Part shown: one piece after another, positions 1 through 64,000 of the stretch
How positions within the stretch are numbered: position 1 is the first letter of the stretch
Layout of the letters: each line of letters opens with the position of its first letter
Assembly: GCF_000016665.1 (NCBI RefSeq)
Contig: NC_009523.1
Span: 2,480,001-2,544,000 of the forward strand
Length of the DNA: 64,000 bases
Reading direction: 5' to 3'
Origin: Roseiflexus sp. RS-1
Lineage (GTDB): Bacteria > Chloroflexota > Chloroflexia > Chloroflexales > Roseiflexaceae
Program-made: the position numbers and the translations under genes
Notes under the pieces: generated by a model
Told to the model about the DNA's origin: nothing
The model's database searches: none
The model's input: only the letters and a program-made list of their open reading frames with translations

Positions 1-320
1 CAGGAACTGAAAACCAGGAACTGAGAACTGAGAACTGATAGCCGATAGCCGATAGCCGAGAACTGATAGCCGATAGCCGATAGCCGAGAACTGATAGCCG
101 ATAGCCGAGAACTGATAGCCGATAGCTGATAGCCGAGAACTGATAGCCGATAGCTGATAGCCGATAGCCGATAGCCGAGAACTGAGAACCGTTCAACCTT
201 CAACCTTCAACTCCCGACCTTCAACCTTCAACCCCCGACCTTCAACCTTCAACCCCCGACCTTCAACCTTCAACCCCCGACCTTCAACCCCCAATCTTCA
301 ACCTCCAACCTCCAACCTAC
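1..320. repeat. two abutting heptanucleotide tandem arrays
   Basis: Positions 1 to about 185 are built from 7-base units (GATAGCC with variants GAGAACT and GATAGCT) that keep a 7-base register. Positions about 186-320 switch to units of the type TTCAACC mixed with CCCCGACC-like variants. No coding potential is visible. Arrays of the same two unit types recur elsewhere in the window (17475-17530, 21943-22016, 45991-46455, 58121-58220). Heptanucleotide arrays of this kind resemble the STRR repeats known from cyanobacteria; that likeness is by period only. Confidence 0.85.
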
Positions 321-448
321 CGTTCGCTCATTTTTCTGACGGATGGCTTCCTGATGCGATTCGCAACTTAACAAATAACAACCTGGCTGCGAGAACGCCC
401 CCGTTCTATGGCATCAGGAAGCCTTGCATGAAAACAAGCGAACCGAGG
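321..448 (+). repeat. 128-bp MITE-like element, copy 1
   Basis: A 128-base block with near-inverted ends (left CGTTCGCTCATTTT; the right end reads CGGTTCGCTTGTTTT on the other strand). It has an internal inverted repeat, GGCTTCCTGATGC at 345-357 and GCATCAGGAAGCC at 411-423. A second copy of identical length and roughly 90% identity by eye lies inverted at 46136-46263. Both copies are flanked on both sides by TTCAACG-type heptamer arrays. No ORF is inside. The terminal repeats suggest a non-autonomous mobile element; the inner pair could also fold as an RNA hairpin. Confidence 0.7.
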
Positions 449-464
449 GTCCAACCTTCAACTT

Positions 465-1202
465 TCAACCTTCAACCGATCCTCCCGCCACCGGCGCCAG
501 TGCAGCGCGCTGGATTGCCAGCAGGCGGCGAATGCCATCGGTTGCAAGATCGATCAGGGCGTCGAACTCTGCGCGACTGACGGCGCGCGCCTCTGCTGTC
601 GATTGCACCTCGACAATCGCGCCGTCGTCGGTCAGCACCAGGTTGCAATCCATATCGGCGACGCTATCTTCGCTGTAGTCGAGATCGAGCAAGGCGCAGC
701 CTGCGACATACCCGGCGCTGACGGCAGCCACAGCGCGTTGCAGCGGATTGGACGCCAGTCGTCCTTCGGCGGTCAGGCGGTGCAGCGCCAGCGCCAGCGC
801 CACATACCCGCCGGTGATCGACGCCGTGCGCGTACCGCCATCCGCCTGAAGCACATCACAGTCAACCGTCACCGTGAACCCGTCGAGCGCCTCGAGTGAA
901 ACCGCAGCGCGCAGCGCACGTCCGATCAGGCGCTGGATCTCCTGGGTACGCCCTGAGACGCCGTTGCGTTCGCGGCGGGTGCGTTGTGCCGTTGAACGCG
1001 GCAACAGTGCGTATTCGCCAGTGACCCAACCGCGCTGCTGGCCACGCAGCCACTGTGGCACACCCTCTTCGACGCTGGCAGTGCACAGCACACGCGTATT
1101 CCCCATTTCGATCAGCGCCGATCCCTCGGCATAGCCATACGTGTCAATCGTGATCCGAACCGGACGCAGGTCAGCAGGCGCCCGTCCATCGTTACGAACC
1201 AT
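465..1202 (-). CDS. rph: ribonuclease PH
   Basis: A phosphorolytic 3'-to-5' exoribonuclease that trims tRNA 3' ends in the cytoplasm. The 245-residue product has the family's usual length. It carries the motif SGRTQEIQRLIGRALR at about residues 83-98 and the phosphate-site block DCDVLQADGGTRTASITG at 114-131, both diagnostic of RNase PH rather than PNPase. The start ATG at 1202 is preceded by CAGGAG. It is divergent from the acetyltransferase gene at 1279, and the 76-base gap between them holds promoter-like sequence (TATAAT at 1228-1233 on the plus strand). Its 3' end lies next to the heptamer array. Identification is very secure. Confidence 0.96.
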   Translation of the reverse strand: MVRNDGRAPADLRPVRITIDTYGYAEGSALIEMGNTRVLCTASVEEGVPQWLRGQQRGWVTGEYALLPRSTAQRTRRERNGVSGRTQEIQRLIGRALRAAVSLEALDGFTVTVDCDVLQADGGTRTASITGGYVALALALHRLTAEGRLASNPLQRAVAAVSAGYVAGCALLDLDYSEDSVADMDCNLVLTDDGAIVEVQSTAEARAVSRAEFDALIDLATDGIRRLLAIQRAALAPVAGGSVEG

Positions 1203-1278
1203 ACAAACTCCTGTGAACCGTCGATGGTATAATCAATGTTGTGCAAGATTTCACGTTTGATGTTAACAGGAGCTGCCA

Positions 1279-1827
1279 ATGACGACTGCCCCTCCACGTG
1301 TTCCCTTCAGCGCAACGCTGCGCGATGGGCGAACAGTCACGATCCGTCTGCTGGAAGCCGGTGACAACGAACGGCTGATTGCACTTGGTGCGGCATTGCC
1401 GCAGAATGACTGGTTGCATGCCGAGAATGATCTCCGTAGCCCGGATATGGTTGCGCGCCTGGTCAATGCGCGCGACGCCGAGCACTGGCGTCAGATCGTC
1501 GCAGTTGCGCCAGACGGCGCGATTGTGGCATACGCATCGGCGCGCCTGCTGCCGTCTCGTTCCAGCCACGTGGCGGATATTCAGTTGATCGTGGGTGAAG
1601 CATGGCGTCGCTGTGGGTTGGGTACCGTCATGGCGGGTGAAATTGTCGCTCATGCACGTAAACTCGGAGCGGCAAAAGTGTTTGTCGATATGGTCGAGGA
1701 ACAAACAGCCGGGCAGGCCATCTTCACCCGTCTGGGATTCAAACTTGAAGGGCGGCTCGTGAATCACATCCGTGATCGCCAGGGGAACCTGCACAATCTG
1801 GTTGTCCTGGCGTATCACGTCGAGTGA
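1279..1827 (+). CDS. GNAT-family N-acetyltransferase
   Basis: A 182-residue single-domain GNAT protein that would transfer an acetyl group from acetyl-CoA to an amine; the substrate is unknown. The acetyl-CoA pyrophosphate loop is visible as VGEAWRRCGLGTVMAGEI near residues 107-124, followed by the C-terminal fold ending in GQAIFTRLGFKLEGRLVNHI. The ATG follows AACAGGAG at a good distance, with a TATAAT box 46 bases upstream (1228-1233). It is transcribed away from rph. Nothing in the neighbourhood fixes the substrate. Confidence 0.88.
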   Translation: MTTAPPRVPFSATLRDGRTVTIRLLEAGDNERLIALGAALPQNDWLHAENDLRSPDMVARLVNARDAEHWRQIVAVAPDGAIVAYASARLLPSRSSHVADIQLIVGEAWRRCGLGTVMAGEIVAHARKLGAAKVFVDMVEEQTAGQAIFTRLGFKLEGRLVNHIRDRQGNLHNLVVLAYHVE

Positions 1828-1929
1828 TCGTGGAGTATCAAGCGTTTCCCGATACGCACGCCATCCTGTATGGGCGACATCCGGCGCCCAACGCTGTGCG
1901 GAGCGCCGGACGTCGCGTCCAACGCTGTT

Positions 1930-3882
1930 CTATCCTTCCAGAGTTGACAGGTCGCCAGGGTCCTGCCCCAGTGCCTGCGCCTTGAGCACGCGCCGCATGA
2001 TCTTGCCCGACCGCGTCTTGGGGAGGATCGAGACGAACTTGATGCTCTCCGGGCGGGCGATGGGTCCCATCTCGCGCGCAACGTGCGCCTTGAGTTCATC
2101 TTCGAGCGCAGGCGTCCCCTCGATGCCAGCGCGCAGAATGACGAAGCAGTGGATCGCGGTGCCCTTCACCTCGTGGGGAAGGCCGATGGCAGCCGCTTCC
2201 GACACGGCGGGATGCGACACCAGCGCACTCTCGATCTCCGCCGTGCCCAGGCGATACCCCGATACCTTGATCACGTCGTCGATGCGCCCGATGATCCAGA
2301 AGTAGCCGTCCTCATCCTTGCGCGCCGAGTCGCCGGCGGTGTACATGCCGGGCGGATCGCTGTTCCAATACTGATTGACGTACCGATCCGGGTCGCGCAG
2401 GATGGTGCGCATCATGCCGGGCCAGGGTGACTTGATCACCAGCAACCCGTCTTCGTTCGGCGCCTTGCTGCGTCCCTGCTCATCGACCACGTCAGCCTGA
2501 ATGCCGGGGAACGGACGCGTCGCCGATCCCGGTTTCAGCGGCGTTGTCGGGTTGGGCGTGATCAGGAAGCCGCCGGTTTCAGTTTGCCACCAGGTGTCCA
2601 TGATCGGGCAGCGTTCCTTGCCGATGACCTGATAGAACCAGCGCCATGCTTCAGGGTTGATCGGCTCGCCAACCGAACCGAGCAGGCGCAGGCTTGAGAG
2701 ATCGTGGCGGTTGGGCCAGGCGTCACCGAAGCGCATCAGACCACGGATGGCGGTTGGCGCAGTGTAGAGGATATTGATGCCATACTTCTCAACCAGGCTC
2801 CACCAGCGGTTCGGATAGGGGTAGTTGGGCGCGCCTTCGTACATGAACGAGGTTGCACCTTCGATCAGTGGACCGTAGACAATGTACGAGTGACCGGTGA
2901 CCCACCCCGGATCGGCGGCGCACCAGTAGCGGTCTTCTTCTTTGATGTCGAACGTGAAGTGCAGGGTTGCAGAAACGTGAACGGCGTAGCCGCCGTGGAC
3001 ATGCATGACCCCTTTGGGTTTACCGGTGCTGCCGGAGGTGTACAGAATATAGAGCGGGTGTTCCGCATCGACCGGAACCGTCTCGCATTTGGGCGACGCG
3101 ATCGGCAGGTTCATGAGATCATGCCACCAGTAGTCGCGTCCTGCCTGCATCTCGACCTCGTGGCCCGTGCGCCGCAGCACGATGCAGGTCTGGATCGACG
3201 GACTGTGGCTCATCGCTTCATCGGCGATCTTCTTCAGTTCGACGATCTTTCCGCGCATATAGCCGCCGTCGGCGGTGATCAGCACCTTCGACTGGGCATC
3301 GGCGATGCGTTCGCGGAGCGCTTCGACCGAGAAGCCGCCGTAGATCACTGAGTGCGCCGCGCCGATCTTGGCGCACGCCAACATGGCGAAGACCAGTTCG
3401 GGCACACGCGGCATGTAGATCGAAACAATGTCGCCCTGCTGCACCCCCATGCTCTTCAGCACATTCGCAAACTTTGACACCTCGCGGTTGATGCCGAAGT
3501 ACGAGAAAGCGCGATAACTCCCGTCCTCACCTTCCCAGATCAGCGCCTGTTTGTTGCGCCGCGCCGTTCTCAGATGGCGGTCGATGGCATTGTGAACGAT
3601 GTTGATCTTTCCACCGACGAACCATTTGTAGAACGGTTTGTTCGAGTCGTCCAGCACCTTTTCCCATGGTTGATACCACTCCAGGCGGTTCGCCATGTCG
3701 GTCCAGAAGAGTTCTGGATATTCAATCGACCACTGGTACAACTCCTCCCAGGTCGAGAAGCCTTTCGAGCGCATATACGCTGTGATATTTGCGTTCTCGA
3801 CGATGTGCGGCGCAGGATGGTAGATACCCTGTTCGTCCTCGAACTGTGTGATCGTCTTTGGCGAGGCTACATCGATCGACAT
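1930..3882 (-). CDS. acs: acetyl-CoA synthetase (AMP-forming)
   Basis: Activates acetate (or a close short-chain acid) to acyl-CoA through an acyl-adenylate. The 650-residue product has the full Acs architecture: N-terminal domain with WFVGGKINIVHNAIDRH near 87-103, the AMP-binding P-loop YTSGSTGKPKG at 281-291, a W-W-Q-T-E-T motif near residue 433, and the C-terminal lid with the acetylation-sensitive lysine in KTRSGK (K627). The ATG is preceded by GGGAGGAA. It lies 51 bases downstream of a second synthetase gene on the same strand, so the two are probably cotranscribed. Preference for acetate over propionate is inferred from overall likeness only. Confidence 0.93.
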   Translation of the reverse strand: MSIDVASPKTITQFEDEQGIYHPAPHIVENANITAYMRSKGFSTWEELYQWSIEYPELFWTDMANRLEWYQPWEKVLDDSNKPFYKWFVGGKINIVHNAIDRHLRTARRNKQALIWEGEDGSYRAFSYFGINREVSKFANVLKSMGVQQGDIVSIYMPRVPELVFAMLACAKIGAAHSVIYGGFSVEALRERIADAQSKVLITADGGYMRGKIVELKKIADEAMSHSPSIQTCIVLRRTGHEVEMQAGRDYWWHDLMNLPIASPKCETVPVDAEHPLYILYTSGSTGKPKGVMHVHGGYAVHVSATLHFTFDIKEEDRYWCAADPGWVTGHSYIVYGPLIEGATSFMYEGAPNYPYPNRWWSLVEKYGINILYTAPTAIRGLMRFGDAWPNRHDLSSLRLLGSVGEPINPEAWRWFYQVIGKERCPIMDTWWQTETGGFLITPNPTTPLKPGSATRPFPGIQADVVDEQGRSKAPNEDGLLVIKSPWPGMMRTILRDPDRYVNQYWNSDPPGMYTAGDSARKDEDGYFWIIGRIDDVIKVSGYRLGTAEIESALVSHPAVSEAAAIGLPHEVKGTAIHCFVILRAGIEGTPALEDELKAHVAREMGPIARPESIKFVSILPKTRSGKIMRRVLKAQALGQDPGDLSTLEG

Positions 3883-3933
3883 GCAGGTTCCTCCCTATGT
3901 ATCATTTTTAACACCAAACGACTCCCGATTCGT

Positions 3934-5853
3934 TTAGCCTTCCATAGTGCTGAGGTCGCCAAGCGGCTCACCGAGCGCCTGGGCGCGCAGCACACGACGC
4001 ATGATCTTTCCTGAGCGCGTCTTGGGCAGTGTGGGCGGGAAGGAGATCGTTTCCGGCTTGGCAATCGGTCCCATCACCTTGCCAACGTGCGCTTTCAGTT
4101 CGTTGGCGAGTTCTTCCGACGGCGAATGACCGGCGCGGAGCAGGACGAAGGCGTGGATCGCATTGCCGCGCACCGGATGCGGCAAGCCAATCACAGCGGC
4201 CTCCGCCACCGCCGGATGCGACACGAGCGCGCTTTCGACTTCGGCGGTGCCCAGGCGATACCCGGAGACTTTGATCACATCGTCGGTGCGCCCGATGATC
4301 CAGATATACCCGTCGGCATCGCGTTTTGCCGCGTCGCCGGTGAGATACATGCCCGGATAGCGGCTCCAGTACTGCTCGATATAGCGCTGGTCGTCGCCAT
4401 AGATGGTGCGCAGCATCGCGGGCCACGGGCGGGTAATGACCAGTGATCCCTCGACCCCCGGCGGCACGCTCTGCCCCTGCTCATCAACAACATCAATTGC
4501 AACACCCGGCGCCGGGAAACCGCACGAGCCAGGTTTCATCGGCAGACAGGCAAAGTTGGAGAGCATCGGGCGCGACGTTTCAGTCTGCCACCAGTTATCG
4601 ATCACCGGGCATCGTCGCTGACCGATCACTTCATAGAACCAGCGCCAGGCTTCAGGGTTGAGCGGTTCACCGGCGCACGCCAGCAGACGCAGCGTGCTCA
4701 GATCGCGGCGTTTGGGCCAGGCATCGCCGTACCGCATCAATCCGCGCACCCCGGTCGGCGCCGTGAACATTAATGTAACCCCGTGGCGTTCGATCAGGTG
4801 CCACCAGCGATCCGGGTAGGGGTAGGCGGGAGCGCCTTCGTACATCAGCGTCGTGATGCCGTGCATCAACGGACCGTACAGCACAATCGAGTGCCCGACG
4901 ATCCAGCCAGCGTCGGATGTGCAGAAGAGCGTATCTTCTTCCTTGAAGTCGAGCACATACTTCAGTGTGGTGTAGACATCGACCATGTACCCGCCAAGCG
5001 TATGCACCACCCCTTTGGGTTTGCCGGTGGAACCGGAGGTGTAAATGATGAAGAACGGGTCTTCGGCATCGAGGACTTCGCTCTCACAGCGCGCGCTTGC
5101 GATTGGCAGCGCCATGAGTTCGTGCCACCAGTAATCGCGCCCGCTGCGAATATCGACCGGATGACCGGTGCGTCTGATAACAACACAGGTTTCGATGGAA
5201 GGAGCATGTTCGACCGCCTGATCGGCGATCTCTTTCAATTTGACGATCTTGCCGTTCAGCAAACTGCCATCCGCCACGACCAACACCTTCGCGTGGGCAT
5301 CGTCGATCCGACTGCGCAACGCTTCGGTTGAAAGACCGCCGTAAACGACCGTGTGAACCGCGCCGATTCGGGCGCACGCCAGCATCGCAATCGCCTGTTC
5401 CGGGCAGCGACCGGTGTAGATGGCGACCCGGTCTCCTTTGCGCACGCCGAGCGACTTGAGCACATTGGCGAACTTATTGACGTCGCGGTAGAGTTGCCAG
5501 TAGGTGTAGGTACGAACTTCGCCGTCTTCACTTTCCCAGATCAATGCCACCTTGTTTTTGCGCCAGGTCTGCACATGCCGATCCAGCGCGTTGTACGCCA
5601 TATTCGTCTTGCCGCCGACGAACCACTTGTAGAAGGGCGCCTTGCTGTCGTCGAGCACGGTGTGGAACGGCTCGAACCAGTGCAGCGCCTGCGCTGCTTC
5701 TGCCCAAAACCCCTGCGGATCCTCGATCGAACGGCGATAGACCGCTTCATAGTCGGTCAGGTTCGCAATGCGTGCTGCCTCTTCCGGCGGATTCACAACA
5801 ACGTCGGCGGTTTCGACGCTGTTGGTCGAACCAATCGCGTGGGTGAGTGTCAT
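3934..5853 (-). CDS. second acetyl/acyl-CoA synthetase (AMP-forming)
   Basis: A paralogue of the adjacent downstream synthetase, 639 residues from the ATG at 5853. That start is chosen because AGGAGGTG sits at 5859-5866 just upstream; the longer open frame reaches to 6189 only by reading through promoter and repeat sequence. It has the P-loop YTSGSTGKPKG, the WWQTET motif and the C-terminal KTRSGK lysine (K616). The two neighbours are clearly homologous but diverged at the N-terminus, which may reflect different chain-length preference (acetate versus propionate or 3-hydroxypropionate); this is not decidable from sequence alone. A strong promoter is at 5985-6014. Confidence 0.9.
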   Translation of the reverse strand: MTLTHAIGSTNSVETADVVVNPPEEAARIANLTDYEAVYRRSIEDPQGFWAEAAQALHWFEPFHTVLDDSKAPFYKWFVGGKTNMAYNALDRHVQTWRKNKVALIWESEDGEVRTYTYWQLYRDVNKFANVLKSLGVRKGDRVAIYTGRCPEQAIAMLACARIGAVHTVVYGGLSTEALRSRIDDAHAKVLVVADGSLLNGKIVKLKEIADQAVEHAPSIETCVVIRRTGHPVDIRSGRDYWWHELMALPIASARCESEVLDAEDPFFIIYTSGSTGKPKGVVHTLGGYMVDVYTTLKYVLDFKEEDTLFCTSDAGWIVGHSIVLYGPLMHGITTLMYEGAPAYPYPDRWWHLIERHGVTLMFTAPTGVRGLMRYGDAWPKRRDLSTLRLLACAGEPLNPEAWRWFYEVIGQRRCPVIDNWWQTETSRPMLSNFACLPMKPGSCGFPAPGVAIDVVDEQGQSVPPGVEGSLVITRPWPAMLRTIYGDDQRYIEQYWSRYPGMYLTGDAAKRDADGYIWIIGRTDDVIKVSGYRLGTAEVESALVSHPAVAEAAVIGLPHPVRGNAIHAFVLLRAGHSPSEELANELKAHVGKVMGPIAKPETISFPPTLPKTRSGKIMRRVLRAQALGEPLGDLSTMEG

Positions 5854-5984
5854 CCGTTCACCTCCTGGCGTCAATGCTGTGCGAACAGAGCGACTCGCGG
5901 CGAGCGCCCTTTGCCGCACGACATCGTGCTGTACAGGGCTTAACCAGAACTGTGCTTCTTGCGAAGGCGGGGATGTGTATACTG

Positions 5985-6014
5985 ATTGTAAACACTCTAC
6001 GCCGGGTATGTCAA
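5985..6014 (-). promoter_or_regulatory. sigma-70-type promoter of the acyl-CoA synthetase pair
   Basis: On the minus strand TTGACA (6009-6014) is followed after 18 bases by TACAAT (5985-5990). It would give a leader of about 120 bases before the ATG at 5853. It lies between the gene and the minisatellite that begins at 6074. Confidence 0.75.
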
Positions 6015-6073
6015 GCGTGCATAAGAAAAGATTAAAGATCCTGTAAAATTGTGATGACAATGCGATTGTCACT

Positions 6074-7000
6074 GCCCGTCGGGGCGCGGCATGCCGCGCC
6101 CGAACAGCGTCGCGCCCCAACTGTGTTGCCTTGGCGTGGCGTCGCTGCAATCCGGCGCTGCCGCAGTTGTCGCTCTGATGAAGCTTCATCGCGTCTCATG
6201 CCCGTCGGGGCGCGGCATGCCGCGCCCCCAACAGCACCGCGCCCGAACAGCGTCGCGCCCGAACAGCGTCGCGCCCGAACAGCGCCGTGCCCGAACAGCG
6301 TCGCGCTGGCGTGGCGTCGCTGCAATCCGGCGCTGCCGCAGTTGTCGCTCTGATAAAGCTTCATCGCGTCTCATGCCCGTCGGGGCGCGGCATGCCGCGC
6401 CCGAACAGCGCCGCGCCCGAACAGCGTCGCGCCCGAACAGCGCCGCGCCCGAACAGCGCCGCGCCCGAACAGCGCCGCGCTGGCGCGGCGTCGCTGCAAT
6501 TCGGCGCTGCCGCAGTTGTCGCTCTAATGAAGCTTCATCGCGTCTCATGCCCGTCGGGGCGCGGCATGCCGCGCCCGAACAGCGCCGCGCCCGAACAGCG
6601 CCGCGCCCGAACAGCGCCGCGCTGGCGCGGCGTCGCTGCAATCCGGCGCTGCCGCAGTTGTCGCTCTGATGAAGCTTCATCGCGTCTCATGCCCGTCGGG
6701 GCGCGGCATGCCGCGCCCGAACAGCGTCGCGCCCGAACAGCGCCGCGCCCGAACAGCGTCGCGCCCCAACTGTGTTGCCTTGGCGTGGCGTCGCTGCAAT
6801 TCGGCGCTGCCGCAGTTGTCGCTCTAATGAAGCTTCATCGCGTCTCATGCCCGTCGGGGCGCGGCATGCCGCGCCCGAACAGCGCCGCGCCCGAACAGCG
6901 CCGCGCCCGAACAGCGCCGCGCCCGAACAGCGTCGCGCCCGAACAGCGCCGCGCCCGAACAGCGCCGCGCTGGCGTGGCGTCGCTGCAATCCGGCGCGGC
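6074..7000. repeat. nested minisatellite of 16-bp units in six blocks
   Basis: Six blocks each begin with a core GCCCGTCGGGGCGCGGCATG (at 6074, 6200, 6375, 6549, 6691, 6849). They continue with a variable number of 16-base units GAACAGCGCCGCGCCC and close with a conserved spacer of about 70 bases containing CTGCAATCCGGCGCTG and AAGCTTCATCGCG. Block spacings of 126, 175, 174, 142 and 158 differ by close to multiples of 16, so the blocks differ in how many 16-mers they hold. Long Arg/Pro-rich open frames run through on both strands but are an artefact of the composition. No gene is called in 5854-7091. Confidence 0.9.
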
Positions 7001-7091
7001 AGCGATCACGATGGGATCGTCATTCCGCAGCCGGGTGCGCCTGCGCGCCTCCGCGTCGGCATCAAAGCGCGCAGGAATGCAGAAAATTGTG

Positions 7092-7793
7092 TTACCGCAG
7101 GCATCCCCCCGCGCGCAGCAGATCGCGCAGGCGCGGCGTGCCGTTCGGTTGCATGGCGTTGATCTGAGCCAGGAAGACCTGCGCCGTCGTCAGTGCGTCG
7201 TTGAGCGCGTTGTGTTCGGCGTACACCGGCAGTCCTGCGCTTTCGGCGAGCGCGCGCAGTTGCAGCGCAGGTTCCTGGTCGGCGCCGTCGATGAGCCGCT
7301 GGTTGCGCTGGAAGTGCCATGCCAGGCGCGCCGTGTCGATAGCGGGACCACGCGGATCGACCTGGTACAACCGTCGGAGCGCCTGACGCAGGAAGCCGAT
7401 GTCAATATCGGCGACATGCACCACCAGCACCCGCCCCGTCAGGCGGCGGAGCAACACGGGAAGAACGTCGCCGGGAGGCGGCGCCTGTTCCACATCCTGG
7501 GGCAACAATCCGTGGACGCGGATGGCTTCCGGGTTGACCGGTGCATCGTCTGGCGGACGCACCAGCGTGTACCAGCGCTGATCCATGCGGATGCGCCCGT
7601 CGTCAATATCCACCAGCCCGATGGCCAGCAGTGCATCACGGCGCGGGTTCAGTCCGGTGGTCTCGACATCGATCACGCTGTACGGCACGTCGCGCCAGGG
7701 AAGGTCGGGATCGGGACGCGGCGCATCGAGATAGGCGCGGACGGCTTCCGGAAGATTGATCGGTCGGCGACGAAACAGGAACATAGCACCCAT
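7092..7793 (-). CDS. DnaQ-like DEDDh 3'-5' exonuclease
   Basis: A 233-residue stand-alone exonuclease of the DnaQ/RNase T superfamily. Exo I is DVETTG with D42 and E44, Exo II is HVADIDIGFL with D131, and Exo III has H194 and D199 in HNALNDALT, giving a complete DEDDh set. The substrate is unknown; such proteins are often paired with DUF294 proteins in bacteria. Its ATG at 7793 lies one base after the stop of the upstream cNMP/CBS/DUF294 gene, so the two are translationally coupled. A second ATG three codons in (7784) could also serve. Confidence 0.88.
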   Translation of the reverse strand: MGAMFLFRRRPINLPEAVRAYLDAPRPDPDLPWRDVPYSVIDVETTGLNPRRDALLAIGLVDIDDGRIRMDQRWYTLVRPPDDAPVNPEAIRVHGLLPQDVEQAPPPGDVLPVLLRRLTGRVLVVHVADIDIGFLRQALRRLYQVDPRGPAIDTARLAWHFQRNQRLIDGADQEPALQLRALAESAGLPVYAEHNALNDALTTAQVFLAQINAMQPNGTPRLRDLLRAGGCLR

Positions 7794-7794
7794 C

Positions 7795-9666
7795 TCAGGC
7801 GATCATATTGGTTTGATAGGTTGCAGCAACTGCGCGTTGCACAACGGCGACGGCGCGCAGCGCTTCTTTTAACTCACGCCGTTCAAGCGGGGTGAGTTTA
7901 TCGACCTCGACCTGATTGCCGGGTTCGAGTCCCTGGCGGAGTTGCTGATACTGCCAGCGCAGGCGGAGCAGCCCGATCAGTTCGAAGGCGGCGATCAGTT
8001 CTTCGGCGCTGGTTTCACCCAGGCTGCTGTGATTGGCCGCCTTGCGCAGGCGGGCAATGGTGTTGGTATCGGGCACGCCGGCTTCCAGCGCGAACAGGCG
8101 CGCCAGATCGACGATCATCGCCGTTCCGCGGTACTTCAGGTCGATCAGTCCACGTTGATCGCCGCGCCGTTCCAGCACCAGTTGACGGAAGAAATTGATC
8201 GGCGCGGTTTGCCGCAACGCGGCGCGCGCCAGGCGCCCGAGGAAGACGCGATTGTCACGCGCGCGCAGGATGATCGGGCGCAGCGACGCTTCGATATCCA
8301 GCGTCCCGTAAACCGATCGCAGATCGAAAAAGATGGCGGTGCGGAACAATGCCTCTTCGTCGGGGACGCTGATCCACTGGCGGAAATAGTTTTGCCAGAC
8401 AGCGCGCGGTTGCCGCCACTGCGGGTTGGTTGCCATCACATTGCCGGGGCAACGCGGAAAGCCACAGCGCACCAGTTGCTCGACAACCCGTTCCGCCAGC
8501 GCCGTGAAATAGGCTTCGGCTTCTTCCGGCGCATTATCGGCATAGATCAAGGCATTGTCCTGATCGGTGCGCAGTGTCTGCTCGTAGCGTCCTTCGCTTC
8601 CCAGCACCAGCCAGGCGTAGGGGCAGGGCGGCGGACCCAGCGCCGCTTCAGCATCACGAATGATATGCACCAGCAGGGCGTCGTGCGCCGCCGCCACGGC
8701 GCGCCCGATGTCGCTCACCCGCGCACCGGCGTCGAGCAACCCGCCGACAGTTGCGGTCACCTGTTCGGTGTAGGCGCGCAGGTCTGCTTCACTGTGCGCC
8801 AGCGCCAGGCGCTGCGGCATGAGCAGCGGATTATTGCTTTGCAGGCGCAGAAAATCGCGGTAGTTGACGATGCCGATGATCTGGCCGTCCCGACTCAACG
8901 CCAGATGGCGCACCCCATGTTCGATCATCTTCAGCAACCCCTCGAACACCAGACTATCGGCTGGAACGGTGATTGCTGGCGCGCTCATCACATGCGCAAT
9001 CGGGGTGGTGTAATCGAGACCTTCAGCAACGACCCGGTTGCGCAGGTCGCTGTCGGTCACAATGCCGCTCCCCGCATCGAGCATGCCGTATGGCGGCAGA
9101 TCGACGATCAGCGCCGACGCCTGTGCATCGCGCATGCGCCGCGCCGCCTCGAGGATCGTGGTATTGGGGGGAACGACGACCAGCGGCTCGGTGATCAGGT
9201 CCTGGAGCCGCGTCTGGAACAACTCAGGCGCAGCGGTGGCGTGGCGCTGCTGCAACGCCTGTTCGAGTCGCTCGGTGATCGAACGCGCAAAAAACTGGGC
9301 GAATGACGGGTAATCGCGGCGCAACTGATGGAACAACGCAGCAGGGAGGAGGTAACAGAGGGTCGCTTCGCGCGCGCGCACCGTGCTGATCGGCGGTTTG
9401 CCCTGGATGAGCGACACATAGCCAAAACACTCCCCCTCGCTCATCGTATCGGTCAACTCCACCACACCGTCACGCTCGCGCAGCAGATCGACGCTGCCGC
9501 GCCGGATGATGTACAGGAACGCCGCCGGTTTGCCGCCCTGCACCAGAATCTGCACCCCCTGCCCGAAATACTCGATCTGGATCGCTCCGGCGATGCGCTG
9601 GATCTGGAGCAGGGGCAGCTGACTGAAGGGCGGGTGCTCGAGCAGGAAGCGGACGATCTCTTCCAT
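7795..9666 (-). CDS. cNMP-binding / CBS / DUF294 nucleotidyltransferase-like protein
   Basis: A 623-residue soluble signalling protein. Residues about 1-130 form a cyclic-nucleotide-binding domain (GECFGYVSLIQGKPPISTVRA is the phosphate-binding cassette region). Residues about 160-285 are a CBS pair (TTILEAARRMRDAQASALIV). From about 345 there is a DUF294 nucleotidyltransferase core with GSEGR and the metal-ligand pair in TDQDNALIY, followed by the DUF294 C-terminal helical domain. This order is shared by bacterial GlnD-like regulators of unknown target. It forms an operon with the DEDDh exonuclease downstream and follows recJ closely (12-base gap to 9678), so all three may be one transcript linked to nucleic-acid metabolism. 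Confidence 0.88.
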   Translation of the reverse strand: MEEIVRFLLEHPPFSQLPLLQIQRIAGAIQIEYFGQGVQILVQGGKPAAFLYIIRRGSVDLLRERDGVVELTDTMSEGECFGYVSLIQGKPPISTVRAREATLCYLLPAALFHQLRRDYPSFAQFFARSITERLEQALQQRHATAAPELFQTRLQDLITEPLVVVPPNTTILEAARRMRDAQASALIVDLPPYGMLDAGSGIVTDSDLRNRVVAEGLDYTTPIAHVMSAPAITVPADSLVFEGLLKMIEHGVRHLALSRDGQIIGIVNYRDFLRLQSNNPLLMPQRLALAHSEADLRAYTEQVTATVGGLLDAGARVSDIGRAVAAAHDALLVHIIRDAEAALGPPPCPYAWLVLGSEGRYEQTLRTDQDNALIYADNAPEEAEAYFTALAERVVEQLVRCGFPRCPGNVMATNPQWRQPRAVWQNYFRQWISVPDEEALFRTAIFFDLRSVYGTLDIEASLRPIILRARDNRVFLGRLARAALRQTAPINFFRQLVLERRGDQRGLIDLKYRGTAMIVDLARLFALEAGVPDTNTIARLRKAANHSSLGETSAEELIAAFELIGLLRLRWQYQQLRQGLEPGNQVEVDKLTPLERRELKEALRAVAVVQRAVAATYQTNMIA

Positions 9667-9677
9667 AGCGTCCTACC

Positions 9678-11396
9678 TTACCGCGCGCTCCTGAAATCTT
9701 TGACATTCAACTGAAGTGAAGGGCTTCCGTTCCACTCATCGGCTTCGAGCGTGTAGACAATATCTATCCAGCGTGGCTGCTCGAAGTAGCGCGCCAGATG
9801 CCCGAAACGGAACGCAATTGCGTCGAAGGGTCCACTGCCATCGGCGCCGACCAACCGGAGTTTCAGGTGCTGTCCCTCGCTGCCGCGCGGCCAGGCACCG
9901 GTGACCTGCAAGCGTCGGCTCATCAACACCGGTTGCGGATTCCCGTGCCCAAACGGTTCGAGTTTTGCCAGTTCCCCCAGCAATTCATACGACAACGACG
10001 CTGGCGGAACTTCGGCGTCGATAGTGATCCCTGGCATCAACAGATCATCGCTCAGATGCTCTGCGGCATAGCGGAGCAGGCGGTCTTCAAGCGCCGGCAA
10101 CCGATCGGTGGCGATGGTAAACCCGGCTGCTTCGGTATGCCCGCCGAAACGCTCGAACAGATCGGCGCAGTCGGTCAACGCATCGATAATGCTGAATCCG
10201 GGCACCGAGCGCGCCGAACCGCGCGACCACTGCTCACCGCGTTCAATCAGCACCGTCGGGCGCCCATACTCCTCGACCAGACGCGCTGCCACCAGACCGA
10301 CCACACCGGCGGGGTAATCGGTTCCATCGAGGATGATCAGCCGCTGGTTCTGTTTGCCGAGCGCCTGAATCTGGGCGCTGGCCTGTTCGTGAACCGTCTT
10401 CGACAACTCCTGGCGCTGACGGTTCTGAAGATTCAGTTCGTGCGCCAGGCGTTGCGCCGTCTCGAACTCTTCTGCAAGCAACAGTTCATAACTCAATCGC
10501 GCGTTATCGATGCGACCGGACGCATTCAACCGCGGTCCCAACCCGAAACTGATGTCGGTCGAGGTCACCCTGCCGGGAGTCATGCCGGCAGCCTGGATCA
10601 GTGCGCGCACCCCTGGTCGCTGCGCCGCATTGAGCGCCTTCAGCCCGTGCGTCACCAGCACGCGATTCTCGCCGATCAGCGGACCCATATCGGTCACCGT
10701 GCCGAGGGCGACCACATCGAGGAGATCGTCCTTTTGCAGGGTAGAACGGAACCCGCGTCGCGCCAGTGCGCGCACCAGCTGGAAGGCGATCCCGACGCCG
10801 ACCAGATGTTTGAACGGATAGGAACACCCCGGCTGGCGGGGATTGATGATCGCCACCGCATCCGGCAGGCGAGCGGGGGGATGGTGATGATCGGTAATGA
10901 TCAGATCGATGCCAACCGCGCGCGCATGGGCGGCTTCGCGTACATTGCTGATGCCGCAATCGACGGTGATCAGCAGGCGAACCCCTTCACGGGCAAGCGC
11001 ATCGATGGCCTCGATATTCAAGCCATACCCCTCACGGATGCGGTGTGGAACATAGGGCAGAATCAACCCGCCCATGGCGCTGATCGCCTGCACCAGCAGC
11101 GTCACTGCGGTCACGCCGTCGGTATCGTAATCGCCGTACACCGCCATCAACTCGTGATCGTGAATGGCTGCGGCGATACGTTGCACCGCGGTCTCCATCC
11201 CGCGCATGCTGAAAGGATCGTTCAGGCGATAGTCGGCGCTGAAGAACTCGCGCATCGCAGCATCGCTGCGCACCCCGCGCTGATACAGCAACGCCGCGAT
11301 CAACGGCGGCAATGCGCGACAGGCGGCGATGAACTCCGGCGGCGTTTCGAGAATGTGCCAGCGTTTGTTGCGTGCGGACAATCGAGATGTGGACAT
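9678..11396 (-). CDS. recJ: single-stranded-DNA-specific exonuclease RecJ
   Basis: A 5'-to-3' single-strand DNA exonuclease of recombination and mismatch repair. The product is 572 residues from ATG 11396. The upstream open frame to 11684 is repeat sequence and lacks homology. DHH-family motifs are intact: YGDYDTDG at 87-94, VDCGIS at 145-150 and TDHHH at 168-172. The DHHA1 region near residue 350-410 (VVGLVAARLVEEYGRPT) and the C-terminal OB-like domain follow. A TATAAT box lies at 11434-11439 on the minus strand. It is probably the first gene of recJ-DUF294-exonuclease. Confidence 0.95.
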   Translation of the reverse strand: MSTSRLSARNKRWHILETPPEFIAACRALPPLIAALLYQRGVRSDAAMREFFSADYRLNDPFSMRGMETAVQRIAAAIHDHELMAVYGDYDTDGVTAVTLLVQAISAMGGLILPYVPHRIREGYGLNIEAIDALAREGVRLLITVDCGISNVREAAHARAVGIDLIITDHHHPPARLPDAVAIINPRQPGCSYPFKHLVGVGIAFQLVRALARRGFRSTLQKDDLLDVVALGTVTDMGPLIGENRVLVTHGLKALNAAQRPGVRALIQAAGMTPGRVTSTDISFGLGPRLNASGRIDNARLSYELLLAEEFETAQRLAHELNLQNRQRQELSKTVHEQASAQIQALGKQNQRLIILDGTDYPAGVVGLVAARLVEEYGRPTVLIERGEQWSRGSARSVPGFSIIDALTDCADLFERFGGHTEAAGFTIATDRLPALEDRLLRYAAEHLSDDLLMPGITIDAEVPPASLSYELLGELAKLEPFGHGNPQPVLMSRRLQVTGAWPRGSEGQHLKLRLVGADGSGPFDAIAFRFGHLARYFEQPRWIDIVYTLEADEWNGSPSLQLNVKDFRSAR

Positions 11397-11433
11397 ACTG
11401 GCGTGCTTTCTGAAAATGTTTAAGTATGCGCCT

Positions 11434-11439
11434 ATTATA
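11434..11439 (-). promoter_or_regulatory. -10 box upstream of recJ
   Basis: A perfect TATAAT on the minus strand, 37 bases before the recJ ATG. No convincing -35 is seen at 16-18 bases, and the sequence beyond runs into repeat mosaic. Confidence 0.5.
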
Positions 11440-11479
11440 ACGTGAGTTCGGGATGCGGGGGTCTCCAGATGCGAGGCGA

Positions 11480-12700
11480 CCATTCTTTCCTTGATGGTCT
11501 TTGAGTCAATGCTGCAAACACGCACCGCCGGGACGCCGGGGGCGCGGAGTTTTCCATCATCTCTATGTCTATGGGAACTGCTACAAATGCTCAGACTGCG
11601 GGCTGAAGCCCTCGCTGAGCACCTGGAAGCCCCTACGGGGCTTGGGCGTATGGGAGACTGCGGGCTGAAGCCCTCGCTGAGCACCTGGAAGCCCCGGCGG
11701 GGCTTGGGCGTAGAGTCCTGGGAGCGCGGGCGTCCCCGCCCGCGTGCGGAGATTGCGGGCTGATGGAGATTGAGAAATACATCCGGTATGCGCCCTTGCC
11801 GTGGGGCTGAAGCCCTCGGCTACGCAAGGCGAAGCCCGCCTGCGCGGGCTAGAGCGGAATAATTACTCAATGACCATAAGCCCTCGGCTATCCAGGGCGA
11901 AGCCCGCCTGCGCGGGCTAGAGCGGATTATGTACTCAAAGACCATAAGCCCGCGCTGAGCGCCTGGAAGCCCCTGCGGGGCTATGGCGTAGAGTCCTGGG
12001 TGCGCGGGCGTCTCGCCCGCATGCCTGGCGCCTGGGTGCGCGGGCGTCTCGCCTGCATGCCTGGCGCCTGGGAGCGCGGGCGTCCCGCCCGCGTGCGGAG
12101 ATTGCGGGCTGATGGAGATTGAGAAATACATCCGCTATCCCGTGCTAGCCGTGGGGCTGAAGCCCTCGGCTAGCCAGGGCAAAGCCCGCCTGCGCGGGCT
12201 AGAAAAGACCATAAGCCCTCGCTGAGCGCCTGAAAGCCCCGGCGGGGCAAGGGCGTCGAGTCCTGGGTGCGCGGGCGTCCCGCCCGCATGCGCGCCGGAG
12301 GCGCGCGCACCTGGAGCAGACGCTGCTGATATGCGCGCCGGAGGCGCGCGCACCCATGAACTTGAATGGGGTGCGGGCGTCCCCGCCCGCATGCGGAGAT
12401 TGCGGGCTGATGGAGATTGAGAAATAAATCCGCTATCCCGTGCCAGCCGTGGGGCTGAAGCCCTCGGCTCGCCAGGGCAAAGCCCGCCTGCGCGGGCTGG
12501 ATAAAGACTATAAGCCCTCGCTGAGCGCCGGGAAGCCCCGGCGGGGCTATGGCGTCGAGTCCTGGGTGCGCGGGCGTCCCCGCCCGCATGCGCGCCGGAG
12601 GCGCGCGCACCTGGAGCAGACGCTGCTGATATGCGCGCCGGAGGTGCGCGCACCCATTTGAATGGGGCGCGGGCGTCCCCGCTCGTACGCACTGAATGAA
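11480..12700. repeat. mosaic of inverted 100-116-bp MITE-like elements and hairpin repeats
   Basis: This gene-free stretch is built from elements ending in ATGGAGATTGAGAA and TCAATGACCAT or TTTGAGTCAAT-type termini. Fairly complete copies in minus orientation lie at 11763-11876, 12112-12212 and about 12410-12511. They contain the hairpin-forming core GCCCGCCTGCGCGGGC and GGGGCTGAAGCCC. Between them lie blocks with CGCCGGAGGCGCGCGCACC and GCCCCGGCGGGGC. The same families recur at 17590-18354, 22082-22197, 39660-40197 and 63501-63616. No ORF in here has homology or a ribosome site. Confidence 0.85.
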
Positions 12701-12710
12701 GAATAACCCT

Positions 12711-12818
12711 TGGGAAGCCCCCGCGTTCCTTCGCTCGTGGTGGGCTTCAGGACGCCCCAACTCCCTCTTCTCCCCTTGTGGGAGAAGGGGGTCGGGGGGA
12801 TGAGGGGCAAACGCGCAT
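12711..12818. repeat. dispersed hairpin repeat, copy 1
   Basis: Contains GGAAGCCCCCGCG and the strong hairpin CCTTCTCCCCTTGTGGGAGA with flanking GGGGGATGAGGGGCAA. A second diverged copy is at 22258-22370. It lies about 40 bases before the promoter of the STAND gene. Confidence 0.75.
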
Positions 12819-12857
12819 AGGAACGCAGAACCCCGCCACGCGAGTCCATCATCCCCC

Positions 12858-12886
12858 TTGACTGCGTGCGGGGCGCACTGTACTAT
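12858..12886 (+). promoter_or_regulatory. promoter of the STAND NTPase gene
   Basis: TTGACT (12858-12863), a 17-base spacer, then TACTAT (12881-12886), followed by a short leader and CCAGGAG before ATG 12925. It is the only good promoter-like sequence in the repeat-rich interval upstream. Confidence 0.65.
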
Positions 12887-12924
12887 AGTATCAACATACG
12901 CGCCTTCTACGCCAGGAGCCACCG

Positions 12925-15900
12925 ATGACATCGCCGACCTTCCCTGAACTACCTGCCGGACTCCGGGCACGCCTGGACGCTGCTGGCGTCACCGATGCCG
13001 CGACGCTGGCCGCCGCGCTCGACGCCGACCCGGCGCTGCGGCGCGAGTACCAGGCATTCCTGCTCGACGCGCTGCCGGCAATCCCCGATGAAGAGCAGTT
13101 GCGCGCCCTCTGGCAGATGATCCCTTCCAAGGACGAAGACGCCTTCCTGGCCGCCGCCGAAGCCCGCGCCGCCGCTGCCGAAACATCCGGCGACGCCGGA
13201 CTGGCTGCTGCGTTGCGCGAACGGATTGACGCGCTGCGCTCCTTTCAGCAGGACATCGCCAGGGATGGCGAGATACTGCGCCAGGCGCTCGAACGCTTGG
13301 AAGCCGCCGCGACCGACGATGATCTGGCGGCAGTGTGGCGCGATGTGCCGCTGGAACTCGAGGAAACCTTCCTGAACCTTGTCGCGCTGCAGGCCGAGGA
13401 GCATGAACAGCATGGCGACGCCGAACGCGCAGCGCACGTCCGCGCCTGCCATGAACGCTTCAGCGCGATCCAGCAGCAGCAGCGCGCTGGCGCCGAAACC
13501 ATGCGCCGGTTGCTGGAACAGTTAGCAGCGGATGTGGAAGCCCTGGCTGCCGCCGCCGATCATCAGGGCGTTGCCGACGTCTGGAACCGCATCCCGCTGG
13601 AGCTGGAAGAACCCTTCCTGCAACTGACCGAACATCTCGCTGGCGAACTGGAACAGACCGACGCCGCAACCGCCGCGCGATTGCGCGAATGGATTGCGGC
13701 ACTGAGCCAGGCGCGGGTGCAACGTGAAACAGCGAGAGACATGGTGCGCCAGGCGCTCGAACGCCTGGAAGCCGCGTCTAGCAGCGACGACGCATGGCAG
13801 GTGTGGCTCGATCTCCCCGGTGATCTTGAGGAATGGTTCCTTCAGGCAATCACCGAACGTATCGAAGAAGTCGAACGCGACGATACGGGTCTGGCCGAAC
13901 GGCTGCGCGCGGCGCACGCCCGCATGCGAGCCGAACGCAACCGCCGCCAGGAGCGCGCCAACCACCCGGTCGTGCAGGCGTTGCGCGCATTCCTCGATGC
14001 CGCAACCGACGCCGACGCCACGCGGGTCTTCAACGAACACAAAGCAATTCTCCAGCCGTTCGAGGCGCAACGCGAACTCGACGACCTGGCGCAGCAGGCG
14101 CCCGATGAGCAGCGCGCCGCCATCGCGGCCCGCGCGGCGTTGCTGCGGCGATTGCGCGGCGGCGATCCCGCGCCGCGTCCAACCCCGGCGGCGGCAACCC
14201 CTGCTGAGACCAGGACGGTCACGCCCGGCAGTATCGTCTATATTAACTCGGCAGTCGTCGAAGGCGGCAGTGGCACGGCGATTGTCTACAATAACATCGT
14301 GATGGAACGCCGCTGGAACCGCCCATACCCGGAACGCCTGTCCATCGACGCCATCGCGCGCACGCGCGATCTCGAACAGGTCGCCAGGATCATCACCGAA
14401 CGCGGGCAACTGGCGATTACCGGCGGGACGCGCACGGCCACCGCTGCAGTCCAGGGCATGCCCGGCATCGGCAAGACCATTCTCGCGCGCCAGCTGGCGC
14501 TGGCGCTGAACGACCGCTACCCCGGCGGCGTGATCTGGGAAGAGATCGGACCGGAGGTTCGCGCGCCGGAAGATACGCAACCCATCCTGAATCGCTGGGC
14601 GCGGTACGCACTGACCGTACCGCCGAACCTGGACAACCAGCTCGCATTCGACGCCAGCGCGGTGCGCGCGCTGTTCGCCGCCCAGGGACAACCGTTGCTG
14701 GTCATCCTCGACAATGTCTGGTCGCTGGAAGCGATTCGCTGGTTGCGCGCAGCGCTGCCGGAAAACGCCCATCTGGTGATTACCACGCGCCTGGAAACGG
14801 TGATGATCGGTCTGGGGGGCGGCGAGTATGTGCTGGGCCTGCTGACGCCGGACGAGGCGCGCGCCTTGATTGCGCTGCGGCTGAACTGGACCGAACTGCC
14901 GGCCGACCATTATGACTGGGCGGATGCGCTTGCCGTCGGCGTCGGCTACCACACCCTGGCGCTCGATGTCGCCATCCGTCGCCTGCGCCTCGACGCGCGC
15001 TCACCCGGCGCCCCCCGCTGGCGCGAACAGGTCAACCGGTTGCTGGACCATATTCGGAGCGGGCAGGGATTTGAACGTCTGGCGCTGCCGGACAGCGAAC
15101 GCAACCAGAATGTCGAGGCCGTCCTGGCGTATAGTTACGACCGGATGGACGACACGGCGCGCGCGCGTTTCCGTATGCTGGGTGCATTTGCGCCGGAAGC
15201 AACCTTTGGCAGCGCCGCCGTCGCCGCACTCTGGCAGTGTGATGTGGAACCGGCGGATGAGATGCTCAGCGCATTTGCCGGCGCCGCGCTCCTGGAAGCC
15301 GGCGGCGATGATGATCGCTGGCGCCAGCATAGCCTGCTACGCGGCTACGCGCTGGCGCTGCTGCGCCGCGAAGGCGAACACGAAGCCGCCGCCGCGCGCC
15401 ACGCCGCTTTTTATGCCGCCGCCATGCGCACCGCCGACGATGCGCAGCGCTTCTACGACGTGCTGGGCGACTACGCGCAACTCAGGCACGCCTTCGCCTG
15501 GGCGATCGAGAACGACCTGGAACTGGCGCTGGATCTGGTTGCCAACACCGCGAACCTGCAAAAAGCGCATGGCTATGGCCGCGACAACCTGGCCTGGGCT
15601 GAGCAGGCGCTCGCCGCAGCGCAACAGCGCGGCACGCCGGCGCAGATCGCGCGCGCCCGGGTATCGCTGGGGAATGCCCTGCAACACGTCGCCACGCTGG
15701 CGGAGGAAGACCGCGCCGCGCGCCTGCGCCAGGCGCTCAGCGCCTACGACGAGGCGCTGCGCTTTTATACCCCGACCAGCGCGCCGCTCGATTATGCGAT
15801 GACGCAGAACAACCGGGGGAACGTGTTGCAGGATTTGGCGACGCTGGCGGAGGAAGACCGCGCCGCGCGCCTGCGCCAGGCGCTCAGCGCCTACGACGAG

Positions 15901-17433
15901 GCGCTGCGCTTCCGAACCCCGACCAGCGCGCCGCTCGCGTATGCCACCACGCAGAACAACCGGGGCGCCGTGTTGCAGGATTTGGCGACGCTGGCGGAGG
16001 AAGACCGCGCCGCGCGCTTGCGCCAGGCGCTCAGCGCCTACGACGAGGCGCTGCGCTTTTATACCCCGACCAGCGCGCCGCTCGATTATGCGATGACGCA
16101 GAACAACCGGGGCGCCGTGTTGCGGGATTTGGCGACGCTGGCGGAGGAAGACCGCGCCGCGCGCCTGCGCCAGGCGCTCAGCGCCTACGACGAGGCGCTG
16201 CGCTTCCGAACCCCGACCAGCGCGCCGCTCGCGTATGCCACCACGCAGAACAACCGGGGCGCCGTGTTGCAGGATTTGGCGACGCTGGCGGAGGAAGACC
16301 GCGCCGCGCGCTTGCGCCAGGCGCTCAGCGCCTACGACGAGGCGCTGCGCTTCCGAACCCCGACCAGCGCGCCGCTCGATTATGCGATGACGCAGGGTAA
16401 TCTGCTGAATCTCTATCAAACCCTTGCGGGCGAGCCGGGTGAAGATCGATTGGCCCGGTTGCTGGATGCGCTTCGCGCTGGATGGACGGCGTTCGGCTTT
16501 TTTACGGCATTACAACATTCGGATTTTCAGCAACATGCCATGCGCCAGCTTCGCGGTCTCCGCGCCGCCTGCGGCGACGACTTCGATACGCTGTGGGCAG
16601 CGCTGGATACGGGACCGCCGCCGGGGTGGTTGATCGCGCCGGAGGAAGGTGAGACGCCGTCGCTGCCACCTGACCTTCAGGCGCGCCTGGCGGCTGCTGG
16701 CGTTACCGTTGAGGACAGTTTCCTGGCGGCGCTGGCAGCCGATCCGGAATTGCGCGCTGCGGTTGAGGCGGCGATGGCGCAGCAACACCAGGCGCTGCTG
16801 GACCAGCTTGTCCAGCGTCTGCTGGCGGTGTCGTCTGGCGAGGAGTTGCTGGCGTTCTGGCGCGAACTGCCCGCCGAACTGGACGAACCGCTGGCTGCCG
16901 CTGCTGAGGAAGCGGCGCGCCGGGCCCGGCAGGCTGGCGACGCGGCGCTGGCGCAGGCGCTGCGTGAGCGCGCCGCAGGTCTGCGCGCCATCCGCGCCGC
17001 TGCGGATGCGGCTCAGTCAAAGATTCAGCAGGCCTGGCAGCATTACATTGAACTGGTCGAGGCTGCTGAGGCGTCGGGAAATGACATCGCCGCATGGCGG
17101 GCTGCGGTGGAAGCCGGCGAGGCGCTGCTCGCGCCGGAGTTCACCGATACACTGGGGATTGGGGATGCTGTGCGCGAGCATGTTGCGTCAACCTGGAATG
17201 CTCTTGGCAATGCGCTCCACGACGCTGGCGACGGAGAGGCTGCGGTTGCCGCCTATGATCGCGCCATTGCGCTGCAACCTGATAAAGCCATGTTGCGGCG
17301 CAATCGCGTCGCGACGCTGATCGACCTGGGGCGGCGCGCTGAGGCGGCGGAGGAACTGGCGCGCGCCCGCGCGCTCGAGCCGGACGCCGCGCGCCTGGCG
17401 GAACTGGAGGCGCGGTTGAGGGATGAGGGGTAG
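12925..17433 (+). CDS. STAND (NB-ARC-like) NTPase with TPR repeats
   Basis: A 1502-residue NLR-like signalling ATPase. Residues about 20-400 are Ala/Glu-rich helical repeats with the recurring motif W-x-x-(I/V/L)-P-x-(E/D)-LEE-x-F-L. A linker at 433-459 carries VYINSAVVEGG. The NTPase core has Walker A GMPGIGKT (511-518), Walker B LLVILDNVW (591-599) and an ITTR sensor (619-622). Residues 923-1167 hold five nearly identical 49-residue TPR-type repeats. The N-terminal module returns near residue 1248 (LPPDLQARLAAAGV versus LPAGLRARLDAAGV at the start), and a final TPR pair ends the protein. Family knowledge predicts ligand-induced oligomerisation. The likely effector is the CHAT gene at 18416, which shares the linker motif. 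ATG 12925 follows CCAGGAG. The ligand is unknown. Confidence 0.88.
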   Translation: MTSPTFPELPAGLRARLDAAGVTDAATLAAALDADPALRREYQAFLLDALPAIPDEEQLRALWQMIPSKDEDAFLAAAEARAAAAETSGDAGLAAALRERIDALRSFQQDIARDGEILRQALERLEAAATDDDLAAVWRDVPLELEETFLNLVALQAEEHEQHGDAERAAHVRACHERFSAIQQQQRAGAETMRRLLEQLAADVEALAAAADHQGVADVWNRIPLELEEPFLQLTEHLAGELEQTDAATAARLREWIAALSQARVQRETARDMVRQALERLEAASSSDDAWQVWLDLPGDLEEWFLQAITERIEEVERDDTGLAERLRAAHARMRAERNRRQERANHPVVQALRAFLDAATDADATRVFNEHKAILQPFEAQRELDDLAQQAPDEQRAAIAARAALLRRLRGGDPAPRPTPAAATPAETRTVTPGSIVYINSAVVEGGSGTAIVYNNIVMERRWNRPYPERLSIDAIARTRDLEQVARIITERGQLAITGGTRTATAAVQGMPGIGKTILARQLALALNDRYPGGVIWEEIGPEVRAPEDTQPILNRWARYALTVPPNLDNQLAFDASAVRALFAAQGQPLLVILDNVWSLEAIRWLRAALPENAHLVITTRLETVMIGLGGGEYVLGLLTPDEARALIALRLNWTELPADHYDWADALAVGVGYHTLALDVAIRRLRLDARSPGAPRWREQVNRLLDHIRSGQGFERLALPDSERNQNVEAVLAYSYDRMDDTARARFRMLGAFAPEATFGSAAVAALWQCDVEPADEMLSAFAGAALLEAGGDDDRWRQHSLLRGYALALLRREGEHEAAAARHAAFYAAAMRTADDAQRFYDVLGDYAQLRHAFAWAIENDLELALDLVANTANLQKAHGYGRDNLAWAEQALAAAQQRGTPAQIARARVSLGNALQHVATLAEEDRAARLRQALSAYDEALRFYTPTSAPLDYAMTQNNRGNVLQDLATLAEEDRAARLRQALSAYDEALRFRTPTSAPLAYATTQNNRGAVLQDLATLAEEDRAARLRQALSAYDEALRFYTPTSAPLDYAMTQNNRGAVLRDLATLAEEDRAARLRQALSAYDEALRFRTPTSAPLAYATTQNNRGAVLQDLATLAEEDRAARLRQALSAYDEALRFRTPTSAPLDYAMTQGNLLNLYQTLAGEPGEDRLARLLDALRAGWTAFGFFTALQHSDFQQHAMRQLRGLRAACGDDFDTLWAALDTGPPPGWLIAPEEGETPSLPPDLQARLAAAGVTVEDSFLAALAADPELRAAVEAAMAQQHQALLDQLVQRLLAVSSGEELLAFWRELPAELDEPLAAAAEEAARRARQAGDAALAQALRERAAGLRAIRAAADAAQSKIQQAWQHYIELVEAAEASGNDIAAWRAAVEAGEALLAPEFTDTLGIGDAVREHVASTWNALGNALHDAGDGEAAVAAYDRAIALQPDKAMLRRNRVATLIDLGRRAEAAEELARARALEPDAARLAELEARLRDEG
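15691..16425 (+). repeat. five 147-bp in-frame coding repeats
   Basis: Units start at 15691, 15838, 15985, 16132 and 16279, each 147 bases (49 codons), beginning with the codons for ATLAEEDRAARLRQALSAYD. Two subtypes alternate: units 1 and 3 read FYTPTSAPLDYAMTQ, units 2 and 4 read FRTPTSAPLAYATTQ, and unit 5 is a hybrid. Near-identity at the DNA level indicates recent amplification, probably of a 294-base dimer. Confidence 0.95.
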
Positions 17434-18415
17434 CGCATGGCGTCGTTGGTAGGGGAAGTAGACCGGCATCAACAAATAGCCGATAGCCGATAACCGATAA
17501 CCGATAGCCGATAATTGATAGCCGATAGCATCACCGTTGGAGTTCGTGTGACGCGCAGGCGGGCGTCGTCCCGTATAGCCAAGGGCTTTATGGTCTTTGA
17601 ACAATTACTCCGCTCTAGCCCGCGCAGGCGGGCTTCGTCTCGCCTAGCCGAAGGCTTCAGCCCGACGGCATGCGTCAGCCCGCGCAGGCGGGCGTCGCCC
17701 TGGCGAGCCGAGGGCTTTAGCCCGACGGCATGCGCGGGATAGCGGAATAAATGCTCAATCTCCATAAATGGGTGCGCGCGCCTCCGGCGCGCAGTCGGGC
17801 GAGGACGCCCGCGCCCCCAGGACTCGACGCCATAGCCCCGCCGGGGCTTCCAGGCGCTCAGCGAGGGCTTATGGTCTTTATCCAGCCCGCGCAGGCGGGC
17901 TTCGCCTTGTCTAGCCGAGGGCTTATGGTCTTTGAGGAAATAATCCGCCATAGCCCGCGCAGGCGGGCTTTGCATTCCATAGCCGAGGGCTTCAGCCCCA
18001 CGGCAAGGGCGCATACCGGATGTATTTCTCAATCTCCATCAGCCCGACGGCTAGCGCGGGATAGCGGAATAAATGCTCAATCTCCATAAATGGGTGCGCG
18101 CGCCTCCGGCGCGCAGGCGGGCGAGGACGCCCGCGCCCCCAGGACTCGACGCCCTAGCCCCGCCGGGGCTTCCCGGCGCTCAGCGAGGGCTTATAGTCTT
18201 TATCCAGCCCGCGCAGGCGGGCTTTGCCTCGCCTAGCCGGGGGCTTTAGCCCGACGGCGTGCGTCAGCCCGCGCAGGCGGGCTTCGCCCTGGATAGCCGA
18301 GGGCTTCAGCCCCACGGCTGGTGCGGGATAGCGGATTTATTTCTCAATCTCCATCAGCCCGCACGATCTCCGGAAAACGTATTGCTCACGGAAACATCGA
18401 GACAAACGAGAAGCG
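17434..18415. repeat. repeat cluster between the STAND and CHAT genes
   Basis: A GATAGCC/GATAACC heptamer array at about 17475-17530 is followed by a segment containing ACCGTTGGAGTTCG (also next to the array at 22020). Elements bounded by ATGGTCTTT and CAATCTCCAT then follow: 17590-17765, 17925-18039 and about 18193-18354. Blocks with GCGCCTCCGGCGCGC and GCCCCGCCGGGGC hairpins are interspersed. No gene is visible. The elements may add a promoter or break cotranscription of the flanking pair. Confidence 0.85.
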
Positions 18416-20002
18416 ATGCCTGAGATGCCACGCTCCCATGACCTCAAAGTCGAACCGCGCGCGCTGGCGCGCTTCATCCCGCGCACGGTTCCGCCTGCGT
18501 TGCGCCTGCCGCCGGAGATCAACCGCCTCGACCTGCTGCACCAGGAGGGCGTCGAGGCGCTGCTGCGCGAACTCTACAATCTGCTGCGCGACCAGGGCAT
18601 CACCTGTGATGTTGAGCCGCCCGCCCCGGCGATGGCGGTGCGCCAGCCGATCCGCACCATCGACACGACTCTGACTGAGAAGCGCGGTACGTGTCTCGAC
18701 CTCTCGCTCCTCTTCTGCGCCGTCTGCCTGGCGCACGACCTGGCGCCGCTGCTGATTGTGCTGGAGGGGCATGCGTTTGTTGCTGTTACGACCGGACGAA
18801 CGCTCCAACAACCGCATGGCGAAGGCATGCCGGCGTTCGAGCGAGGCATGCTCGCCAGTTTCGACGCACTGCGCGACCAGGTTCCCCGGCTCTATCTGCC
18901 GGTCGAGTGTACCGGTTTCGCTGCCGGGGCCGGTCTGAGCCGGGAGTATCCCGAAGGGCGCGGGCGCGAACGGCGCGATGGGTGCATGTCGTTTGATCGC
19001 GCCGTGCGGGCCGGCGAGGAATACCTCAATGCCCACATCGCGCCCGCCGGCGCGACCCCCGGCGCAGCGCAGCGCGCCTTCCTGTACGCGCTCGATATTG
19101 TAACGTTGCAGGATCGGTACGGCTTCATGCCGGTCGGCGACACGCTGCCGGGAGATACGCGGGTGTACCTGGACTCGGCGCACGCCGAAGGCGGCGCTGC
19201 CAGCGTTCGCAATCAGGGAGCGGGCGAAGCGGCGCCGTCCGCGCTGCCTGATGCCGACCGGCTCTACCAGCGTTCGGCGCATGCCGAAGGCGGCGGTGAT
19301 GCGCGGGTGGAGAACCAGGGCGGCAGCGTTGCACCGCCACCGGCAAAGGCACGTCGCATCTACAGCGGTTCGGCGCACGCCGAAGGCGGCGGTAATGCCA
19401 CCGTGCTCAACAACGCGCCTCAACCTGTGGCGCGCGTTGAACCGGCGACGGTGCTGGCGGTGTATGCTGCGCCGCCCGGCAGCGCGCTGCTGCACTGGGA
19501 ACGCGATGTGCGCGCGCTGGGCAAGGCGCTTGCGCCCTACCCCGACCGCTTCCGTCTCGACGTTGTGCCGCTGGCGACGCCGGAAGACGTGCAGCGCGCG
19601 CTGGTGCAGTTTCGCCCGCGCTATCTGCATCTCTTCGCCCATGGCGCAGTTGATGGCATCCTGCTCGATGACGGCGAGGGCGGGCGTGGCTGGAAACTCC
19701 CTTACCCGCTGCTGGCGGAAATGGTGCGCGCCACGCCTGGCCTCCGCTGCGTCCTGCTCAGCGCCTGCGACTCGGCCTATGCCGCGAGTGCAACCGGCAG
19801 CGGCGAGCCGTACCTGATCGCCATGCGTGGCCAGGTCAGCGTCGATGCCGCGATCGCCTTTGCCGGGGGGTTCTATGAAGCCCTCGCCGCGCGCGAGGAC
19901 ACTCCGATTGAAGCGGCCTTCGCTCAGGGGCTGATCCGGCTGAAGCTGATTGCGCCGCTGGATGCGGAGGTTCCGCTGCTGGCGGCGGGCTGGCGCGGGT
20001 GA
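18416..20002 (+). CDS. transglutaminase-like / CHAT caspase-like protease
   Basis: A 528-residue putative effector. Residues about 10-125 resemble a transglutaminase-like fold, with Cys93 in KRGTCLDLSLLF and His119 in VLEGHAFVAV. Residues 250-334 contain three copies of a motif (VYLDSAHAEGG at 250-260, LYQRSAHAEGG at 283-293, IYSGSAHAEGG at 315-325), each followed by a short Gly/Asn tail. Residues about 345-528 are a CHAT domain with catalytic His409 in LHLFAHG and Cys451 in LLSACDS. CHAT proteases are known to act downstream of STAND or CRISPR sensors. The repeated motif matches the linker of the STAND protein upstream. ATG 18416 has a GAGAAG ribosome site. Substrate unknown. Confidence 0.87.
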   Translation: MPEMPRSHDLKVEPRALARFIPRTVPPALRLPPEINRLDLLHQEGVEALLRELYNLLRDQGITCDVEPPAPAMAVRQPIRTIDTTLTEKRGTCLDLSLLFCAVCLAHDLAPLLIVLEGHAFVAVTTGRTLQQPHGEGMPAFERGMLASFDALRDQVPRLYLPVECTGFAAGAGLSREYPEGRGRERRDGCMSFDRAVRAGEEYLNAHIAPAGATPGAAQRAFLYALDIVTLQDRYGFMPVGDTLPGDTRVYLDSAHAEGGAASVRNQGAGEAAPSALPDADRLYQRSAHAEGGGDARVENQGGSVAPPPAKARRIYSGSAHAEGGGNATVLNNAPQPVARVEPATVLAVYAAPPGSALLHWERDVRALGKALAPYPDRFRLDVVPLATPEDVQRALVQFRPRYLHLFAHGAVDGILLDDGEGGRGWKLPYPLLAEMVRATPGLRCVLLSACDSAYAASATGSGEPYLIAMRGQVSVDAAIAFAGGFYEALAAREDTPIEAAFAQGLIRLKLIAPLDAEVPLLAAGWRG

Positions 20003-20056
20003 TAGTGACAGGCAATCGAATGATAGTCGCAAGGCAACCAGGAAGTATTTGGGGAA

Positions 20057-20359
20057 ATGAAGACAATGAACCATGAAGCGAAATTAGAACCAGAAGAGCA
20101 GGAACTCGTAGATTCATACGAGCGAGACGAATGGCGATCTGTACCAACGTTCCAGGAGAACTTGCGCCAATATCAATCCTATGCTGTCGCCACCTTTGAA
20201 GCAATAGGATTGATCAGCATCACGCTCCCGCAAGAGGATCTCAACGCCATCCGCGAGAAGGCGGCTGCCAGAGGGATGTCATATCAGGCACTGATTGCTA
20301 CCATTGTGCATCAGTATGTGACGGGGGATCTGGTCGAAAAAAAGCCGCACAGCGTCTGA
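20057..20359 (+). CDS. CopG-like ribbon-helix-helix antitoxin, orphan
   Basis: A 100-residue protein with an acidic N-terminus (EPEEQELVDSYERDEWRSVP) and a C-terminal DNA-binding region ISITLPQEDLNAIREKAAARGMSYQ..LIATIVHQYV, typical of CopG-type antitoxins of type II modules. The usual small toxin partner, normally directly upstream, is absent: the neighbour is the CHAT gene, ending 54 bases before. It could be a remnant module or a local regulator of the CHAT gene. Family assignment is fairly secure; function here is open. Confidence 0.75.
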   Translation: MKTMNHEAKLEPEEQELVDSYERDEWRSVPTFQENLRQYQSYAVATFEAIGLISITLPQEDLNAIREKAAARGMSYQALIATIVHQYVTGDLVEKKPHSV

Positions 20360-20831
20360 CCCGCGCCTGCGCCCGACGCTGCTCCGCCGCGCTTTGCAGG
20401 CGGCTCATGCTCAAATCCCTGGACAGCACAACCGGGCAGTCGCAGGTGCAGGCAATGGACGCAAAAGAGAAAGTAAGCCGCGTTGTCGCGTTGCGCCTGG
20501 CAACGGAAAGAGGTACAATGATCGTCAGAGAGCCGCAACCCGTTCAAGCCTGATAAGGCACAGGCGGCACATCGCAACAGCACAGCAACTGCAGGCAATG
20601 GCGCGGCAGGGCGGAACCCCCCATCACGACAAACCACCCGGACAGGGTGACACCCGGCGTAACTCCTGCGATACAGGGGTGCGTGACTGGCAACACCACA
20701 TCGCGCACGCGAATTGACCGGCTAAAGGCGCTCATCCAGGCATTCAAAGCCAATCCGCTTTACGTACTGCGCTCGCTCCGGCGCTGCGGCTCAGCCGTAC
20801 ATCGTCGGACGATCACCTTAAGGGAGGCTCT
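20360..20831. other. intergenic region with duplicated promoter cassette
   Basis: No gene is visible in these 472 bases. Positions 20471-20552 share a block with 22615-22695, including a promoter. The remainder, about 20553-20831, shows no recognised structure and would be a long leader for the DUF2157 gene. Confidence 0.6.
20491..20519 (+). promoter_or_regulatory. promoter in duplicated cassette, copy 1
   Basis: TTGCGC (20491-20496), 17 bases, TACAAT (20514-20519). The same boxes at the same spacing occur at 22634-22662 inside otherwise similar sequence. Confidence 0.65.
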
Positions 20832-21896
20832 ATGCCAACCACTCCAGTGCATTTCACGCTGGCTGACCTGGAGCAGTGGGTAGAGAAAGGCTTAATCACT
20901 CCTGAGCAACTGACAAACATACGGTCACACATCGAAGCCGCCGGGCCCGTAGCAGAGCAGGCAAAGGCTGGCCCGGAACAGCGCAAGGGGCTGAATTTCG
21001 TCTCTCTCGCCTATTACTTCGGCGGCTTTATGATTCTCCTGGCTTACACAATTTTCATGGGCCTGCAATGGGAGTCGTTAGAGTTTACCGGTCAGATTGC
21101 CATTTCTCTTTTTACTATCGTTGTTCTGTGGGCTATTGGCTATGTTCTCCAACGAAGCGGCTTTCGCATCGCCGGTGGATTGCTGATTTTTGCCGGTACA
21201 GGAATCGTGCCTTTGTTCGTTTTTACCGTGCAACGCGCACTCGGCATATGGCCTGATGACCAGACGTATGCTTATATGGAATTTTACCGGATTGTGGCAC
21301 AAACCTGGATTCTGCTTGAATTAATCAGTATCGGGGTAGCGGTCATCGTCATCTGGCGCGTTCGTTTTACGTTGATCTCCTTGCTGATCGCCTTTTGGAC
21401 CTGGTTCCTGTCGATGGACATCACCCGCTGGGTTTCACGGAGCGATTATTGGACCTGGTCGGATCGCGAGCAGATTGTAAGCACAACGATCGGCGTGGGA
21501 ATGTTAGGACTTGGAGTCTGGCTCCAACGCAGGACAAAGCAGGATTACAGTTTCTGGTTTTATCTCTTTGGACACATCATCGTCCTGAGCCATCTATCCG
21601 CTCTGACATTGAATCGAGAAGGTTTTCTCGGCATCGTCTATCTGGCCGTCTATATATCATTCGTTGTTGCCAGCGTATGGCTTCAACGCCGCGTGTTTCT
21701 GGTGTTCGGCGCTATTGGCTGTTACAGTTACCTGAGTTACCTGGCTTTCCAGGTTTTTCAAGGGGCGTTGGGGTTTGTATTCGCGCTTGGCGTTATCGGT
21801 CTCCTGATCGTTCTGACGGCGGTGGGATACCAGAAATATCTTCGTTCCTGGTTAGAAAATCAGTTAGCGCGTTATCGAGTGGCGGCAGAGCGGTGA
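20832..21896 (+). CDS. DUF2157-like multispanning membrane protein
   Basis: A 354-residue protein. The soluble N-terminus (FTLADLEQWVEKGLITPEQLTNI) is a helix-turn-helix-like segment typical of DUF2157 proteins. About ten hydrophobic spans follow, from LAYYFGGFMILLAYTIF near residue 58 to FALGVIGLLIVLTAVGY near 330. The role of the family is unknown. ATG 20832 follows AAGGGAGG at a good distance. Codon use is less GC-rich than in the neighbours (many TTT and ATT codons), which together with flanking repeats suggests acquired DNA. Confidence 0.78.
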   Translation: MPTTPVHFTLADLEQWVEKGLITPEQLTNIRSHIEAAGPVAEQAKAGPEQRKGLNFVSLAYYFGGFMILLAYTIFMGLQWESLEFTGQIAISLFTIVVLWAIGYVLQRSGFRIAGGLLIFAGTGIVPLFVFTVQRALGIWPDDQTYAYMEFYRIVAQTWILLELISIGVAVIVIWRVRFTLISLLIAFWTWFLSMDITRWVSRSDYWTWSDREQIVSTTIGVGMLGLGVWLQRRTKQDYSFWFYLFGHIIVLSHLSALTLNREGFLGIVYLAVYISFVVASVWLQRRVFLVFGAIGCYSYLSYLAFQVFQGALGFVFALGVIGLLIVLTAVGYQKYLRSWLENQLARYRVAAER

Positions 21897-21902
21897 AATG
21901 TT

Positions 21903-22197
21903 CGTGCTGATGTAGCCCGTGCAGGCGGGCTTCGCCCTGGATAGCCGATAACTGATAGCCGATAACTGATAGCCGATAGCCGATAACTGATAGCCGATAG
22001 CCGATAACCGATGGTCGAGAGGGTCGCCGTTGGAGTTCGCGTAACGCGCTGGCGGGCTTCGCCTTGCATAGCCGGGGGCTTATGGTCTTTGAATAAATAA
22101 TCCGCTACAGCCCGCGCCGGCGGGCTTCGCCTTGCATCGCCGGGGGCTTCAGCCCGACGGCAAAGGGCGCATACGGGGTTAAATTCTCAATCTCCAT
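21903..22197. repeat. heptamer array plus 116-bp MITE-like element
   Basis: After a fragment with GCCCGTGCAGGCGGGC, a GATAGCC/GATAACT heptamer array runs about 21943-22016, then the GCCGTTGGAGTTCG block. A complete element runs from ATGGTCTTTGAATAAATAAT at 22082 to CAATCTCCAT at 22197 (116 bases). The same order (array, block, element) occurs at 17475-17765, so the composite itself is repeated. Confidence 0.85.
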
Positions 22198-22257
22198 AAT
22201 TGCGGTCAACGTACCGGTGCGGGGCGGGGGCGGAGACCTGACAGGTGCAGGTTTTTT

Positions 22258-22370
22258 GGGAAGCCCCTGCGCGCCATCTCTTGTTTCAGGCATCAGGATG
22301 CCCAAACACCCCCTTCTCCCCTTGTGGGAGAAGGGGGTTGGGGGGATGAGGGGCAAAGGCGCACGGGATT
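22258..22370. repeat. dispersed hairpin repeat, copy 2
   Basis: Diverged copy of 12711-12818 in the same orientation, with GGGAAGCCCCTGCG, the hairpin around CCTTCTCCCCTTGTGGGAGA and GGGGGGATGAGGGGCAA. Confidence 0.75.
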
Positions 22371-22564
22371 GGCGCGGAAGGGTTCGTCGCAATTCATTTC
22401 GGCATGGGTTGGCGGAAGCAGCGGGGCAGGGGCGGAAGCGGGGCGACCGAAATGAATTGCGGTCAACGTGCAGGCGCGGGGCGGGTCAGGCAGCAGGGAC
22501 GTGTTCGTTCACCATCCGCGCTGGCTGCCATGGCGCGAGGGCGTCCCGCGCTCGCGGAGCGGTC

Positions 22565-22604
22565 GAGGGCAAGATGCCCTCGCTCCCAGGAGAAATGTGA
22601 ACAC
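22565..22604 (-). repeat. dispersed repeat shared with 34809-34850
   Basis: On the minus strand it reads GTGTTCACATTTCTCCTGGG then AGCGAGGGC and a TTGCCCTC segment; the same order is on the plus strand at 34809-34850. Only two copies are in the window. Confidence 0.65.
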
Positions 22605-22633
22605 GTACACAAAAAGGAAGCCGGGTCGCTGCG

Positions 22634-22662
22634 TTGCGCCTGACGATGGGAAGAGGTACAAT
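22634..22662 (+). promoter_or_regulatory. promoter in duplicated cassette, copy 2
   Basis: TTGCGC (22634-22639), 17 bases, TACAAT (22657-22662). It lies 76 bases before the antitoxin ATG at 22738. It belongs to the block shared with 20471-20552. Confidence 0.65.
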
Positions 22663-22737
22663 AGTCACCGAAGCGCCGCAACCCGTTCAGGTCTGGTGTG
22701 AGTGTGGAAACATAAGAACTGATAATCGGTAAAAGAG

Positions 22738-22965
22738 ATGAGTGCCAGAATTATAGAAAAAGTGATAGAACAATTGCAATCTCTGCCGTATGACTTACAG
22801 CGTCAGGTGTTAGCATTCACTCGTGCTCTGGCGCTTGCTGCGCCGCGCGGTGTGGCAGGGAGAGAGTTGTTACAGTTTGCCGGGGCAATTCCTCGCAGTG
22901 ATGTTGAGTTGATGCAAAAAGCAATAGAGCAAGGATGCGAACAGGTGGATACCGATGAGTGGTAG
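22738..22965 (+). CDS. VapB/DUF2281-like antitoxin
   Basis: A 75-residue protein: IIEKVIEQLQSLPYDLQRQVLAFTRAL is the helical signature of DUF2281-type antitoxins that precede PIN-domain toxins. An acidic tail (CEQVDTDEW) would contact the toxin. It overlaps the following toxin start by 11 bases, which is normal for such operons. It seems intact while its partner is truncated. Antitoxin role is inferred from length, motif and position. Confidence 0.7.
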   Translation: MSARIIEKVIEQLQSLPYDLQRQVLAFTRALALAAPRGVAGRELLQFAGAIPRSDVELMQKAIEQGCEQVDTDEW

Positions 22966-23104
22966 ATACCTCCTGGACACCAGCATCCTGATCGCCTTGT
23001 TCGCCAATGAGACAGCAGTCAAAGAGAAGTTAGCTCAGGCGAGTGAAGTTTTCATCCCCAGTATTGCGATAGGAGAGCTGTACTATGGGGCGTGGAAGTC
23101 GCAG
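22955..23104 (+). pseudogene. truncated VapC-type PIN-domain toxin
   Basis: The frame encodes the first 50 or so residues of a PIN ribonuclease: YLLDTSILIALFANE supplies the first catalytic Asp, and VFIPSIAIGELYYGAWKS supplies the conserved Glu. After residue 50 the similarity stops; the frame runs on to 23212 as low-complexity sequence opposite the 3' end of cdsA. About two thirds of a normal 130-140-residue VapC, including the C-terminal acidic residues, is missing, so no nuclease should be made. Confidence 0.75.
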
Positions 23105-23127
23105 ATAACCTCTCATTCTCACCACCC

Positions 23128-24027
23128 TCACCCCGCCAGCAGCAGCGCCAGCATATACACCGTTGGCGCTGTGAACAGCAGACTATCGATCCGATCCAGG
23201 ACGCCGCCGTGACCGGGGATCAGCGTACCGGCGTCTTTCAAACCAGCCTGGCGCTTGATGAACGACTCGGAGAGATCGCCGATAGGACCGACGATCCCCG
23301 CCGCGATGCCGATCAACGTCGTCGCCCAGAGCGAGAGCGGCAACCCGAACAGTGCCAGTGCCACAAATGCGCCAGCAAGCGCGCCGACCATGCCGCCAGC
23401 CGCGCCCTCCCACGTCTTGCGCGGGCTGAGTGAGGGCGCCATCCGCCGGCGTCCCCAGCGTTTGCCGACAAAATATGCGAACACATCCTGCCCCCAGGTC
23501 GTCATCAACACCAGCGCAATCCAGGCCGCGCCGGGTTGCGGCTGAAGCGGCGCCAGCAATCCGTCGCGCAGCGGCGTTTCCAGCGCCCGCATCAATACCA
23601 GGAACCCAAGGAGACCGCCGATATAGATCGCACCGCTGATCGTCAACGCCCATTCAGCCACAACGCCGTGCTGCGCATGACGCGGCGCGAACATCGCCAG
23701 GCTGACCATCACGATCAGCGCCAGGGCGGGCGCTGTCAGATCGAGAGCGGTGAGCGCCCTGATGATCGATACGCCGATCAAGATGGCGGCTGCACCCATG
23801 CCGGGCGCAGTCTGCGCCTGATACCCGCCGCGACTGAATGCCGCGTACAATTCACTCAAGCCGAGAGCAGCAGCAGCAACCAACAGCAGGGTGAAGGACC
23901 AGAAGCTCCACCACACACAGACAACCACGAGCGGCAGCAGAACCACCGCACTCAGCACACGCTGGATCAACGCGCTAGGATTCCTCTGAGAGTCCGCCGA
24001 AGCGGCGTTCGCGTTGTCCATAGTCAT
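23128..24027 (-). CDS. cdsA: phosphatidate cytidylyltransferase
   Basis: Makes CDP-diacylglycerol from phosphatidic acid and CTP in the cytoplasmic membrane. The 299-residue product has about eight hydrophobic segments and ends in the CDP-DAG synthase signature region [20 protein letters not shown]. The start at 24027 overlaps uppS by about 50 bases; a second ATG at 24021 is equally possible. It is the last gene of the rpsB-tsf-pyrH-frr-uppS-cdsA cluster. Its 3' end abuts the truncated VapC. Confidence 0.93.
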
Positions 24028-24685
24028 AAATTGCCTGACGGAGATGTTCAGGGCTGAAATCGGGCCAGTAGACCGGCGTAGTCCAGTATTCGCTGTAGGC
24101 TGCCTGCCAGATCAGGAAGTTCGAGAGGCGCCATTCGCCACTGGTGCGAATGATCAGGTCGGGGTCGGGCATCCCGCGGGTCGAGAGATGATCGCTGATC
24201 ACTGCTTCGGTCACATCTTCCGGTTTCACGCCGAGCGCGATCAATTCACGCACCGCATCGACAATATCGGCGCGCCCGCCATAGTTGAAGGCGACCGCCA
24301 GCGTAATCCGGGTATTGTGGCGCGTCAATTCGATAGCATCAAGAATCTTCTGACGAAGTTCAGCGGAAATATTCTCCAGGCGCCCGAGGTGGCGCAGGCG
24401 CGCCCCTTCGCGGTGCAGATTGATCGTCTCGCGGTCGATGAAATCGCTCAAAATGCGCATCAAGCCATCGACCTCCGCCGATGGTCGTGACCAGTTTTCG
24501 GTCGAGAAGGCATACAGGGTCAGATACTGCACCCCCTGCTCCGCACACTCAGTCACAATGCGGCGAATATTCTCCGTGCCGGCGCGATGACCGGCAAGGC
24601 GCGGCAAATGGCGCTGACGCGCCCAGCGACCATTCCCATCCATGATGATAGCAATATGCCGGGGAACGCGTGCGCGCTGCGACAT
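23975..24685 (-). CDS. uppS: isoprenyl transferase (undecaprenyl diphosphate synthase)
   Basis: A cis-prenyltransferase of 236 residues that builds the C55 carrier lipid for cell-wall synthesis. Its start holds the catalytic signature [15 protein letters not shown] (Asp16 region). Later motifs include [27 protein letters not shown] and the C-terminal [20 protein letters not shown]. It is placed between frr and cdsA, as in many bacteria, and overlaps the cdsA start, implying coupled translation. Confidence 0.95.
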
Positions 24686-24803
24686 GGCACCAGTATCCTA
24701 TCACGAAATCCAATAATCCAACGACATCAGCGGCGCAGGCGTGACCATCGACAGCATAAGGGGTTGGATGATGGATGCGCTGCCCGGTCAGGGAGCGCGC
24801 TGA

Positions 24804-25361
24804 TCAGATTTCCATCACTTCGGCTTCTTTAGTCGCGCCGATGTGATCAAGTTCCCGAACGAAGCGATCGGTCAATTCCTGTAACTTTTCCTGGGCGCGA
24901 CGATGTTCATCCTCCGAGATCATCTTCTCGTGCTCCAGGTCACGCAAATCTTCAAGCGCCTCGCGCCGAATATTGCGCAGCGCAATTTTCGACTCCTCGA
25001 CGCGCGCGCGCACCAGTTTCGTTAATTCCTTGCGACGCGCTTCCGTCAGTTGCGGGATTGCCAGGCGAATGACCCGACCATCATCGGTTGGTGTAATGCC
25101 GAGTTCGGAGTTCATAATCGCCTTGGAAATCGCCTTGACGGTATTTGCATCGAACGGCTGGATCACCAGCAAACGCGGTTCGGGTACAGTAATGGTGGCG
25201 AGTTGATTCAGCGGCAGGGTCGCGCCATACGCTTCGACATGCAGATGCTCCACCAGCGCTGGCGACGCCCGCCCGGTGCGAATGGTCGCCAGATGGTTAC
25301 GCAGCGCTTCCGTCGCTTTCTTCATCCGACTCTCAGCCTCACGCAGGACATCATTGACCAT
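24804..25361 (-). CDS. frr: ribosome recycling factor
   Basis: Splits post-termination ribosomes together with EF-G. It has 185 residues, the standard length. Motifs [19 protein letters not shown] near 32-50 and [30 protein letters not shown] near 130-160 are diagnostic. It lies 93 bases after pyrH and 118 bases before uppS on the same strand. Confidence 0.96.
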
Positions 25362-25454
25362 ACGTTCCCTCGTTTCCTTCTACGCGGCAGGAATGGCGCA
25401 CGCAGATGCGTCGTTCCACTGCCGTTGCCTGACCTCACTGCCCATCTGCCGGGG

Positions 25455-26186
25455 TTACTGGGACGGATGACTGCTGACCAGCGTCCCGACATGCTCCCCC
25501 ATGACGATCCGCTCGATATTTCCGGGCGTCAGCGGATCGAACACAATGATCGGAATATTATTGTCCATACAGAACGTCAGCGCCGTGCTATCCATCACCG
25601 TAAGCCCACGGCTCAGCGCTTCCATATAACTGATATACTCGAAGCGTTTTGCGTCCGGGTAGCGACGCGGATCAGCGCTGTAGACGCCATCGACGCCATT
25701 TTTCGCCATCAGGATGACCTCGGCATGAACCTCAGCCGCACGCAGCGCCGCCGCGCTATCGGTCGTAAAGTAGGGATTGCCTGTTCCGGCAGCAAGAATG
25801 ATAACCCGACCCTTTTCGAGGTGGCGCGTCGCGCGGCGGCGGATGTACGGTTCGGCGACCTCGTCCATTTTAATGGCGGTCATCGCGCGTGTAAAGATAC
25901 CCCGGCGCTCCAATGCGTCCTGAAGCGCCAGTGCATTAATGATCGTCGCCAGCATCCCCATATAGTGCGACTGTGCTGCGTCCATCCCGCGGGCAATCGC
26001 CTGATTGCCGCGCCAGATATTTCCGCCGCCCAGCACAACGGCGACCTGCACGCCATGGCGGTGGACGCGCTCGATTTCTTCGGCATAGTAATCGAGCATG
26101 TTCGGATCGATCGAGTGCGTGCCCTTGCCGGCAAGCGCTTCGCCGCTGAGTTTCAGCAGGATGCGGCGATATCGAGGTTCAGCCAT
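25455..26186 (-). CDS. pyrH: UMP kinase
   Basis: Phosphorylates UMP to UDP; a hexameric amino-acid-kinase fold enzyme. The 243-residue product starts at ATG 26186 ([20 protein letters not shown]), chosen because TGGAGG lies just upstream; the longer frame to 26210 adds a non-conserved octapeptide. Conserved segments are [19 protein letters not shown] and the UMP-binding region near [16 protein letters not shown]. It sits between tsf and frr as usual. Confidence 0.96.
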
Positions 26187-26220
26187 GACGCCTCCACACA
26201 TCGGGCGCACCCAGTCATAT

Positions 26221-26255
26221 CGACGACTGCATACGCTCAGCGCACGCAGTCGTCG
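26221..26255 (-). promoter_or_regulatory. strong hairpin in the tsf-pyrH spacer
   Basis: CGACGACTGC (26221-26230) pairs perfectly with GCAGTCGTCG (26246-26255) across a 15-base loop. No U-run follows on either strand, so it is not a simple terminator; it may be an RNA processing or stability element of the operon mRNA. Confidence 0.5.
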
Positions 26256-26276
26256 TCTGGCGGCGCCGCTTCTGGC

Positions 26277-26807
26277 TTAGCCGCCAATTTCATACCGGAC
26301 AAAGCGGCGCACGACGATATTCTCACGAATTCTGGCTATCGCCGCCTGGATTTTTTCCTCGATCGTCTGCGACGAGTCTTTGATGAACACCTGCTTCAGC
26401 AGGACATGTTCCTGATAGAACTTATCGGGCGACAGACCGCTGGCGGCGATCTCGCTCTCGGGGACCTCTTCGGGGCGCAGGTAGCGTGGATTCATCGCCG
26501 CGACCTGCATGGCAATATCGCGCGCCAGCTGGATAAAGTCATCGGTGCGGGCAACGAAGTCGGTTTCGCAGTTCAGTTCGACCATTGCCGCGACGCGCGC
26601 GCCGTGGTGGATGTACACTTCGATGCGTCCTTCTTTCGCTTCACGACCGGCGACTTTATCGCTCACGCGCAACCCGCGCTTGCGCAGTTCTTCGATAGCC
26701 TTCTCGATGTCGCCGTTGGTTTGTTCGAGAATATCCTTGCACTCCTTAACGCCAGCGCCGGTGCGCTCGCGCAGTTCCTTCACCATTTGCGCAGTGATTT
26801 CAGCCAC
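26277..26807 (-). CDS. tsf: translation elongation factor Ts
   Basis: The nucleotide exchange factor for EF-Tu. It has 176 residues, a short form without the long core insertion. The signature KELRERTGAGVKECKDILEQ at about 10-29 and VELNCETDFVARTDDF near 75-90 are intact. The start codon is GTG at 26807, preceded by AAGGAGT at the right distance. An intrinsic terminator-like hairpin lies between rpsB and this gene. Confidence 0.95.
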   Translation of the reverse strand: MAEITAQMVKELRERTGAGVKECKDILEQTNGDIEKAIEELRKRGLRVSDKVAGREAKEGRIEVYIHHGARVAAMVELNCETDFVARTDDFIQLARDIAMQVAAMNPRYLRPEEVPESEIAASGLSPDKFYQEHVLLKQVFIKDSSQTIEEKIQAAIARIRENIVVRRFVRYEIGG

Positions 26808-26831
26808 GATGACTCCTTATCTCTCTGACAT

Positions 26832-26876
26832 AAAAACAGGGAAGAGCGAAGGCTGCACTGCTGCCTTCAGTCTTCC
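26832..26876 (-). terminator. terminator/attenuator between rpsB and tsf
   Basis: On the minus strand GGAAGA-CT-GAAGGC pairs with GCCTTC-GC-TCTTCC (two 6-bp arms with a 2-nt internal loop, 26840-26876). CTGTTTTTA follows. It is placed after rpsB, so it would reduce rather than abolish tsf-cdsA transcription, or end an rpsB-only transcript. Confidence 0.65.
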
Positions 26877-26897
26877 TTGCCCCTCTGTACCACCGCT

Positions 26898-27686
26898 TTA
26901 CTCGACCGCCTCAGCTTCCCTGGCGATCAACTGAGCCGTCATCTCCTGCTCATAGCCGGCGCCGTGCACGTCGGCCTGAAGCGACTCGCGTCGATTCTGA
27001 CCTTCGATGGCGGCGTCGGCGATTTTCGCGGCAATCAGACGAATGCTGCGGATCGCATCGTCGTTGCACGGAATGACATAATCAATCAGGTCGGGGTCGC
27101 AGTTGGTATCGACCATCGCCACGACTGGAATGCCGGTTTTGTTGGCTTCCTTGACAGCGAGGGCTTCCTTGTGCGGGTCGACGATGAAGAGCGCCCCTGG
27201 CAACCGGTCCATCGTCTTCATACCGCCGAAGACCTTGTTGAGTTTTTCGATCTCCGCGTCGAGCTTCAGCGCTTCGGCTTTGGTCAGTTTGTTGAACTCA
27301 CCCCGTGCGCGTTGATCCTCGAGATCGTTCAGGTAGCGCAACCGCTTGCGCATGGTGGCAAAGTTGGTCAGTGTGCCGCCGAGCCAGCGCTGGGTGACAT
27401 AGAACTGCCCCGCGCGCGTCGCCTCTTCAGCGATGGTTTCCTGCGCCTGCTTCTTGGTGCCGACGAACAGCACCTTCTGACCTGCCGCGACTGTTTCAAC
27501 GATGAACTGGTACGCTTCGGTGAGACCGGTGATCGTTTTCTGAAGATCGATGATGTGAATGCCGTTGCGCGCCGTGAAGATGTACGGCCGCATCTTTGGA
27601 TTCCAGCGCTTGGTCTGGTGTCCGAAGTGCGCTCCCGACTCAAGCAGTGCTCGCATCGAAACGAGACGCTGCGCTCCCTGGGTCAT
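26898..27686 (-). CDS. rpsB: 30S ribosomal protein S2
   Basis: 262 residues from ATG 27686 ([20 protein letters not shown]), selected because AAGGAG precedes it; upstream frame to 27746 is leader. It carries the S2 motifs [18 protein letters not shown] and [20 protein letters not shown]. It heads the conserved translation/cell-envelope cluster and is preceded by a promoter at 27843-27871 and a leader hairpin. Confidence 0.97.
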
Positions 27687-27818
27687 GCCTGAGTGCTCCT
27701 TGTTTTTCAGATCGGCAGGTTGCACCTGCCTGACGAATGCCTCCACCGCTCCTGAACGCGCCGCACGACCGGTTTGACCGGCAGGAGAGGCGGGCGATAG
27801 AGCGATGTGTGGAATGAA

Positions 27819-27834
27819 GCGCGCTTCAGCGCGC
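27819..27834 (-). promoter_or_regulatory. leader hairpin upstream of rpsB
   Basis: On the minus strand GCGCGC-TGAA-GCGCGC forms a perfect tetraloop hairpin starting about nine bases after the -10 box, that is at or near the 5' end of the predicted rpsB transcript. It may be a 5' stabiliser or part of an S2-binding leader; no known S2 leader consensus was recognised. Confidence 0.45.
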
Positions 27835-27842
27835 CGTCTGGT

Positions 27843-27871
27843 AGTATAGCATACAAGCAGGGGGCGGGCAA
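27843..27871 (-). promoter_or_regulatory. promoter of the rpsB operon
   Basis: On the minus strand TTGCCC (27866-27871), 17 bases, TATACT (27843-27848). The leader before rpsB would be about 150 bases. Confidence 0.7.
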
Positions 27872-28037
27872 ATCCGCCCCGATTTTGCAGATTACGGGGC
27901 GGTATGGTACGATGGCGTCGAAACAGGTGCAGGGAAAGCGTTATCTGTCCGGCAGCCCTGAACGACGGGGGGCGGATGGGGGAAGGTGGCGCGCCGGAGT
28001 CTCTTTCGAGTCAAGAGCGCGCCTCGCGGTATGCGAT

Positions 28038-29336
28038 ATGCCCGATGTTTCACATGAAGCAGTGGCGCCCGGCGGCAAGCCGCGCATTCTGTTTGCGATC
28101 TCGGATACCGGCGGCGGTCACCGCTCGGGAGCGCAGGCAATCGCCGCTGCGATTGAACAGCAGGTCGGCGAAGCAGTCGAAACATATATCATTGATATCT
28201 TCGCTCACACCGGCGTGCCGGTGGTTCGGAACGCCCCGGTGGTCTACGATAAACTCTCGACGCGCTGGCTCCCGCTCTATGATGCCCTTTATCGCATGAC
28301 TGACGGTCGCCGGCGTATCGATGCATTGACCGGCGTTGTCTATCTGGCGGCGCATCGCAATATTTTGCGTGTGCTCGAAGCCGTGCGCCCGACGCTCGTG
28401 GTTTCGGTGCATCCGTTGCTTAACCGTCTGGTTGGCAATGCGCGCCGCACGTATCGCCTCTCGTTTCGCTTTATCACCGTTGTGACCGACCTGGTCAGCC
28501 TGCATGCATCATGGGCCGACCCGAGCGCGGAATTGTGCATTGTGCCGACCGATGAGGCGTTCGAGCGTATGCTGCGTCTGGGAATGCCGCCAGAGAAACT
28601 GATGCGCACCGGGTTCCCGGTGCATCCGAAGTTTGCGGCATACCATCGGACGCGCGATGAAGCGCAGACGATCCTGGGCCTCTCGCCAGAGTTGTTTACC
28701 GTTCTGGTGACGAGCGGCGGGGTTGGATCCGGCAATATGGAGCAACTGGTGCGCAATATCCATACTGCGTATCCACAGATCCAGTTGCTGGCAGTGACCG
28801 GCAGAAACAGTGCGTTGCGTGAACGGCTCGAGAAGAGTGGTTTCGGTCCGAATGTGCATATCTTCGGCTTCGTCACGAATATGGAAGAGTTGATGGCGGC
28901 GAGCGATATTGTGATCTCGAAGGCGGGTCCGGGCACGCTGATGGAAGCGCTGGTGATGCGCCGTCCGGTGATTGTGACGCAGGCGGTTGGGATGCAGGAA
29001 CGTGGCAATATCGATTTTGTGCTGAACCATGAACTGGGTCTGTTTTGCCCGACGATCGATCGGATTGTGCCGGTGCTGGCAGAGTTGATGGAACCGTCAA
29101 CGTATGCAGCGACGGCTGCGCGCCTGGTCGATGCCGTTCCGCGCGATGGCGCGATGCAGATTGCATCTATTCTGCTTGAACAGTTGCACCTTGAGCCGCC
29201 GGTCCGTCGGTATCGACGCTTCCGCCTCCCTTCTGTACGGATGCTGCGCCCGCGTGCGATTGTGCGGCGGCTGCGCCTGCCGCGGGTGAGAGGACTCGTG
29301 CGCTGGCGGAGACCGTTGCCAGGGAGACGAAGGTGA
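28038..29336 (+). CDS. MGDG synthase/UgtP-type glycosyltransferase
   Basis: A GT28-like glycosyltransferase that would transfer a sugar to diacylglycerol at the membrane. The N-terminal motif ILFAISDTGGGHRSGAQAIA is the MGDG-synthase signature. The C-terminal donor domain includes VTSGGVGSGNMEQLV and SKAGPGTLMEALVMRRPVIV. The tail is strongly basic (RRYRRFRLPSVRMLRPRAIV), suiting contact with anionic lipid. The start is uncertain: ATG 28038 is a conservative choice without a good ribosome site; ATG 27912 lies just after a -10-like TATGGT and would be leaderless. It is divergent from the rpsB operon. Confidence 0.85.
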   Translation: MPDVSHEAVAPGGKPRILFAISDTGGGHRSGAQAIAAAIEQQVGEAVETYIIDIFAHTGVPVVRNAPVVYDKLSTRWLPLYDALYRMTDGRRRIDALTGVVYLAAHRNILRVLEAVRPTLVVSVHPLLNRLVGNARRTYRLSFRFITVVTDLVSLHASWADPSAELCIVPTDEAFERMLRLGMPPEKLMRTGFPVHPKFAAYHRTRDEAQTILGLSPELFTVLVTSGGVGSGNMEQLVRNIHTAYPQIQLLAVTGRNSALRERLEKSGFGPNVHIFGFVTNMEELMAASDIVISKAGPGTLMEALVMRRPVIVTQAVGMQERGNIDFVLNHELGLFCPTIDRIVPVLAELMEPSTYAATAARLVDAVPRDGAMQIASILLEQLHLEPPVRRYRRFRLPSVRMLRPRAIVRRLRLPRVRGLVRWRRPLPGRRR

Positions 29337-29400
29337 ACGTTGAATGTTGAAGGAGGGACGGTTGAAGGTTGGGGGGTGAAGGTTGAAGGTGGGACGGTTA
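29332..29400. repeat. degenerate GTTGAAG heptamer array
   Basis: About eight imperfect units of GTTGAAG/GGTTGAA type directly after the glycosyltransferase stop. Confidence 0.6.
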
Positions 29401-29437
29401 CTCTAATAACTCCCTGCTAAACGTCTTTGGAAGCCGC

Positions 29438-29920
29438 ATGACCGAAGGTTCAAGCAGATCATCGGATCGACGCTGGTGGATTGCAGGATGGACAGTTGCC
29501 ACAGCGCTTTTGTGCATGTGGTGTGGGGTGTTTGCTGGCGTTGGCGGTTGGGTTGCCGGGCGCGACATTGGGCGGCGCGAAGCCCGTCTGGAACTGAGTG
29601 CGACTGCTGCGGTGCAGCCGGTGTTGCCCGATCTGGGTGTGCTGGTGACGCGCCTTGACCGGAGCGGTCCGGCGGCACGCGCAGGGGTTGCGCGCGGTGA
29701 TGTGATTGTCGCGATCGAGGGGGTCTACGTGCAGGATGCGCGCGACCTGCGCGAACAACTCTTGCGCTATCGCCCCGGTGATACCGTTCGGTTGACCCTT
29801 CTCCGCGATCGTGGAGAACAAACAGTTAATGTCGCGCTCAATGCGTTTCCCGGCAATCCGAGGATGCCGTACCTTGGCGTGTACTACACTGCCCGTGGCG
29901 AAGAACCGGCTGATCTGTGA
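29438..29920 (+). CDS. membrane-anchored PDZ-domain protein
   Basis: 160 residues. One N-terminal membrane segment (about 14-40, WIAGWTVATALLCMWCGVFA) is followed by a single PDZ domain at about 60-145: LGVLVTRLDRSGPAARAGVA, GDVIVAIEGV and an RDLREQL helix. This is the PDZ part of HtrA-like proteins without the protease, so it probably binds peptide C-termini outside the membrane. The stop overlaps the next start as TGATG. It opens a tight run of five genes on this strand. Confidence 0.82.
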   Translation: MTEGSSRSSDRRWWIAGWTVATALLCMWCGVFAGVGGWVAGRDIGRREARLELSATAAVQPVLPDLGVLVTRLDRSGPAARAGVARGDVIVAIEGVYVQDARDLREQLLRYRPGDTVRLTLLRDRGEQTVNVALNAFPGNPRMPYLGVYYTARGEEPADL

Positions 29921-30546
29921 TGCGCTTTTCTGACTCGTCAGACGTACCGGTGACCGACGTTGCTCCTGCGCCCCGATCACGGCGAGTTGTGCTGCTGCTG
30001 GCAGCGCTTGCCGGTCTCTGCTGGGCAGGCGCGCTGGCGATGCTGCTCTGGGGTGTGGTGGATCGGCAGCAGCCATACGATGCGCCCGAACGCATGGTAT
30101 ATTATATGGTAGTTGTGTCCGCCGCGCTCCTGACGTTTGTCCCGATCGAGCGTCAGTTTCACCTGACAGGTTTGAGTGTCGAGGGTCTGCTGGGCACAGG
30201 TTTATTGCTCTATACGCTGGCATTTGTGCCCCCGCCTGTCGAATGGTTGCTCTCGCCGCCGGATGCACCAGTCTATGCTGTGATGGCGCTGGCTGTGTTC
30301 TGGTTCTTTTCGTCGATTGCAATGCCGCTGCTGTATGCGTCAGGGCAACGTATCTTCCACCAGCGCGCGCGGCGCTATGATCGGCGGCGTGCACGTCGTC
30401 AGGCGTATGAGATCGGGTTGCTGGCGGCATTGACGGTGATACTCGCGGGTCTGCGGGCGCTTACTCCGGTTGCGGTTGCGCTGATCGCGCTGATTATCGG
30501 TGTTGCTGAATTGTTGTTTCTGTCGTTTGTCGAGCCTGAGCCATGA
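29920..30546 (+). CDS. multispanning membrane protein of unknown function
   Basis: 208 residues from ATG 29920, which shares a base with the stop of the PDZ gene (GTG 29917 is an alternative). It has about six hydrophobic segments and a basic cytoplasmic loop (QRARRYDRRRARRQAYE) near residue 150. No family is recognised. It overlaps the prephenate dehydrogenase start by four bases (ATGA), so it is translationally coupled at both ends. Confidence 0.75.
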   Translation: MRFSDSSDVPVTDVAPAPRSRRVVLLLAALAGLCWAGALAMLLWGVVDRQQPYDAPERMVYYMVVVSAALLTFVPIERQFHLTGLSVEGLLGTGLLLYTLAFVPPPVEWLLSPPDAPVYAVMALAVFWFFSSIAMPLLYASGQRIFHQRARRYDRRRARRQAYEIGLLAALTVILAGLRALTPVAVALIALIIGVAELLFLSFVEPEP

Positions 30547-31529
30547 TCCAGATTACTATCATCGGTGTTGGTTTGATCGGCGCATCACTCGGTATGGCGC
30601 TGCGTTCCGCTCCTGAGCGCGAGTCTCCGCTGGGCGCCATAACGGTCACCGGTTTCGATCTCGATCCGCGTACACTGGCGGAGGCGCGTGGACGTCTGGC
30701 TATTGATCGCGAGGCGCGTACGCTGGCAGACGCAGTGCGTGACGCGCATCTGGTGATTGTCGCAACGCCGGTGCAGACGATCCGTCAGGTGTTTGCCGAT
30801 CTTGCGCCGCTGCTCCCCCCCGGAGCAACGGTCACCGATGTGGCGAGCACCAAGGCGCAGGTTCTCGCCTGGGCGCGTGAACTGTTGCCCGCAACCGTTG
30901 ATTTCATCGGCGGGCATCCGATGGCAGGAAGCGAAAAGTCCGGTCCTGCCGCTGCTTCGCCCGATCTCTTCCGCAATGCTATCTACTGTCTCGCACCGCA
31001 GGAAAACGCCCGCGAAACGGCAGTGCGCCTGGTTGAGGCGATGGTGGATCAGATCGGCGCCAAACTCTACTATATCGATCCGGTCGAACACGACGCTTAT
31101 GTGGCCGGTGTTTCGCATCTGCCCTTCATGCTTTCGACGGCGCTGGTGGATGTGGTGAGTCGCAGTCCCGGATGGCGTGAGATGGCGCCACTGGCGGCGA
31201 CCGGTTTTCGTGATGTGACCCGTCTGGCATCGGGCAGCGCCGAGATGCATCGTGATATTTGCCTGACCAATCGAGAAGCGCTGGCGCGCTGGCTCGATGA
31301 GATGGCGCGTCGCCTGACGGAACTGCGCGATCAGGTTGCCGCAGGTGATGGCGAAGGGTTGCTGGAGTGGTTTCGCCACGCGCAGGACGTGCGTGATCAG
31401 TGGCTGGCGGAGCGCCCTAACATGCGCCCCGGTGAGCAGGAATTCAATGCGATGATCGATATGGCATACGACCGACCGGGTCTCTTCGGGCGCTGGGGAC
31501 CGGGATCGCGTCAACGCAAGCAGTCATAG
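30543..31529 (+). CDS. tyrA: prephenate dehydrogenase
   Basis: Converts prephenate to 4-hydroxyphenylpyruvate with NAD(P) in tyrosine synthesis. 328 residues: the Rossmann motif ITIIGVGLIGASLGMAL at 4-20, VTDVASTKAQV near 99-109, the catalytic His region FIGGHPMAGSEKSGP near 121-135, and HLPFMLSTAL in the dimerisation domain. There is no ACT regulatory domain, so feedback control may be absent or direct. It starts within the stop of the preceding gene. Confidence 0.93.
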   Translation: MIQITIIGVGLIGASLGMALRSAPERESPLGAITVTGFDLDPRTLAEARGRLAIDREARTLADAVRDAHLVIVATPVQTIRQVFADLAPLLPPGATVTDVASTKAQVLAWARELLPATVDFIGGHPMAGSEKSGPAAASPDLFRNAIYCLAPQENARETAVRLVEAMVDQIGAKLYYIDPVEHDAYVAGVSHLPFMLSTALVDVVSRSPGWREMAPLAATGFRDVTRLASGSAEMHRDICLTNREALARWLDEMARRLTELRDQVAAGDGEGLLEWFRHAQDVRDQWLAERPNMRPGEQEFNAMIDMAYDRPGLFGRWGPGSRQRKQS

Positions 31530-31541
31530 CAGGATAGCTGT

Positions 31542-31946
31542 ATGGATCGCCCAATCCGCGTGCTGATCGCAAAACCAGGTCTCGATGGTCACGACCGTGG
31601 GGCGAAGGTGATCGCCCGTGCTTTGCGCGATGCCGGTATGGAGGTAATCTACACCGGCATTCAACAAACGCCGCAGATGATCGTCGAAGCGGCGCTTCAG
31701 GAAGATGTCGATGTGATCGGTCTCTCGATCCTCTCCGGTGCGCATATGACGCTCCTGCCACGGGTGATGGAGTTGCTGCGCGAACACGATATGCACGACG
31801 TGCTGGTGGTGGCTGGCGGCATTATCTCCGACGAGGATGCGCAGGTGCTGAAAGATCAGCACGGTATCGCCGAGGTGTACGGACCCGGCGCCTCGACGCA
31901 CGAGATCGTGCGCTTCATTCAGGAACGGTGCAGAACGAGGACCTGA
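31542..31946 (+). CDS. methylmalonyl-CoA mutase B12-binding subunit
   Basis: 134 residues corresponding to the C-terminal cobalamin domain of methylmalonyl-CoA mutase as a separate small subunit. The lower-ligand motif D-x-H-x-x-G is DGHDRG at 15-20 with His17. [11 protein letters not shown] and [12 protein letters not shown] form the rest of the nucleotide-loop pocket. The catalytic large subunit is not in this window. It is followed after four bases by the chaperone meaB. Expected role: propionyl-CoA/succinyl-CoA interconversion, a step of the 3-hydroxypropionate cycle in relatives. Confidence 0.92.
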
Positions 31947-31950
31947 TCGC

Positions 31951-32889
31951 GTGGATCTGGCACAGGCTCTGCTCAACGGGAACCGACGGGCGCTTGCGCA
32001 GGCGTTGACCCTCGTCGAGACGGGAGGACCACAGGCGCGGGCGCTGCTCGGCGCGCTCTTCGCCCATACCGGTCGTGCGCATATCATTGGCGTGACCGGC
32101 GCCCCCGGCGCCGGCAAATCGACGCTGGTCGCCGCGCTTGCTGCGCACTGGCGGCGCGCCGGTCGCACGGTTGGCATCATTGCGGTCGATCCGACGTCGC
32201 CCTTCACCCGTGGCGCTATTTTGGGGGACCGGATCCGCATGCAGGCGCTCAGCGGCGATCCAGGGACGTTCATCCGCAGTATGGCGAGTCGCGGACGTCT
32301 GGGCGGTATTGCGCGCGCCACCGGTGATGCGGTAGCGCTTCTCGATGCTGCTGGCTTCGACGTCATCCTGGTGGAGACGGTTGGCGCCGGGCAGGGTGAG
32401 GTGGAGATCGCCGCTGCCGCCCATACGACGATTGTCATCGAAACCCCCGGCGCTGGCGATGATGTTCAGGCGATCAAGGCTGGCATTCTCGAAATCGCCG
32501 ATCTGCTGGTGGTCAACAAAGCCGATCGCGAGGGCGCCGATCAGACGGTTCGCCATTTGCGCACAATGCTCAGTTTGAGCGATCTTCCCGTCGATGGATG
32601 GACGCCGCCGGTGTTGACTGCGGTGGCGACCCGCGGTGAAGGCATCGAGTCGATTATTGCGGCGGCAGAACAGCATCTCGTCTATCTCCGCGAAAGCGGG
32701 CGGTTCGTCGGGCGCGAGCAGGAACGCGCCGAACGTGAGTTGCGCCTGATCCTGCAAGAGACAGTGCTCGAACGGGCGCGGGCGCGTGTTCCGGTCTCCG
32801 ATTGGGAGACGCTGGTCGCACAGATCGCGTCTCGCATGATCGATCCGTATGCTGCAGCCGATCAACTGCTCGATAGAATGATGGCGTAA
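31951..32889 (+). CDS. meaB: MeaB/ArgK-type GTPase chaperone of methylmalonyl-CoA mutase
   Basis: A G3E GTPase that loads and protects adenosylcobalamin in the mutase. 312 residues from a GTG start at 31951. Walker A is GAPGAGKST at 50-58, the switch region is VDPTSPFTRGAILGDRIRM, and the specificity motif is NKAD in LLVVNKADREGAD. Directly coupled to the B12 subunit gene, which fixes its partner. Confidence 0.94.
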   Translation: MDLAQALLNGNRRALAQALTLVETGGPQARALLGALFAHTGRAHIIGVTGAPGAGKSTLVAALAAHWRRAGRTVGIIAVDPTSPFTRGAILGDRIRMQALSGDPGTFIRSMASRGRLGGIARATGDAVALLDAAGFDVILVETVGAGQGEVEIAAAAHTTIVIETPGAGDDVQAIKAGILEIADLLVVNKADREGADQTVRHLRTMLSLSDLPVDGWTPPVLTAVATRGEGIESIIAAAEQHLVYLRESGRFVGREQERAERELRLILQETVLERARARVPVSDWETLVAQIASRMIDPYAAADQLLDRMMA

Positions 32890-33001
32890 TGTTCGCCAAA
32901 ACAGTACTCCTGGGGAATACCATTCGCGTCGCAGATGTGATAGAACAACCACAGGTCTATTCGAGGAGCCGTCGCACACTGCTGCTTCAGGAAGAAGTCT
33001 C

Positions 33002-33520
33002 ATGGAACATCACGCTGCCTTCGACTACATCCGTGATCTTCTGACCCTGCCGGAGGTTGTCGAAACCCGTCACCATATGCACCACAGCATCCCCAAACAC
33101 GACCACCTGACTCGATCAGTGCGCATGTCGTACCACCTGAGCCGTCTGCTGCGCGCCGATGTCCGCACCTGTGTGCGCGCTGCGCTGCTCCACGATATCA
33201 ATTCACGCGCTGGCACTCTGACGACGCATGGGCGTGTAGCGGCGCGCTGGGCGGCGGAGAAAGGCGAAGATGCGGCTGTGTGTGCAGCCATCGAGAGTCA
33301 TATGTATCCGCTCGGTCCGGCGCCGACGTCGCGTGAGGCGTGGGTGTTGGTGCTGGCGGATAAAGCGGCATCACTGGGGGATATCAAGCAGTTTCTGGTC
33401 GGCTTGATCGATGGCAGCAGCCTGATGAATCGCCGTCGCCTGCGCGAAACCGACCCCTATTATCGCCAGCGTACACGGCGCCGCCTGTTCCGGCGCTGGC
33501 GCGCGCAGCGTCTGCTGTAG
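33002..33520 (+). CDS. HD-domain phosphohydrolase
   Basis: 172 residues. Metal ligands expected of an HD domain are His35 (HDHLTRSVRMSY), His64-Asp65 (LLHDIN) and Asp120 (VLADKAAS). AGGAAGAAG precedes the ATG. The basic C-terminus (RTRRRLFRRWRAQR) might bind nucleic acid or membrane. The substrate is unknown. It is 112 bases after meaB on the same strand and convergent with the aminotransferase. Confidence 0.82.
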   Translation: MEHHAAFDYIRDLLTLPEVVETRHHMHHSIPKHDHLTRSVRMSYHLSRLLRADVRTCVRAALLHDINSRAGTLTTHGRVAARWAAEKGEDAAVCAAIESHMYPLGPAPTSREAWVLVLADKAASLGDIKQFLVGLIDGSSLMNRRRLRETDPYYRQRTRRRLFRRWRAQRLL

Positions 33521-33556
33521 CAACAGGGCGGTTCTGCGCCTCGGTCACGAAGTCCA

Positions 33557-34708
33557 TCACCTGATCGCTGCAAGCGCTTCTCCCAATCGTCGCGCTGCTT
33601 CGGTCAGTTGGTGCGGCGGATACAGGCTGAATGAGAGACGCAGTGTGTTGGATCGCGCTGCATCGAGATAGAAGCGTGATCCGGGAAGATAGGAGACGCC
33701 TGTCTGTTCAGCGCGTGGCAGCAGGGTTGCCGCATCGACCCCTTCCGGCAATTCCACCCACTGAAAGAATCCGCCGCCCGGCACGGTGAATCGGCATCCG
33801 GGTGGCAGATACATACGCAGGCTCTGCGCCAGTGCATCGCGTCGCTCCCGATACATCGCACGCAACTGTGTTACTGTCGCCTCAAAATCACCCGTAGCGC
33901 ACACTTCGGCGACGGTGAGCGCTGTGAATGGATTGACTCCTCCGCCACTGTCCAGTAAGCCGCTGCCGATTAACCGTCTGGTCAACGATGCATCGGCGGT
34001 CAGGTAACCAAGGCGGAGTCCTGGCGCCAGCGATTTCGAGAACGATGCGATCCGCACCACTGCACCCGGTGGTGCGATGCTCCACACCGACGGCGGCGCA
34101 GGCGCATCGTAACTCAGTTCGCGGTACACATCGTCCTCGACCAGAACGAACCCATGCTCGGCGGCAATCATTGCCAGCGCCCTACGGCGTTCCAGGCTCA
34201 GGCAAACGCCGGTTGGGTTGTGATAGGTGGGAACGAAATAGAGCATACGCGCCTGTCTGCCGCGCTTCGCCAGTTGCCTCAGGATGATCGTCAGCGCTTC
34301 CACATCGATACCGTCGGCATCGGATGGAACGGCGACCAGGTGTAATGGATGGTCGCGCAGAATGCGCACCGCCAGGTGGTACGTCGGCGATTCGACCAGC
34401 ACCGTATCGCCGGGTGCAGCGATGAGCGTACAGAGGAGATCGAGCGCCTGCGATGCGCCCGATGTAATCAGCACCTCTGTGGGGTCGGGATGGCGTGCAT
34501 CGATGTGCGCCAGGCGCGCGCAGATCCATTCAATCAGCGGTCCAGGTCCACGCTCTGCGCCATACGCCAGCGCATCGGCGCCGTAGCGCGTCAGCGTCGC
34601 ATCCGTCGCGCGCCGGAGCGCTGCCACCGGTAATGCCGCGGGGTCGGGGTGCCCCCAACCAAGATCGAGAATGCCGGGTCGATGAACGAGTTGAACGATA
34701 GGAAGCAT
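33557..34708 (-). CDS. PLP-dependent class I/II aminotransferase
   Basis: 383 residues, fold-type I aminotransferase resembling LysN/MocR-type 2-aminoadipate transaminases. The PLP lysine is K225 in ASFSKSLAPGLRLGY. N164 in HNPTGVCL and the Asp-Asp/Tyr group in VEDDVYREL (191-198) are the cofactor contacts. There is no N-terminal GntR-type helix-turn-helix domain, so it is an enzyme rather than a MocR regulator. The substrate is not decidable from sequence. It stands alone between the HD gene and the sensor kinase. Confidence 0.85.
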   Translation of the reverse strand: MLPIVQLVHRPGILDLGWGHPDPAALPVAALRRATDATLTRYGADALAYGAERGPGPLIEWICARLAHIDARHPDPTEVLITSGASQALDLLCTLIAAPGDTVLVESPTYHLAVRILRDHPLHLVAVPSDADGIDVEALTIILRQLAKRGRQARMLYFVPTYHNPTGVCLSLERRRALAMIAAEHGFVLVEDDVYRELSYDAPAPPSVWSIAPPGAVVRIASFSKSLAPGLRLGYLTADASLTRRLIGSGLLDSGGGVNPFTALTVAEVCATGDFEATVTQLRAMYRERRDALAQSLRMYLPPGCRFTVPGGGFFQWVELPEGVDAATLLPRAEQTGVSYLPGSRFYLDAARSNTLRLSFSLYPPHQLTEAARRLGEALAAIR

Positions 34709-34808
34709 ACGTGTCTCTTATCCGAACGTATTGCGCTGCCCCGAAGGGCTTCCAGGAGGTGCGACCTTCCCGCCCGCCAGAACTCCGGGACGGAGAGATA
34801 TGGCGGGA

Positions 34809-34875
34809 AGTGTTCACATTTCTCCTGGGAGCGAGGGCCTCTTGCCCTCGGAGACGCGACGCCCTCGCTCCCAGG
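34809..34875 (+). repeat. dispersed repeat with 15-bp stem
   Basis: CCTGGGAGCGAGGGC (34824-34838) pairs with GCCCTCGCTCCCAGG (34861-34875). The left part with GTGTTCACATTTCT also occurs inverted at 22565-22604. It lies in the aminotransferase-sensor kinase gap and carries no T-run, so it is a repeat rather than a terminator. Confidence 0.65.
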
Positions 34876-34920
34876 CGCGTGTGTTACCCCAGGTGTGAAC
34901 AGATACGATATGGCGCACCA

Positions 34921-37900
34921 TTATAACGGGGAAGAAGGATTGTGGTGCAGGCTCTCGGCGAGTCGCTCGATCAGTTGATCCTGAGTAAACGGTTTGTGCA
35001 GCACCGGCAGCCCGGTACGTTCGAGAAACAGGCTGCTGCGTTCCCCCATGGTGTCGCCGGTCAGGATCAACCAGCGCAGCGACGGTCTGAGCGCACGGAG
35101 ACGTTCATACAGTTCGACGCCATCCATGCCAGGCATCTGAAGATCGGTCATCACCACATCGTAATCTGCGGCAAGTGCGCGCGCAAATGCTTCTTCACCT
35201 CTACTCACCGCGTCAACGCGACATTCGAGACGTTCCAGAGCGCGCTGCGCCATGGTGCGCACCAGATCGTCATCTTCCACCAGGAGGATCGACAGATGAC
35301 GCGGAAGTGCGATGGTCGGCGGATTGGCAGTTGCGGGGTCATCGTCGGCGCGTGGCAGGCGGACGTAAAACGTCGTTCCAACCCCCTGACGACTCTCGAC
35401 CCATACTTCGCCACGGTGTTGTTGAACAATGCTGTAGACCACTGCCAGTCCCATCCCCATCCCCTGTCCAACGTCGCGGGTGGTAAAGAATGGCTCGAAC
35501 ACGCGCGACAGATGTTCTGGCGCAATGCCGGGACCGGTGTCTTCGATTGCAAGCACAACACTTTCCTGTTCGGCTCTGGCGCTGAAGCGCAGATGGCGCG
35601 GCTCGTCGGGCAAACGTGACGCAAGCGCCTGGATGGCATTCAGCGCAATATTGAAAACCACCTGCTCAATCTGATGCAGTTCGCCAAGAACGTTTGGGAG
35701 ATCGGGGGGAAGATCAACCGTCACGATCACCTGCCCGGCAGCGATCTGCGAAGCCAGGCGTTGCAGCGTATCATCGATAACCAGTGAGAGATCGATGGGA
35801 ACAGGTTCCAGTGTACGCGGTTGCCCGAAGGCGCGTAGTTGATGAACAATCGCTGCGGCGCGGCGCGCAGCCCGCTCGATCTGCTCCAGGTCGGCGCGGA
35901 TCGACGGCGGAATATCCTCGTCCATTTGCAACTGCGAGAGCCCCAGGATCACTGCCAGTGGATTGTTCAACTCATGGGCTGCGCCAGCAACCAGGCGTCC
36001 GAGCGCCGCCAGTTTTTCGTGCTGACGCACCTGTTCTTCCAGCCGGCGCAGTTCGGTCACATCCTTGATGACCACCAGCACTTCGTCATAATCGGGGATC
36101 AGATCCAGCGACACCAGCGCGGTGAAATAACTGGCATCGGCGCGCAGCAGGTTCATCTCGAACCGTTGCGATTCGCCCTGTCGCACCTCCAGCCATGCGC
36201 GCGTCAGCGTCGCCCGCTGATCGGTCGGCACAATGCGCAACAGCGGTTGACCGGCAAGTTCGTGACGCTGATACCCGATCAGAGTCAACGGCTCCTGATT
36301 GAGCGGTTGCATCGACATGTCGGGTCGGCACACGATCAGCACATCGGGCGCATTCTGAATGATTGCGTCGAGGTAGGCGCGCATCGCTTCCGCCTCGCGG
36401 TAGAGGCGCGCATTCATCAGCGACGTTTCGCGCATCTCCTGGGTGGTCTGCGCATTCCGGATCGCCTGTGCCAGTTGTAACGCTATCGCCTCCGCCAGTT
36501 GCACGTCATGCGCCTGGAATGGCTTTGTCTCGCTGAGCAGTTCGAGCAACCCGATGACTGTTCCTTCGATCTGCAACGGCACAATCGCAAGGAATGCCAC
36601 CTCTGGCGGCAGACGCTGCAGAGCGGGCAAGTCAGGGGTCTGCACGTGCAATGCTGCAATATCGATCACGGTAGGGGACGTGCTGCCTGCCAGGGCTTCC
36701 CGCTCTTCAGGGAACAGATGAACCAGCAGGCGATCAATGCATTGCGCCGTCTGGGATGATGCACCAGATATAGCGCGTATGTGCAGTTCTCCTTCAGGAT
36801 TGTACAGCACAATCGCCGCACTCCGCAGGCGCATTGCGCCGGTAATGATGTTCAGTGCGGAAGCCAGCACGTCGTCAAGGGTGATCAGGCGCGTCAACTC
36901 CTGATTGATACGAAGCAATGTCGTCAGTTCCAGATTCAACCGTTGTAATTCGTGCTCGGCGGCGCGGCGCGCGGTAATATCACGGCAGATCAGGTCGATC
37001 TCAATCATATGTGCATCGATCTGGATCACCTGCGCCGTCGTTTCCAGCACAATCGCCTTCCCCTGCTGGCTGCGCGCTGTGAATATCCAGGGTGCGGGCA
37101 GGCGCTGATGCAGACGCACCTCGTTCAGACGTTGCTGGATGTCGTGCTGTTCAGCGGGATCGATCAGGTCGAACAACGACATTCCGGGGGTTGCGCCGAG
37201 AACTGCGTGAGCAGAACGATTACAGCGTCGAATGTATCCATCGGGTGTGAGGCTCAGCACCAGTTCGTCCGCCTGCTCGAACAACAGACGGTAATGTTGT
37301 TCCGAGTGCGCCAGCGCCTGATGCAGTTGCGCATTAGCGACTGCGGCAGTGGCGAGTTCGGCAAAGCGGTGAATGATCATCCGGTCGTCATCATCGAAGG
37401 ATGTAGGCAGGCGCCGCGCGACGCTGAGCACGCCGATGACGCTCCCTCGATGGTGCAATGGCTGAAACAACGCCGCGCACAACCGATGGGCTTCCCAGAA
37501 CGGACGGTACACGTCCGGCTCGGCTTCGACGTTGGTAAATGCCAGGGGGATGCCTTCACGGAAGGTCCGCCCCACCAGGCTGCCAACCAGCGGAATCGGT
37601 TCGCCCTTGAGATGTTCCGCAGCGCCAGCGGTCATAGCGCATACCAGCATGGCGGGGTCGTCGGTCGGCAGAAAAATGCCAGCCTGCTCGACGTCGAGCA
37701 GCATAGTCGCCTGACGACAGATTTCGTACAGGACATCGTCCACCGACCTGAGAGATACGATCGTCCGGGCGGCGTCGGAGAGCGCATCGAGACGTCGCCG
37801 ACGGTGTGCAGCCTGTTCACGCTCGATGATATGCGCCAGGAGCGATGCCAGGTGCAGGGCGATCGTTTCCAGTTGTTCCTGTTCTTCCGCCGCGACGCTG

Positions 37901-38664
37901 CTTCCCCACAGGTGCAGAATGTGCTGACGGTCGCCGGTTTCCGGCAGCAGGAGAACAATGTGCCCGCGCACACCTGTTGCGCGGGCGATGTCGTTGAGCG
38001 TTTCGGGCGCAATATCAGACAGAAACAGAGGAAGACGTCGCTGGACGATCAGCGCGAGCGTTGCCTGATCAAAGGCGACCTTATCGAGCGGAGGCGTGGC
38101 ATAGAGCGGGACAGGCAATGCGTCAGGCTGCCTGTGTTCAAAGACCGTGATCCCCATCCCTGCCGGGAGAAGCAACGCGCTCACCTGGGTGCATACGTCG
38201 CGGAGTGATGCCACGCTGTGCAGGTGGTGCAGGCGCTGACGCAGCGAGGCGATCAACCGTTGCAGCACTGCTGCGCGCGATACCTGGTACAGGTTGACCG
38301 AGAGCCATCCCGTGCCGTTGATCGATACTGGAAGCGCTTCGATTTCGATATCTGAGCAATCGGATCGCCGGAACACGAAGGGATCGCCGGGATGATTGGC
38401 GCGCGCGAACTCAAGCGTCTGCTCGAAGCGGGTTCGAGTTTGCTCGTCGGCGCTGTCGGGTAGAATGGAATATGCAGGAGCGCCGCCGGTCACGCCCGTG
38501 ATGTGCTGCGTGGACGGACTCACTGCCACGATAGCGTCAGTAGAATCGATCAGGAGTGTGGGCCACGGCGCCGACTCGACCGATTGACACAAAACTGTGC
38601 GTCTGATGTGTGCGTCATGGTCTGCCAGACGCCCCTGTTCCTGCGGTGCTGCGACCGGTGGCAT
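34921..38664 (-). CDS. hybrid sensor histidine kinase / response regulator with PAS and GAF domains
   Basis: 1247 residues, no membrane segment seen, so a cytoplasmic sensor. In order: a PAS-like start (about 25-130), GAF (about 150-280), GAF (about 290-455), PAS (about 460-585), GAF (about 600-745), PAS (about 760-880), HisKA with phospho-acceptor His897 in AAHELNNPLAVIL, HATPase_c (N box near FNIALNAI, G boxes DTGPGI and GMGMGL), and a C-terminal receiver with Asp1174 in VMTDLQMPG and Lys1224. The built-in receiver implies phosphotransfer to another protein or auto-control. No cognate output regulator is adjacent. Signals are unknown; GAF domains may bind nucleotides or bilins. Confidence 0.93.
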   Translation of the reverse strand: MPPVAAPQEQGRLADHDAHIRRTVLCQSVESAPWPTLLIDSTDAIVAVSPSTQHITGVTGGAPAYSILPDSADEQTRTRFEQTLEFARANHPGDPFVFRRSDCSDIEIEALPVSINGTGWLSVNLYQVSRAAVLQRLIASLRQRLHHLHSVASLRDVCTQVSALLLPAGMGITVFEHRQPDALPVPLYATPPLDKVAFDQATLALIVQRRLPLFLSDIAPETLNDIARATGVRGHIVLLLPETGDRQHILHLWGSSVAAEEQEQLETIALHLASLLAHIIEREQAAHRRRRLDALSDAARTIVSLRSVDDVLYEICRQATMLLDVEQAGIFLPTDDPAMLVCAMTAGAAEHLKGEPIPLVGSLVGRTFREGIPLAFTNVEAEPDVYRPFWEAHRLCAALFQPLHHRGSVIGVLSVARRLPTSFDDDDRMIIHRFAELATAAVANAQLHQALAHSEQHYRLLFEQADELVLSLTPDGYIRRCNRSAHAVLGATPGMSLFDLIDPAEQHDIQQRLNEVRLHQRLPAPWIFTARSQQGKAIVLETTAQVIQIDAHMIEIDLICRDITARRAAEHELQRLNLELTTLLRINQELTRLITLDDVLASALNIITGAMRLRSAAIVLYNPEGELHIRAISGASSQTAQCIDRLLVHLFPEEREALAGSTSPTVIDIAALHVQTPDLPALQRLPPEVAFLAIVPLQIEGTVIGLLELLSETKPFQAHDVQLAEAIALQLAQAIRNAQTTQEMRETSLMNARLYREAEAMRAYLDAIIQNAPDVLIVCRPDMSMQPLNQEPLTLIGYQRHELAGQPLLRIVPTDQRATLTRAWLEVRQGESQRFEMNLLRADASYFTALVSLDLIPDYDEVLVVIKDVTELRRLEEQVRQHEKLAALGRLVAGAAHELNNPLAVILGLSQLQMDEDIPPSIRADLEQIERAARRAAAIVHQLRAFGQPRTLEPVPIDLSLVIDDTLQRLASQIAAGQVIVTVDLPPDLPNVLGELHQIEQVVFNIALNAIQALASRLPDEPRHLRFSARAEQESVVLAIEDTGPGIAPEHLSRVFEPFFTTRDVGQGMGMGLAVVYSIVQQHRGEVWVESRQGVGTTFYVRLPRADDDPATANPPTIALPRHLSILLVEDDDLVRTMAQRALERLECRVDAVSRGEEAFARALAADYDVVMTDLQMPGMDGVELYERLRALRPSLRWLILTGDTMGERSSLFLERTGLPVLHKPFTQDQLIERLAESLHHNPSSPL

Positions 38665-38810
38665 AGTTCACCATGATGGCGTTGTGCCGTTCCCACGCGC
38701 TGTTTCAAGTGTTACGCTGTGAGAATGCCTGATGTTGTTGCATTGTAGCACAGAGTTTGAACGGTTTCTGTCACTATCAGGTGATTGTGGCACAGTCAGG
38801 CAAGGTCGGG

Positions 38811-38816
38811 TACAAT
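38811..38816 (+). promoter_or_regulatory. -10 box abutting the rsmI start
   Basis: TACAAT ends only seven bases before ATG 38824, and no ribosome site fits between, so the mRNA is probably leaderless. Confidence 0.55.
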
Positions 38817-38823
38817 ACCGGTG

Positions 38824-39525
38824 ATGCTGTACATCGTCGCTACTCCGATCGGCAACCTGAGCGATATTTCGTTGCGCGCGCTGGAAACGCTGCGCGCGGC
38901 AGATGTTATTGCGTGCGAAGATACGCGCAAGAGCAGCATCCTGCTTCAGCACTACGATATTCATAAACCGCTGGTTTCCTTTCACGAACACAACGAACGT
39001 CAGGCGGGCGAACGCCTGATCGGGTTGCTGCGTCAGGGGAAGACGGTTGCGCTCATCAGTGACGCCGGCACTCCTGGCATCGCCGATCCCGGCTTCACGC
39101 TGGTGCGCAGTGCGATTGCCGGGGGGATCGATGTGACCATGATTCCGGGACCGACGGCGCTGATCATGGCGCTTGTTCTTTCCGGCTTGCCGCTGCATAG
39201 TTTCACGTTCCGCGGCTTTCCGCCACGCAAACCCGGTCCGCGACGGCGCTTCCTCGAGGTTGATCGCGATTCGCCCCATACCCTGATCTTCTACGAAAGC
39301 CCCTATCGCATTGTGGCGCTCGTGCAGGATGCGCTGGCAGTGTATGGCGACCGACCGGCGGCTCTGGCGAACGATCTGACCAAGAAGTTCGAGCACGTCG
39401 AACGCGGTACGCTGTCTCACCTGCTTGGCTATCTTGCAACTGCGCGCGTCCAGGGCGAGTATGTGCTGGTGGTCGCCGGAGCAGGCGCGCGCCCGGCGTC
39501 GATAGACACGGATGATCACGAATGA
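38824..39525 (+). CDS. rsmI: 16S rRNA (cytidine-1402-2'-O)-methyltransferase
   Basis: A tetrapyrrole-methylase-fold enzyme modifying C1402 in the ribosomal P site. 233 residues from ATG 38824 ([20 protein letters not shown]); the frame continues to 38785 but without conservation. Conserved motifs are [34 protein letters not shown] and [11 protein letters not shown]. It is shorter than forms with a C-terminal extension but covers the catalytic domain. It is divergent from the sensor kinase. Confidence 0.94.
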
Positions 39526-39659
39526 GACGAGCCTGGCAGCGGTCTACGCTCCGCCGAAAGCAGGCGTCTGGCGTGACACAGCAGTCCCAGACAGGGGTCA
39601 GCGTATCTGAGAACTGGTATAAATTTCTACTTATGACCGAAGACGCCCGCTGCGGGCTG

Positions 39660-39775
39660 ATGGTCTTTGAGTAAATAATCCGCTACAGCCCGCGCAGGCG
39701 GGCTTCGCCCTGGCTAGCCGAGGGCTTCAGCCCCACGGCTAGCGCGGGATAGCGGAATAAATTCTCAATCTCCAT
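39660..39775 (+). mobile_element. 116-bp MITE-like element
   Basis: Starts ATGGTCTTTGAGTAAATAAT and ends AAATTCTCAATCTCCAT, imperfect terminal inverted repeats of about 26 bases sharing ATGG..TGAG..CCGCTA. The middle carries GCCCGCGCAGGCGGGC and GGGCTTCAGCCC hairpins. Same length as the copies at 22082 and 63501. Confidence 0.8.
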
Positions 39776-39836
39776 AAGCCCTGGCTGAGGTCGGGCAAGC
39801 CCTGCGGGCTGGATCAACCCGGCACCCCCCGGCATA

Positions 39837-40018
39837 GGTTCAAGGGCGGACAGAAAATATGTGCGATGCACACTTCCGGCAGCATCAGAACGCCATGGTG
39901 GGCAAGTTTGGAACCCGCCCCTGCCAGTGCGGTGCGCAGGGGTGGACAGAATAGCAGATTGCGCACTGCAATGCCAGAAAACGTGTCTTTGCTCAAATGT
40001 TCTGTCTGCCCTTAAACC
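39837..40018. mobile_element. 182-bp MITE with 6-bp target duplication
   Basis: The left end GGTTCAAGGGCGGACAGAA and the right end TTCTGTCTGCCCTTAAACC are inverted repeats (17 of 19), with weaker pairing continuing to about 50 bases. The sequence GGCATA flanks both sides directly (39831-39836 and 40019-40024), a clean 6-base target-site duplication. No transposase is encoded, so it would need a transposase in trans. A second copy was not found in this window. Confidence 0.75.
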
Positions 40019-40082
40019 GGCATAGGGAAGGGTGACGGACACGCCAGCCCTGCAGGGGCTTCCACGCGCTCAGGGAGGGCTT

Positions 40083-40197
40083 ATGGTCTTTGAGTACATA
40101 ATCCGCCATAGCCCGCGCAGGCGGGCTTTGCATTCCATAGCCGGGGGCTTCAGCCCCACGGCAAGGGCGTATACCAGATGTATTTCTCAATCTCCAT
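40083..40197 (+). mobile_element. 115-bp MITE-like element
   Basis: ATGGTCTTTGAGTACATAAT to TTTCTCAATCTCCAT, with the same inner hairpins as the copy at 39660 and in the same orientation. Confidence 0.8.
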
Positions 40198-40365
40198 CAG
40201 CCCGCACGCGCGGAGTCGCGCCCGCAGTTCTCAGATGCGTTGACCCCTGTCCGGGGCTGCTGTGTCGCACAAGGCGCCCGCTTCCGCTGCGCTCCCCATC
40301 TCCGCGCCTCCGCGCCTCCGCGTGAGCCGGTCCGATGCATGCGGAGACGCAGAGCACACGGAGAG

Positions 40366-40752
40366 ATGGCGCACAAGGCGTCTGCTTTCGCTGGCGTGTT
40401 CAACCCTGTCCAACAAGACCAATCTTTAGTGAGAACTGCTATATTTCTCGCATATATCGGCAGCGTCAGCGAAGCGGTGATTGTGCAGACGGACGCTGCC
40501 GGACGACCGCAGGCGCTGGTAACGATGAGCCGGTCGGGTGTTGCGCCTGGGGGGCGCGTCGTGGTTGGTTTTCCATCGTCGCGTGAGGCATGGAACAACC
40601 CGGTTGCTGTGATGCTGCTGATCGACACAAATCAGCCGCCGGTTGTGGCGGCGCTGCCGGTCAACAGTAGCGGCGAACCGTACACGCAGGCGGTCGGGGT
40701 GCGCTGGAACCGGAGTCGCGCGGCATACGAATTGATCTCCGGCGGCAAGTAG
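40366..40752 (+). CDS. unrecognised protein, probably a 5'-truncated gene
   Basis: An open frame of 128 residues from ATG 40366. The first 20 or so residues run through repeat-derived sequence. From about AIFLAYIGSVSEAVIVQTD (40432 onward) the composition and codon use look genuinely coding, ending WNRSRAAYELISGGK. I recognise no family; the alternation of hydrophobic strands (VIVQT, QALVTM, VVVGFP, VAVMLLID) suggests a small beta-rich domain that may be the C-terminus of a larger protein cut off by the adjacent insertions. No ribosome site is visible. It may be a remnant. Confidence 0.45.
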   Translation: MAHKASAFAGVFNPVQQDQSLVRTAIFLAYIGSVSEAVIVQTDAAGRPQALVTMSRSGVAPGGRVVVGFPSSREAWNNPVAVMLLIDTNQPPVVAALPVNSSGEPYTQAVGVRWNRSRAAYELISGGK

Positions 40753-40771
40753 CGGTACTGATCGCTCCGGT

Positions 40772-42181
40772 TTATCCCGCCATCAATTCACGGTGCAGGG
40801 CACGCACGACGGCGCTCAATTCCTCTTCTGGCACGATGAATGACAGGTGCCGTGAGGTGTTGCCGTGAACCATCGCCAGCACCGTGCCCTGCACCCGCGC
40901 CAGCGCTGTCAGCGCGCGCGGCGCCAGACGTGTACTCTCCGGCGCACTGATGACCGCCACCAGCGCCACCGGCGCACGCAAACTGATCGCACGCAGCGCC
41001 TTGCTGTCCCGCTCTGGTTGCAGGCAGGCTTCGATACGCTCATAGGCATACTCGGCATCGGTGGCACGCACTGCCAGCACCAACCCTCGTTCGCTGAAAC
41101 TCTGCGCGAAGGTCAGCACTTCGATGCCGCATCCGGTCAATTCTGCCAGGATACGCGCCGCCAGGTCCGGCGCCCATCCAAGTTCAGCTGCCGCCAGAGG
41201 ACTCATGCTGATCTCGATCAGACTGATGGACGGCGCCGAGATGATCGTGCGTGCTGTGTCAGAAGAGATGTGCGGTGCGGCAACGATTCGCGTGCCCGGA
41301 ATGTGGGGTTGTTCCAGGCTGCGGATGTGCAGCGGAATGTTGCGATTGGCGAGCGGAGTCAGGGAGCGTGGGTGGAGCACCTCCGCGCCAAGGGTGGCGA
41401 TCTCAGTGGCTTCGATATACGACAGTTCCGGCAGTGTGCGTGCTTCGGGCACCAGTTTCGGATCGGCAGTAAGAATGCCGGGCACATCTGTCCAGATCAC
41501 GACTTCATCGGCTTCGAGCGCAGCGGCGATCAGCGTTGCCGAATAATCGCCGCCGCCACGCCCAAGCGTCGTGGTTATCTTCTGGCGAGTCGCGCCGATG
41601 TACCCGGTCACCACTGGAACGATCCGCGATTGGGTCAACGGCAGCAGGCGTGCGCGGGCCCGTGCAGTGGTTTCCTCCGGTAGCGGGCGTGCATTGCCAA
41701 AGTGATCATCAGTCACGATTAACTCGGCGCCATCGATCAACTGCGCCGCAACCCCGCCGCGCCGCAGCGCCACTGCCAGCAATAACCCGATGAAGCGTTC
41801 GCCGATAGCAGCCACGGCGTCGCTGCTGCGTGGCGAATGTTCACCGAGCGTCGCAATCGCGCGTACAATCCGGTCGAACGATTTGAGCAGGTCAGCCCAT
41901 GCCCGGTAGAGAGTCTCGCGTTCCCAGTCATCGGTTACCAGGCGTTCAGCGAGCGTGCGGTGGCGTTGCCACAATTCGCGGCGCGCCTGCTCGGCGGCAG
42001 TAAGGTTACCGCGCGCTGCGGCGCGTCCTGCGCCGATCAACAGGTTGGTCAGGTCCGCAATCGCGGTACATACAACCACGACCGCTTCGCCTTCGTCGAT
42101 AGCGTGGCGGACGATACGCACCAGATCATTAACCCGGCTGGCGTCACTGACCGCAACTGCACCGAATTTCATCACAACCAT
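40772..42181 (-). CDS. lysC: aspartate kinase
   Basis: The first step of lysine, threonine and methionine synthesis: phosphorylation of aspartate. 469 residues: an amino-acid-kinase domain with TTLGRGGGDYSATLIAAAL near 210 and EVVIWTDVPGILTADPKLVP, then two ACT domains for feedback control. Odd: the N-terminal nucleotide-site motif normally KFGGTSV reads KFGAVAV, losing the second Gly and the Thr-Ser pair; activity may be altered. The start at 42181 has CAGGAA upstream; ATG 42172 is an alternative. Six bases separate it from metF upstream, so it is cotranscribed. Confidence 0.9.
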   Translation of the reverse strand: MVVMKFGAVAVSDASRVNDLVRIVRHAIDEGEAVVVVCTAIADLTNLLIGAGRAAARGNLTAAEQARRELWQRHRTLAERLVTDDWERETLYRAWADLLKSFDRIVRAIATLGEHSPRSSDAVAAIGERFIGLLLAVALRRGGVAAQLIDGAELIVTDDHFGNARPLPEETTARARARLLPLTQSRIVPVVTGYIGATRQKITTTLGRGGGDYSATLIAAALEADEVVIWTDVPGILTADPKLVPEARTLPELSYIEATEIATLGAEVLHPRSLTPLANRNIPLHIRSLEQPHIPGTRIVAAPHISSDTARTIISAPSISLIEISMSPLAAAELGWAPDLAARILAELTGCGIEVLTFAQSFSERGLVLAVRATDAEYAYERIEACLQPERDSKALRAISLRAPVALVAVISAPESTRLAPRALTALARVQGTVLAMVHGNTSRHLSFIVPEEELSAVVRALHRELMAG

Positions 42182-42187
42182 GGCGCA

Positions 42188-43117
42188 TTATTCCTGAACA
42201 TCGTCTGCTGGCGGCGCTGGCGGGCGTGGGATCAATCCGGCGCGCGCAACGACCTGAGGAATAGCCTTCGTCCATCCGACCGACATGATATGAACGCCGC
42301 GCACTCCTTCGATGGCGAGCAATTCCTGCGCAAGTTCAGCGGCAATCGCGATCCCCTCTTCTTCGGGATGCGCGGCGCGTTCCATCCGCTCAATCACCCA
42401 TTCGGGCACGCGCGAACCCGGCAGATGGTCGCGCAGGAAGCGCGCCGATTGCGCCGATTTGACCACCATAATGCCGGCGAGAATATACGCCTTTTGATGC
42501 AACCCGGCGGCGCGCGCGTCTGCCATCCACTGGCGGAAGCGATCAAGGTCGAACAGGATCTGCGTCTGGATGAACTCTGCGCCGAACTGGATCTTGCGTT
42601 CGAGCCGGGCAACGCGCTCGATATTCGGGTTGGCGACCCCGCCGAGGAAAAAGCGCGGCGCCTCGGTCAGCGCAACGCCTGACTGGAACTTCCCCTCATC
42701 ACGCATCGTGCGCAGCATTTTGAGCAACTGGAATGAATTGAGGTCCAGCACATTCTTGGCATCGGGATGGTCGCCGATCTTGGGATGGTCGCCGGTCATC
42801 GCCAGGAAGTTGGTGATGCCGCATGCTGCGCCACTCAACACATCCGCCTGGAGTGCGATCCGGTTACGATGCTGGCACGTCATCTGCACAATCGGCTCCA
42901 GCCCGAGTTGGCGGATGATAATACCAGCGCCAAGCGCCGACATGCGCCCCAGACCACGCTGATTATCCGTCAGATTGATGGCATCGACCGCATCGCGCAG
43001 ACCAAGCGCCAGGCGTTCGACCGTGGCGCGCGAAGCGCCGCGAGGGGGCGCGATCTCACCGGTTACGACGATATGACCGGCCTGCAATCGCCGCTGGAAT
43101 TCGCTGAAACTCTTCAT
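42188..43117 (-). CDS. metF: methylenetetrahydrofolate reductase
   Basis: Reduces 5,10-methylene-THF to 5-methyl-THF using FAD. 309 residues from ATG 43117 (MKSFSEFQRRL); the longer frame to 43144 would overlap the upstream gene. MTHFR-type barrel segments: TGEIAPPRG, QMTCQHRNR, LAMTGDHPK and FIQTQILFDLDRF. A TAGAAT box ends seven bases before this ATG, so an internal leaderless start is possible in addition to read-through from the UspA gene 23 bases away. Paired with lysC in methionine supply. Confidence 0.9.
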   Translation of the reverse strand: MKSFSEFQRRLQAGHIVVTGEIAPPRGASRATVERLALGLRDAVDAINLTDNQRGLGRMSALGAGIIIRQLGLEPIVQMTCQHRNRIALQADVLSGAACGITNFLAMTGDHPKIGDHPDAKNVLDLNSFQLLKMLRTMRDEGKFQSGVALTEAPRFFLGGVANPNIERVARLERKIQFGAEFIQTQILFDLDRFRQWMADARAAGLHQKAYILAGIMVVKSAQSARFLRDHLPGSRVPEWVIERMERAAHPEEEGIAIAAELAQELLAIEGVRGVHIMSVGWTKAIPQVVARAGLIPRPPAPPADDVQE

Positions 43118-43124
43118 AGCGCGT

Positions 43125-43130
43125 ATTCTA
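43125..43130 (-). promoter_or_regulatory. -10 box abutting the metF start
   Basis: TAGAAT on the minus strand with only seven bases before the ATG, the same geometry as at rsmI. Confidence 0.4.
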
Positions 43131-43140
43131 ACACAAACGT

Positions 43141-43956
43141 TCAATCACGAGGCATGCGTCGGGCGACCAGCACGGTGCGCGGGCAGCGATCAAGCAGGTC
43201 GCCGGTCAGGTCTTCGAGCAGCACACGATCGAGGGGCCCGGCGGCATGATGGGTTCCGACCGCAAGGATGTCGTAATCGCCCTCGTCCAGTTCTGTCAGG
43301 ATTTCGTCCAGCACCAGACCGAAGCGCACCCGGATTGCGACGGCGATCCCGCGCGCGTGCAGCCATGCCGCCACCTGTTGCAGCGTCGTCGCTTCTGGCG
43401 TCTGGCTTTCCAGGAAGGTTGCTTCGTCGGATATCGATGGCGCCAGCGCCTCGAACACGATTGGTTGCTGGGAGACGACATGCAGCAGCGTGATAGAAGC
43501 GCCGAGGGGCGCTGCCAGTTGCGCCGTGTATCCGGCGGTGGCGAAGGTATGCTGATCGCCGCCGCTGGCAAGCAGAATGCGCCGGATGGGGCGCGCCGGG
43601 CCGTGCACCCGCAGGACGGCGGAGCGTAAACGGCGCGTCAGCGCGTCGCTGCGGCGGAGGGGCAGCAGACGTTCCAGCGGACGCTGAAAACGTCCGAAGA
43701 TGACCAGGTGATACGTCATTTCGTCAACGACGGTCATGATCGCTTCTTGCGGCGTGCCTTCCACCACCCGGCGCCTGACCTCCACATCAGGTGGAAGGCG
43801 CAATCGTGCAAGTGCATCGTCGAGCAGGGGGGCATTGCTCATACCACCGCCCGTCACCAGGGTCACCAGCGTCGCAACACGCCCGGCAAACTGAGCGGCG
43901 GTGGCGAGCGCTTCGTTGCGCCAGGGACCGGGACCAGCGTAGATCAACAGGTTCAT
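43141..43956 (-). CDS. tandem-domain universal stress protein
   Basis: 271 residues with two UspA folds in series. The first (about 1-115) is degenerate. The second (about 125-268) has the ATP-binding type motif, seen as VGTHHAAGPLDRVLLEDLTG then TVLVAR. It probably binds ATP and modulates the neighbouring transporter or envelope stress. It begins two bases after the stop of the Na/Pi symporter gene, so the two are coupled. Confidence 0.87.
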   Translation of the reverse strand: MNLLIYAGPGPWRNEALATAAQFAGRVATLVTLVTGGGMSNAPLLDDALARLRLPPDVEVRRRVVEGTPQEAIMTVVDEMTYHLVIFGRFQRPLERLLPLRRSDALTRRLRSAVLRVHGPARPIRRILLASGGDQHTFATAGYTAQLAAPLGASITLLHVVSQQPIVFEALAPSISDEATFLESQTPEATTLQQVAAWLHARGIAVAIRVRFGLVLDEILTELDEGDYDILAVGTHHAAGPLDRVLLEDLTGDLLDRCPRTVLVARRMPRD

Positions 43957-43958
43957 AC

Positions 43959-45065
43959 TCAGAAGGCAAGAAGAATGACCGGAATGATAAACATCACAAC
44001 CAGAAAAGCGGCGAGCGTCCTGCGATGGCGCACGATCGAGTCCTGGAGACGCAGGATTGATCGTTGAAAAGCGTCATAGAAAAACAACAGCACAATCAGC
44101 GACAGGATCGCCACACTCACCATTTCCACCAGGACGATCGTGAAGGCAGCCGCGCCGCCGACGATCAATGCGGCAACCAGGGTATCAATAAATGTCGTAA
44201 TATTCGCCCCCATAATGTAGGGCAGCGTATTTTCGCGCCGTACCAATCCGCGCACCGAGAGCGGCACCAGGATCGAGAGCGAAACCGAAACCGACATTGT
44301 CACCGAGGTGACCGCCATGCCGAGCGCGAACATCACCATAGGGCGATACACCAACCGACCGATACGGCTGAAGGCGTTCGACTCCGGTTCGACCTGCGGC
44401 AGCGCACGATCCAGGAGGGCGAATGCTGTGAGCAGCGCCACAACACCAGCGCCGAACTTTGCCCATCCAGGCAAGCCGAGCGCATTGATTGCGTTCATGA
44501 TCGGCTCGTACATCCAATCGAGCACCGACATCAATGGCGTGTCCGCGTCCGCCTGGATCGTCTGCACGAAGCCCGACGTCAATGCCCAATAGCCGAGCGC
44601 CATCGCTGGCAGGTAGATCGCTGCCGTGGTCAGCAGCGCCAGCACGCCAATAGCAATGCTCGCAGCGCGCCGGTGCCCGCGCAAATAGTAGAAGAATCCG
44701 ACCACGAGCACAATCAGGGATGCGCCCAGGCGCGATCCGGTGATCATGGTAAACGTTTGCAGCGCATCGAGTGTGCCTGCAGCAAAGAAGGCGATCGCAA
44801 TCGCTGCAACCGGTGAGCCGCTGAGAAACATATACGCCAGCAACCAGCCGAAGCCAAGGGCGCTGACCGGGCTGGTGACGTTGAATGACGCAACCATGGC
44901 GCGTCCATAGTCACGTGCGCCTTCTTTGAGCAGATTGAGCGCAAGGATGAAGACCAGTAATCCAGCAACGGCGCACACGATGCGCAGCAACCAGCCAGCG
45001 TGGAGCGACACACCAACCGCCGCGCGCTGTCCTGCCCTGACGCCGGTCATATCATCGTCGTTCAT
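43959..45065 (-). CDS. Na+/phosphate symporter family membrane protein
   Basis: 368 residues, about nine hydrophobic segments. The family's duplicated re-entrant motif is recognisable in MGANITTFIDTLVAALIVGG (compare G-A-N-I-G-T-T in NptA/PNaS proteins) and, weaker, in SPVAAIAIAFFAAGTLDALQ. Likely an inner-membrane Na-coupled phosphate or anion transporter, but the QSSSS-type half site is not typical, so the substrate is uncertain. The start at 45065 overlaps the stop of the MBL gene (ATGA), indicating coupling; the 5-codon longer frame is rejected. Confidence 0.78.
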   Translation of the reverse strand: MNDDDMTGVRAGQRAAVGVSLHAGWLLRIVCAVAGLLVFILALNLLKEGARDYGRAMVASFNVTSPVSALGFGWLLAYMFLSGSPVAAIAIAFFAAGTLDALQTFTMITGSRLGASLIVLVVGFFYYLRGHRRAASIAIGVLALLTTAAIYLPAMALGYWALTSGFVQTIQADADTPLMSVLDWMYEPIMNAINALGLPGWAKFGAGVVALLTAFALLDRALPQVEPESNAFSRIGRLVYRPMVMFALGMAVTSVTMSVSVSLSILVPLSVRGLVRRENTLPYIMGANITTFIDTLVAALIVGGAAAFTIVLVEMVSVAILSLIVLLFFYDAFQRSILRLQDSIVRHRRTLAAFLVVMFIIPVILLAF

Positions 45066-45967
45066 GACCCACCACGCCATACGGCGCCTTCATCGGTCAT
45101 TATCAGCGTTGCCGCACCTGTCGATTCGAGGTGGCTGAGGTGGGCAGCAACTGCTGCGACAAAAATGGCATACTGCGGCAACCCTGTGATGGTCAGTCCC
45201 AATGTGCGTTGCACCCGACGCGCGACGGTTAATGTGTCGCCGGGTTCGGAGAGTGCGTCGCGTACCGCATGCATTGCACGTTCGATGGCAAGCCGATTGA
45301 TCCGGATCGCCGCGTCCAGTTCACTCTGCGGCGTCAATGCACCATGACCCGGCAGAAAGAAACGTTCTTTTCGCATTGCCAGGCGATCCAGCGATGCAAG
45401 TTGAGCAGCAACGTCGTGTGCATACGGGATTCCGTGCTTCGAGATCACCTCAGGACCGAAGAACCCATCGGCGGCGAAACAGACGCCATCGACGGCAACG
45501 CCGATCTGTCCGATGCTATGCCCCGGCAGCGCCACGATTTCCAGCGTCGTCCCGGCTATCTCGATGGCGTCGCCATCGATGATGTGCTGAACCGGCACGC
45601 CCTTTGCCATCAACCATTTGGTGCGCAGGGCAGATGGCGGGGTTGCTCCAAGCGACAGGTAGATCGGTTCGAGGAGCGGATGTTCAATCAGGGGCGCTTC
45701 CAGACGCGCGGCGTAGACGGCGACATTGGGAAGGTTGCGCACCAGATACTCATTGCCGCCGATATGGTCGGCGTGATGGTGTGTGCTGATGATCGCCCGC
45801 AGCTGGCGCTGCGCCTCATCGAGTGCGCGCCGCACCAGACGACCGGTATCTCTGTCGAGACCGGTATCAATCGCAATCGCGCCGCCATCGTCGGTCAGAA
45901 CAATGCCCAGATTATTAGCGCCCGGAATGTATGCGGTATGAGTCGTGATTGGCTGGAATAATGACAT
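45062..45967 (-). CDS. metallo-beta-lactamase-fold hydrolase
   Basis: 301 residues. The zinc motif is H-x-H-x-D-H in STHHHADHIGG at 61-71, with later ligands in LPGHSIGQIG, FAADGFF and LPGHGAL. The fold fits a glyoxalase II-like hydrolase, with a C-terminal winged-helix-like part (about 220-300). The substrate is unknown. First gene of the run MBL, Na/Pi symporter, UspA, metF, lysC. Confidence 0.87.
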   Translation of the reverse strand: MSLFQPITTHTAYIPGANNLGIVLTDDGGAIAIDTGLDRDTGRLVRRALDEAQRQLRAIISTHHHADHIGGNEYLVRNLPNVAVYAARLEAPLIEHPLLEPIYLSLGATPPSALRTKWLMAKGVPVQHIIDGDAIEIAGTTLEIVALPGHSIGQIGVAVDGVCFAADGFFGPEVISKHGIPYAHDVAAQLASLDRLAMRKERFFLPGHGALTPQSELDAAIRINRLAIERAMHAVRDALSEPGDTLTVARRVQRTLGLTITGLPQYAIFVAAVAAHLSHLESTGAATLIMTDEGAVWRGGS

Positions 45968-45990
45968 GGAATCGTGCCCCTACAACGCCT

Positions 45991-46135
45991 GCAACCTTCA
46001 ACCTTCAACGCTCAACGTTTAACGCGCAACGTTCACCCTGCAACGTTCAACGCGCAACGTTCACCCCGCAACGTTCAACGTTCAACGTTCAACGTTCAAC
46101 GTGCAACCTTCAACGCTCAACGTTCAATCTTCAAC
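45991..46135. repeat. TTCAACG heptamer array, left of element copy 2
   Basis: Units of TTCAACG, TGCAACG and CGCAACG type in 7-base register. Long open frames through it are artefacts. Confidence 0.85.
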
Positions 46136-46263
46136 CCTCGGTTCGCTTGTTTTCATGCAAGGCTTCCTGATGCCATAAAACGGGGGCGTCCTCGCAGCCA
46201 GATCGTTATTTGTCAAGTCGCGGATCGCATCAGGAAGCCATTCGTCAGAAAAATGAGCGAACG
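46136..46263 (-). repeat. 128-bp MITE-like element, copy 2
   Basis: Inverted copy of 321-448 with the same length, ends and internal repeat (GGCTTCCTGATGC and GCATCAGGAAGCC). Flanked on both sides by heptamer arrays exactly as copy 1 is. Confidence 0.75.
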
Positions 46264-46455
46264 GTGGGTTCAACGTTCAACCTTCAACCTTCAACGCTCA
46301 ACGTTCAACGCGCAACGTTCAACCTGCAACGTTCAACGCGCAACGTTCAACCTGCAACGTTCAACGCGCAACGTTCAACCTGCAACGTTCAACGCGCAAC
46401 GTTCAACCTGCAACGTTCAACGCGCAACGTTCAACCCGCAACGTTCAACCTTCAC
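46264..46455. repeat. TTCAACG/CGCAACG heptamer array, right of element copy 2
   Basis: About 25 units; AACGTTCAACCTGC alternates with AACGTTCAACGCGC, so a 28-base higher-order period is visible. It runs up to the stop codon of the next gene. Confidence 0.85.
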
Positions 46456-46793
46456 CCCTCCTCCCGCCGCTCGCTACGTCTCTTGAACTCCTCGATCATT
46501 TTTGCTGCCGATTCCTGTCCCCGTCGCATTTCGCCAGCGCGCGCGCCCATCAACAGTGATACCACTGCATAGAACAACAACCCGACCGCCAGGATGCCCA
46601 GTACGATCTGGATGATGCCAAACCCGGCGCCGGTCGCCAGCGCCAGGTTGAGCGCCGCGAATGCGAGAAATGCCGTCGCCCCCAACGTATATGCGCGGCG
46701 CGTCATCGGTCGACCAACCGCTCCGCGCGCCTGGTATGCCAGAATTGCTGCGAAGATGAGCGCGACGATCAGGCGAATTGTCCACTCATTCAT
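46452..46793 (-). CDS. small membrane protein of unknown function
   Basis: 113 residues from ATG 46793, which has AGCAGGA just upstream; the frame to 46892 is not supported. Three hydrophobic segments (LIVALIFAAILAY, LGATAFLAFAALNLALATGAG, IIQIVLGILAVGLLFYAVVS) and a charged C-terminus (MIEEFKRRSERREEG). No family is recognised. Its last codons touch the heptamer array. Confidence 0.7.
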   Translation of the reverse strand: MNEWTIRLIVALIFAAILAYQARGAVGRPMTRRAYTLGATAFLAFAALNLALATGAGFGIIQIVLGILAVGLLFYAVVSLLMGARAGEMRRGQESAAKMIEEFKRRSERREEG

Positions 46794-46898
46794 TCCTGCT
46801 GTTCTCCTCTGTGACGATGCTCCTTCCCAATCCTCGATGCTCGCTCTCCTCCTCACGACCGCATCTTCGCATTGATCTTCGTCTTCCATCATCTCCTT

Positions 46899-48677
46899 TC
46901 ACGAACGCACTTTTGCGTGCAGACGCGCAAGTTCGTCCGCCACGATCGATTCATCCAGTTTCTGGAACAGAGGCGCCGGCGCGTGAATCGGCTGTCCTGG
47001 CGCAAGTACACTGGGAGTCCACAAGCCTGCCTCTGTGGTGTAATCACCGGTCAGGATCAGGCGCGGCGCGCCATCCGGCGCGTCGGTTTCTTCGACGTAT
47101 GGCTGTGGTGCGATGGTTCCACTGTAGCCGAGCAACTCGTGCAGGCGCTGACTGCTGAACGGCAAAAACGGACAGAAGAGCGTTTTCAGCGTATCGACCG
47201 TGCGCAGCGCCACGAACAACACGGTTGCCGCGCGCTCCTGATCGCTCTTGACGAGTTTCCACGGTTCCTGATCGCTGAGATACTGATTGGCTGTCTGCGC
47301 CAGCGCCATCGCCTCCTGCAATGCTGCGCGCAATTTGACCCCTTCGAGCAGCGTCGTCACCTGCTCGAACGCCTGCTGCGTCGCAGCGATCAACTGACGG
47401 TCGGCGTCGATCAATGCGCCGGGTTGCGGCACCGCGCCAAAATTGCGGTGCGTCAGGCTGATCACACGGTTCGCCAGGTTCCCCCACGTCGCCACAAGTT
47501 CGCTATTGACGCGCTGCACGAAATCCGCCCAACTCCAGTTGCTATCGCGCGTTTCCGGTCCGTTGGCGATCAGGTAGTAACGAATGGCATCAGATTGATA
47601 CCGCTCCTCAATCTCTGGCGCCCAGAGCGCCCAGTTCCGGCTGGTGCTCATTTTGTCGCCTTCGAGATTGAGGAATTCGTTGGCGGGCACATCATAGGGG
47701 AGCGCTAGGTCGCCATAGCCGATAAGAATCGCGGGCCAGATGATCGTGTGGAACGGAATATTGTCCTTGCCGATGAAATAGTACGACCGCGCTGGCGACG
47801 AACCATCGGGACGGCACACCCACCACTCTTGCCATGCATCCGGCGCGCCGCTGCGCTGCGCCCATTCGATTGACGCCGAGTAATAGCCGATGACCGCATC
47901 GAACCAGACGTAAATGCGTTTGTCCTTGAACGTCGGGTCATCAACCGGCACCGGTACGCCCCACTCCAGGTCGCGGGTGATGGCGCGCCCGCGCAACCCC
48001 TCGCGGAGCCAGTTCTGGGTAAACAGGAGCGTATTCGGGCGCCAGTAGCTCCGGTCAACGCTGTCGAGCCAGGCGCGTAACTGCGGTTCAAGTTTCGCCA
48101 GGTCGAGGAAGAAATGCTCGGTCTCGCGGAAGGTAACCGGTGCACCATCGAGCACCGAACGCGGCGCAATCAGGTCTTGCGGATCGTGCAGATGCCCGCA
48201 ACCGTCGCACTGATCGCCGCGCGCGCGCGGATACCCGCAGTTCGGGCATGTTCCTTCAACGAAGCGATCCGGCAGGAAGCGTCCCAGCGTCTCAGAGTAC
48301 GAGCCGACCATTGTTTCCTTGTAGAGATAGCCGTTTTCCAGCAAGCGCAGGAAGATATCGGTCGTCACCCGGTAGTGATTGTCGGTATACGTCTGCGTGA
48401 ACAGGTCGAACGAAATACCGAGCGTCTGGAAGGTTTTAAGGAACGTCGGGTGATACCGTCGGATGACATCCTGCGGCGTAATACCCTCACGCTCGGCGGC
48501 GATGGTGATTGGCGTCCCGTGGCAGTCAGAACCGGAGACCATCAGCACCCGGTTGCCGCGCAAGCGCTGGTAGCGCGCGAAAACATCGGCGGGCAGATAC
48601 GCGCCCGCAATATGACCGACATGGAACGGACCGTTAGCGTAGGGCCAGGCAACTGCGACCAGAATGTTGTCGGGCAT
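46899..48677 (-). CDS. metG: methionyl-tRNA synthetase
   Basis: Charges tRNA-Met. 592 residues from ATG 48677 (MPDNILVAVAWPYANG); the frame to 48737 is leader. The class I HIGH motif is HVGH in NGPFHVGHIAGAYLPAD. The connective domain has a four-cysteine zinc site in CPNCGYPRARGDQCDGCG. The KMSKS motif appears as DKMSTSRNW. The C-terminal anticodon-binding domain follows, without the extra EMAP-like domain. No T-box or SAM riboswitch was recognised upstream. Confidence 0.95.
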   Translation of the reverse strand: MPDNILVAVAWPYANGPFHVGHIAGAYLPADVFARYQRLRGNRVLMVSGSDCHGTPITIAAEREGITPQDVIRRYHPTFLKTFQTLGISFDLFTQTYTDNHYRVTTDIFLRLLENGYLYKETMVGSYSETLGRFLPDRFVEGTCPNCGYPRARGDQCDGCGHLHDPQDLIAPRSVLDGAPVTFRETEHFFLDLAKLEPQLRAWLDSVDRSYWRPNTLLFTQNWLREGLRGRAITRDLEWGVPVPVDDPTFKDKRIYVWFDAVIGYYSASIEWAQRSGAPDAWQEWWVCRPDGSSPARSYYFIGKDNIPFHTIIWPAILIGYGDLALPYDVPANEFLNLEGDKMSTSRNWALWAPEIEERYQSDAIRYYLIANGPETRDSNWSWADFVQRVNSELVATWGNLANRVISLTHRNFGAVPQPGALIDADRQLIAATQQAFEQVTTLLEGVKLRAALQEAMALAQTANQYLSDQEPWKLVKSDQERAATVLFVALRTVDTLKTLFCPFLPFSSQRLHELLGYSGTIAPQPYVEETDAPDGAPRLILTGDYTTEAGLWTPSVLAPGQPIHAPAPLFQKLDESIVADELARLHAKVRS

Positions 48678-48744
48678 AGAGAACCTCTGACTTTCTATGC
48701 TTAATGCAAGGATAGGCGAAACCGGGCGATTATGCAACTCTCAA

Positions 48745-48778
48745 TACAAAAGCCGTGGGCGCTTATGCTACCCACGGC
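48745..48778 (-). terminator. intrinsic terminator after the YefM/YoeB module
   Basis: On the minus strand GCCGTGGG (48778 down) pairs with CCCACGGC across an 11-base loop, then TTTTGTA. It lies between the toxin stop (48964) and metG, so it separates the two transcripts. Confidence 0.7.
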
Positions 48779-48963
48779 CCGGATGTCGCGTATTGTCGTG
48801 CTGTTACCCCGGCGACATGCAGACCGCAGGCGACATTATCCCCATCATGCGCATCGCGCGGGGAAGACGGTCATCAGGCATGTCACGTGGTGTACGCATG
48901 TGTTTCGAGGGGTTCCAACCGGCGAATACGTATCAGGAGTATAGCACGTCCGCAAGAGGAGAG

Positions 48964-49266
48964 TCAATCGGTGGAGTGATAGCGCGCTTGAAGGAAATCG
49001 ATCCGGTCGTCACTGACGACATACACCAGACGGTGCTCTTGAGTGATCCGCCGCGACCAGACATCCGCACCCAGATACCTGATCGGTTCTGGTTTGCCTG
49101 TACCGGTGAAAGGATCGCGCATAATGGCTTCGATCAAGGTCATGATGCGCAATGCGGTTCGCCTGTCCTTCTCAACCCAGCAGCTCAGATCATCGCGAAA
49201 CTCTGGCTGGAACACAGCATCACGCAGCATGCTCTGCGCCCGATCGTTCTTACTCGTTTTCGACAA
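48964..49266 (-). CDS. YoeB/Txe-family mRNA interferase toxin
   Basis: 100 residues, a ribosome-dependent endoribonuclease of the RelE superfamily. Diagnostic YoeB features are intact: ALRIMTLIEAIMRDPFTGTGKPEPI, VWSRRITQEHRLVYVV and the C-terminal YHSTD, which keeps the Tyr-His pair of the family. It overlaps its antitoxin by 17 bases, the usual arrangement. No damage is visible, so the module is probably active. Confidence 0.9.
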   Translation of the reverse strand: MSKTSKNDRAQSMLRDAVFQPEFRDDLSCWVEKDRRTALRIMTLIEAIMRDPFTGTGKPEPIRYLGADVWSRRITQEHRLVYVVSDDRIDFLQARYHSTD

Positions 49267-49537
49267 GCCCTACCTCACGACGCAGGTCATCAATGGACTG
49301 TGGCGTTCCATTGCGTTGCCGCGCCCGTGTGAGCGCCGCCAGCAGACGCTCCGCATTGGCTGACGAGCGGAGAAGATGCACTGTTTCAAGCAGGCTCTGC
49401 AATTCGTCGGCAGCTATCAAGGCAACATCTTCACCGCTGCGACGCTGAATGATAACAATATCACGATTATTGACCACGTCATCGAGCAGCGCTGCCAGTC
49501 GGGCGCACGCCTGCGTGTAGGTCGTCTGGACGGGCAT
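49250..49537 (-). CDS. Phd/YefM-family antitoxin
   Basis: 95 residues. The N-terminus (YTQACARLAALLDDVVNNRDIVIIQRRSGEDVALI) is the Phd/YefM DNA-binding dimer fold, and the acidic C-terminus would wrap the toxin. First gene of the operon. A palindromic operator containing TGTACA lies 19 bases upstream, consistent with YefM autoregulation. Confidence 0.9.
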   Translation of the reverse strand: MPVQTTYTQACARLAALLDDVVNNRDIVIIQRRSGEDVALIAADELQSLLETVHLLRSSANAERLLAALTRARQRNGTPQSIDDLRREVGLVENE

Positions 49538-49555
49538 ATCAGTCTCCCGAACTCA

Positions 49556-49582
49556 ATGTTGTACAGAAGTACTGTACGGCAT
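49556..49582. promoter_or_regulatory. palindromic operator of the YefM/YoeB module
   Basis: ATGTTGTACAG, 5 bases, CTGTACGGCAT: two 11-base arms with two mismatched positions. It includes TGTACA, the hexamer that E. coli YefM is known to bind. Confidence 0.65.
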
Positions 49583-49645
49583 GTCCTGCTTACTGTCAAA
49601 ACCGACAAACACTTAACAATTTCTTGATGACAAACACAGTGCGAC

Positions 49646-50374
49646 ATGGTAGCATTAATCGTGCTTGATAGCACTGCAATAGCGCCTATGCATTTTGCCA
49701 GATATCTCGAGCGCCTCGCAACCACTCTTCCACGCGGTGCGACTGTCTATGTCTTCAGTCCAGACGGGATCGTCTATACAGTGAGCAGGAACTCGATCCG
49801 TCGCCTGGATCCGACCCGACGCGCCGAGGATTGCGTCGACATGCTGCGTTTTATCGATACCGGGCAGTATACGCGCTACCTGATCGGTTCCGCCTCTACC
49901 TCGGACGACAATCCGGCGAATGCCACCTTCAAACTCGGATTTGTTCACCCGCACAGCGCCTTTACCCCCCATGCACACGGCGCGGAGCACTTCGTGCTGA
50001 GCATGGGGTATGCGTCGTGCGGGTTGTACGACCACGACCAGGAGGCAGTCGCTCACGTGCGATTGATTCCCGGCTCACTGCTCCATATTCCGGCAATGAT
50101 GCCCCATTCGTTCAACAATCGCGCCAATGCGCCGTTACCATTGGTGATTGCCAACACCGGCATGGGCATCGATCACGAGGACTATGCGATTACAGCGGCA
50201 ATGGCGGAAGAGCGCGCCCGTCGCGGCGATGAGGCGGCGGAGCGCCTGGTTGCCGCGCTGCGGAAACTGGAAGCAGAGATGGCATCTGAACGTGTGCATG
50301 CAGATGTGTCGTTGCGTGAGCGTCTGGCAGGGTTCCTGCGTCGGCTTGCTGGCGTACTGGAGGGAGGCGCATGA
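49646..50374 (+). CDS. cupin-domain protein
   Basis: 242 residues. The cupin core at about 95-165 has metal-ligand type motifs: HPHSAFTPHAHGAEHFVLSMG with several His and a Glu, and PGSLLHIPAMMPHSFNN. The C-terminal 70 residues are a charged helix (AAMAEERARRGDEAAERLVA). It may bind metal as an enzyme or act as a sensor. The start is uncertain: ATG 49646 lacks a clear ribosome site and ATG 49688 is an alternative. It opens a tight six-gene operon, the next start following the stop directly. Confidence 0.75.
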   Translation: MVALIVLDSTAIAPMHFARYLERLATTLPRGATVYVFSPDGIVYTVSRNSIRRLDPTRRAEDCVDMLRFIDTGQYTRYLIGSASTSDDNPANATFKLGFVHPHSAFTPHAHGAEHFVLSMGYASCGLYDHDQEAVAHVRLIPGSLLHIPAMMPHSFNNRANAPLPLVIANTGMGIDHEDYAITAAMAEERARRGDEAAERLVAALRKLEAEMASERVHADVSLRERLAGFLRRLAGVLEGGA

Positions 50375-51484
50375 ATGAAATGTCCGCATTGCCTTGCTGA
50401 TTTGAAATACCGTGATCGGCGCGATGGGAAGTGCGCAAAGTGCCGCCGTCCATTCGCGCTGGAACCGCGCGGCGATGTGCTGGGAATGAGCGACCTGCGC
50501 CTGCGCGGGCTTGCCGAACGTCTGAGCGATCAGGGAAAGTGCTGGTATACGGCGGCGCAACTCGGGCACGCTGCGGTTCGGAACAGAATAAGGAGAAAAC
50601 CGCAGTTCGACTTAAGGGACAGAATGCTTGTGATCGGCATTGTTGCCATCATGGTTCTGGTAAGCCTCTTTGTAAGCCTTTTCATTGAACCTGTTCGTAT
50701 CTTCTCCTGCATTGCATTTCTGGTTATGATTATTCTCGGAATCTCGGCAGCCAGGCAGTATCTTGAGTTTTCAAAGCCTCCCCTGTATGGGTTTTTGCCG
50801 ATACTTGAGCGTTTCGAGGAGCGGTATATTGCTCCCTGGGAACGCATCCACGGCGTGTTGCCCGGCAGGGTGACCGCTCAGGAGGCGACGGCGCTGCGCC
50901 GGTTTCAACTGCCGCCATCTGAGGTGCGCGCCGTGCTGACGTCGCCGGTCGCCGATGTGCTCGACTGCCTGCGGGCGAATGGGTTGCCGCAGCGCCTCGG
51001 TCTGGCGTTGATCAACCCCAATCAACCCGCCAGCGCTGATGAGGCAATCATCGCCTTGCTGCGCAGCCGTCCGCAATTGCCGCTGCTGCTGGTGCACGAC
51101 GCCAGCGTGTCCGGATGTTTGCTGCCAGCGCTGCTGCCCGCCCGATGGGGTCTCGCGCCGAACCACCGGATCGTCGATCTGGGGCTGCGTCCCCGCCACG
51201 TGCAGCAGTTGCGCCTGCCGTGGAAGCGTGAGGCAACGCCGCGCGAACTGCTCGATCTACTCGAACGCCGGGCGCAGATGCCGGGCGGTCTGGCGCTGAC
51301 GCCGGAAGAGCGCGAATGGTTGCGCAGGGGGTATGTGACGTCGGCTCTGTTTATCCCGCCCGCGCGCCTGGTGACGATTGTGACGCAGGCAGTGGAACGC
51401 CTGGCGCCCGCGCGCATTGTCGATCCTGAAGCGCAGGCGCAGGCGCAGGCGCGCGCCGTCGGTTTTATGACCTGGCCCTCGTAG
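50375..51484 (+). CDS. zinc-ribbon membrane protein with unrecognised C-terminal domain
   Basis: 369 residues. A zinc ribbon (CPHC at 3-6 and CAKC at 20-23) is followed by a charged segment, two hydrophobic spans at about 85-125 (MLVIGIVAIMVLVSLFVSLF and IFSCIAFLVMIILGIS), then a soluble domain of about 230 residues ending GFMTWPS. That domain contains LLLVHDASVSG and VDLGLRPRHVQQLRLPW, both matched in the next gene. No known family was identified. ATG 50375 is the base after the cupin stop. Confidence 0.75.
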   Translation: MKCPHCLADLKYRDRRDGKCAKCRRPFALEPRGDVLGMSDLRLRGLAERLSDQGKCWYTAAQLGHAAVRNRIRRKPQFDLRDRMLVIGIVAIMVLVSLFVSLFIEPVRIFSCIAFLVMIILGISAARQYLEFSKPPLYGFLPILERFEERYIAPWERIHGVLPGRVTAQEATALRRFQLPPSEVRAVLTSPVADVLDCLRANGLPQRLGLALINPNQPASADEAIIALLRSRPQLPLLLVHDASVSGCLLPALLPARWGLAPNHRIVDLGLRPRHVQQLRLPWKREATPRELLDLLERRAQMPGGLALTPEEREWLRRGYVTSALFIPPARLVTIVTQAVERLAPARIVDPEAQAQAQARAVGFMTWPS

Positions 51485-51498
51485 CGGCGGAGCAGTGC

Positions 51499-52464
51499 AT
51501 GAACGGATTATTTCTGAAACGGACGTCATCAATGGCAAGCCTCATTGCCGCACTCGATCAGAGTGTGACGCAGATCGGCATCAGCGGGGTGCGCTACACG
51601 CGCCAGCAACTCTACTATGAGTTCTGTCGCACGTTGCTGCCGTTCGCACAGGTGGTTGCTTCGTGGTCGAGCGTGGCAGCAGTGGGCAGCGCTTCGGTGC
51701 TTGCAGCGTGGCGCCCTTCACGCCCGCTCTGGTCCGGCATCATGGGCGCGGGCGCCCGGATCGCCGTTCCGTCCCTTGTGCGCCGATTGCCATTTACGCT
51801 CACGCCGCCGGTGACCGATGCGTTGTTCGATGAAGTGTTGACGACATACCGCATCCGCTACGGCGATCCGCCGGGTTTGCTTCCCGATGATCCGGCGCCC
51901 TGGCGTGCAATCGATGGACGTGAACCTGACCTCTACGACTATGGGCTGGCATATGCGCTCGTCTGTCAGGATGCCTCGATTGCGCAAATGTTGCGCGCGA
52001 ACTTCCTGCACATGGAGATGGCGTGCGCCATTCTCGCGCGGGAAGAAGCGACGCCCCTGCCCGATGCGCTGGTTGCAATGCTCATACGCGCATCCTCACC
52101 ACGGGTGCTACTGGTGCACGACGCGAGCCTGGCAGGTCTGCGGTGGATCACTCACGCTGCCGAACTGCTCGATGTACCGCGCGGCTTCCGGGTAACGGCA
52201 TTGGGACTGCGTCCCATGCACGCGTTGCGGCGCCATCTGTTCGCTTTGCGTCACGCTGCGGACACCGGCGAACTGCCCGCGTCGCTGAACCTGATCGAAC
52301 GTCTCTGGTTGCGTGCCGGGTATCAGGCGGAACTCGCCGCCCTCTCCCCGGTTGTGTTGCTGCGCGCGCTGCGACGTGCCACTCGCCCGACGCCGCGCCG
52401 CGACTCCTGGTGGTCTGGGTTCCATCGGTGGCGTGCATCTGGCTATATGAGTTGGACTGCGTAA
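51499..52464 (+). CDS. paralogue of the preceding C-terminal domain protein
   Basis: 321 residues without the zinc ribbon. RYTRQQLYYEFCRTLLP near 34 recalls WYTAAQLGHAA in the neighbour. One weakly hydrophobic stretch lies near 55-90. The C-terminal domain aligns by eye with that of 50375-51484: RVLLVHDASLAG, VTALGLRPMHALRR and the final GYMSWTA. The neighbour's zinc ligands and clear membrane spans are missing, so the two may form a heteromeric membrane-anchored pair. Function unknown. ATG 51532 is an alternative start. Confidence 0.7.
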   Translation: MNGLFLKRTSSMASLIAALDQSVTQIGISGVRYTRQQLYYEFCRTLLPFAQVVASWSSVAAVGSASVLAAWRPSRPLWSGIMGAGARIAVPSLVRRLPFTLTPPVTDALFDEVLTTYRIRYGDPPGLLPDDPAPWRAIDGREPDLYDYGLAYALVCQDASIAQMLRANFLHMEMACAILAREEATPLPDALVAMLIRASSPRVLLVHDASLAGLRWITHAAELLDVPRGFRVTALGLRPMHALRRHLFALRHAADTGELPASLNLIERLWLRAGYQAELAALSPVVLLRALRRATRPTPRRDSWWSGFHRWRASGYMSWTA

Positions 52465-52477
52465 CCTGGAGGTGGTT

Positions 52478-53056
52478 GTGAAATCGAATCCCCATGTGTT
52501 GACGTATCAGGACGAAGTGCTCGCCGATGGCAGTTTGCGCCGTTCCTTCAGCGATGGTCGCTACGAATGGCGTCGTCGTCTGCCGGACGGACGGGTCGAG
52601 TGGCAGGATAGTCAGGGGTATGCAGGGATAGACGAGTTGCTCGGTGACGGTATCATCAAGCGCACATTCAATAATGGACAGGTCATCTATGCCCGTGAAC
52701 AGGGGTATGGGCGCACACTCTGGCATGGTGGAAGGGTGTTGACGGTGAACCAGACGTCGTTTAGTGGTCGAGTGGGTATGATCCTGGCATCTATGGGCGC
52801 CGGGTTTCTGCTTGGCGCACTCGTGCCGCCGCCGGAGTTTCTGTCGCCTGAGGAAGAAGAAATGTTGCGCCAGAAAGCGCTGCAACAACAGCAGACCGGT
52901 TATGGGAGCGATGGCGGCATCGGCGGCGGCGGTGTCGATACTGATTGGGATAGCAGTTATAGCGACGATAGTGCAATACAGTATGAACCTGTTGAACAGG
53001 GATCGGAATTTGACAGTGACGATATTGGCGATCTTGATGTCGGAGACTTCGGATGA
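52478..53056 (+). CDS. MORN-like protein with membrane segment and acidic tail
   Basis: 192 residues from GTG 52478, chosen because GGAGG at 52468-52472 is optimally spaced to it (GTG 52472 lies inside that site). The N-terminal 80 residues have short repeats with D-G-x-hydrophobic pattern (VLADGSLRRSFSDGRYEW, LPDGRVEWQDSQGY, LGDGIIKRTFNNGQVIY), MORN-like beta hairpins. A hydrophobic segment (MILASMGAGFLLGALVPP) is at about 107-124. The last 55 residues are Gly/Asp/Ser/Glu-rich. The stop overlaps the next start (ATGA). Possibly a scaffold or modification substrate for the operon's enzymes; that is inference. Confidence 0.7.
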   Translation: MKSNPHVLTYQDEVLADGSLRRSFSDGRYEWRRRLPDGRVEWQDSQGYAGIDELLGDGIIKRTFNNGQVIYAREQGYGRTLWHGGRVLTVNQTSFSGRVGMILASMGAGFLLGALVPPPEFLSPEEEEMLRQKALQQQQTGYGSDGGIGGGGVDTDWDSSYSDDSAIQYEPVEQGSEFDSDDIGDLDVGDFG

Positions 53057-54729
53057 TTGAGACGACAATCACAGAATCGGTTAGCGGTCGTCTTGCCTCC
53101 TGGATCGAGCCCGACGGACGTCGGTCGGAAACGTACCGGCTCGATGGTCTGGTTGCGGCTGGCTCGGTGCGGTTGTTCAACCGTGCCTCTCTGATCGATG
53201 CGCTGCGGCGCGATGGCGTCTCATTGCCGGACGATTGCGCCGATGGGATGATCCTGTTGCGCCTGTACACACAGTATGGTTCGCGTGGCTTTGCGCTTGC
53301 CAATGGTATGTTTGCGCTCGCCATCCTCGACGGCGAAGACCTGATCCTGGTGCGCGATCACGCTGGAGCGCGCACGCTGTTCTATACCCGCTTCGAGGAA
53401 CGATGGGTCGCTTCTGCGTCACTGGGCGCGTTGCGTTCCCTGATCGGTCAGCATGCGCGCCTGAACCTGAATGCCGTCCGTTCGTTCCTGACGTTTGCCT
53501 ATCTGCCGGGTGACGAAACGCTGATCGATGGCGTGTACGAGATGCGTCCAGGGCGTTGTCTCCGCCTGTGCGCCGATGGTGCGCGCCGTGAGGACGTCTT
53601 CTGGGAGCCGCGCGAATATGAATGGTGCGAAGCTGACCCGCCAGAAGTATATGCACAGCGGTTGCGCAATCTGCTCGAACAGGCGGTTGCTGCACGCCTG
53701 CCGGTCAACCAGGACGTGGGGGTCTTCCTCTCTGGCGGCATCGACAGCAGCCTGGTCACTGCGCTGGCAGCACGGTTGCACGACCGACCGGTACGCACGT
53801 ATGCGATCAATTTTGGCGATGAATACCCCAACGAACTGGCGTACTCCGGTCTGGTCGCTGCACACTGCCGTACAACGCATACTGTGCTCACATTCGATGG
53901 AAAGACTGTCGCCGACCATCTGGCGGAAACCGTTGCCCTGCTCGACTGTCCGGTCGGCGACCCGCTCACCACGCCCAACCTGCTCCTGGCGCGCGCCGCA
54001 GCGCGTGATGGTCTGGCGGTGATCCTGAACGGCGAAGGCGGCGATCCGGTGTTTGGCGGTCCCAAGAACCTGCCGATGCTGATGTTCGAGTTCCACCGCG
54101 ATGATCCAGACCCGGCGGCGCGGGCACGCGCCTATTTGCGCTCGTATCAGAAGTGCTACGGCGAACTGGATCGGTTGCTCACCCCCGATGTGCTGGAAGC
54201 GTTGCGTGATGCGCCATCGCTGGAGCGCCACGTGCAACCGTACCTCGAGTCGCCGCGCATGACCTCGTTCCTGAACCGTCTGCTGTACACCAACCTGCGC
54301 ACGAAAGGCGCGCACCACATTCTGCCGAAAGTCGAGCGCCTGACCGCAGCCAGTGGTGTCGAAGGGCGTTCGCCGCTGTTTGACCCGCACCTGATCGATG
54401 CTGCATTTGCGACACCGCCTGCTTTGAAACTCCACGGTTTGCAGGAAAAATGGATCCTGAAGCTCGCAGTGCGCGATCTTCTTCCGGAGACCATTCTGAA
54501 CCGTCCCAAGAGCGGTATGTTGATGCCGGTGCAGTACTGGCTGCACGGTCCGTTGCGCGAGATGGCGAACGACCTGTTGCTGGGATCACAGGCGCAGGCG
54601 CGGGGTCTCTTTCGTGAACAGACGGTGCGTGTCTGGATGCAGGGCAGGGGTCTGATCTGGCGGCGTCACGGTCAATTCATCTGGTTGCTGCTCACGCTGG
54701 AACTGTGGTTGCGCGCATATCGATTGTAG
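53053..54729 (+). CDS. asparagine-synthetase-like amidotransferase lacking the glutaminase Cys
   Basis: 558 residues. The C-terminal synthetase domain has the PP-loop FLSGGIDSS (225-233), NGEGGDPVFGG and GVEGRSPLFD typical of AsnB-family enzymes that adenylate a carboxylate. The N-terminal amidotransferase fold is recognisable (MFALAILDGEDLILVRDHAG near 86-105), but the protein starts MIETT and has no Cys2, so it cannot hydrolyse glutamine in the normal way. Relatives with this lesion make beta-lactam, lasso-type or other amide bonds with an amine as acceptor. ATG overlaps the stop before it. Confidence 0.85.
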   Translation: MIETTITESVSGRLASWIEPDGRRSETYRLDGLVAAGSVRLFNRASLIDALRRDGVSLPDDCADGMILLRLYTQYGSRGFALANGMFALAILDGEDLILVRDHAGARTLFYTRFEERWVASASLGALRSLIGQHARLNLNAVRSFLTFAYLPGDETLIDGVYEMRPGRCLRLCADGARREDVFWEPREYEWCEADPPEVYAQRLRNLLEQAVAARLPVNQDVGVFLSGGIDSSLVTALAARLHDRPVRTYAINFGDEYPNELAYSGLVAAHCRTTHTVLTFDGKTVADHLAETVALLDCPVGDPLTTPNLLLARAAARDGLAVILNGEGGDPVFGGPKNLPMLMFEFHRDDPDPAARARAYLRSYQKCYGELDRLLTPDVLEALRDAPSLERHVQPYLESPRMTSFLNRLLYTNLRTKGAHHILPKVERLTAASGVEGRSPLFDPHLIDAAFATPPALKLHGLQEKWILKLAVRDLLPETILNRPKSGMLMPVQYWLHGPLREMANDLLLGSQAQARGLFREQTVRVWMQGRGLIWRRHGQFIWLLLTLELWLRAYRL

Positions 54730-54736
54730 CAGGATC

Positions 54737-56164
54737 GTGGAACTTCTCCGGCATCCCGATAGCGTTGCGGGTGACCTGTTCGAAGCCTTCACCGCCCATG
54801 GTTTGATCTACGGAACGGGGGAGGCATATCCGTCGTTGATTACACCTTCGTCGTGCGTGCTCGACGGCGCTGAAACTGCGGCAATAACCGCTGATCTTGC
54901 GCTGATCTGGCGCTTCTACCGCACCTGGAACGATCTGTACCGCGCGTCGCTGGCGGGTGAAGAGCCGCGCTGGATTGCCGATCTGTGCGAATATGGACTT
55001 CGTCCCGAAGAAGTTCAGGCGCAGCGTATCACGCTTGCCGCCGGTCTCGAACCACGTTTCTGTCGGGTGGACTATATCGCAATCGGTGCAACGCGGGCGA
55101 TTGCCGAAGTGCAGTGGAAATCGGGCGGGGTCGGTCTCTTCTTCGGGATTCATGACATCTGCGCCGGTGTCGCATCGGCAACCGCTGTGCGTGCTGGCGA
55201 TCTGGTGCAGGGGTTACGCGCGCTGATCCTGCGCTGCGGCAATGGTGAACCGGTTGCTGTCAATGCTGTTCGTTCGGTCTGGCTACGCGGTGAGCACTAC
55301 CTGCGACGCGTTTGCGACCATCAGGGCATGCGCTATATCGTTTTCGACCGACGCGAAGGGATGCGGCGGATTGTCGAGCGGAGCGGCAATGTCATGGTGA
55401 CCGACGGCGGGAAACTGCTGCGGATCGATTTCCTGTATGCTCAGGAATTGTTACCGGCGATCGCGCCGCCGATGATTGTGCGCCTGGCGCGCGCCGCCGC
55501 TGATGGCAGGCTCTGGATCGAAACGCCGATCAACTATGTGTACCGTCAGAAGTGGGGAATGGCGCTGCCATTTATGCCTGCCTATGCGCACCTGTTCGAT
55601 GCACGGCTACGCGCATTGTTTGGTGCAGTCGTCCTGGTGCATCCCCGAACAATCGATCTCTCTCCGCTCGCCGATGGCGCACCTGAAGGGATCGCGCGTC
55701 AGTTATGTTCGATCCGCACCCTGGACGACCTTGCCCATCTGTCGACCGCCGCGCGGCGCATGCTGGTGTTGAAGTGCGGTGCGGGCATCGGGGCATACTA
55801 CAGCCAGGGACGTGGCGTGCTGCGTCTCAACGGTTCGCGCAGCGCAGCCCAAAAAACGCTGGCATTTGTGAAAGAACGGCTGGCGCAGGGGGAACCGTGG
55901 ATTATCCAGCGCTATGTTGATGTGACCTATCCGCTGGACGTATGCCCGCCATGGGCGCTGCACGCATTGCAGCCCATCGACGCCCACGCCCGTTTTATGG
56001 TCTACGCAACCGTCGATCCAGCCGGATCGCCACAGATGATCGGCGGGTTGGGCAACTTCAGCAGCGATTGGAAGGTCAGCGGCAGATCGGCGCGTATCGA
56101 CGAACACGGGCGCATCGTGGGCGCAGCGTTCAATGATATGCGTTGGGTTGGAGGTGAGGAGTAG
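54737..56164 (+). CDS. putative ATP-grasp-like ligase
   Basis: 475 residues from GTG 54737, with AGCAGGA upstream. The middle (LRIDFLYAQELLPAIAPPMI, then GRLWIETPINYVYRQKWGMA) and the end (WIIQRYVDVTYPLDV, FMVYATVDPAGSPQMIGGLG) resemble the permuted ATP-grasp/glutathionylspermidine-synthase-like fold, in which a backbone of this order binds ATP and activates a carboxylate. I cannot confirm every ATP ligand by eye, so the assignment is tentative. It lies seven bases after the AsnB-like gene and ends the operon; heptamer-like sequence follows its stop. Confidence 0.55.
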   Translation: MELLRHPDSVAGDLFEAFTAHGLIYGTGEAYPSLITPSSCVLDGAETAAITADLALIWRFYRTWNDLYRASLAGEEPRWIADLCEYGLRPEEVQAQRITLAAGLEPRFCRVDYIAIGATRAIAEVQWKSGGVGLFFGIHDICAGVASATAVRAGDLVQGLRALILRCGNGEPVAVNAVRSVWLRGEHYLRRVCDHQGMRYIVFDRREGMRRIVERSGNVMVTDGGKLLRIDFLYAQELLPAIAPPMIVRLARAAADGRLWIETPINYVYRQKWGMALPFMPAYAHLFDARLRALFGAVVLVHPRTIDLSPLADGAPEGIARQLCSIRTLDDLAHLSTAARRMLVLKCGAGIGAYYSQGRGVLRLNGSRSAAQKTLAFVKERLAQGEPWIIQRYVDVTYPLDVCPPWALHALQPIDAHARFMVYATVDPAGSPQMIGGLGNFSSDWKVSGRSARIDEHGRIVGAAFNDMRWVGGEE

Positions 56165-56169
56165 GAATC

Positions 56170-56222
56170 TTTCCCGCACAACGTTCAACGTTGCAGGTTG
56201 AACGTTCAACCTTCACCCGTCA
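56170..56222. repeat. short AACGTTCAAC-type heptamer tract
   Basis: About six units including an inversion (CAACGTTGCAGGTTGAACG), between two convergent genes; it might fold as an RNA hairpin for both. Confidence 0.5.
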
Positions 56223-57009
56223 ACCTTTCCTGACGCCACGCTTCATACTCGCGGCGACCTTCGTCGCTCAGCGGATAGTAGACTTGGGGTGAGCCGCCCT
56301 GCGCCAGTTTCATGCGACTGAAATCTTCCCACTCCGCGTGATGACGCGCTACCCGCACCACTTCGCTCGCCAGTTGTTGCGGCACAACCACTGCCCCATC
56401 GTCGTCGGCAATAATAATGTCACCCGGCAGCGTCAGCGCCCGTCCGCATGCCACCGGTACATTGAAGCCCCACGGCATCAGACCGCCCTGAGTGGTGTAG
56501 TTCGGTGTGAACCCGACCGACCACAACGGCACATCGAGTTCCCGAATGCGCGCCCAATCGCGCACGCACCCGTCGACAACCATGCCTGCACCGCCGCGCC
56601 CTTTGAAGTACGTCGTCAACATCTCACCCACGCAACCGGTGGACAGATCGCCGAACGCCTGCACAACCAGCACATCACCCGGCTCAATCGTCTCAAACAC
56701 CTGCCATAGCGCACTGCTCTTCTCGGCGTGTTCCGCGCCCATGCCCGAAGGAATATCCTCGCGCTGCGGCATGAACTGGAGTGTCACCGCCGGACCGACG
56801 ACCCTGCGACCGGGAGTGCGCGGCAGTGGACCATGGATGAACGCGGAGCGGATCCCCATGGCATAGAGCGTTGCGCATGCCGCCGCGCTGCTCACATCAC
56901 GCAACTGCTCGATCAGCGCCCGCTCAGGGCGCACAATGCGCCCCTGAACCGGCAGGGTGATGTCGGCGGGGGGCAGCCGATCAACGCTGACAATCTCGTT
57001 GGGAATCAT
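56206..57009 (-). CDS. RraA-family protein (HMG/CHA aldolase-like)
   Basis: 267 residues from ATG 57009, preceded by AGGAGG; the longer frame to 57162 is not supported. The RraA fold signature is clear: GDVLVVQAFGDLSTGCVGEM, AGMVVDGCVRDWARIREL and PGDIIIADDDGAVVVPQQ. The family includes 4-hydroxy-4-methyl-2-oxoglutarate aldolases and oxaloacetate decarboxylases as well as the RNase E inhibitor. The Arg-Asp in VRDW and the acidic DDDG favour an aldolase/decarboxylase. Substrate not fixed. Confidence 0.85.
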   Translation of the reverse strand: MIPNEIVSVDRLPPADITLPVQGRIVRPERALIEQLRDVSSAAACATLYAMGIRSAFIHGPLPRTPGRRVVGPAVTLQFMPQREDIPSGMGAEHAEKSSALWQVFETIEPGDVLVVQAFGDLSTGCVGEMLTTYFKGRGGAGMVVDGCVRDWARIRELDVPLWSVGFTPNYTTQGGLMPWGFNVPVACGRALTLPGDIIIADDDGAVVVPQQLASEVVRVARHHAEWEDFSRMKLAQGGSPQVYYPLSDEGRREYEAWRQERLTGEG

Positions 57010-57052
57010 TCCATCCTCCTGGCGCGTCAGCAACCTGCGCATGGTTGCGCCA

Positions 57053-57994
57053 TTATACCGCCATCTCCATCTCTGCATCGTACACATGCCAGACGATGCG
57101 GCAGGCGACGGCGAATCCGCACGACTCAAACAGGCGCTGCGCCGGGGTATTCCAGCTCCCAACGCTGAGCAGCGCCTGCGCGATCCCGATCGCGCGCATG
57201 GTTCGTAACGCCAGCAGCAGCAGCGCGCGCCCTGCGCCCCGTCGTCGGTACGCGGGATGCACGCCGATCAGGTCAATCCAGGCAGCACTGAATCCAGGTC
57301 GCGTATTTTCCTCCGCGCAGACCGAACAGCGACAGAATGCCGCCAGCGCACCGTCCGGCGCAACAGCCGCCAGATCGAGCCGCGGATCGTATGCCGGGCT
57401 GCGCATCCACGCCACCCGTTCTGCCACCGTTTCGGATGCAGTTGCGAATGCGGCGTGATGAAGATCGACCAGCGCAGGCGCTTCGGACTCACCGGCGACG
57501 GTGCGCAGCGTGAAACCGGGAGGAATGGAAGGATCGGCAATCGGTTGATGGAGCCAGCGGCGCATACGGATCATATGCCACTCCTCGAGACGCAGACCGG
57601 CGCGCGCCAGCAATGCCATGCGGTGATGGTCGTCATCACGCACAGGAACGCAGAGGACGGTGCGCTCGCCGCACTGTTCCGCAAGAGTGCGCGCCCGTTC
57701 AGTCGCCCAGGTGAGCGCATGCATCTCAAGCGTTTCGTCGCCAGCCTGTGGCAAAGCGTGGTACAGGAAGATGTTACCCTCCCAGATCATTGCGAAAGCG
57801 ACAGGACGTTCACGATCATCGACCCACACCCGTGCATCGTTCGAGATGCCGGGTTGTGCACTGAGCCGCGCGCGGATGTCGTGAACGGGGGGCCAGGGAT
57901 CGGTGGGCGCTTCGGCGCGGCACGTGAGGATCAGGTCTATCACCCCCTCAAGATCGTCGGGGTGACGATACGGATGGCTCGCAGGCGGCTTCAT
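57053..57994 (-). CDS. two-domain GNAT-family acetyltransferase
   Basis: 313 residues, with two GNAT-like halves. The C-terminal half carries a good acetyl-CoA loop (LIGVHPAYRRRGAGRALLLLALRTM) and ends in RLFESCGFAVACRIVWHVY. The N-terminal half is degenerate. This tandem form resembles MshD-like or other duplicated GNATs; the substrate is unknown. The ATG lies 43 bases after a heptamer-containing gap, and a TATACT-like element near 58048-58055 on the minus strand could be its promoter. Confidence 0.83.
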   Translation of the reverse strand: MKPPASHPYRHPDDLEGVIDLILTCRAEAPTDPWPPVHDIRARLSAQPGISNDARVWVDDRERPVAFAMIWEGNIFLYHALPQAGDETLEMHALTWATERARTLAEQCGERTVLCVPVRDDDHHRMALLARAGLRLEEWHMIRMRRWLHQPIADPSIPPGFTLRTVAGESEAPALVDLHHAAFATASETVAERVAWMRSPAYDPRLDLAAVAPDGALAAFCRCSVCAEENTRPGFSAAWIDLIGVHPAYRRRGAGRALLLLALRTMRAIGIAQALLSVGSWNTPAQRLFESCGFAVACRIVWHVYDAEMEMAV

Positions 57995-58120
57995 TGTCGC
58001 CTCCTTTCACGAACGATCCTGTTCGACGTTGAACCGGTGTTATGTTCAGTATACCTGTTTTTGGAGGCTGGCGGGGTGGCGGTTTGTTTATGCGGGGGTA
58101 AGAGGCGAGCCGGGTTGCGG

Positions 58121-58220
58121 GTTGAACGTTGAACGTTGAACGTTGAACGTTGAACGTTGAACGTTGAACGTTGAACGTTGAGCGTTGAACGTTGAACGTT
58201 GAACGTTGAACGTTGAACGT
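58121..58220. repeat. GTTGAAC heptamer array
   Basis: About 14 nearly perfect GTTGAAC units, the most regular array in the window. The rest of the gap 57995-58383 shows no gene. Confidence 0.9.
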
Positions 58221-58383
58221 TACGGTTATGTGGTGCTCTTCGATTCAAGCCGCCTGGTTGACGAATCGCCATTCACGCCAACCATACCTCAATCCATGCA
58301 TCCCTGCCACTATGCTACGCTGATGATGACATCGTGCGTTATTCCTGTAACAACACGGGCAATTGTCAGGAAAGGTTTCTCCA

Positions 58384-59184
58384 ATGCTCGTCAATCGCAC
58401 AGCCGCGAAACCGCAGACCCATCGGTGGGTGTATCCGCTGACATATCTGCTGTTGCTGATTATCTTCTTCCTGCCGCTCTCCACCGAAAAACCGTATGCG
58501 CCGCAGGAAACCTCGAATGTCATCAGGGAACTCCTGTTCGTCACCAACAATCCGGCGCCGTACACCCTGCTGGCGCCGTTGTTTCACCTTGCCACCATCG
58601 GGTTGATCGTGCTGATTGCGCTGCGTCCTGCCTCTGCCGGTCGCGCCCTGGCAGCGTATATGGGGGTGAATTACCTGGTGATCGGGTGGGTTCAGTCGCA
58701 GGGTGTTACCGAGTCCTACGGCTATGTCGTGCACACGGGCAACCTGGTTGCGTGCGCACTGCTGGGAGTGATGTGGCTGGCGGTGTCCTTTCAGAACCGT
58801 CTCAACATTTCGTTCAACAACCTGGATTGGCGCCACTATCTGTTGCTGCCGCTTGCGCTGCTGGCATTCTGGTCGCCAGCTGCGGTCATCGACGGTGTCG
58901 TGTACCCCGACTTCAATCCGATCCTGTTGCTCACCTCACCGGCATATGGTCTCTCGTACTGCCTGACGACGCCGGTCTTTCTGTTTTTGCTGATCGTTGC
59001 GTTACCGAACGTTCCGCCGCTTGCCTATCGCATCACCGCATTCAACGCACTGCCCTACGGTCTCGTCAATATGATGTCGTGGTTCGATCCGGCAGTGTGG
59101 TGGATGGGGGTGTTGCACATACCATTGCTGGCATTGTCGATTGTCGCGCTCATTCTGGTGCGGCGTCAGGCGCCGGTTGCCTGA
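58384..59184 (+). CDS. multispanning membrane protein of unknown function
   Basis: 266 residues from ATG 58384, with AGGAAAGG upstream (a TTG seven codons earlier is unlikely). About eight hydrophobic segments begin with YPLTYLLLLIIFFLPLS and end with LLALSIVALILVRR. Polar conserved-looking loops carry EKPYAPQETSNVIREL and WFDPAVWWMG. No family is recognised. It stands alone. Confidence 0.72.
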   Translation: MLVNRTAAKPQTHRWVYPLTYLLLLIIFFLPLSTEKPYAPQETSNVIRELLFVTNNPAPYTLLAPLFHLATIGLIVLIALRPASAGRALAAYMGVNYLVIGWVQSQGVTESYGYVVHTGNLVACALLGVMWLAVSFQNRLNISFNNLDWRHYLLLPLALLAFWSPAAVIDGVVYPDFNPILLLTSPAYGLSYCLTTPVFLFLLIVALPNVPPLAYRITAFNALPYGLVNMMSWFDPAVWWMGVLHIPLLALSIVALILVRRQAPVA

Positions 59185-59287
59185 CCTGCTCCTCACGTGC
59201 GCATGATGCGCATTTCTATCTCTCTGTTGTTCAGATACCACTCAGTGTTGTCGAAACGCAACCATAGGTTAAGAAGCGACGACACTA

Positions 59288-59316
59288 TGTCGGATCAGGT
59301 TCAGATAGGGTATACT
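59288..59316 (+). promoter_or_regulatory. promoter of the FBP aldolase/phosphatase gene
   Basis: TGTCGG (59288-59293), 17 bases, TATACT (59311-59316). It would give a leader of about 190 bases containing a terminator-like fold. Confidence 0.55.
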
Positions 59317-59394
59317 ATACCTTGAACGGAGCAGTCCGTTCGCGTCTGGTGTGCCGCTGACGACGGTGTCTGCGCACATGTGCAATACCTCTCA

Positions 59395-59452
59395 ACACGC
59401 GTGGGCGTCCGTGTCGTGTGCGGCAGCGGGCGCAACGGCGCGTGTTTTTTTT
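59395..59452 (+). terminator. possible attenuator in the FBP aldolase/phosphatase leader
   Basis: ACACGCG (59395-59401) pairs with CGCGTGT (59439-59445), followed at once by seven Ts (59446-59452). It lies inside the leader, 60 bases before the start codon, so it would work as an attenuator. The loop is long (37 bases) and may hold a further stem. Confidence 0.5.
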
Positions 59453-59511
59453 CTCCAGACGGCACAGCACGATGCCACGCGCCGATTGCCAGCGAGGAAG
59501 GAGGAATCGCT

Positions 59512-60669
59512 ATGGCAGCGGAACTGACGATCAGTTGCATCAAGGCTGATGTCGGCGGATTTGTCGGGCATTCGGCGATCCATCCGGCGTTGCAGGACGA
59601 AGCCGGGCGGCAACTGGAGATCGCGCGTCGTCGCGGTATGTTGATCGATTTCCACGTCACTGCGTGCGGTGATGACCTGGGGTTGCTGATGACCCATCGT
59701 CTGGGGATCGACAACCATGAGGTCCATCGGCTTGCCTGGGATGTATTCGATATCTGCACCCGTGTGGCGAAGGAACTGAAACTGTACGGCGCCGGACAGG
59801 ACCTGCTGAAGGATGCATTTTCCGGCAACGTGCGCGGGATGGGTCCGGGGATCGCCGAAATGACGATTGTCGAGCGTCCATCGGAGCCGATCATTGTCTT
59901 CTTCGCCGACAAAACCAGCGCAGGGGCGTGGAACCTGCCGCTTTTCCGCATGTTCGCCGATCCGTTCAACACGGCGGGTCTGGTGATTTCACCGGCGATG
60001 CACGACGGGTTTCGCTTCCGCGTGCTGGATGTCAGGAAGGGCACGACGATCACCCTCAGCACGCCGGAAGAGATGTACGACCTGCTGGTCTTCATTGGCG
60101 CACCGGGGCGCTACGTCGTCGAACGTGTGACGGCGAAGAGCACCGGCGCGATTGGTGCGGTTTCGTCAACGCAACGACTGGCGCTGATTGCCGGGCGCTA
60201 TGTCGGGAAGGACGACCCGGTGTGCATCGTGCGGGCGCAGGGCGAGTTCCCGGCGGTCGGCGAGGTGCTGGAGCCATTCACCATGCCGCACATCGTCGAG
60301 GGGTGGATGCGCGGATCGCACTACGGTCCGCTGATGCCGTGTCGTGTGGGAGACGCCCATCCGGGGCGCTTTGACGGACCGCCGCGGGTCATTGCGTTAG
60401 GGTTCCAGATCGCCGAGGGACAGTTGATCGGACCGCGGGATATGTTCGATGATCCCAGTTTTGATGAGGCGCGTCATTTGTGCAACGTCATCGCCGATCA
60501 TCTGCGCCGTCATGGACCGTTCGAGCCGCATCGTCTGCCGATGGAAGAAATGGAGTACACCACGCTTCCAGAGGTGATGAAAAAACTGGCAGACCGCTGG
60601 CAACCGGTGAATGGTCATGCGGTGAGCGGCGAAGTGGTGGAGACGTTGCCCGCCAGCGTTGCATCGTGA
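59512..60669 (+). CDS. bifunctional fructose-1,6-bisphosphate aldolase/phosphatase
   Basis: An archaeal-type gluconeogenic enzyme that condenses triose phosphates and dephosphorylates the product. 385 residues from ATG 59512, preceded by GGAAGGAGG. It has the metal-binding start TISCIKADVGGFVGHS, FFADKTSAGAWNLPLFRMFADPFNTAGL, and Tyr230-x-x-Lys233 in GRYVGKDDPV, matching the Schiff-base Tyr/Lys pair of characterised homologues. It fits an autotroph making sugars from fixed carbon. A small protein gene follows 16 bases later. Confidence 0.95.
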   Translation: MAAELTISCIKADVGGFVGHSAIHPALQDEAGRQLEIARRRGMLIDFHVTACGDDLGLLMTHRLGIDNHEVHRLAWDVFDICTRVAKELKLYGAGQDLLKDAFSGNVRGMGPGIAEMTIVERPSEPIIVFFADKTSAGAWNLPLFRMFADPFNTAGLVISPAMHDGFRFRVLDVRKGTTITLSTPEEMYDLLVFIGAPGRYVVERVTAKSTGAIGAVSSTQRLALIAGRYVGKDDPVCIVRAQGEFPAVGEVLEPFTMPHIVEGWMRGSHYGPLMPCRVGDAHPGRFDGPPRVIALGFQIAEGQLIGPRDMFDDPSFDEARHLCNVIADHLRRHGPFEPHRLPMEEMEYTTLPEVMKKLADRWQPVNGHAVSGEVVETLPASVAS

Positions 60670-60685
60670 TTGAAAGGAGGGGGCA

Positions 60686-60886
60686 ATGCCGATCTGTGAC
60701 TGGAGACATGCTGAGGAGCGTGCCGCGCACCTGATCGATGATCGTCAACATTACGTGGAAGGGGCGATCATCGACTGGCTGATCCGCACTGGACAGTGGG
60801 ATCCGCAGGCAGAAGAAAAGATCCGCGCCTGGCTCGAACGTCAGGCGGCGGAACTGGCTGAGCAGCAGCGGCAGGCGCGCAGTTAA
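60686..60886 (+). CDS. small charged protein of unknown function
   Basis: 66 residues, preceded by a strong site AAAGGAGG. The sequence is helical and charged (WRHAEERAAHLIDDRQHYVEG..WLIRTGQWDPQAEEKIRAWLE). It lies 16 bases after the FBP aldolase/phosphatase gene and is likely cotranscribed, so it might be a partner or regulator. No family is recognised. Its stop overlaps the stop of the convergent hydrolase gene. Confidence 0.65.
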   Translation: MPICDWRHAEERAAHLIDDRQHYVEGAIIDWLIRTGQWDPQAEEKIRAWLERQAAELAEQQRQARS

Positions 60887-61602
60887 ACATCGAAGATCAA
60901 CGCATCTTCTGTGCCGTGCGGCGACTCGGCCAGGATGTCACCTGTCGGGCTGACAACCATTGCGCCGCCGAATGATGCTTCGGGCTGCGTGGGGTCTTCC
61001 AGTGCATTGACGATCAACGCCGTCACCTGCAGGGTTCTGACGGCATCCGCGTATGCCTGACGCTCCTCACGCAGCCAGCGCTCCGTGTCGGGGGATGTTC
61101 CATCGAAACTGCGCGCCAGCGGAACAACCACAATGTCTGCGCGGGCGCCGAGCATCGTCCGGGCACGCTCATCGAACAGATCGCCGCATATCAGGATCGC
61201 CAGCCTGCCAGCCGCCGTATCCACGATGTGAATGTCGTCACCGGCGGCAAGGGGAGGCTGTTCGCTCATCTTGCGCTGAACAAGCGCCAGACGACCGGAT
61301 GGTTCCACCAGGACGGCGGAACTATACCACCCTTCCGCCGCGCGCTCCAGCATCCCAAAGCAGATGGCGCAGCGATACGCCCTCGCCAGCGCCGCAACTA
61401 TCGACGTCGTCTCACCGGGTATCGGCCTGGCATACTGTTCGAGATCGTGTGGCTCATACAGATACCCGGTGAATGCGCATTCCGGCAAACAGATCAGATC
61501 GGGAGCATACTGCGCCACTTCTGCCAGTCGTCGCCGGAAATGCTGCATATTCACCGAAGGATTTCGAGGCTCGATTTTCAGTGGAAGAAGACACGCACGC
61601 AT
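60883..61602 (-). CDS. carbon-nitrogen hydrolase (nitrilase superfamily)
   Basis: 239 residues from ATG 61602 (a GTG three codons upstream is possible). The Glu-Lys-Cys triad is visible: Glu in LICLPECAFTGY, Lys in VQRKMSEQPP and Cys in AILICGDLFDE. It would cleave an amide or a ureido compound. The IS5-family element ends only 16 bases upstream of the start, so the native promoter has probably been displaced. The residual GAGAAGTGAGA serves as ribosome site. Confidence 0.87.
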   Translation of the reverse strand: MRACLLPLKIEPRNPSVNMQHFRRRLAEVAQYAPDLICLPECAFTGYLYEPHDLEQYARPIPGETTSIVAALARAYRCAICFGMLERAAEGWYSSAVLVEPSGRLALVQRKMSEQPPLAAGDDIHIVDTAAGRLAILICGDLFDERARTMLGARADIVVVPLARSFDGTSPDTERWLREERQAYADAVRTLQVTALIVNALEDPTQPEASFGGAMVVSPTGDILAESPHGTEDALIFDV

Positions 61603-61632
61603 TGTTCTCACTTCTCAGAGCGTGATCAAAAA

Positions 61633-62074
61633 CTAACATCTCGGATAGAGCCGATTCAGGAGCATTGCGATAGAACCGAGATAAAGAAAGGCTTCGCTTG
61701 ATTCTGGGTTGCGGTTGCGGCGAATAATTATTCGCCGCTCCAACCTCCAACCGATTGCGTCCCGCCCACGCAATCGAGCGTTCCACCACCCATCGCTTCG
61801 GAATGACCGCACATCCCGTTTGTCCAGGCGGTTTTTCAATAACATTCAGGCGTATCGCCGTGTTCTGTTGCAGCCATTCATCTAACCCTTGTTTGTATCC
61901 CTCATCCACGCGAATCTCGCGCATCCGGGGAAATGAGTGATGATGCGCGGCGAGAAGCCACTCGGCGCCTTCAGTATCCGAACTATCGGCGGGATGGACC
62001 AACACGCGCACCAAGAACCCATTGGTGTCAACCCAGAATTGCCGTTTGCGCCCATTGACCTTTTTTTCCCCCAT
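61633..62074 (-). pseudogene. IS5-family transposase, second frame, frameshifted near the C-terminus
   Basis: It carries the middle and end of the DDE transposase: RKRQFWVDTNGFLVRVLVHP, the second Asp in IRVDEGYKQG and the Glu in KRWVVERSIAWAGRN. After NRLEV the frame leaves homology. Removing one copy of a direct GGTTGGA duplication (near 61738-61751, read on the minus strand) restores RLERRIIIRRNRNPESSEAF and the normal tail LYLGSIAMLLNRL. So the element was probably inactivated by a 7-base duplication. The shift from the first frame occurs at an A7 tract (62061-62067). Confidence 0.75.
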
Positions 62075-62462
62075 CGTAGCCGCGCTCTCCGCCTGCTTCG
62101 GTCGTCTTGACGGATTGGGAGTCCAGAACGCTGATGGACGGCTCCGGGTCGCGATTCAACGCTTGTCGCGCCAGTTTGCGCAGCGTATCATTGATTTTGA
62201 TGAATGTTCCGTCACGATTCCATTTGTCGAAATAGGAGCGAACGGAGCTCATCGGCGGAAAATCTTTTGGAAGCATGCGCCATTGGCAACCGGTGCGATT
62301 TTTGTAGAGCAGCGCGTTGACGATCGCGCGGCGATCAATTTCGGTCGGACGCCCGCCGCCATGCGACGGCGCGGTGACGAGTGGCGCGATAGCGGCCCAC
62401 TGTTCATCGGTCAGATCGGTCGCATACCTGGTTGGAGAGGATCGAAGCGCACGTCGTGGCAT
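62028..62462 (-). CDS. IS5-family transposase, first frame
   Basis: 144 residues: the N-terminal domain LTDEQWAAIAPLVTAP, the region NALLYKNRTGCQWRMLPKDF, and the first catalytic Asp in SVLDSQSVKTTEAGGERG. The frame ends after the A7 slippery tract at 62061-62067; IS5-type elements of this group use a -1 or +1 frameshift there to make the full protein. Confidence 0.85.
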   Translation of the reverse strand: MPRRALRSSPTRYATDLTDEQWAAIAPLVTAPSHGGGRPTEIDRRAIVNALLYKNRTGCQWRMLPKDFPPMSSVRSYFDKWNRDGTFIKINDTLRKLARQALNRDPEPSISVLDSQSVKTTEAGGERGYDGGKKGQWAQTAILG

Positions 62463-62534
62463 ACGAGATTGCTCCTCATCAGAACGGCATGGTCGCCATC
62501 ATGATACCACAAATCCGGTTTTCTGATCGCCCTC

Positions 62535-62562
62535 TCACTTCTCACTTCTCACTTCTCACCTC
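62535..62562. repeat. ACTTCTC heptamer tract
   Basis: Three perfect units plus one variant; the tract includes the stop codon of the following gene and abuts the IS end. Confidence 0.7.
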
Positions 62563-63323
62563 TCAATCCTCACCTGCGCAATCTCCATCCACTGCGCCCC
62601 CGGTATGTCGAGCAGACCCCAACCGAACTCACCGCGCGGTGTGGCGATCAGCCACTGGTTATCGACCCACGCGACGAAGCCAAGCCGACCGCGTGGCGCG
62701 CAGTCGGTTTCGTGAACGACCTGACCATCGATCAAAAAACGCGCGCCGCCGGTCAACCATTCAAGGGTGAAGGTGCGGAACGTGTCGTCCGGCGGCGGGA
62801 TGGTCGCCTCGCTGACCGAAAGCGCCCGCTGCACATGATGCCAGAGGCGCTCGTAGATGCCGGGCAGACGATTTGCCAGCATCACCAGCGGCGCAACCGG
62901 CGCCCAGCGCAACGCCCGGCGCGTGGTTGCGTCGATTGTCGCAACTTTCCATCCAAAACCTGGAACGCCATATGCCAGCGGCATATTGGCAGGCGGCGAA
63001 GCGTAGAAGAACCAGATCGCCGCAGGCAAGACCGGTAACACTTTCCCGATCGGCGAAATGGGCGCATTCCAGAAGCCGAACCCCGCCGTTCCCCGAACCG
63101 GCGTCCCGACTCGCGCGACCACCGTCAGGCGCAGCGGCGCGTGCCAGGGGAAGCGATGGCGCGGCAGACCGGTGTAATCGTCGATCTGGGCATTTGCGTA
63201 GCGCCGCGTCGTCGCGCCAGCGACCACAAAACGCATACCCTCAGGAGTCAGAACCAGGCGACCGCCGCCAGTCTGCGTGAGTCGCCAGCCAGGTTGTGGA
63301 CGGGGGCGAAATGTTTCGTTCAT
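62556..63323 (-). CDS. lectin/glucanase-like (concanavalin-A-fold) protein
   Basis: 255 residues from ATG 63323 (MNETFRPRPQPGWRLTQTGG); the frame to 63584 runs through repeats. The beta-rich pattern, GTAGFGFWNAPISPIG, FTLEWLTGGARFLIDGQVVHET and GRLGFVAWVDNQWL are typical of GH16-like or LamG-like jelly-roll domains. I cannot see the ExDxE catalytic motif of GH16 enzymes, so it may bind rather than cut glycans. No signal peptide. Its 3' end lies against the IS5 element. Confidence 0.6.
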   Translation of the reverse strand: MNETFRPRPQPGWRLTQTGGGRLVLTPEGMRFVVAGATTRRYANAQIDDYTGLPRHRFPWHAPLRLTVVARVGTPVRGTAGFGFWNAPISPIGKVLPVLPAAIWFFYASPPANMPLAYGVPGFGWKVATIDATTRRALRWAPVAPLVMLANRLPGIYERLWHHVQRALSVSEATIPPPDDTFRTFTLEWLTGGARFLIDGQVVHETDCAPRGRLGFVAWVDNQWLIATPRGEFGWGLLDIPGAQWMEIAQVRIER

Positions 63324-63420
63324 AGGACGTTCTGGCGCTGGTTGTCTATAGCATTGTTCGCAAAGGTTGAACCCAATGGACGGGGTGGAAAACTCCTGGG
63401 AATGGTGCGCCCCACATGAT

Positions 63421-63712
63421 GACCGAAATAAGTTTCGGTCTACGCTGCGCTGCCCCATCACGACTTGCGGGAGCAACATCCCCACACGATGACCGAAATA
63501 ATGGTCTTTGAGTAAATAATCCGCTACAGCCCGCGCAGGCGGGCTTCGCCCTGGATAGCCGAGGGCTTCAGCCCGACGGCACAAGGCGCATACCGGATTT
63601 AATTCTCAATCTCCATAATTTCGGTCTACGCTGCGCTGCCCCATCACGACTGGCGGGAGCAGCATCCCCACATGATGACCGAAATAAATTTCGGTCTACG
63701 CTGTATGGACGT
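63421..63712. repeat. 70-bp tandem repeat with palindrome, one copy interrupted
   Basis: Units begin at 63421, 63491 and 63677 with GACCGAAATAAGTTTCGGTC or GACCGAAATAAATTTCGGTC. Unit 2 is split by the 116-bp element at 63501-63616; without it the period is exactly 70. The third unit is partial. Confidence 0.9.
63501..63616 (+). mobile_element. 116-bp MITE-like element at a recognisable empty site
   Basis: Runs from ATGGTCTTTGAGTAAATAAT to CAATCTCCAT and splits a palindrome precisely: GACCGAAATA is left of it and AATTTCGGTC right of it, while the intact sequence GACCGAAATAAATTTCGGTC stands at 63677-63696. So both borders are fixed by direct comparison. Confidence 0.88.
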
Positions 63713-63746
63713 TGTCATTGTACGATGACGTTACCCGATCTCTGGC

Positions 63747-63782
63747 AAAAAACTGCGCCCCCAGAAGCATCTGGGGACGCAG
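63747..63782 (-). terminator. intrinsic terminator of the gene at the right edge
   Basis: On the minus strand CTGCGTCCCCAGA pairs with TCTGGGGGCGCAG (13-base arms, one mismatch, TGCT loop), followed by TTTTTT (63747-63752). A very strong rho-independent terminator. Confidence 0.85.
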
Positions 63783-63889
63783 CCGCGCCACGGTCGCGGG
63801 GGCGCGTGCAGGCGCCTGCATGTCTATTGTCGGCAGCGACTATAACCATTCGATAACCATCCTGCGTCGTAGAGTGCGTCTTTGTGGTC

Positions 63890-64000
63890 CTAAAGATTGT
63901 CGATCTGAATCGGTTCGACCGGATCGGCGGGTTCAAATCCCAGGATGCGCGCGTAGAAGTACAACTCGGCTTCCAGCGCCCGGATGATCGTCTCTGCCTT
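63890..64000 (-). CDS. 3' end of an unidentified gene (partial)
   Basis: 36 C-terminal residues: [20 protein letters not shown] then [16 protein letters not shown] and a TAG stop at 63890. The helix with clustered Leu/Tyr and the acidic Pro-rich tail look coding, and a strong terminator follows at 63747. Too short to assign to a family; the rest lies beyond the window. Confidence 0.6.

What the first reader, a model, noticed from the sequence alone, without database searches (positions are those of the whole stretch)
39831..40024. Second MITE family with 6-bp target duplication
182 bases with ends GGTTCAAGGGCGGACAGAA and TTCTGTCTGCCCTTAAACC and direct GGCATA on both sides. A full set of hallmarks of non-autonomous transposition.
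Basis: seen in the sequence. Interest (0 to 1): 0.55.

Follow-up and report, generated by a model that had tools for sequence, protein, structure and literature searches.

The report
Short transposon copy inside palindromic repeat
This is a short DNA element without genes of its own that jumped into the middle of a mirror-image repeat, most likely with the help of the cut-and-paste enzyme of a related jumping gene; it duplicated ten bases of the target, not six, and is an ordinary if well-documented example.

Summary
Comparing copies in this and related genomes shows that the outer GG/CC belong to the target. The element is 178 bp (39839-40016), ends TTCAAGGGCGGACAGAA / TTCTGTCTGCCCTTAAA; the target duplication is 10 bp (CCGGCATAGG, 39829-39838 and 40017-40026). 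Three other full-length copies and fragments lie in the genome, eight copies in a congener. The host site is a dispersed repeat, uninterrupted at 24 or more other places. Transposase genes with the same ends exist: two broken ones in this genome, intact ones in Herpetosiphon and a Kouleothrix MAG. The intact ones show IS4-family catalytic motifs and mostly 10-11 bp duplications. MITE and IS copies tend to sit where a C-rich arm switches to a G-rich arm, often the tip of a palindrome such as CCCCTTCTCCC-N-GGGAGAAGGGG. Most of that signal is arm composition; a smaller part is site-specific pairing. Verdict: a non-autonomous relic of an IS4-like element, a new member of a known kind. The target preference, with target-like palindromes inside related MITEs, is the only mildly novel part.

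The parts
39829..39838 (.). left copy of the 10-bp target duplication, CCGGCATAGG
39839..39855 (+). left terminal inverted repeat TTCAAGGGCGGACAGAA
39839..40016 (+). the MITE itself, 178 bp
   Evidence: boundaries from comparison of 31 insertions; copies
39918..39942 (.). internal palindrome CCCCTG-N13-CAGGGG, roughly where related MITEs carry CCCCTCTCC...GGAGAGGGG
   Evidence: read; interiors of other MITEs
39938..39951 (+). internal sequence resembling a terminal repeat (AGGGGTGGACAGAA)
40000..40016 (-). right terminal inverted repeat, TTTAAGGGCAGACAGAA on the - strand
40017..40026 (.). right copy of the 10-bp target duplication, CCGGCATAGG
39688..40166 (.). dispersed palindromic host repeat interrupted by the MITE (limits are those of the query used)
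   Evidence: uninterrupted copies elsewhere in the genome

Best explanation
The element is a 178-bp MITE: the transposase-binding ends of an IS4-like insertion sequence without its gene. A DDE transposase supplied in trans would bind the 17-nt inverted ends, cut the element out and join it to a target with cuts staggered by 10 bp (one helical turn), leaving a 10-bp direct repeat. The target here was the middle of an imperfect palindrome (CACCCCCC-GGCATA-GGGAAGGGTG) inside a dispersed repeat. Shown: the ends, the 10-bp duplication, the copies, the empty paralogues, and transposase genes between the same ends. Inferred: that such a transposase moved this copy, and that it works by cut and paste. 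No intact cognate gene was found in this genome, so this copy is probably immobile now.
For: Copies: 10 DNA matches in the own genome, four of them full length (this one; 306542, 93%; 1251688, 76%; 1989496, 73%), two being ends of a broken IS (1278623/1281587) and four fragments. Congener G001 has 8 near-full-length copies at 86-93%. Duplication: of 31 insertions examined, 17 have an exact and 1 a one-mismatch 10-bp repeat in register; left/right agreement is 28 of 31 at the first duplicated base and 2 of 31 just outside, 26 of 31 at the last base and 1 of 31 just beyond; three more have an exact 11-bp repeat. Empty sites: the host repeat runs uninterrupted across the junction at 24-25 other places. 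Partner: C1:84162-85543 has the same ends around a transposase with PF01609 at E 7.7e-7. Related IS in Herpetosiphon and a Kouleothrix MAG (44 and 52% aligned identity to the latter for the G042 and own-genome proteins) have, in the two intact ones examined, D(64)D(100-101)E and Y(2)R(3)E(6)K.
Against: Both own-genome transposase copies with these ends are broken: 84162-85543 has A in place of the catalytic E and an apparent C-terminal frameshift and no duplication; 1278623-1281644 is split by another insertion and has a stop. No intact cognate was found in this genome and no transposition was observed. Of the 31 insertions nine show no clear duplication and one only 8 bp. Beyond the TIR the MITE resembles the IS ends only weakly (at most 8 of 15 positions), so origin by simple internal deletion of a known IS is not shown.
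Confidence: 0.92

Rival explanations
1. A MITE with a true 6-bp target duplication and ends GGTT...AACC, moved by a transposase of a family with 5-6 bp duplications such as IS1634.
For: In the window copy alone both readings give the same empty site, so one copy cannot decide.
Against: In other copies the outer two bases follow the target and the direct repeat is 10 bp in register; the transposase relatives have the YREK motif and match IS4 models far better than IS1634.
Confidence: 0.03
2. The MITE is mobilised by the sibling IS of this genome (8 copies, about 1.38 kb, open reading frames, ends TTGAAAGGGGGG), which shares the palindromic target sites.
For: The sibling has open frames and is about 30% identical to the cognate transposase, matches the same IS4 model and lies at the same kind of palindrome with 11-bp repeats (exact in 4 of 8).
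Against: Its terminal repeat (TTGAAAGGGGGGG) differs from TTYAAGGGCGGACAGAA in most of its length.
Confidence: 0.15
3. The repeat is a selected structured RNA or regulatory palindrome rather than a mobile element.
For: Strong fold of the single strand, z -3.5.
Against: The fold is largely the terminal repeats; intact copies have their own target duplications; no Rfam family matches the element itself at the gathering threshold.
Confidence: 0.03

Closest known systems
IS4 family (IS4 family goes genomic, 2008, PMC2266710; passages read)
   Same: About 10-bp duplications, D(60-110)D(100-150)E and Y(2)R(3)E(6)K motifs, TIR within 10-40 bp.
   Different: Ends begin TTTAAGGG or TTCAAGGG, not the CA/CAT/CT/-AATR/YT-AA-YTT signatures tabulated for the subgroups; NCBIfam IS4_2 is the best model but below its curated cut-off (98-125 bits against 152).
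REP-targeting insertion sequences, e.g. ISPsy8 and the IS4 member ISRm22 (Tobes and Pareja 2006, PMC1525189; passages read)
   Same: Insertion into repeated palindromes; ISPsy8 at the symmetry axis of a predicted hairpin.
   Different: Here the sites are several different C-rich/G-rich palindromes rather than one REP consensus, and MITEs as well as IS copies use them.
IS231A, which targets GGG-N5-CCC (target recalled, not read here)
   Same: IS4 family, 10-12 bp duplication, symmetric G/C target arms.
   Different: Here the arms have the opposite polarity, C-rich on the left and G-rich on the right.

Membership tests
MITE | short, terminal inverted repeats, no transposase gene of its own | tested here: met
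   178 bp, 15 of 17 matching end positions; too short for a transposase
MITE | target-site duplication at independent insertions | tested here: met
MITE | multiple copies | tested here: met
MITE | autonomous partner with the same ends | tested here: met
   present but broken in this genome; intact relatives in other genomes; mobilisation itself not testable here
IS4 family (partner element) | target duplication of about one helical turn (about 10 bp) | tested here: met
   11 of 16 G042 IS copies at 0-1 mismatch over 10 bp; 11 bp in G014 and G039
IS4 family (partner element) | D(60-110)D(100-150)E and Y(2)R(3)E(6)K | tested here: met
   met in the G042 and G014 proteins; own-genome copy has A for E
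IS4 family (partner element) | end signature of a named subgroup | tested here: not met
   TTTAAGGGCGGACAG compared with the table in PMC2266710
IS4 family (partner element) | score above the curated cut-off of an IS4 model | tested here: not met
   NF033591 98.1, 106.8 and 124.8 bits against 152; hence filed as IS4-like, outside the named subgroups
IS1634 (5-6 bp duplication) | 5-6 bp duplication | tested here: not met
   10-bp duplication; NF033559 E 0.023 and 0.001 only

The most novel reading that the evidence does not exclude
An IS4-like group in the Chloroflexales integrates by recognising the shape or symmetry of palindromes (cruciform or hairpin tip) rather than a fixed sequence, and its MITEs carry a copy of that kind of palindrome inside, so each MITE brings a new landing site for the next insertion.
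Probability: 0.2. Interest if true: 0.5.

Novelty: new member of a known kind. Interest (0 to 1): 0.27.

Why it matters
It corrects the boundary and the duplication length, which decide the transposase family, and ties an orphan repeat to an IS4-like partner. The shared preference of MITEs, their partner IS and a sibling IS for C-to-G palindromes would help explain why repeats in these genomes pile up inside one another.

Tried and rejected
A 6-bp duplication was rejected by comparing the outer bases across copies. A CRISPR reading of the flanks (two Rfam CRISPR-DR28 hits) was set aside as the palindromic dispersed host repeat, by inference. A solved structure for the transposase: none at a meaningful E-value. 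Strict hairpin recognition was only partly upheld: swapping right arms between 23 distinct sites leaves most of the pairing (mean 7.26 against 8.48 observed; 8 of 2000 swaps reach it), so C-rich/G-rich composition explains most of the stem score. The second set of 16 MITEs showed the preference less sharply (9 of 16 with stem 7 or more). In one search my automatic choice of the G039 reading frame picked a wrong ORF; that row is ignored. Paper searches for MITEs or IS elements in Roseiflexus, Herpetosiphon and Chloroflexus gave nothing relevant (listings only).

Full report
Observation. The window holds GGCATA at 39831-39836 and 40019-40024 around 182 bases with the stated ends. The window is C1:2480001-2544000 of a 5,801,598-bp genome. 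I recall that size as Roseiflexus sp. RS-1, but no call names it.

Copies. A DNA search finds 10 matches in the own genome. Four are full length: this one, 306542-306723 (93%), 1251688-1251869 (76%) and 1989496-1989674 (73%, left target repeat lost). Two matches (1278623, 1281587) are the ends of a broken IS and four are fragments. Among 60 genomes including the own one, 10 have a match. G001 of the same genus has eight matches of 177-182 bases at 86-93%; the other four genomes of the genus have none.

Boundary. With the element taken to start at TTYAA, 17 have an exact and one a single-mismatch 10-bp direct repeat; three more have an exact 11-bp repeat and one an 8-bp repeat; nine have none that is clear. 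The five G042 copies without a repeat may be recombinants between copies, which I did not test. Agreement between the two flanks starts and stops sharply at the 10-bp limits. The GG...CC read as ends in the finding occurs in 7 of 31. The element is therefore 39839-40016 and the duplication CCGGCATAGG.

Empty site. Joining the flanks and searching the own genome gave 146 matches to a dispersed host repeat. In the loci fetched from that search, 28 alignment rows cross the junction without interruption; mapped back, they are 25 places, two of which have identical sequence and might be one, so 24-25. At the orthologous place G001 lacks the whole repeat cluster: about 108 bp lie where the window has about 908 bp. 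Empty sites alone cannot separate 6 from 10 bp; only the comparison of copies does.

Partner. A scan for the ends found a pair 1,382 bp apart at 84162-85543 around a DDE_Tnp_1 transposase, with A where relatives have the catalytic E, and an apparent C-terminal frameshift. A second copy at 1278623-1281644 has a stop and is split by another insertion whose 320-aa ORF looks like an IS110-type transposase (name recalled). Relatives with open frames: 16 copies in G042 and one in G014, a Kouleothrix MAG. The G042 and G014 proteins show D(64)D(100-101)E and Y(2)R(3)E(6)K. NCBIfam's best model is IS4_2, below its cut-off. In 301 genomes of the phylum, 7 match the profile at E 1e-40 or better.

Wider MITE family. 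A pattern of both ends 130-160 bp apart hit 5 of 60 genomes, with no hit of the reversed control in any. The 16 MITEs of G037, G043 and G049 have other interiors; 6 have an exact and 2 a one-mismatch 10-bp repeat, one has 11 bp, and 7 have none by these criteria. All 16 hold an internal palindrome of stem score 9-14, mostly CCCCTCTCC...GGAGAGGGG; the window copy has a weaker one at 39918-39942.

Target. Of 18 insertions of the first set with a 10-bp repeat (0-1 mismatch), 17 have a stem score of 7 or more within 4 nt of the duplication's centre (background 9% of 12,760 window positions); the exception is one G001 copy. Eleven of the 18 are in G042, mostly in similar repeats. The window site scores 7, at p 0.038 against its own shuffles. 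In the second set 9 of 16 reach 7 (background 8.6% of 4,957). Pooling the 30 insertions with a clear repeat, of 47 examined (17 dropped for lack of one), 24 reach 7. After collapsing similar sites to 23, 17 reach 7 against 13.0 with right arms swapped between sites (33 of 2000 swaps reach 17), and the mean is 8.48 against 7.26 (8 of 2000). The duplication begins with C in 18 of 19 and ends with G in 17 of 19 distinct 10-bp sites. So the target is a C-rich to G-rich switch, with a modest further signal of true pairing.

Sibling. Eight other IS4-like elements in the own genome, with ends TTGAAAGGGGGG, sit at CCCCTTCT-CCCCGTGTGGG-AGAAGGGG and similar palindromes; 4 of 8 have an exact 11-bp repeat. 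The one protein of these that I scanned matches the IS4_2 model at E 3.5e-19, below its cut-off.

Literature. REP palindromes as IS targets, insertion at a hairpin's symmetry axis, and an IS4 member among them are known (PMC1525189, passages). IS4 hallmarks are from PMC2266710 (passages). No paper on this element was found in the searches (listings). I therefore file the element as a new member of a known kind.

Noticed in passing
window 39688-40166: The flanks belong to a dispersed palindromic repeat with 146 matches in the genome; two Rfam CRISPR-DR28 hits in it look like false positives.
   Followed up: partly
L037, L038, L042-L047 (own genome): Eight copies (94-98% identical) of an IS4-like element with ends TTGAAAGGGGGG, all at the tip of the same kind of palindrome, with 11-bp repeats exact in 4 of 8.
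   Followed up: partly
L130:420-879 (G050): A MITE-like element whose internal palindrome is interrupted by 118-bp head-to-tail units, each starting with the same terminal repeat, as if MITEs nest in their own palindrome.
   Followed up: no
L027:1124-4145 (own genome 1278623-1281644): An IS with the MITE's ends, split by a further insertion carrying a 320-aa ORF that looks like an IS110-type transposase.
   Followed up: partly
L036:1386-2614 (own genome): A third transposase-bearing element with ends ACYACCGTACAGAA and a short direct repeat containing CATCTTGAT.
   Followed up: no

Follow-up and report, generated by a model that had tools for sequence, protein, structure and literature searches.

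A five-gene membrane operon of photosynthetic Chloroflexales with a glutaminase-dead AsnB-type enzyme and a possible role in protein amidation

What is made by a tight cluster of six genes in Roseiflexus sp. RS-1 that combines a cupin, membrane proteins and two ligase-like enzymes, and how many of the six belong together? The genes (g1 to g6) are located in a window of 64,000 nucleotides (NC_009523.1, positions 2,480,001 to 2,544,000), and their features are collected in Table 1. The original prediction, an operon for an unrecognised amide-forming pathway at a membrane, stands in part, and the operon itself is confirmed. Its probable task is to couple a small molecule to some protein at the membrane, a step that we infer. 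The peptide or envelope polymer originally suggested as the target is conjecture.

Table 1. Positions of the genes and signals in the window
Feature	Position	Strand	Description
Open reading frames g1–g6	49646–50374, 50375–51484, 51499–52464, 52478–53056, 53053–54729, 54737–56164	+	
Promoter, sigma-70-like, extended -10	49627–49655	+	ATGACA-17-TAGCAT, TG before -10; upstream of g1; consensus scan
g1	49688–50374	+	Cupin-fold protein, 228 aa; ORF reaches up to 49646; weak Pfam cupin matches; start from orthologues
g2	50375–51484	+	N-terminal zinc ribbon (CPHC...C..C), 1–2 predicted TM segments, C-terminal domain homologous to g3, end ARAVGFMTWPS
g2 C-terminal peptide	51461–51478	+	GFMTWP, conserved
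g3	51499–52464	+	N-terminal Tyr motif, weak hydrophobic hairpin, predicted Toprim of the Topo VI-A/Spo11 type whose metal site is lost, end GYMSWTA
g3 Tyr motif	51595–51618	+	Residues 33–40, YTRQQLYY; family consensus YTxRQL[YF]Y; resembles Spo11/Top6A catalytic tyrosine motif
g3 Toprim region	51889–52389	+	Residues 131–297; Q157 and D208/S210 at metal-site positions
g3 C-terminal peptide	52441–52458	+	GYMSWT, conserved; GYMSWP in most orthologues
g4	52478–53056	+	GTG start, 52472 possible; repeat-like (MORN/Tcp10-like) N-terminal part, one predicted TM segment, acidic Asp/Gly/Ser tail
g4 tail	52889–53053	+	Hypervariable, ending DFG; homologue comparison
g5	53053–54729	+	AsnB-type synthetase, degenerate glutaminase domain (no Cys2, HRGPD, FNGE), PP-loop SGGIDSS intact
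g6	54737–56164	+	Predicted circularly permuted ATP-grasp ligase, YgiC/GspS/GSS fold; accessory, one clade only

A constant unit of five genes

Rechecking of the ORF positions exactly reproduced the six predicted reading frames and the gaps between them (0, 14, 13, -4 and 7 bases). The complete set is found with matching order and strand in six further genomes; in one of them a contig end truncates g1, and in another g2 is duplicated. This conservation across genomes places the operon beyond chance and bears out the single transcription unit. The promoter ahead of g1 is at most suggestive, since it is one of five promoter-like sites that the consensus scan gave in the region, with 2.0 expected; terminators showed no excess there (3 sites versus 5.9 expected). 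The most likely start of g1 is 49688 rather than 49646, because the orthologues start there and the site is downstream of the -10-like box, which overlaps 49646.

Matches to a g3 profile show that 21 of the 82 Chloroflexales genomes carry the system, and on complete contigs g1 to g5 are, a few exceptions aside, adjacent and in identical order. The five-gene set without g6 is present in further, divergent genomes. Because g1 to g5 stay together while a whole divergent clade has no g6, the core consists of five genes (the cupin, g2, g3, g4 and the AsnB-like enzyme) to which a single clade adds g6, so that the six genes do not form a constant unit as originally proposed. No conserved seventh gene was found outside Roseiflexus. 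Homologues that are scattered and never co-occur, the outcome that had been named as evidence against the proposal, were not seen; the homologues do co-occur. The hosts are photosynthetic bacteria, and the system was not found outside Chloroflexales. Its distribution is patchy, with lateral transfer and decay; the nesting of one Chloroflexus copy within Roseiflexus implies such a transfer. In one copy of the system a candidate-defence pair, PDC-M38, is inserted.

Pfam, NCBIfam and PADLOC scans assigned no family to g2, g3, g4 and g6, the five families g1–g4 and g6 have no Pfam or NCBIfam model above cut-off, and searches of PDB sequences with g1, g3, g4 and g6 profiles gave no convincing relative. 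PADLOC yielded no meaningful match for any of the six proteins; a marginal one between g5 and Csx19 (E 0.0014, 60 residues) was judged to be chance. We found no open-access paper that describes these genes as a set, and the set has no described counterpart in the libraries and literature searched, as had been suspected.

The AsnB-type and ATP-grasp enzymes

The sequence of g5 agrees with the predicted Cys-less AsnB-like enzyme. Cys2, HRGPD and FNGE are missing from all 15 copies compared, and four other AsnB-type proteins of the same genome retain MCGI and the glutaminase motifs. The PP-loop reads SGG(I/L/V)DSS in every copy, and g5 carries GEGGDP. As its glutaminase site is lost, g5 must draw on another amine or on free ammonia. 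Its matches all fall below the family cut-offs: TIGR01536 with 244 bits (curated cut-off 267.1), NF033535 with 124 of 525 bits (6.6e-36), NF033561 with 105 of 300 bits (4.6e-30) and the NAGGN amidotransferase TIGR03104 with 1.2e-66. A PP-loop synthetase domain combined with a non-functional glutaminase domain is shared with the Cys-less AsnB enzymes (beta-lactam synthetase, carbapenam synthetase, lasso and ikarugamycin-type cyclases), but g5 differs from them in scoring far below their family cut-offs, in having GEGGDP and in being linked to membrane proteins rather than to a precursor and protease set.

Structural comparison gives g6 a circularly permuted ATP-grasp fold (Foldseek E down to 1.4e-10; VIA Z 16–21 over 310–390 residues). 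It matches E. coli YgiC (VIA Z 20.9) and YjfC (Z 19.8), as well as glutathione synthetase and Cp1B, the E-64 ligase. R110, D112, E124 and K272 are invariant and Q126 replaces the N of E-x-N, the equivalence to the active-site R-x-D...E-x-N and to an ATP-binding lysine being one of motif only. The profile-profile comparison of g6 with YgiC was weak, and Pfam GSP_synth (PF03738) has no match in the whole genome, g6 included. The proposal of two ATP-dependent carboxylate-activating enzymes holds for both folds, that of g5 from sequence and that of g6 from structure, but it does not describe the core logic, because g6 is missing from a whole divergent clade.

Both enzymes could instead make a small molecule. 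g5, with or without g6, would then couple soluble acids with soluble amines and so give a diffusible product, for instance a compatible solute or a siderophore-like or signalling amide, and g2–g4 would be a membrane complex that senses or exports. Relatives of both enzymes do make small amides (TIGR03104 for g5, glutathione synthetase and Cp1B for g6), and three of the seven remote g6 relatives examined adjoin 2,3-aminomutase genes. However, the unit encodes neither a transporter nor any further step of a small-molecule pathway, g6 is dispensable, and three of the proteins end in rigidly kept C-terminal peptides, which point to protein-protein chemistry; small-molecule synthesis is rated unlikely.

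A Toprim-like pair and a variable tail

The view of g2 and its paralogue g3 as membrane proteins is right for g2, whereas g3 is not clearly one: no segment of the window's g3 exceeds the hydropathy cut-off, and the Ala-rich hairpin is missing from g3 of the divergent clade. The two are also more than a generic zinc-ribbon pair, as their common domain is predicted to fold like the Toprim domain of Topo VI-A, Spo11 and JetD, with the metal residues lost. Topo VI-A, Spo11, MksG and JetD occupy VIA ranks 1–10 for g3 with Z 7–10.6 (1d3y_B, Z 10.6 over 157 residues), a call that comes from VIA re-alignment, Foldseek by itself not being significant. The E...DxD metal site is not kept; the aligned ranges place Q157 (18 of 21), D208 (16 of 21) and S210 (18 of 21) at its positions. 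In the tyrosine motif of g3, Y40 is present in all 20 orthologues and R36 in 15 of them, and these residues may correspond to R102/Y106 of Top6A, the motif region lying outside the structural alignment. Neither Pfam PF21180 nor JetD_C (PF09983) has a match in the Roseiflexus sp. RS-1 genome, and a profile-profile comparison of g3 with JetD gave no clear relationship either way. The pair thus resembles this group in its predicted Toprim fold, and g3 also in its upstream T-x-R-Q-L-(Y/F)-Y motif, but it differs in the lost metal triad, in its duplication with a zinc ribbon and TM segments, and in having no Pfam match and no topoisomerase or SMC partner. No Topo VI-B-type ATPase is encoded within the operon.

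With this fold in hand, g2 and g3 could be membrane-tethered, Spo11/Topo VI-A-like DNA binders, g3 with its tyrosine, which the ligases arm or restrain by modifying a component, perhaps in defence. The Toprim match with its ten top ranks, the invariant Y40 within a Spo11-like motif, the patchy spread with transfer and decay and the PDC-M38 insertion would all suit such a role. The loss of metal residues (Q157, S210), the PADLOC result, the want of an SMC, helicase or nuclease partner and the lack of a tyrosine motif in g2 speak against it, and a DNA-directed function appears decidedly unlikely.

g2 and g3 both end in G(F/Y)M(S/T)WP, fixed after variable linkers, and elsewhere in the genome G(F/Y)M(S/T)W occurs at just one site, with no stop codon behind it. 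The g4 product matches the predicted MORN-like membrane protein with an acidic tail. Among 19 homologues the tails range from 17 to 85 aa, with 66% Gly+Asp+Ser, 0.7% Lys+Arg and 0.3% Lys, and they end in DFG in 18 and in Gly in all. The idea that this ending is a by-product of the ATGA overlap of g4 with g5 was rejected, as DFG persists in genomes in which the two genes are separate. Since the tails vary freely and DFG is nevertheless kept there, the end is under protein-level constraint; its retention in the clade without g6 means that g6 cannot be its purpose. The charge flanking the TM segment suggests an N-in/C-out orientation, which would leave the tail on the outer side, out of reach of ATP, so that any modification would have to precede its insertion. 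That g4 is a large RiPP-like precursor whose tail Asp side chains are crosslinked by g5, in the manner of lasso cyclases or further Cys-less AsnB cyclases, before the tail is cut and released, is highly improbable: the conserved N-terminal part and hypervariable Asp-rich tail do resemble leader and core, and g5 the Cys-less macrolactam cyclases of NF033535 and NF033561 (both below cut-off), but the unit has no leader peptidase, RRE or exporter, the fixed part is the end of the tail rather than its start, and with almost no Lys in the tails lactams would need a freed N-terminus.

A putative protein-modifying module at the membrane

The reading preferred here is a protein-modifying module anchored in the membrane: g5, with the aid of g6 in one clade, would make an amide on the g4 tail, and g2/g3 would organise the module. 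The probability of this reading is put at roughly 0.38. The membrane-held g4 would present its disordered Asp/Gly/Ser tail with the fixed final DFG as the substrate. g5 would adenylate a carboxylate of the tail, on an Asp side chain or at the C-terminal Gly, for coupling to an amine that does not come from glutamine, while g6, where present, may add or supply a second amide. As a guess, g2/g3 might serve as a metal-less Toprim scaffold that recruits the enzymes to the membrane through the shared G(F/Y)M(S/T)WP peptide, and g1, whose metal ligand pattern H109xH111xxE114...H154 (ORF numbering) is invariant in 13 orthologues, might be a metal-dependent sensor or tailoring enzyme. The collinearity of g1–g5 in divergent genomes, the dead glutaminase of g5, the match of g6 to YgiC and YjfC, the YgiB/YgiC-like arrangement of g4 with g5/g6, the constrained DFG end and the fixed peptides of g2/g3 favour this module. 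Against it, g4 is a presumed substrate, its suggested N-in/C-out orientation and the retention of DFG without g6 fit poorly, and the C-terminal motifs might do no more than bind.

YgiC and YjfC are peptide-spermidine ligases according to their RefSeq names and to Pederick et al. 2023, as cited in PMC12568646, and their genes adjoin those for YgiB and YjfM, whose Gly/Ser-rich tails end in -GG. The E. coli YgiB-YgiC and YjfM-YjfC pairs thus resemble the present system in placing the gene of a GspS-fold ATP-grasp ligase beside that of a membrane-associated protein whose low-complexity tail terminates in Gly, but they include neither an AsnB-like enzyme nor a cupin nor a Toprim-like pair; g4 shows no sequence relationship to DUF1190, and g6 falls outside Pfam GSP_synth and is optional. 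PspA-associated operons (PMC11237479) likewise combine a GspS-like ATP-grasp enzyme (SpermGS) or zinc-ribbon membrane proteins with envelope proteins, but without an AsnB-like enzyme or a Toprim-like pair, and the present system shows no gene for PspA, DUF350, DUF4178 or polyamines.

The three conserved C-terminal peptides, the hypervariable tail and two enzymes with a weighable product offer handles on the system. It is conceivable, though doubtful at present, that it is a new machine of filamentous phototrophs in which a duplicated, metal-less relative of Spo11/Topo VI-A at the membrane is the scaffold or substrate of an amide-ligase system modifying a membrane-protein C-terminus, possibly via the retained tyrosine and the GFMSWP peptide. 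If the module is real, protein-carboxylate amidation, known from YgiC/YjfC, would extend to a membrane system of several genes that a glutaminase-dead AsnB enzyme drives, and the Spo11/Topo VI-A-type Toprim fold would be employed away from DNA cleavage.

Gene set and distribution

The window (G000:C1:2480001-2544000) lies in a genome of 5,801,598 bases on a single contig, and its six ORFs, with gaps of 0, 14, 13, -4 and 7 bases, are as originally predicted: g1 (cupin), g2 (zinc-ribbon membrane protein), g3 (g2 paralogue), g4 (membrane protein with an acidic tail), g5 (AsnB-like) and g6 (ATP-grasp-like). The likely start of g1 is 49688, judging by its orthologues and by a -10-like box that overlaps 49646. 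In family-library searches with the six proteins, only g5 had a strong match (Asn_synthase, 5.2e-77); the cupin matches of g1 were weak and g2, g3, g4 and g6 had none above cut-off. A yefM-yoeB type II toxin-antitoxin pair is divergently located upstream of g1, beside a palindrome (TGTACAGAAGTACTGTAC), and the pair or parts of it occur at the same position in other Roseiflexus. A short tandem repeat inside the ORF 57991-58272, with a minus-strand translation of NVQRST(F/L), is probably non-coding.

Coordinates of the operon and of features beside or related to it
Feature	Sequence	Position	Strand
Six-gene set g1-g6	window	49646-56164	+
yefM-yoeB pair	window	48964-49537	-
Palindrome	window	near 49559-49577	
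Short tandem repeat	window	58190-58260	-
Decaying operon copy in G190, with a frameshift in g5, g6 largely deleted, a second g2 and no g1	L036	10094-15566	
Cupin gene of G230, split by frameshift	L093	11811-12570	
PADLOC PDC-M38A/B candidate-defence pair (AAA ATPase and Toprim-like partner) between g3 and g4, Candidatus Viridilinea halotolerans	L095	1049-2832	
Remote g6 relative (~25% identity) by KamA-family gene	L037	9425-12111	
Remote g6 relative (~25% identity) by KamA-family gene	L041	7777-10407	
Remote g6 relative (~25% identity) by KamA-family gene	L045	8851-11604	
E. coli YgiB	L125	3745-4416	
E. coli YjfM	L126	4388-5026	

A g6 search of the phylum gave close orthologues in four further genomes of the same genus and two of genus g7, and a remnant in G190. 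The complete set, identical in order and strand, was found by tblastn with all six proteins at loci L030-L035, with g1 truncated by a contig end at L030 and g2 duplicated at L035. At the divergent loci L084, L085, L090, L091 and L094, g1-g5 are again collinear, as they are at L093, where g1 is frameshifted; at L086 g1 was not found and the other genes of the divergent set are collinear, while L095 begins inside the set, with g3 and g4 separated by an insert. The divergent five-gene loci have no g6, although downstream DNA is covered in most, and this gene content identifies g1-g5 as the core and g6 as an add-on. The predicted six-gene unit holds for co-occurrence, order and strand, but its core is of five genes; the g2/g3 domain co-occurs with the AsnB-like gene in both clades and with the ATP-grasp-like gene at L030-L035.

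A g3 profile found the gene in 21 of the 82 genomes of the order. The scan of 84,980 species with g4 gave 16 loci, every one in Chloroflexales-type records (Roseiflexus, Chloroflexus, Oscillochloris, Candidatus Viridilinea and MAGs), and among 400 genomes of the phylum the cupin profile matched in Chloroflexales only. Flanking genes are common to Roseiflexus only. The Chloroflexus copy in genome G134 groups inside the Roseiflexus clade of the g5 tree (support 100/99), and its g5 is 78% identical to the window's versus 56% to the other-clade Chloroflexus g5, a pattern most simply explained by lateral transfer of the set.

The two predicted ATP-dependent enzymes

The N-terminal cysteine, HRGPD and FNGE are absent from all g5 proteins compared (15/15), bearing out the cysteine-less AsnB-like enzyme first described; the four other Asn_synthase proteins of the window's genome start with MCGI and retain both motifs. 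The synthetase half of g5 retains SGGxDSS, and has GEGGDP versus GxG(G/A)DE in these other proteins. With SGGxDSS kept and the cysteine, HRGPD and FNGE lost, g5 should activate a carboxylate without ammonia from glutamine. In the family-model search it scores far under the lasso and ikarugamycin-type cyclase cut-offs, and among PDB sequences it lies closest to a hydroxyamidotransferase and beta-lactam synthetase.

The AlphaFold2 model of g6 (pLDDT 74.2, pTM 0.78) matches the circularly permuted ATP-grasp group in Foldseek (best E 1.4e-10, with glutathione synthetase) and VIA (Z of 20.9 for YgiC, 19.8 for YjfC, 18-19 for eukaryotic GSS and about 17 for GspS), in agreement with the predicted ATP-grasp-like enzyme. 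R110, D112, E124 and K272 are invariant in an alignment reaching relatives of about 20% identity and are consistent by motif with the R-x-D...E-x-N plus lysine pattern of YgiC, an equivalence that we presume partly from work on GspS. Pederick et al. 2023 (as cited in PMC12568646) reportedly identified YgiC and YjfC as peptide-spermidine ligases, and the RefSeq names of both agree. YgiB and YjfM, encoded beside YgiC and YjfC, have Gly/Ser-rich tails ending in -GG and may for this reason be their physiological substrates. Elsewhere in the phylum, remote relatives of g6 show no linkage to g1-g5; a KamA-type 2,3-aminomutase gene adjoins three of seven examined, suggesting a separate, as yet unnamed, beta-amino-acid ligase pair.

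The predicted Toprim-like pair and the conserved C-termini

The g2 and g3 proteins are paralogous across the C-terminal domain (hhalign E 1.8e-17). In VIA, the g3 model (pLDDT 81.3) aligns best with Topo VI-A (Z 10.6, rmsd 3.9, 157 residues), then MksG (9.2), JetD (7.8) and Spo11 (7.3); these occupy ranks 1-10 throughout, followed by other Toprim proteins, starting at 6.3, and by unrelated folds with Z no higher than 5.5. Foldseek gave no significant match with this model, for which reason the predicted Topo VI-A/Spo11-type Toprim fold is taken as probable rather than certain. At the Toprim metal residues of M. mazei Top6A, E202/D254/D256 (PMC13040014), the aligned ranges place Q157 (18/21), D208 (16/21) and S210 (18/21) of g3, and by these residues the metal site is largely gone. 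N-terminal to the Toprim region and outside the structural alignment, g3 has the motif Y-T-x-R-Q-L-(Y/F)-Y (Y40 20/20, R36 15/20), which resembles the R102...Y106 catalytic motif of Top6A and may be its counterpart. The original description of a zinc-ribbon membrane protein and its paralogue stands for g2, with its zinc ribbon and one or two TM segments, and for the homology, but g3 has a weak hairpin at most, and none in the divergent clade.

Past a variable linker, nearly every g2 orthologue ends in G(F/Y)M(T/S)WP and nearly every g3 orthologue in G(Y/F/H)M(S/T)WP. The g4 protein ends in DFG (18/19) after a tail of 17-85 residues with 66% Gly+Asp+Ser, 0.7% Lys+Arg and no Cys. The constancy of these ends in both clades, including loci without the g4-g5 overlap, marks them as protein-level constraints tied to the core and not to g6.

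Proposed function

Based on the observed gene linkage, glutaminase loss, folds and conserved ends, we tentatively propose (probability about 0.38) that the set is a membrane protein-modifying module; its substrate, its amine and the roles of g1-g3 we infer. The g5 enzyme would form an amide on the g4 tail or C-terminus, joined by g6 in one clade, g2 and g3 would be the scaffold and the cupin would be a sensor or tailoring enzyme. The main difficulty is the predicted topology of g4, likely N-in/C-out from a by-eye reading of the charges flanking its TM segment.

Of the alternatives, synthesis of a small-molecule amide is unlikely, a DNA-directed or defence function is less probable still, and a RiPP-like cyclised peptide is the least probable.

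As originally claimed, searches of family libraries and open-access papers turned up no described system with this gene set. Since g6 fails the GspS-type family model, g5 is no AsnB member (the cysteine and both motifs lacking, its score under the Asn synthetase cut-off) and g2/g3 do not qualify as Topo VI-A/Spo11 members, the set is not placed among the YgiBC-type amide-ligase/membrane-protein operons; it may, however, work in a similar way, as a variant of them.
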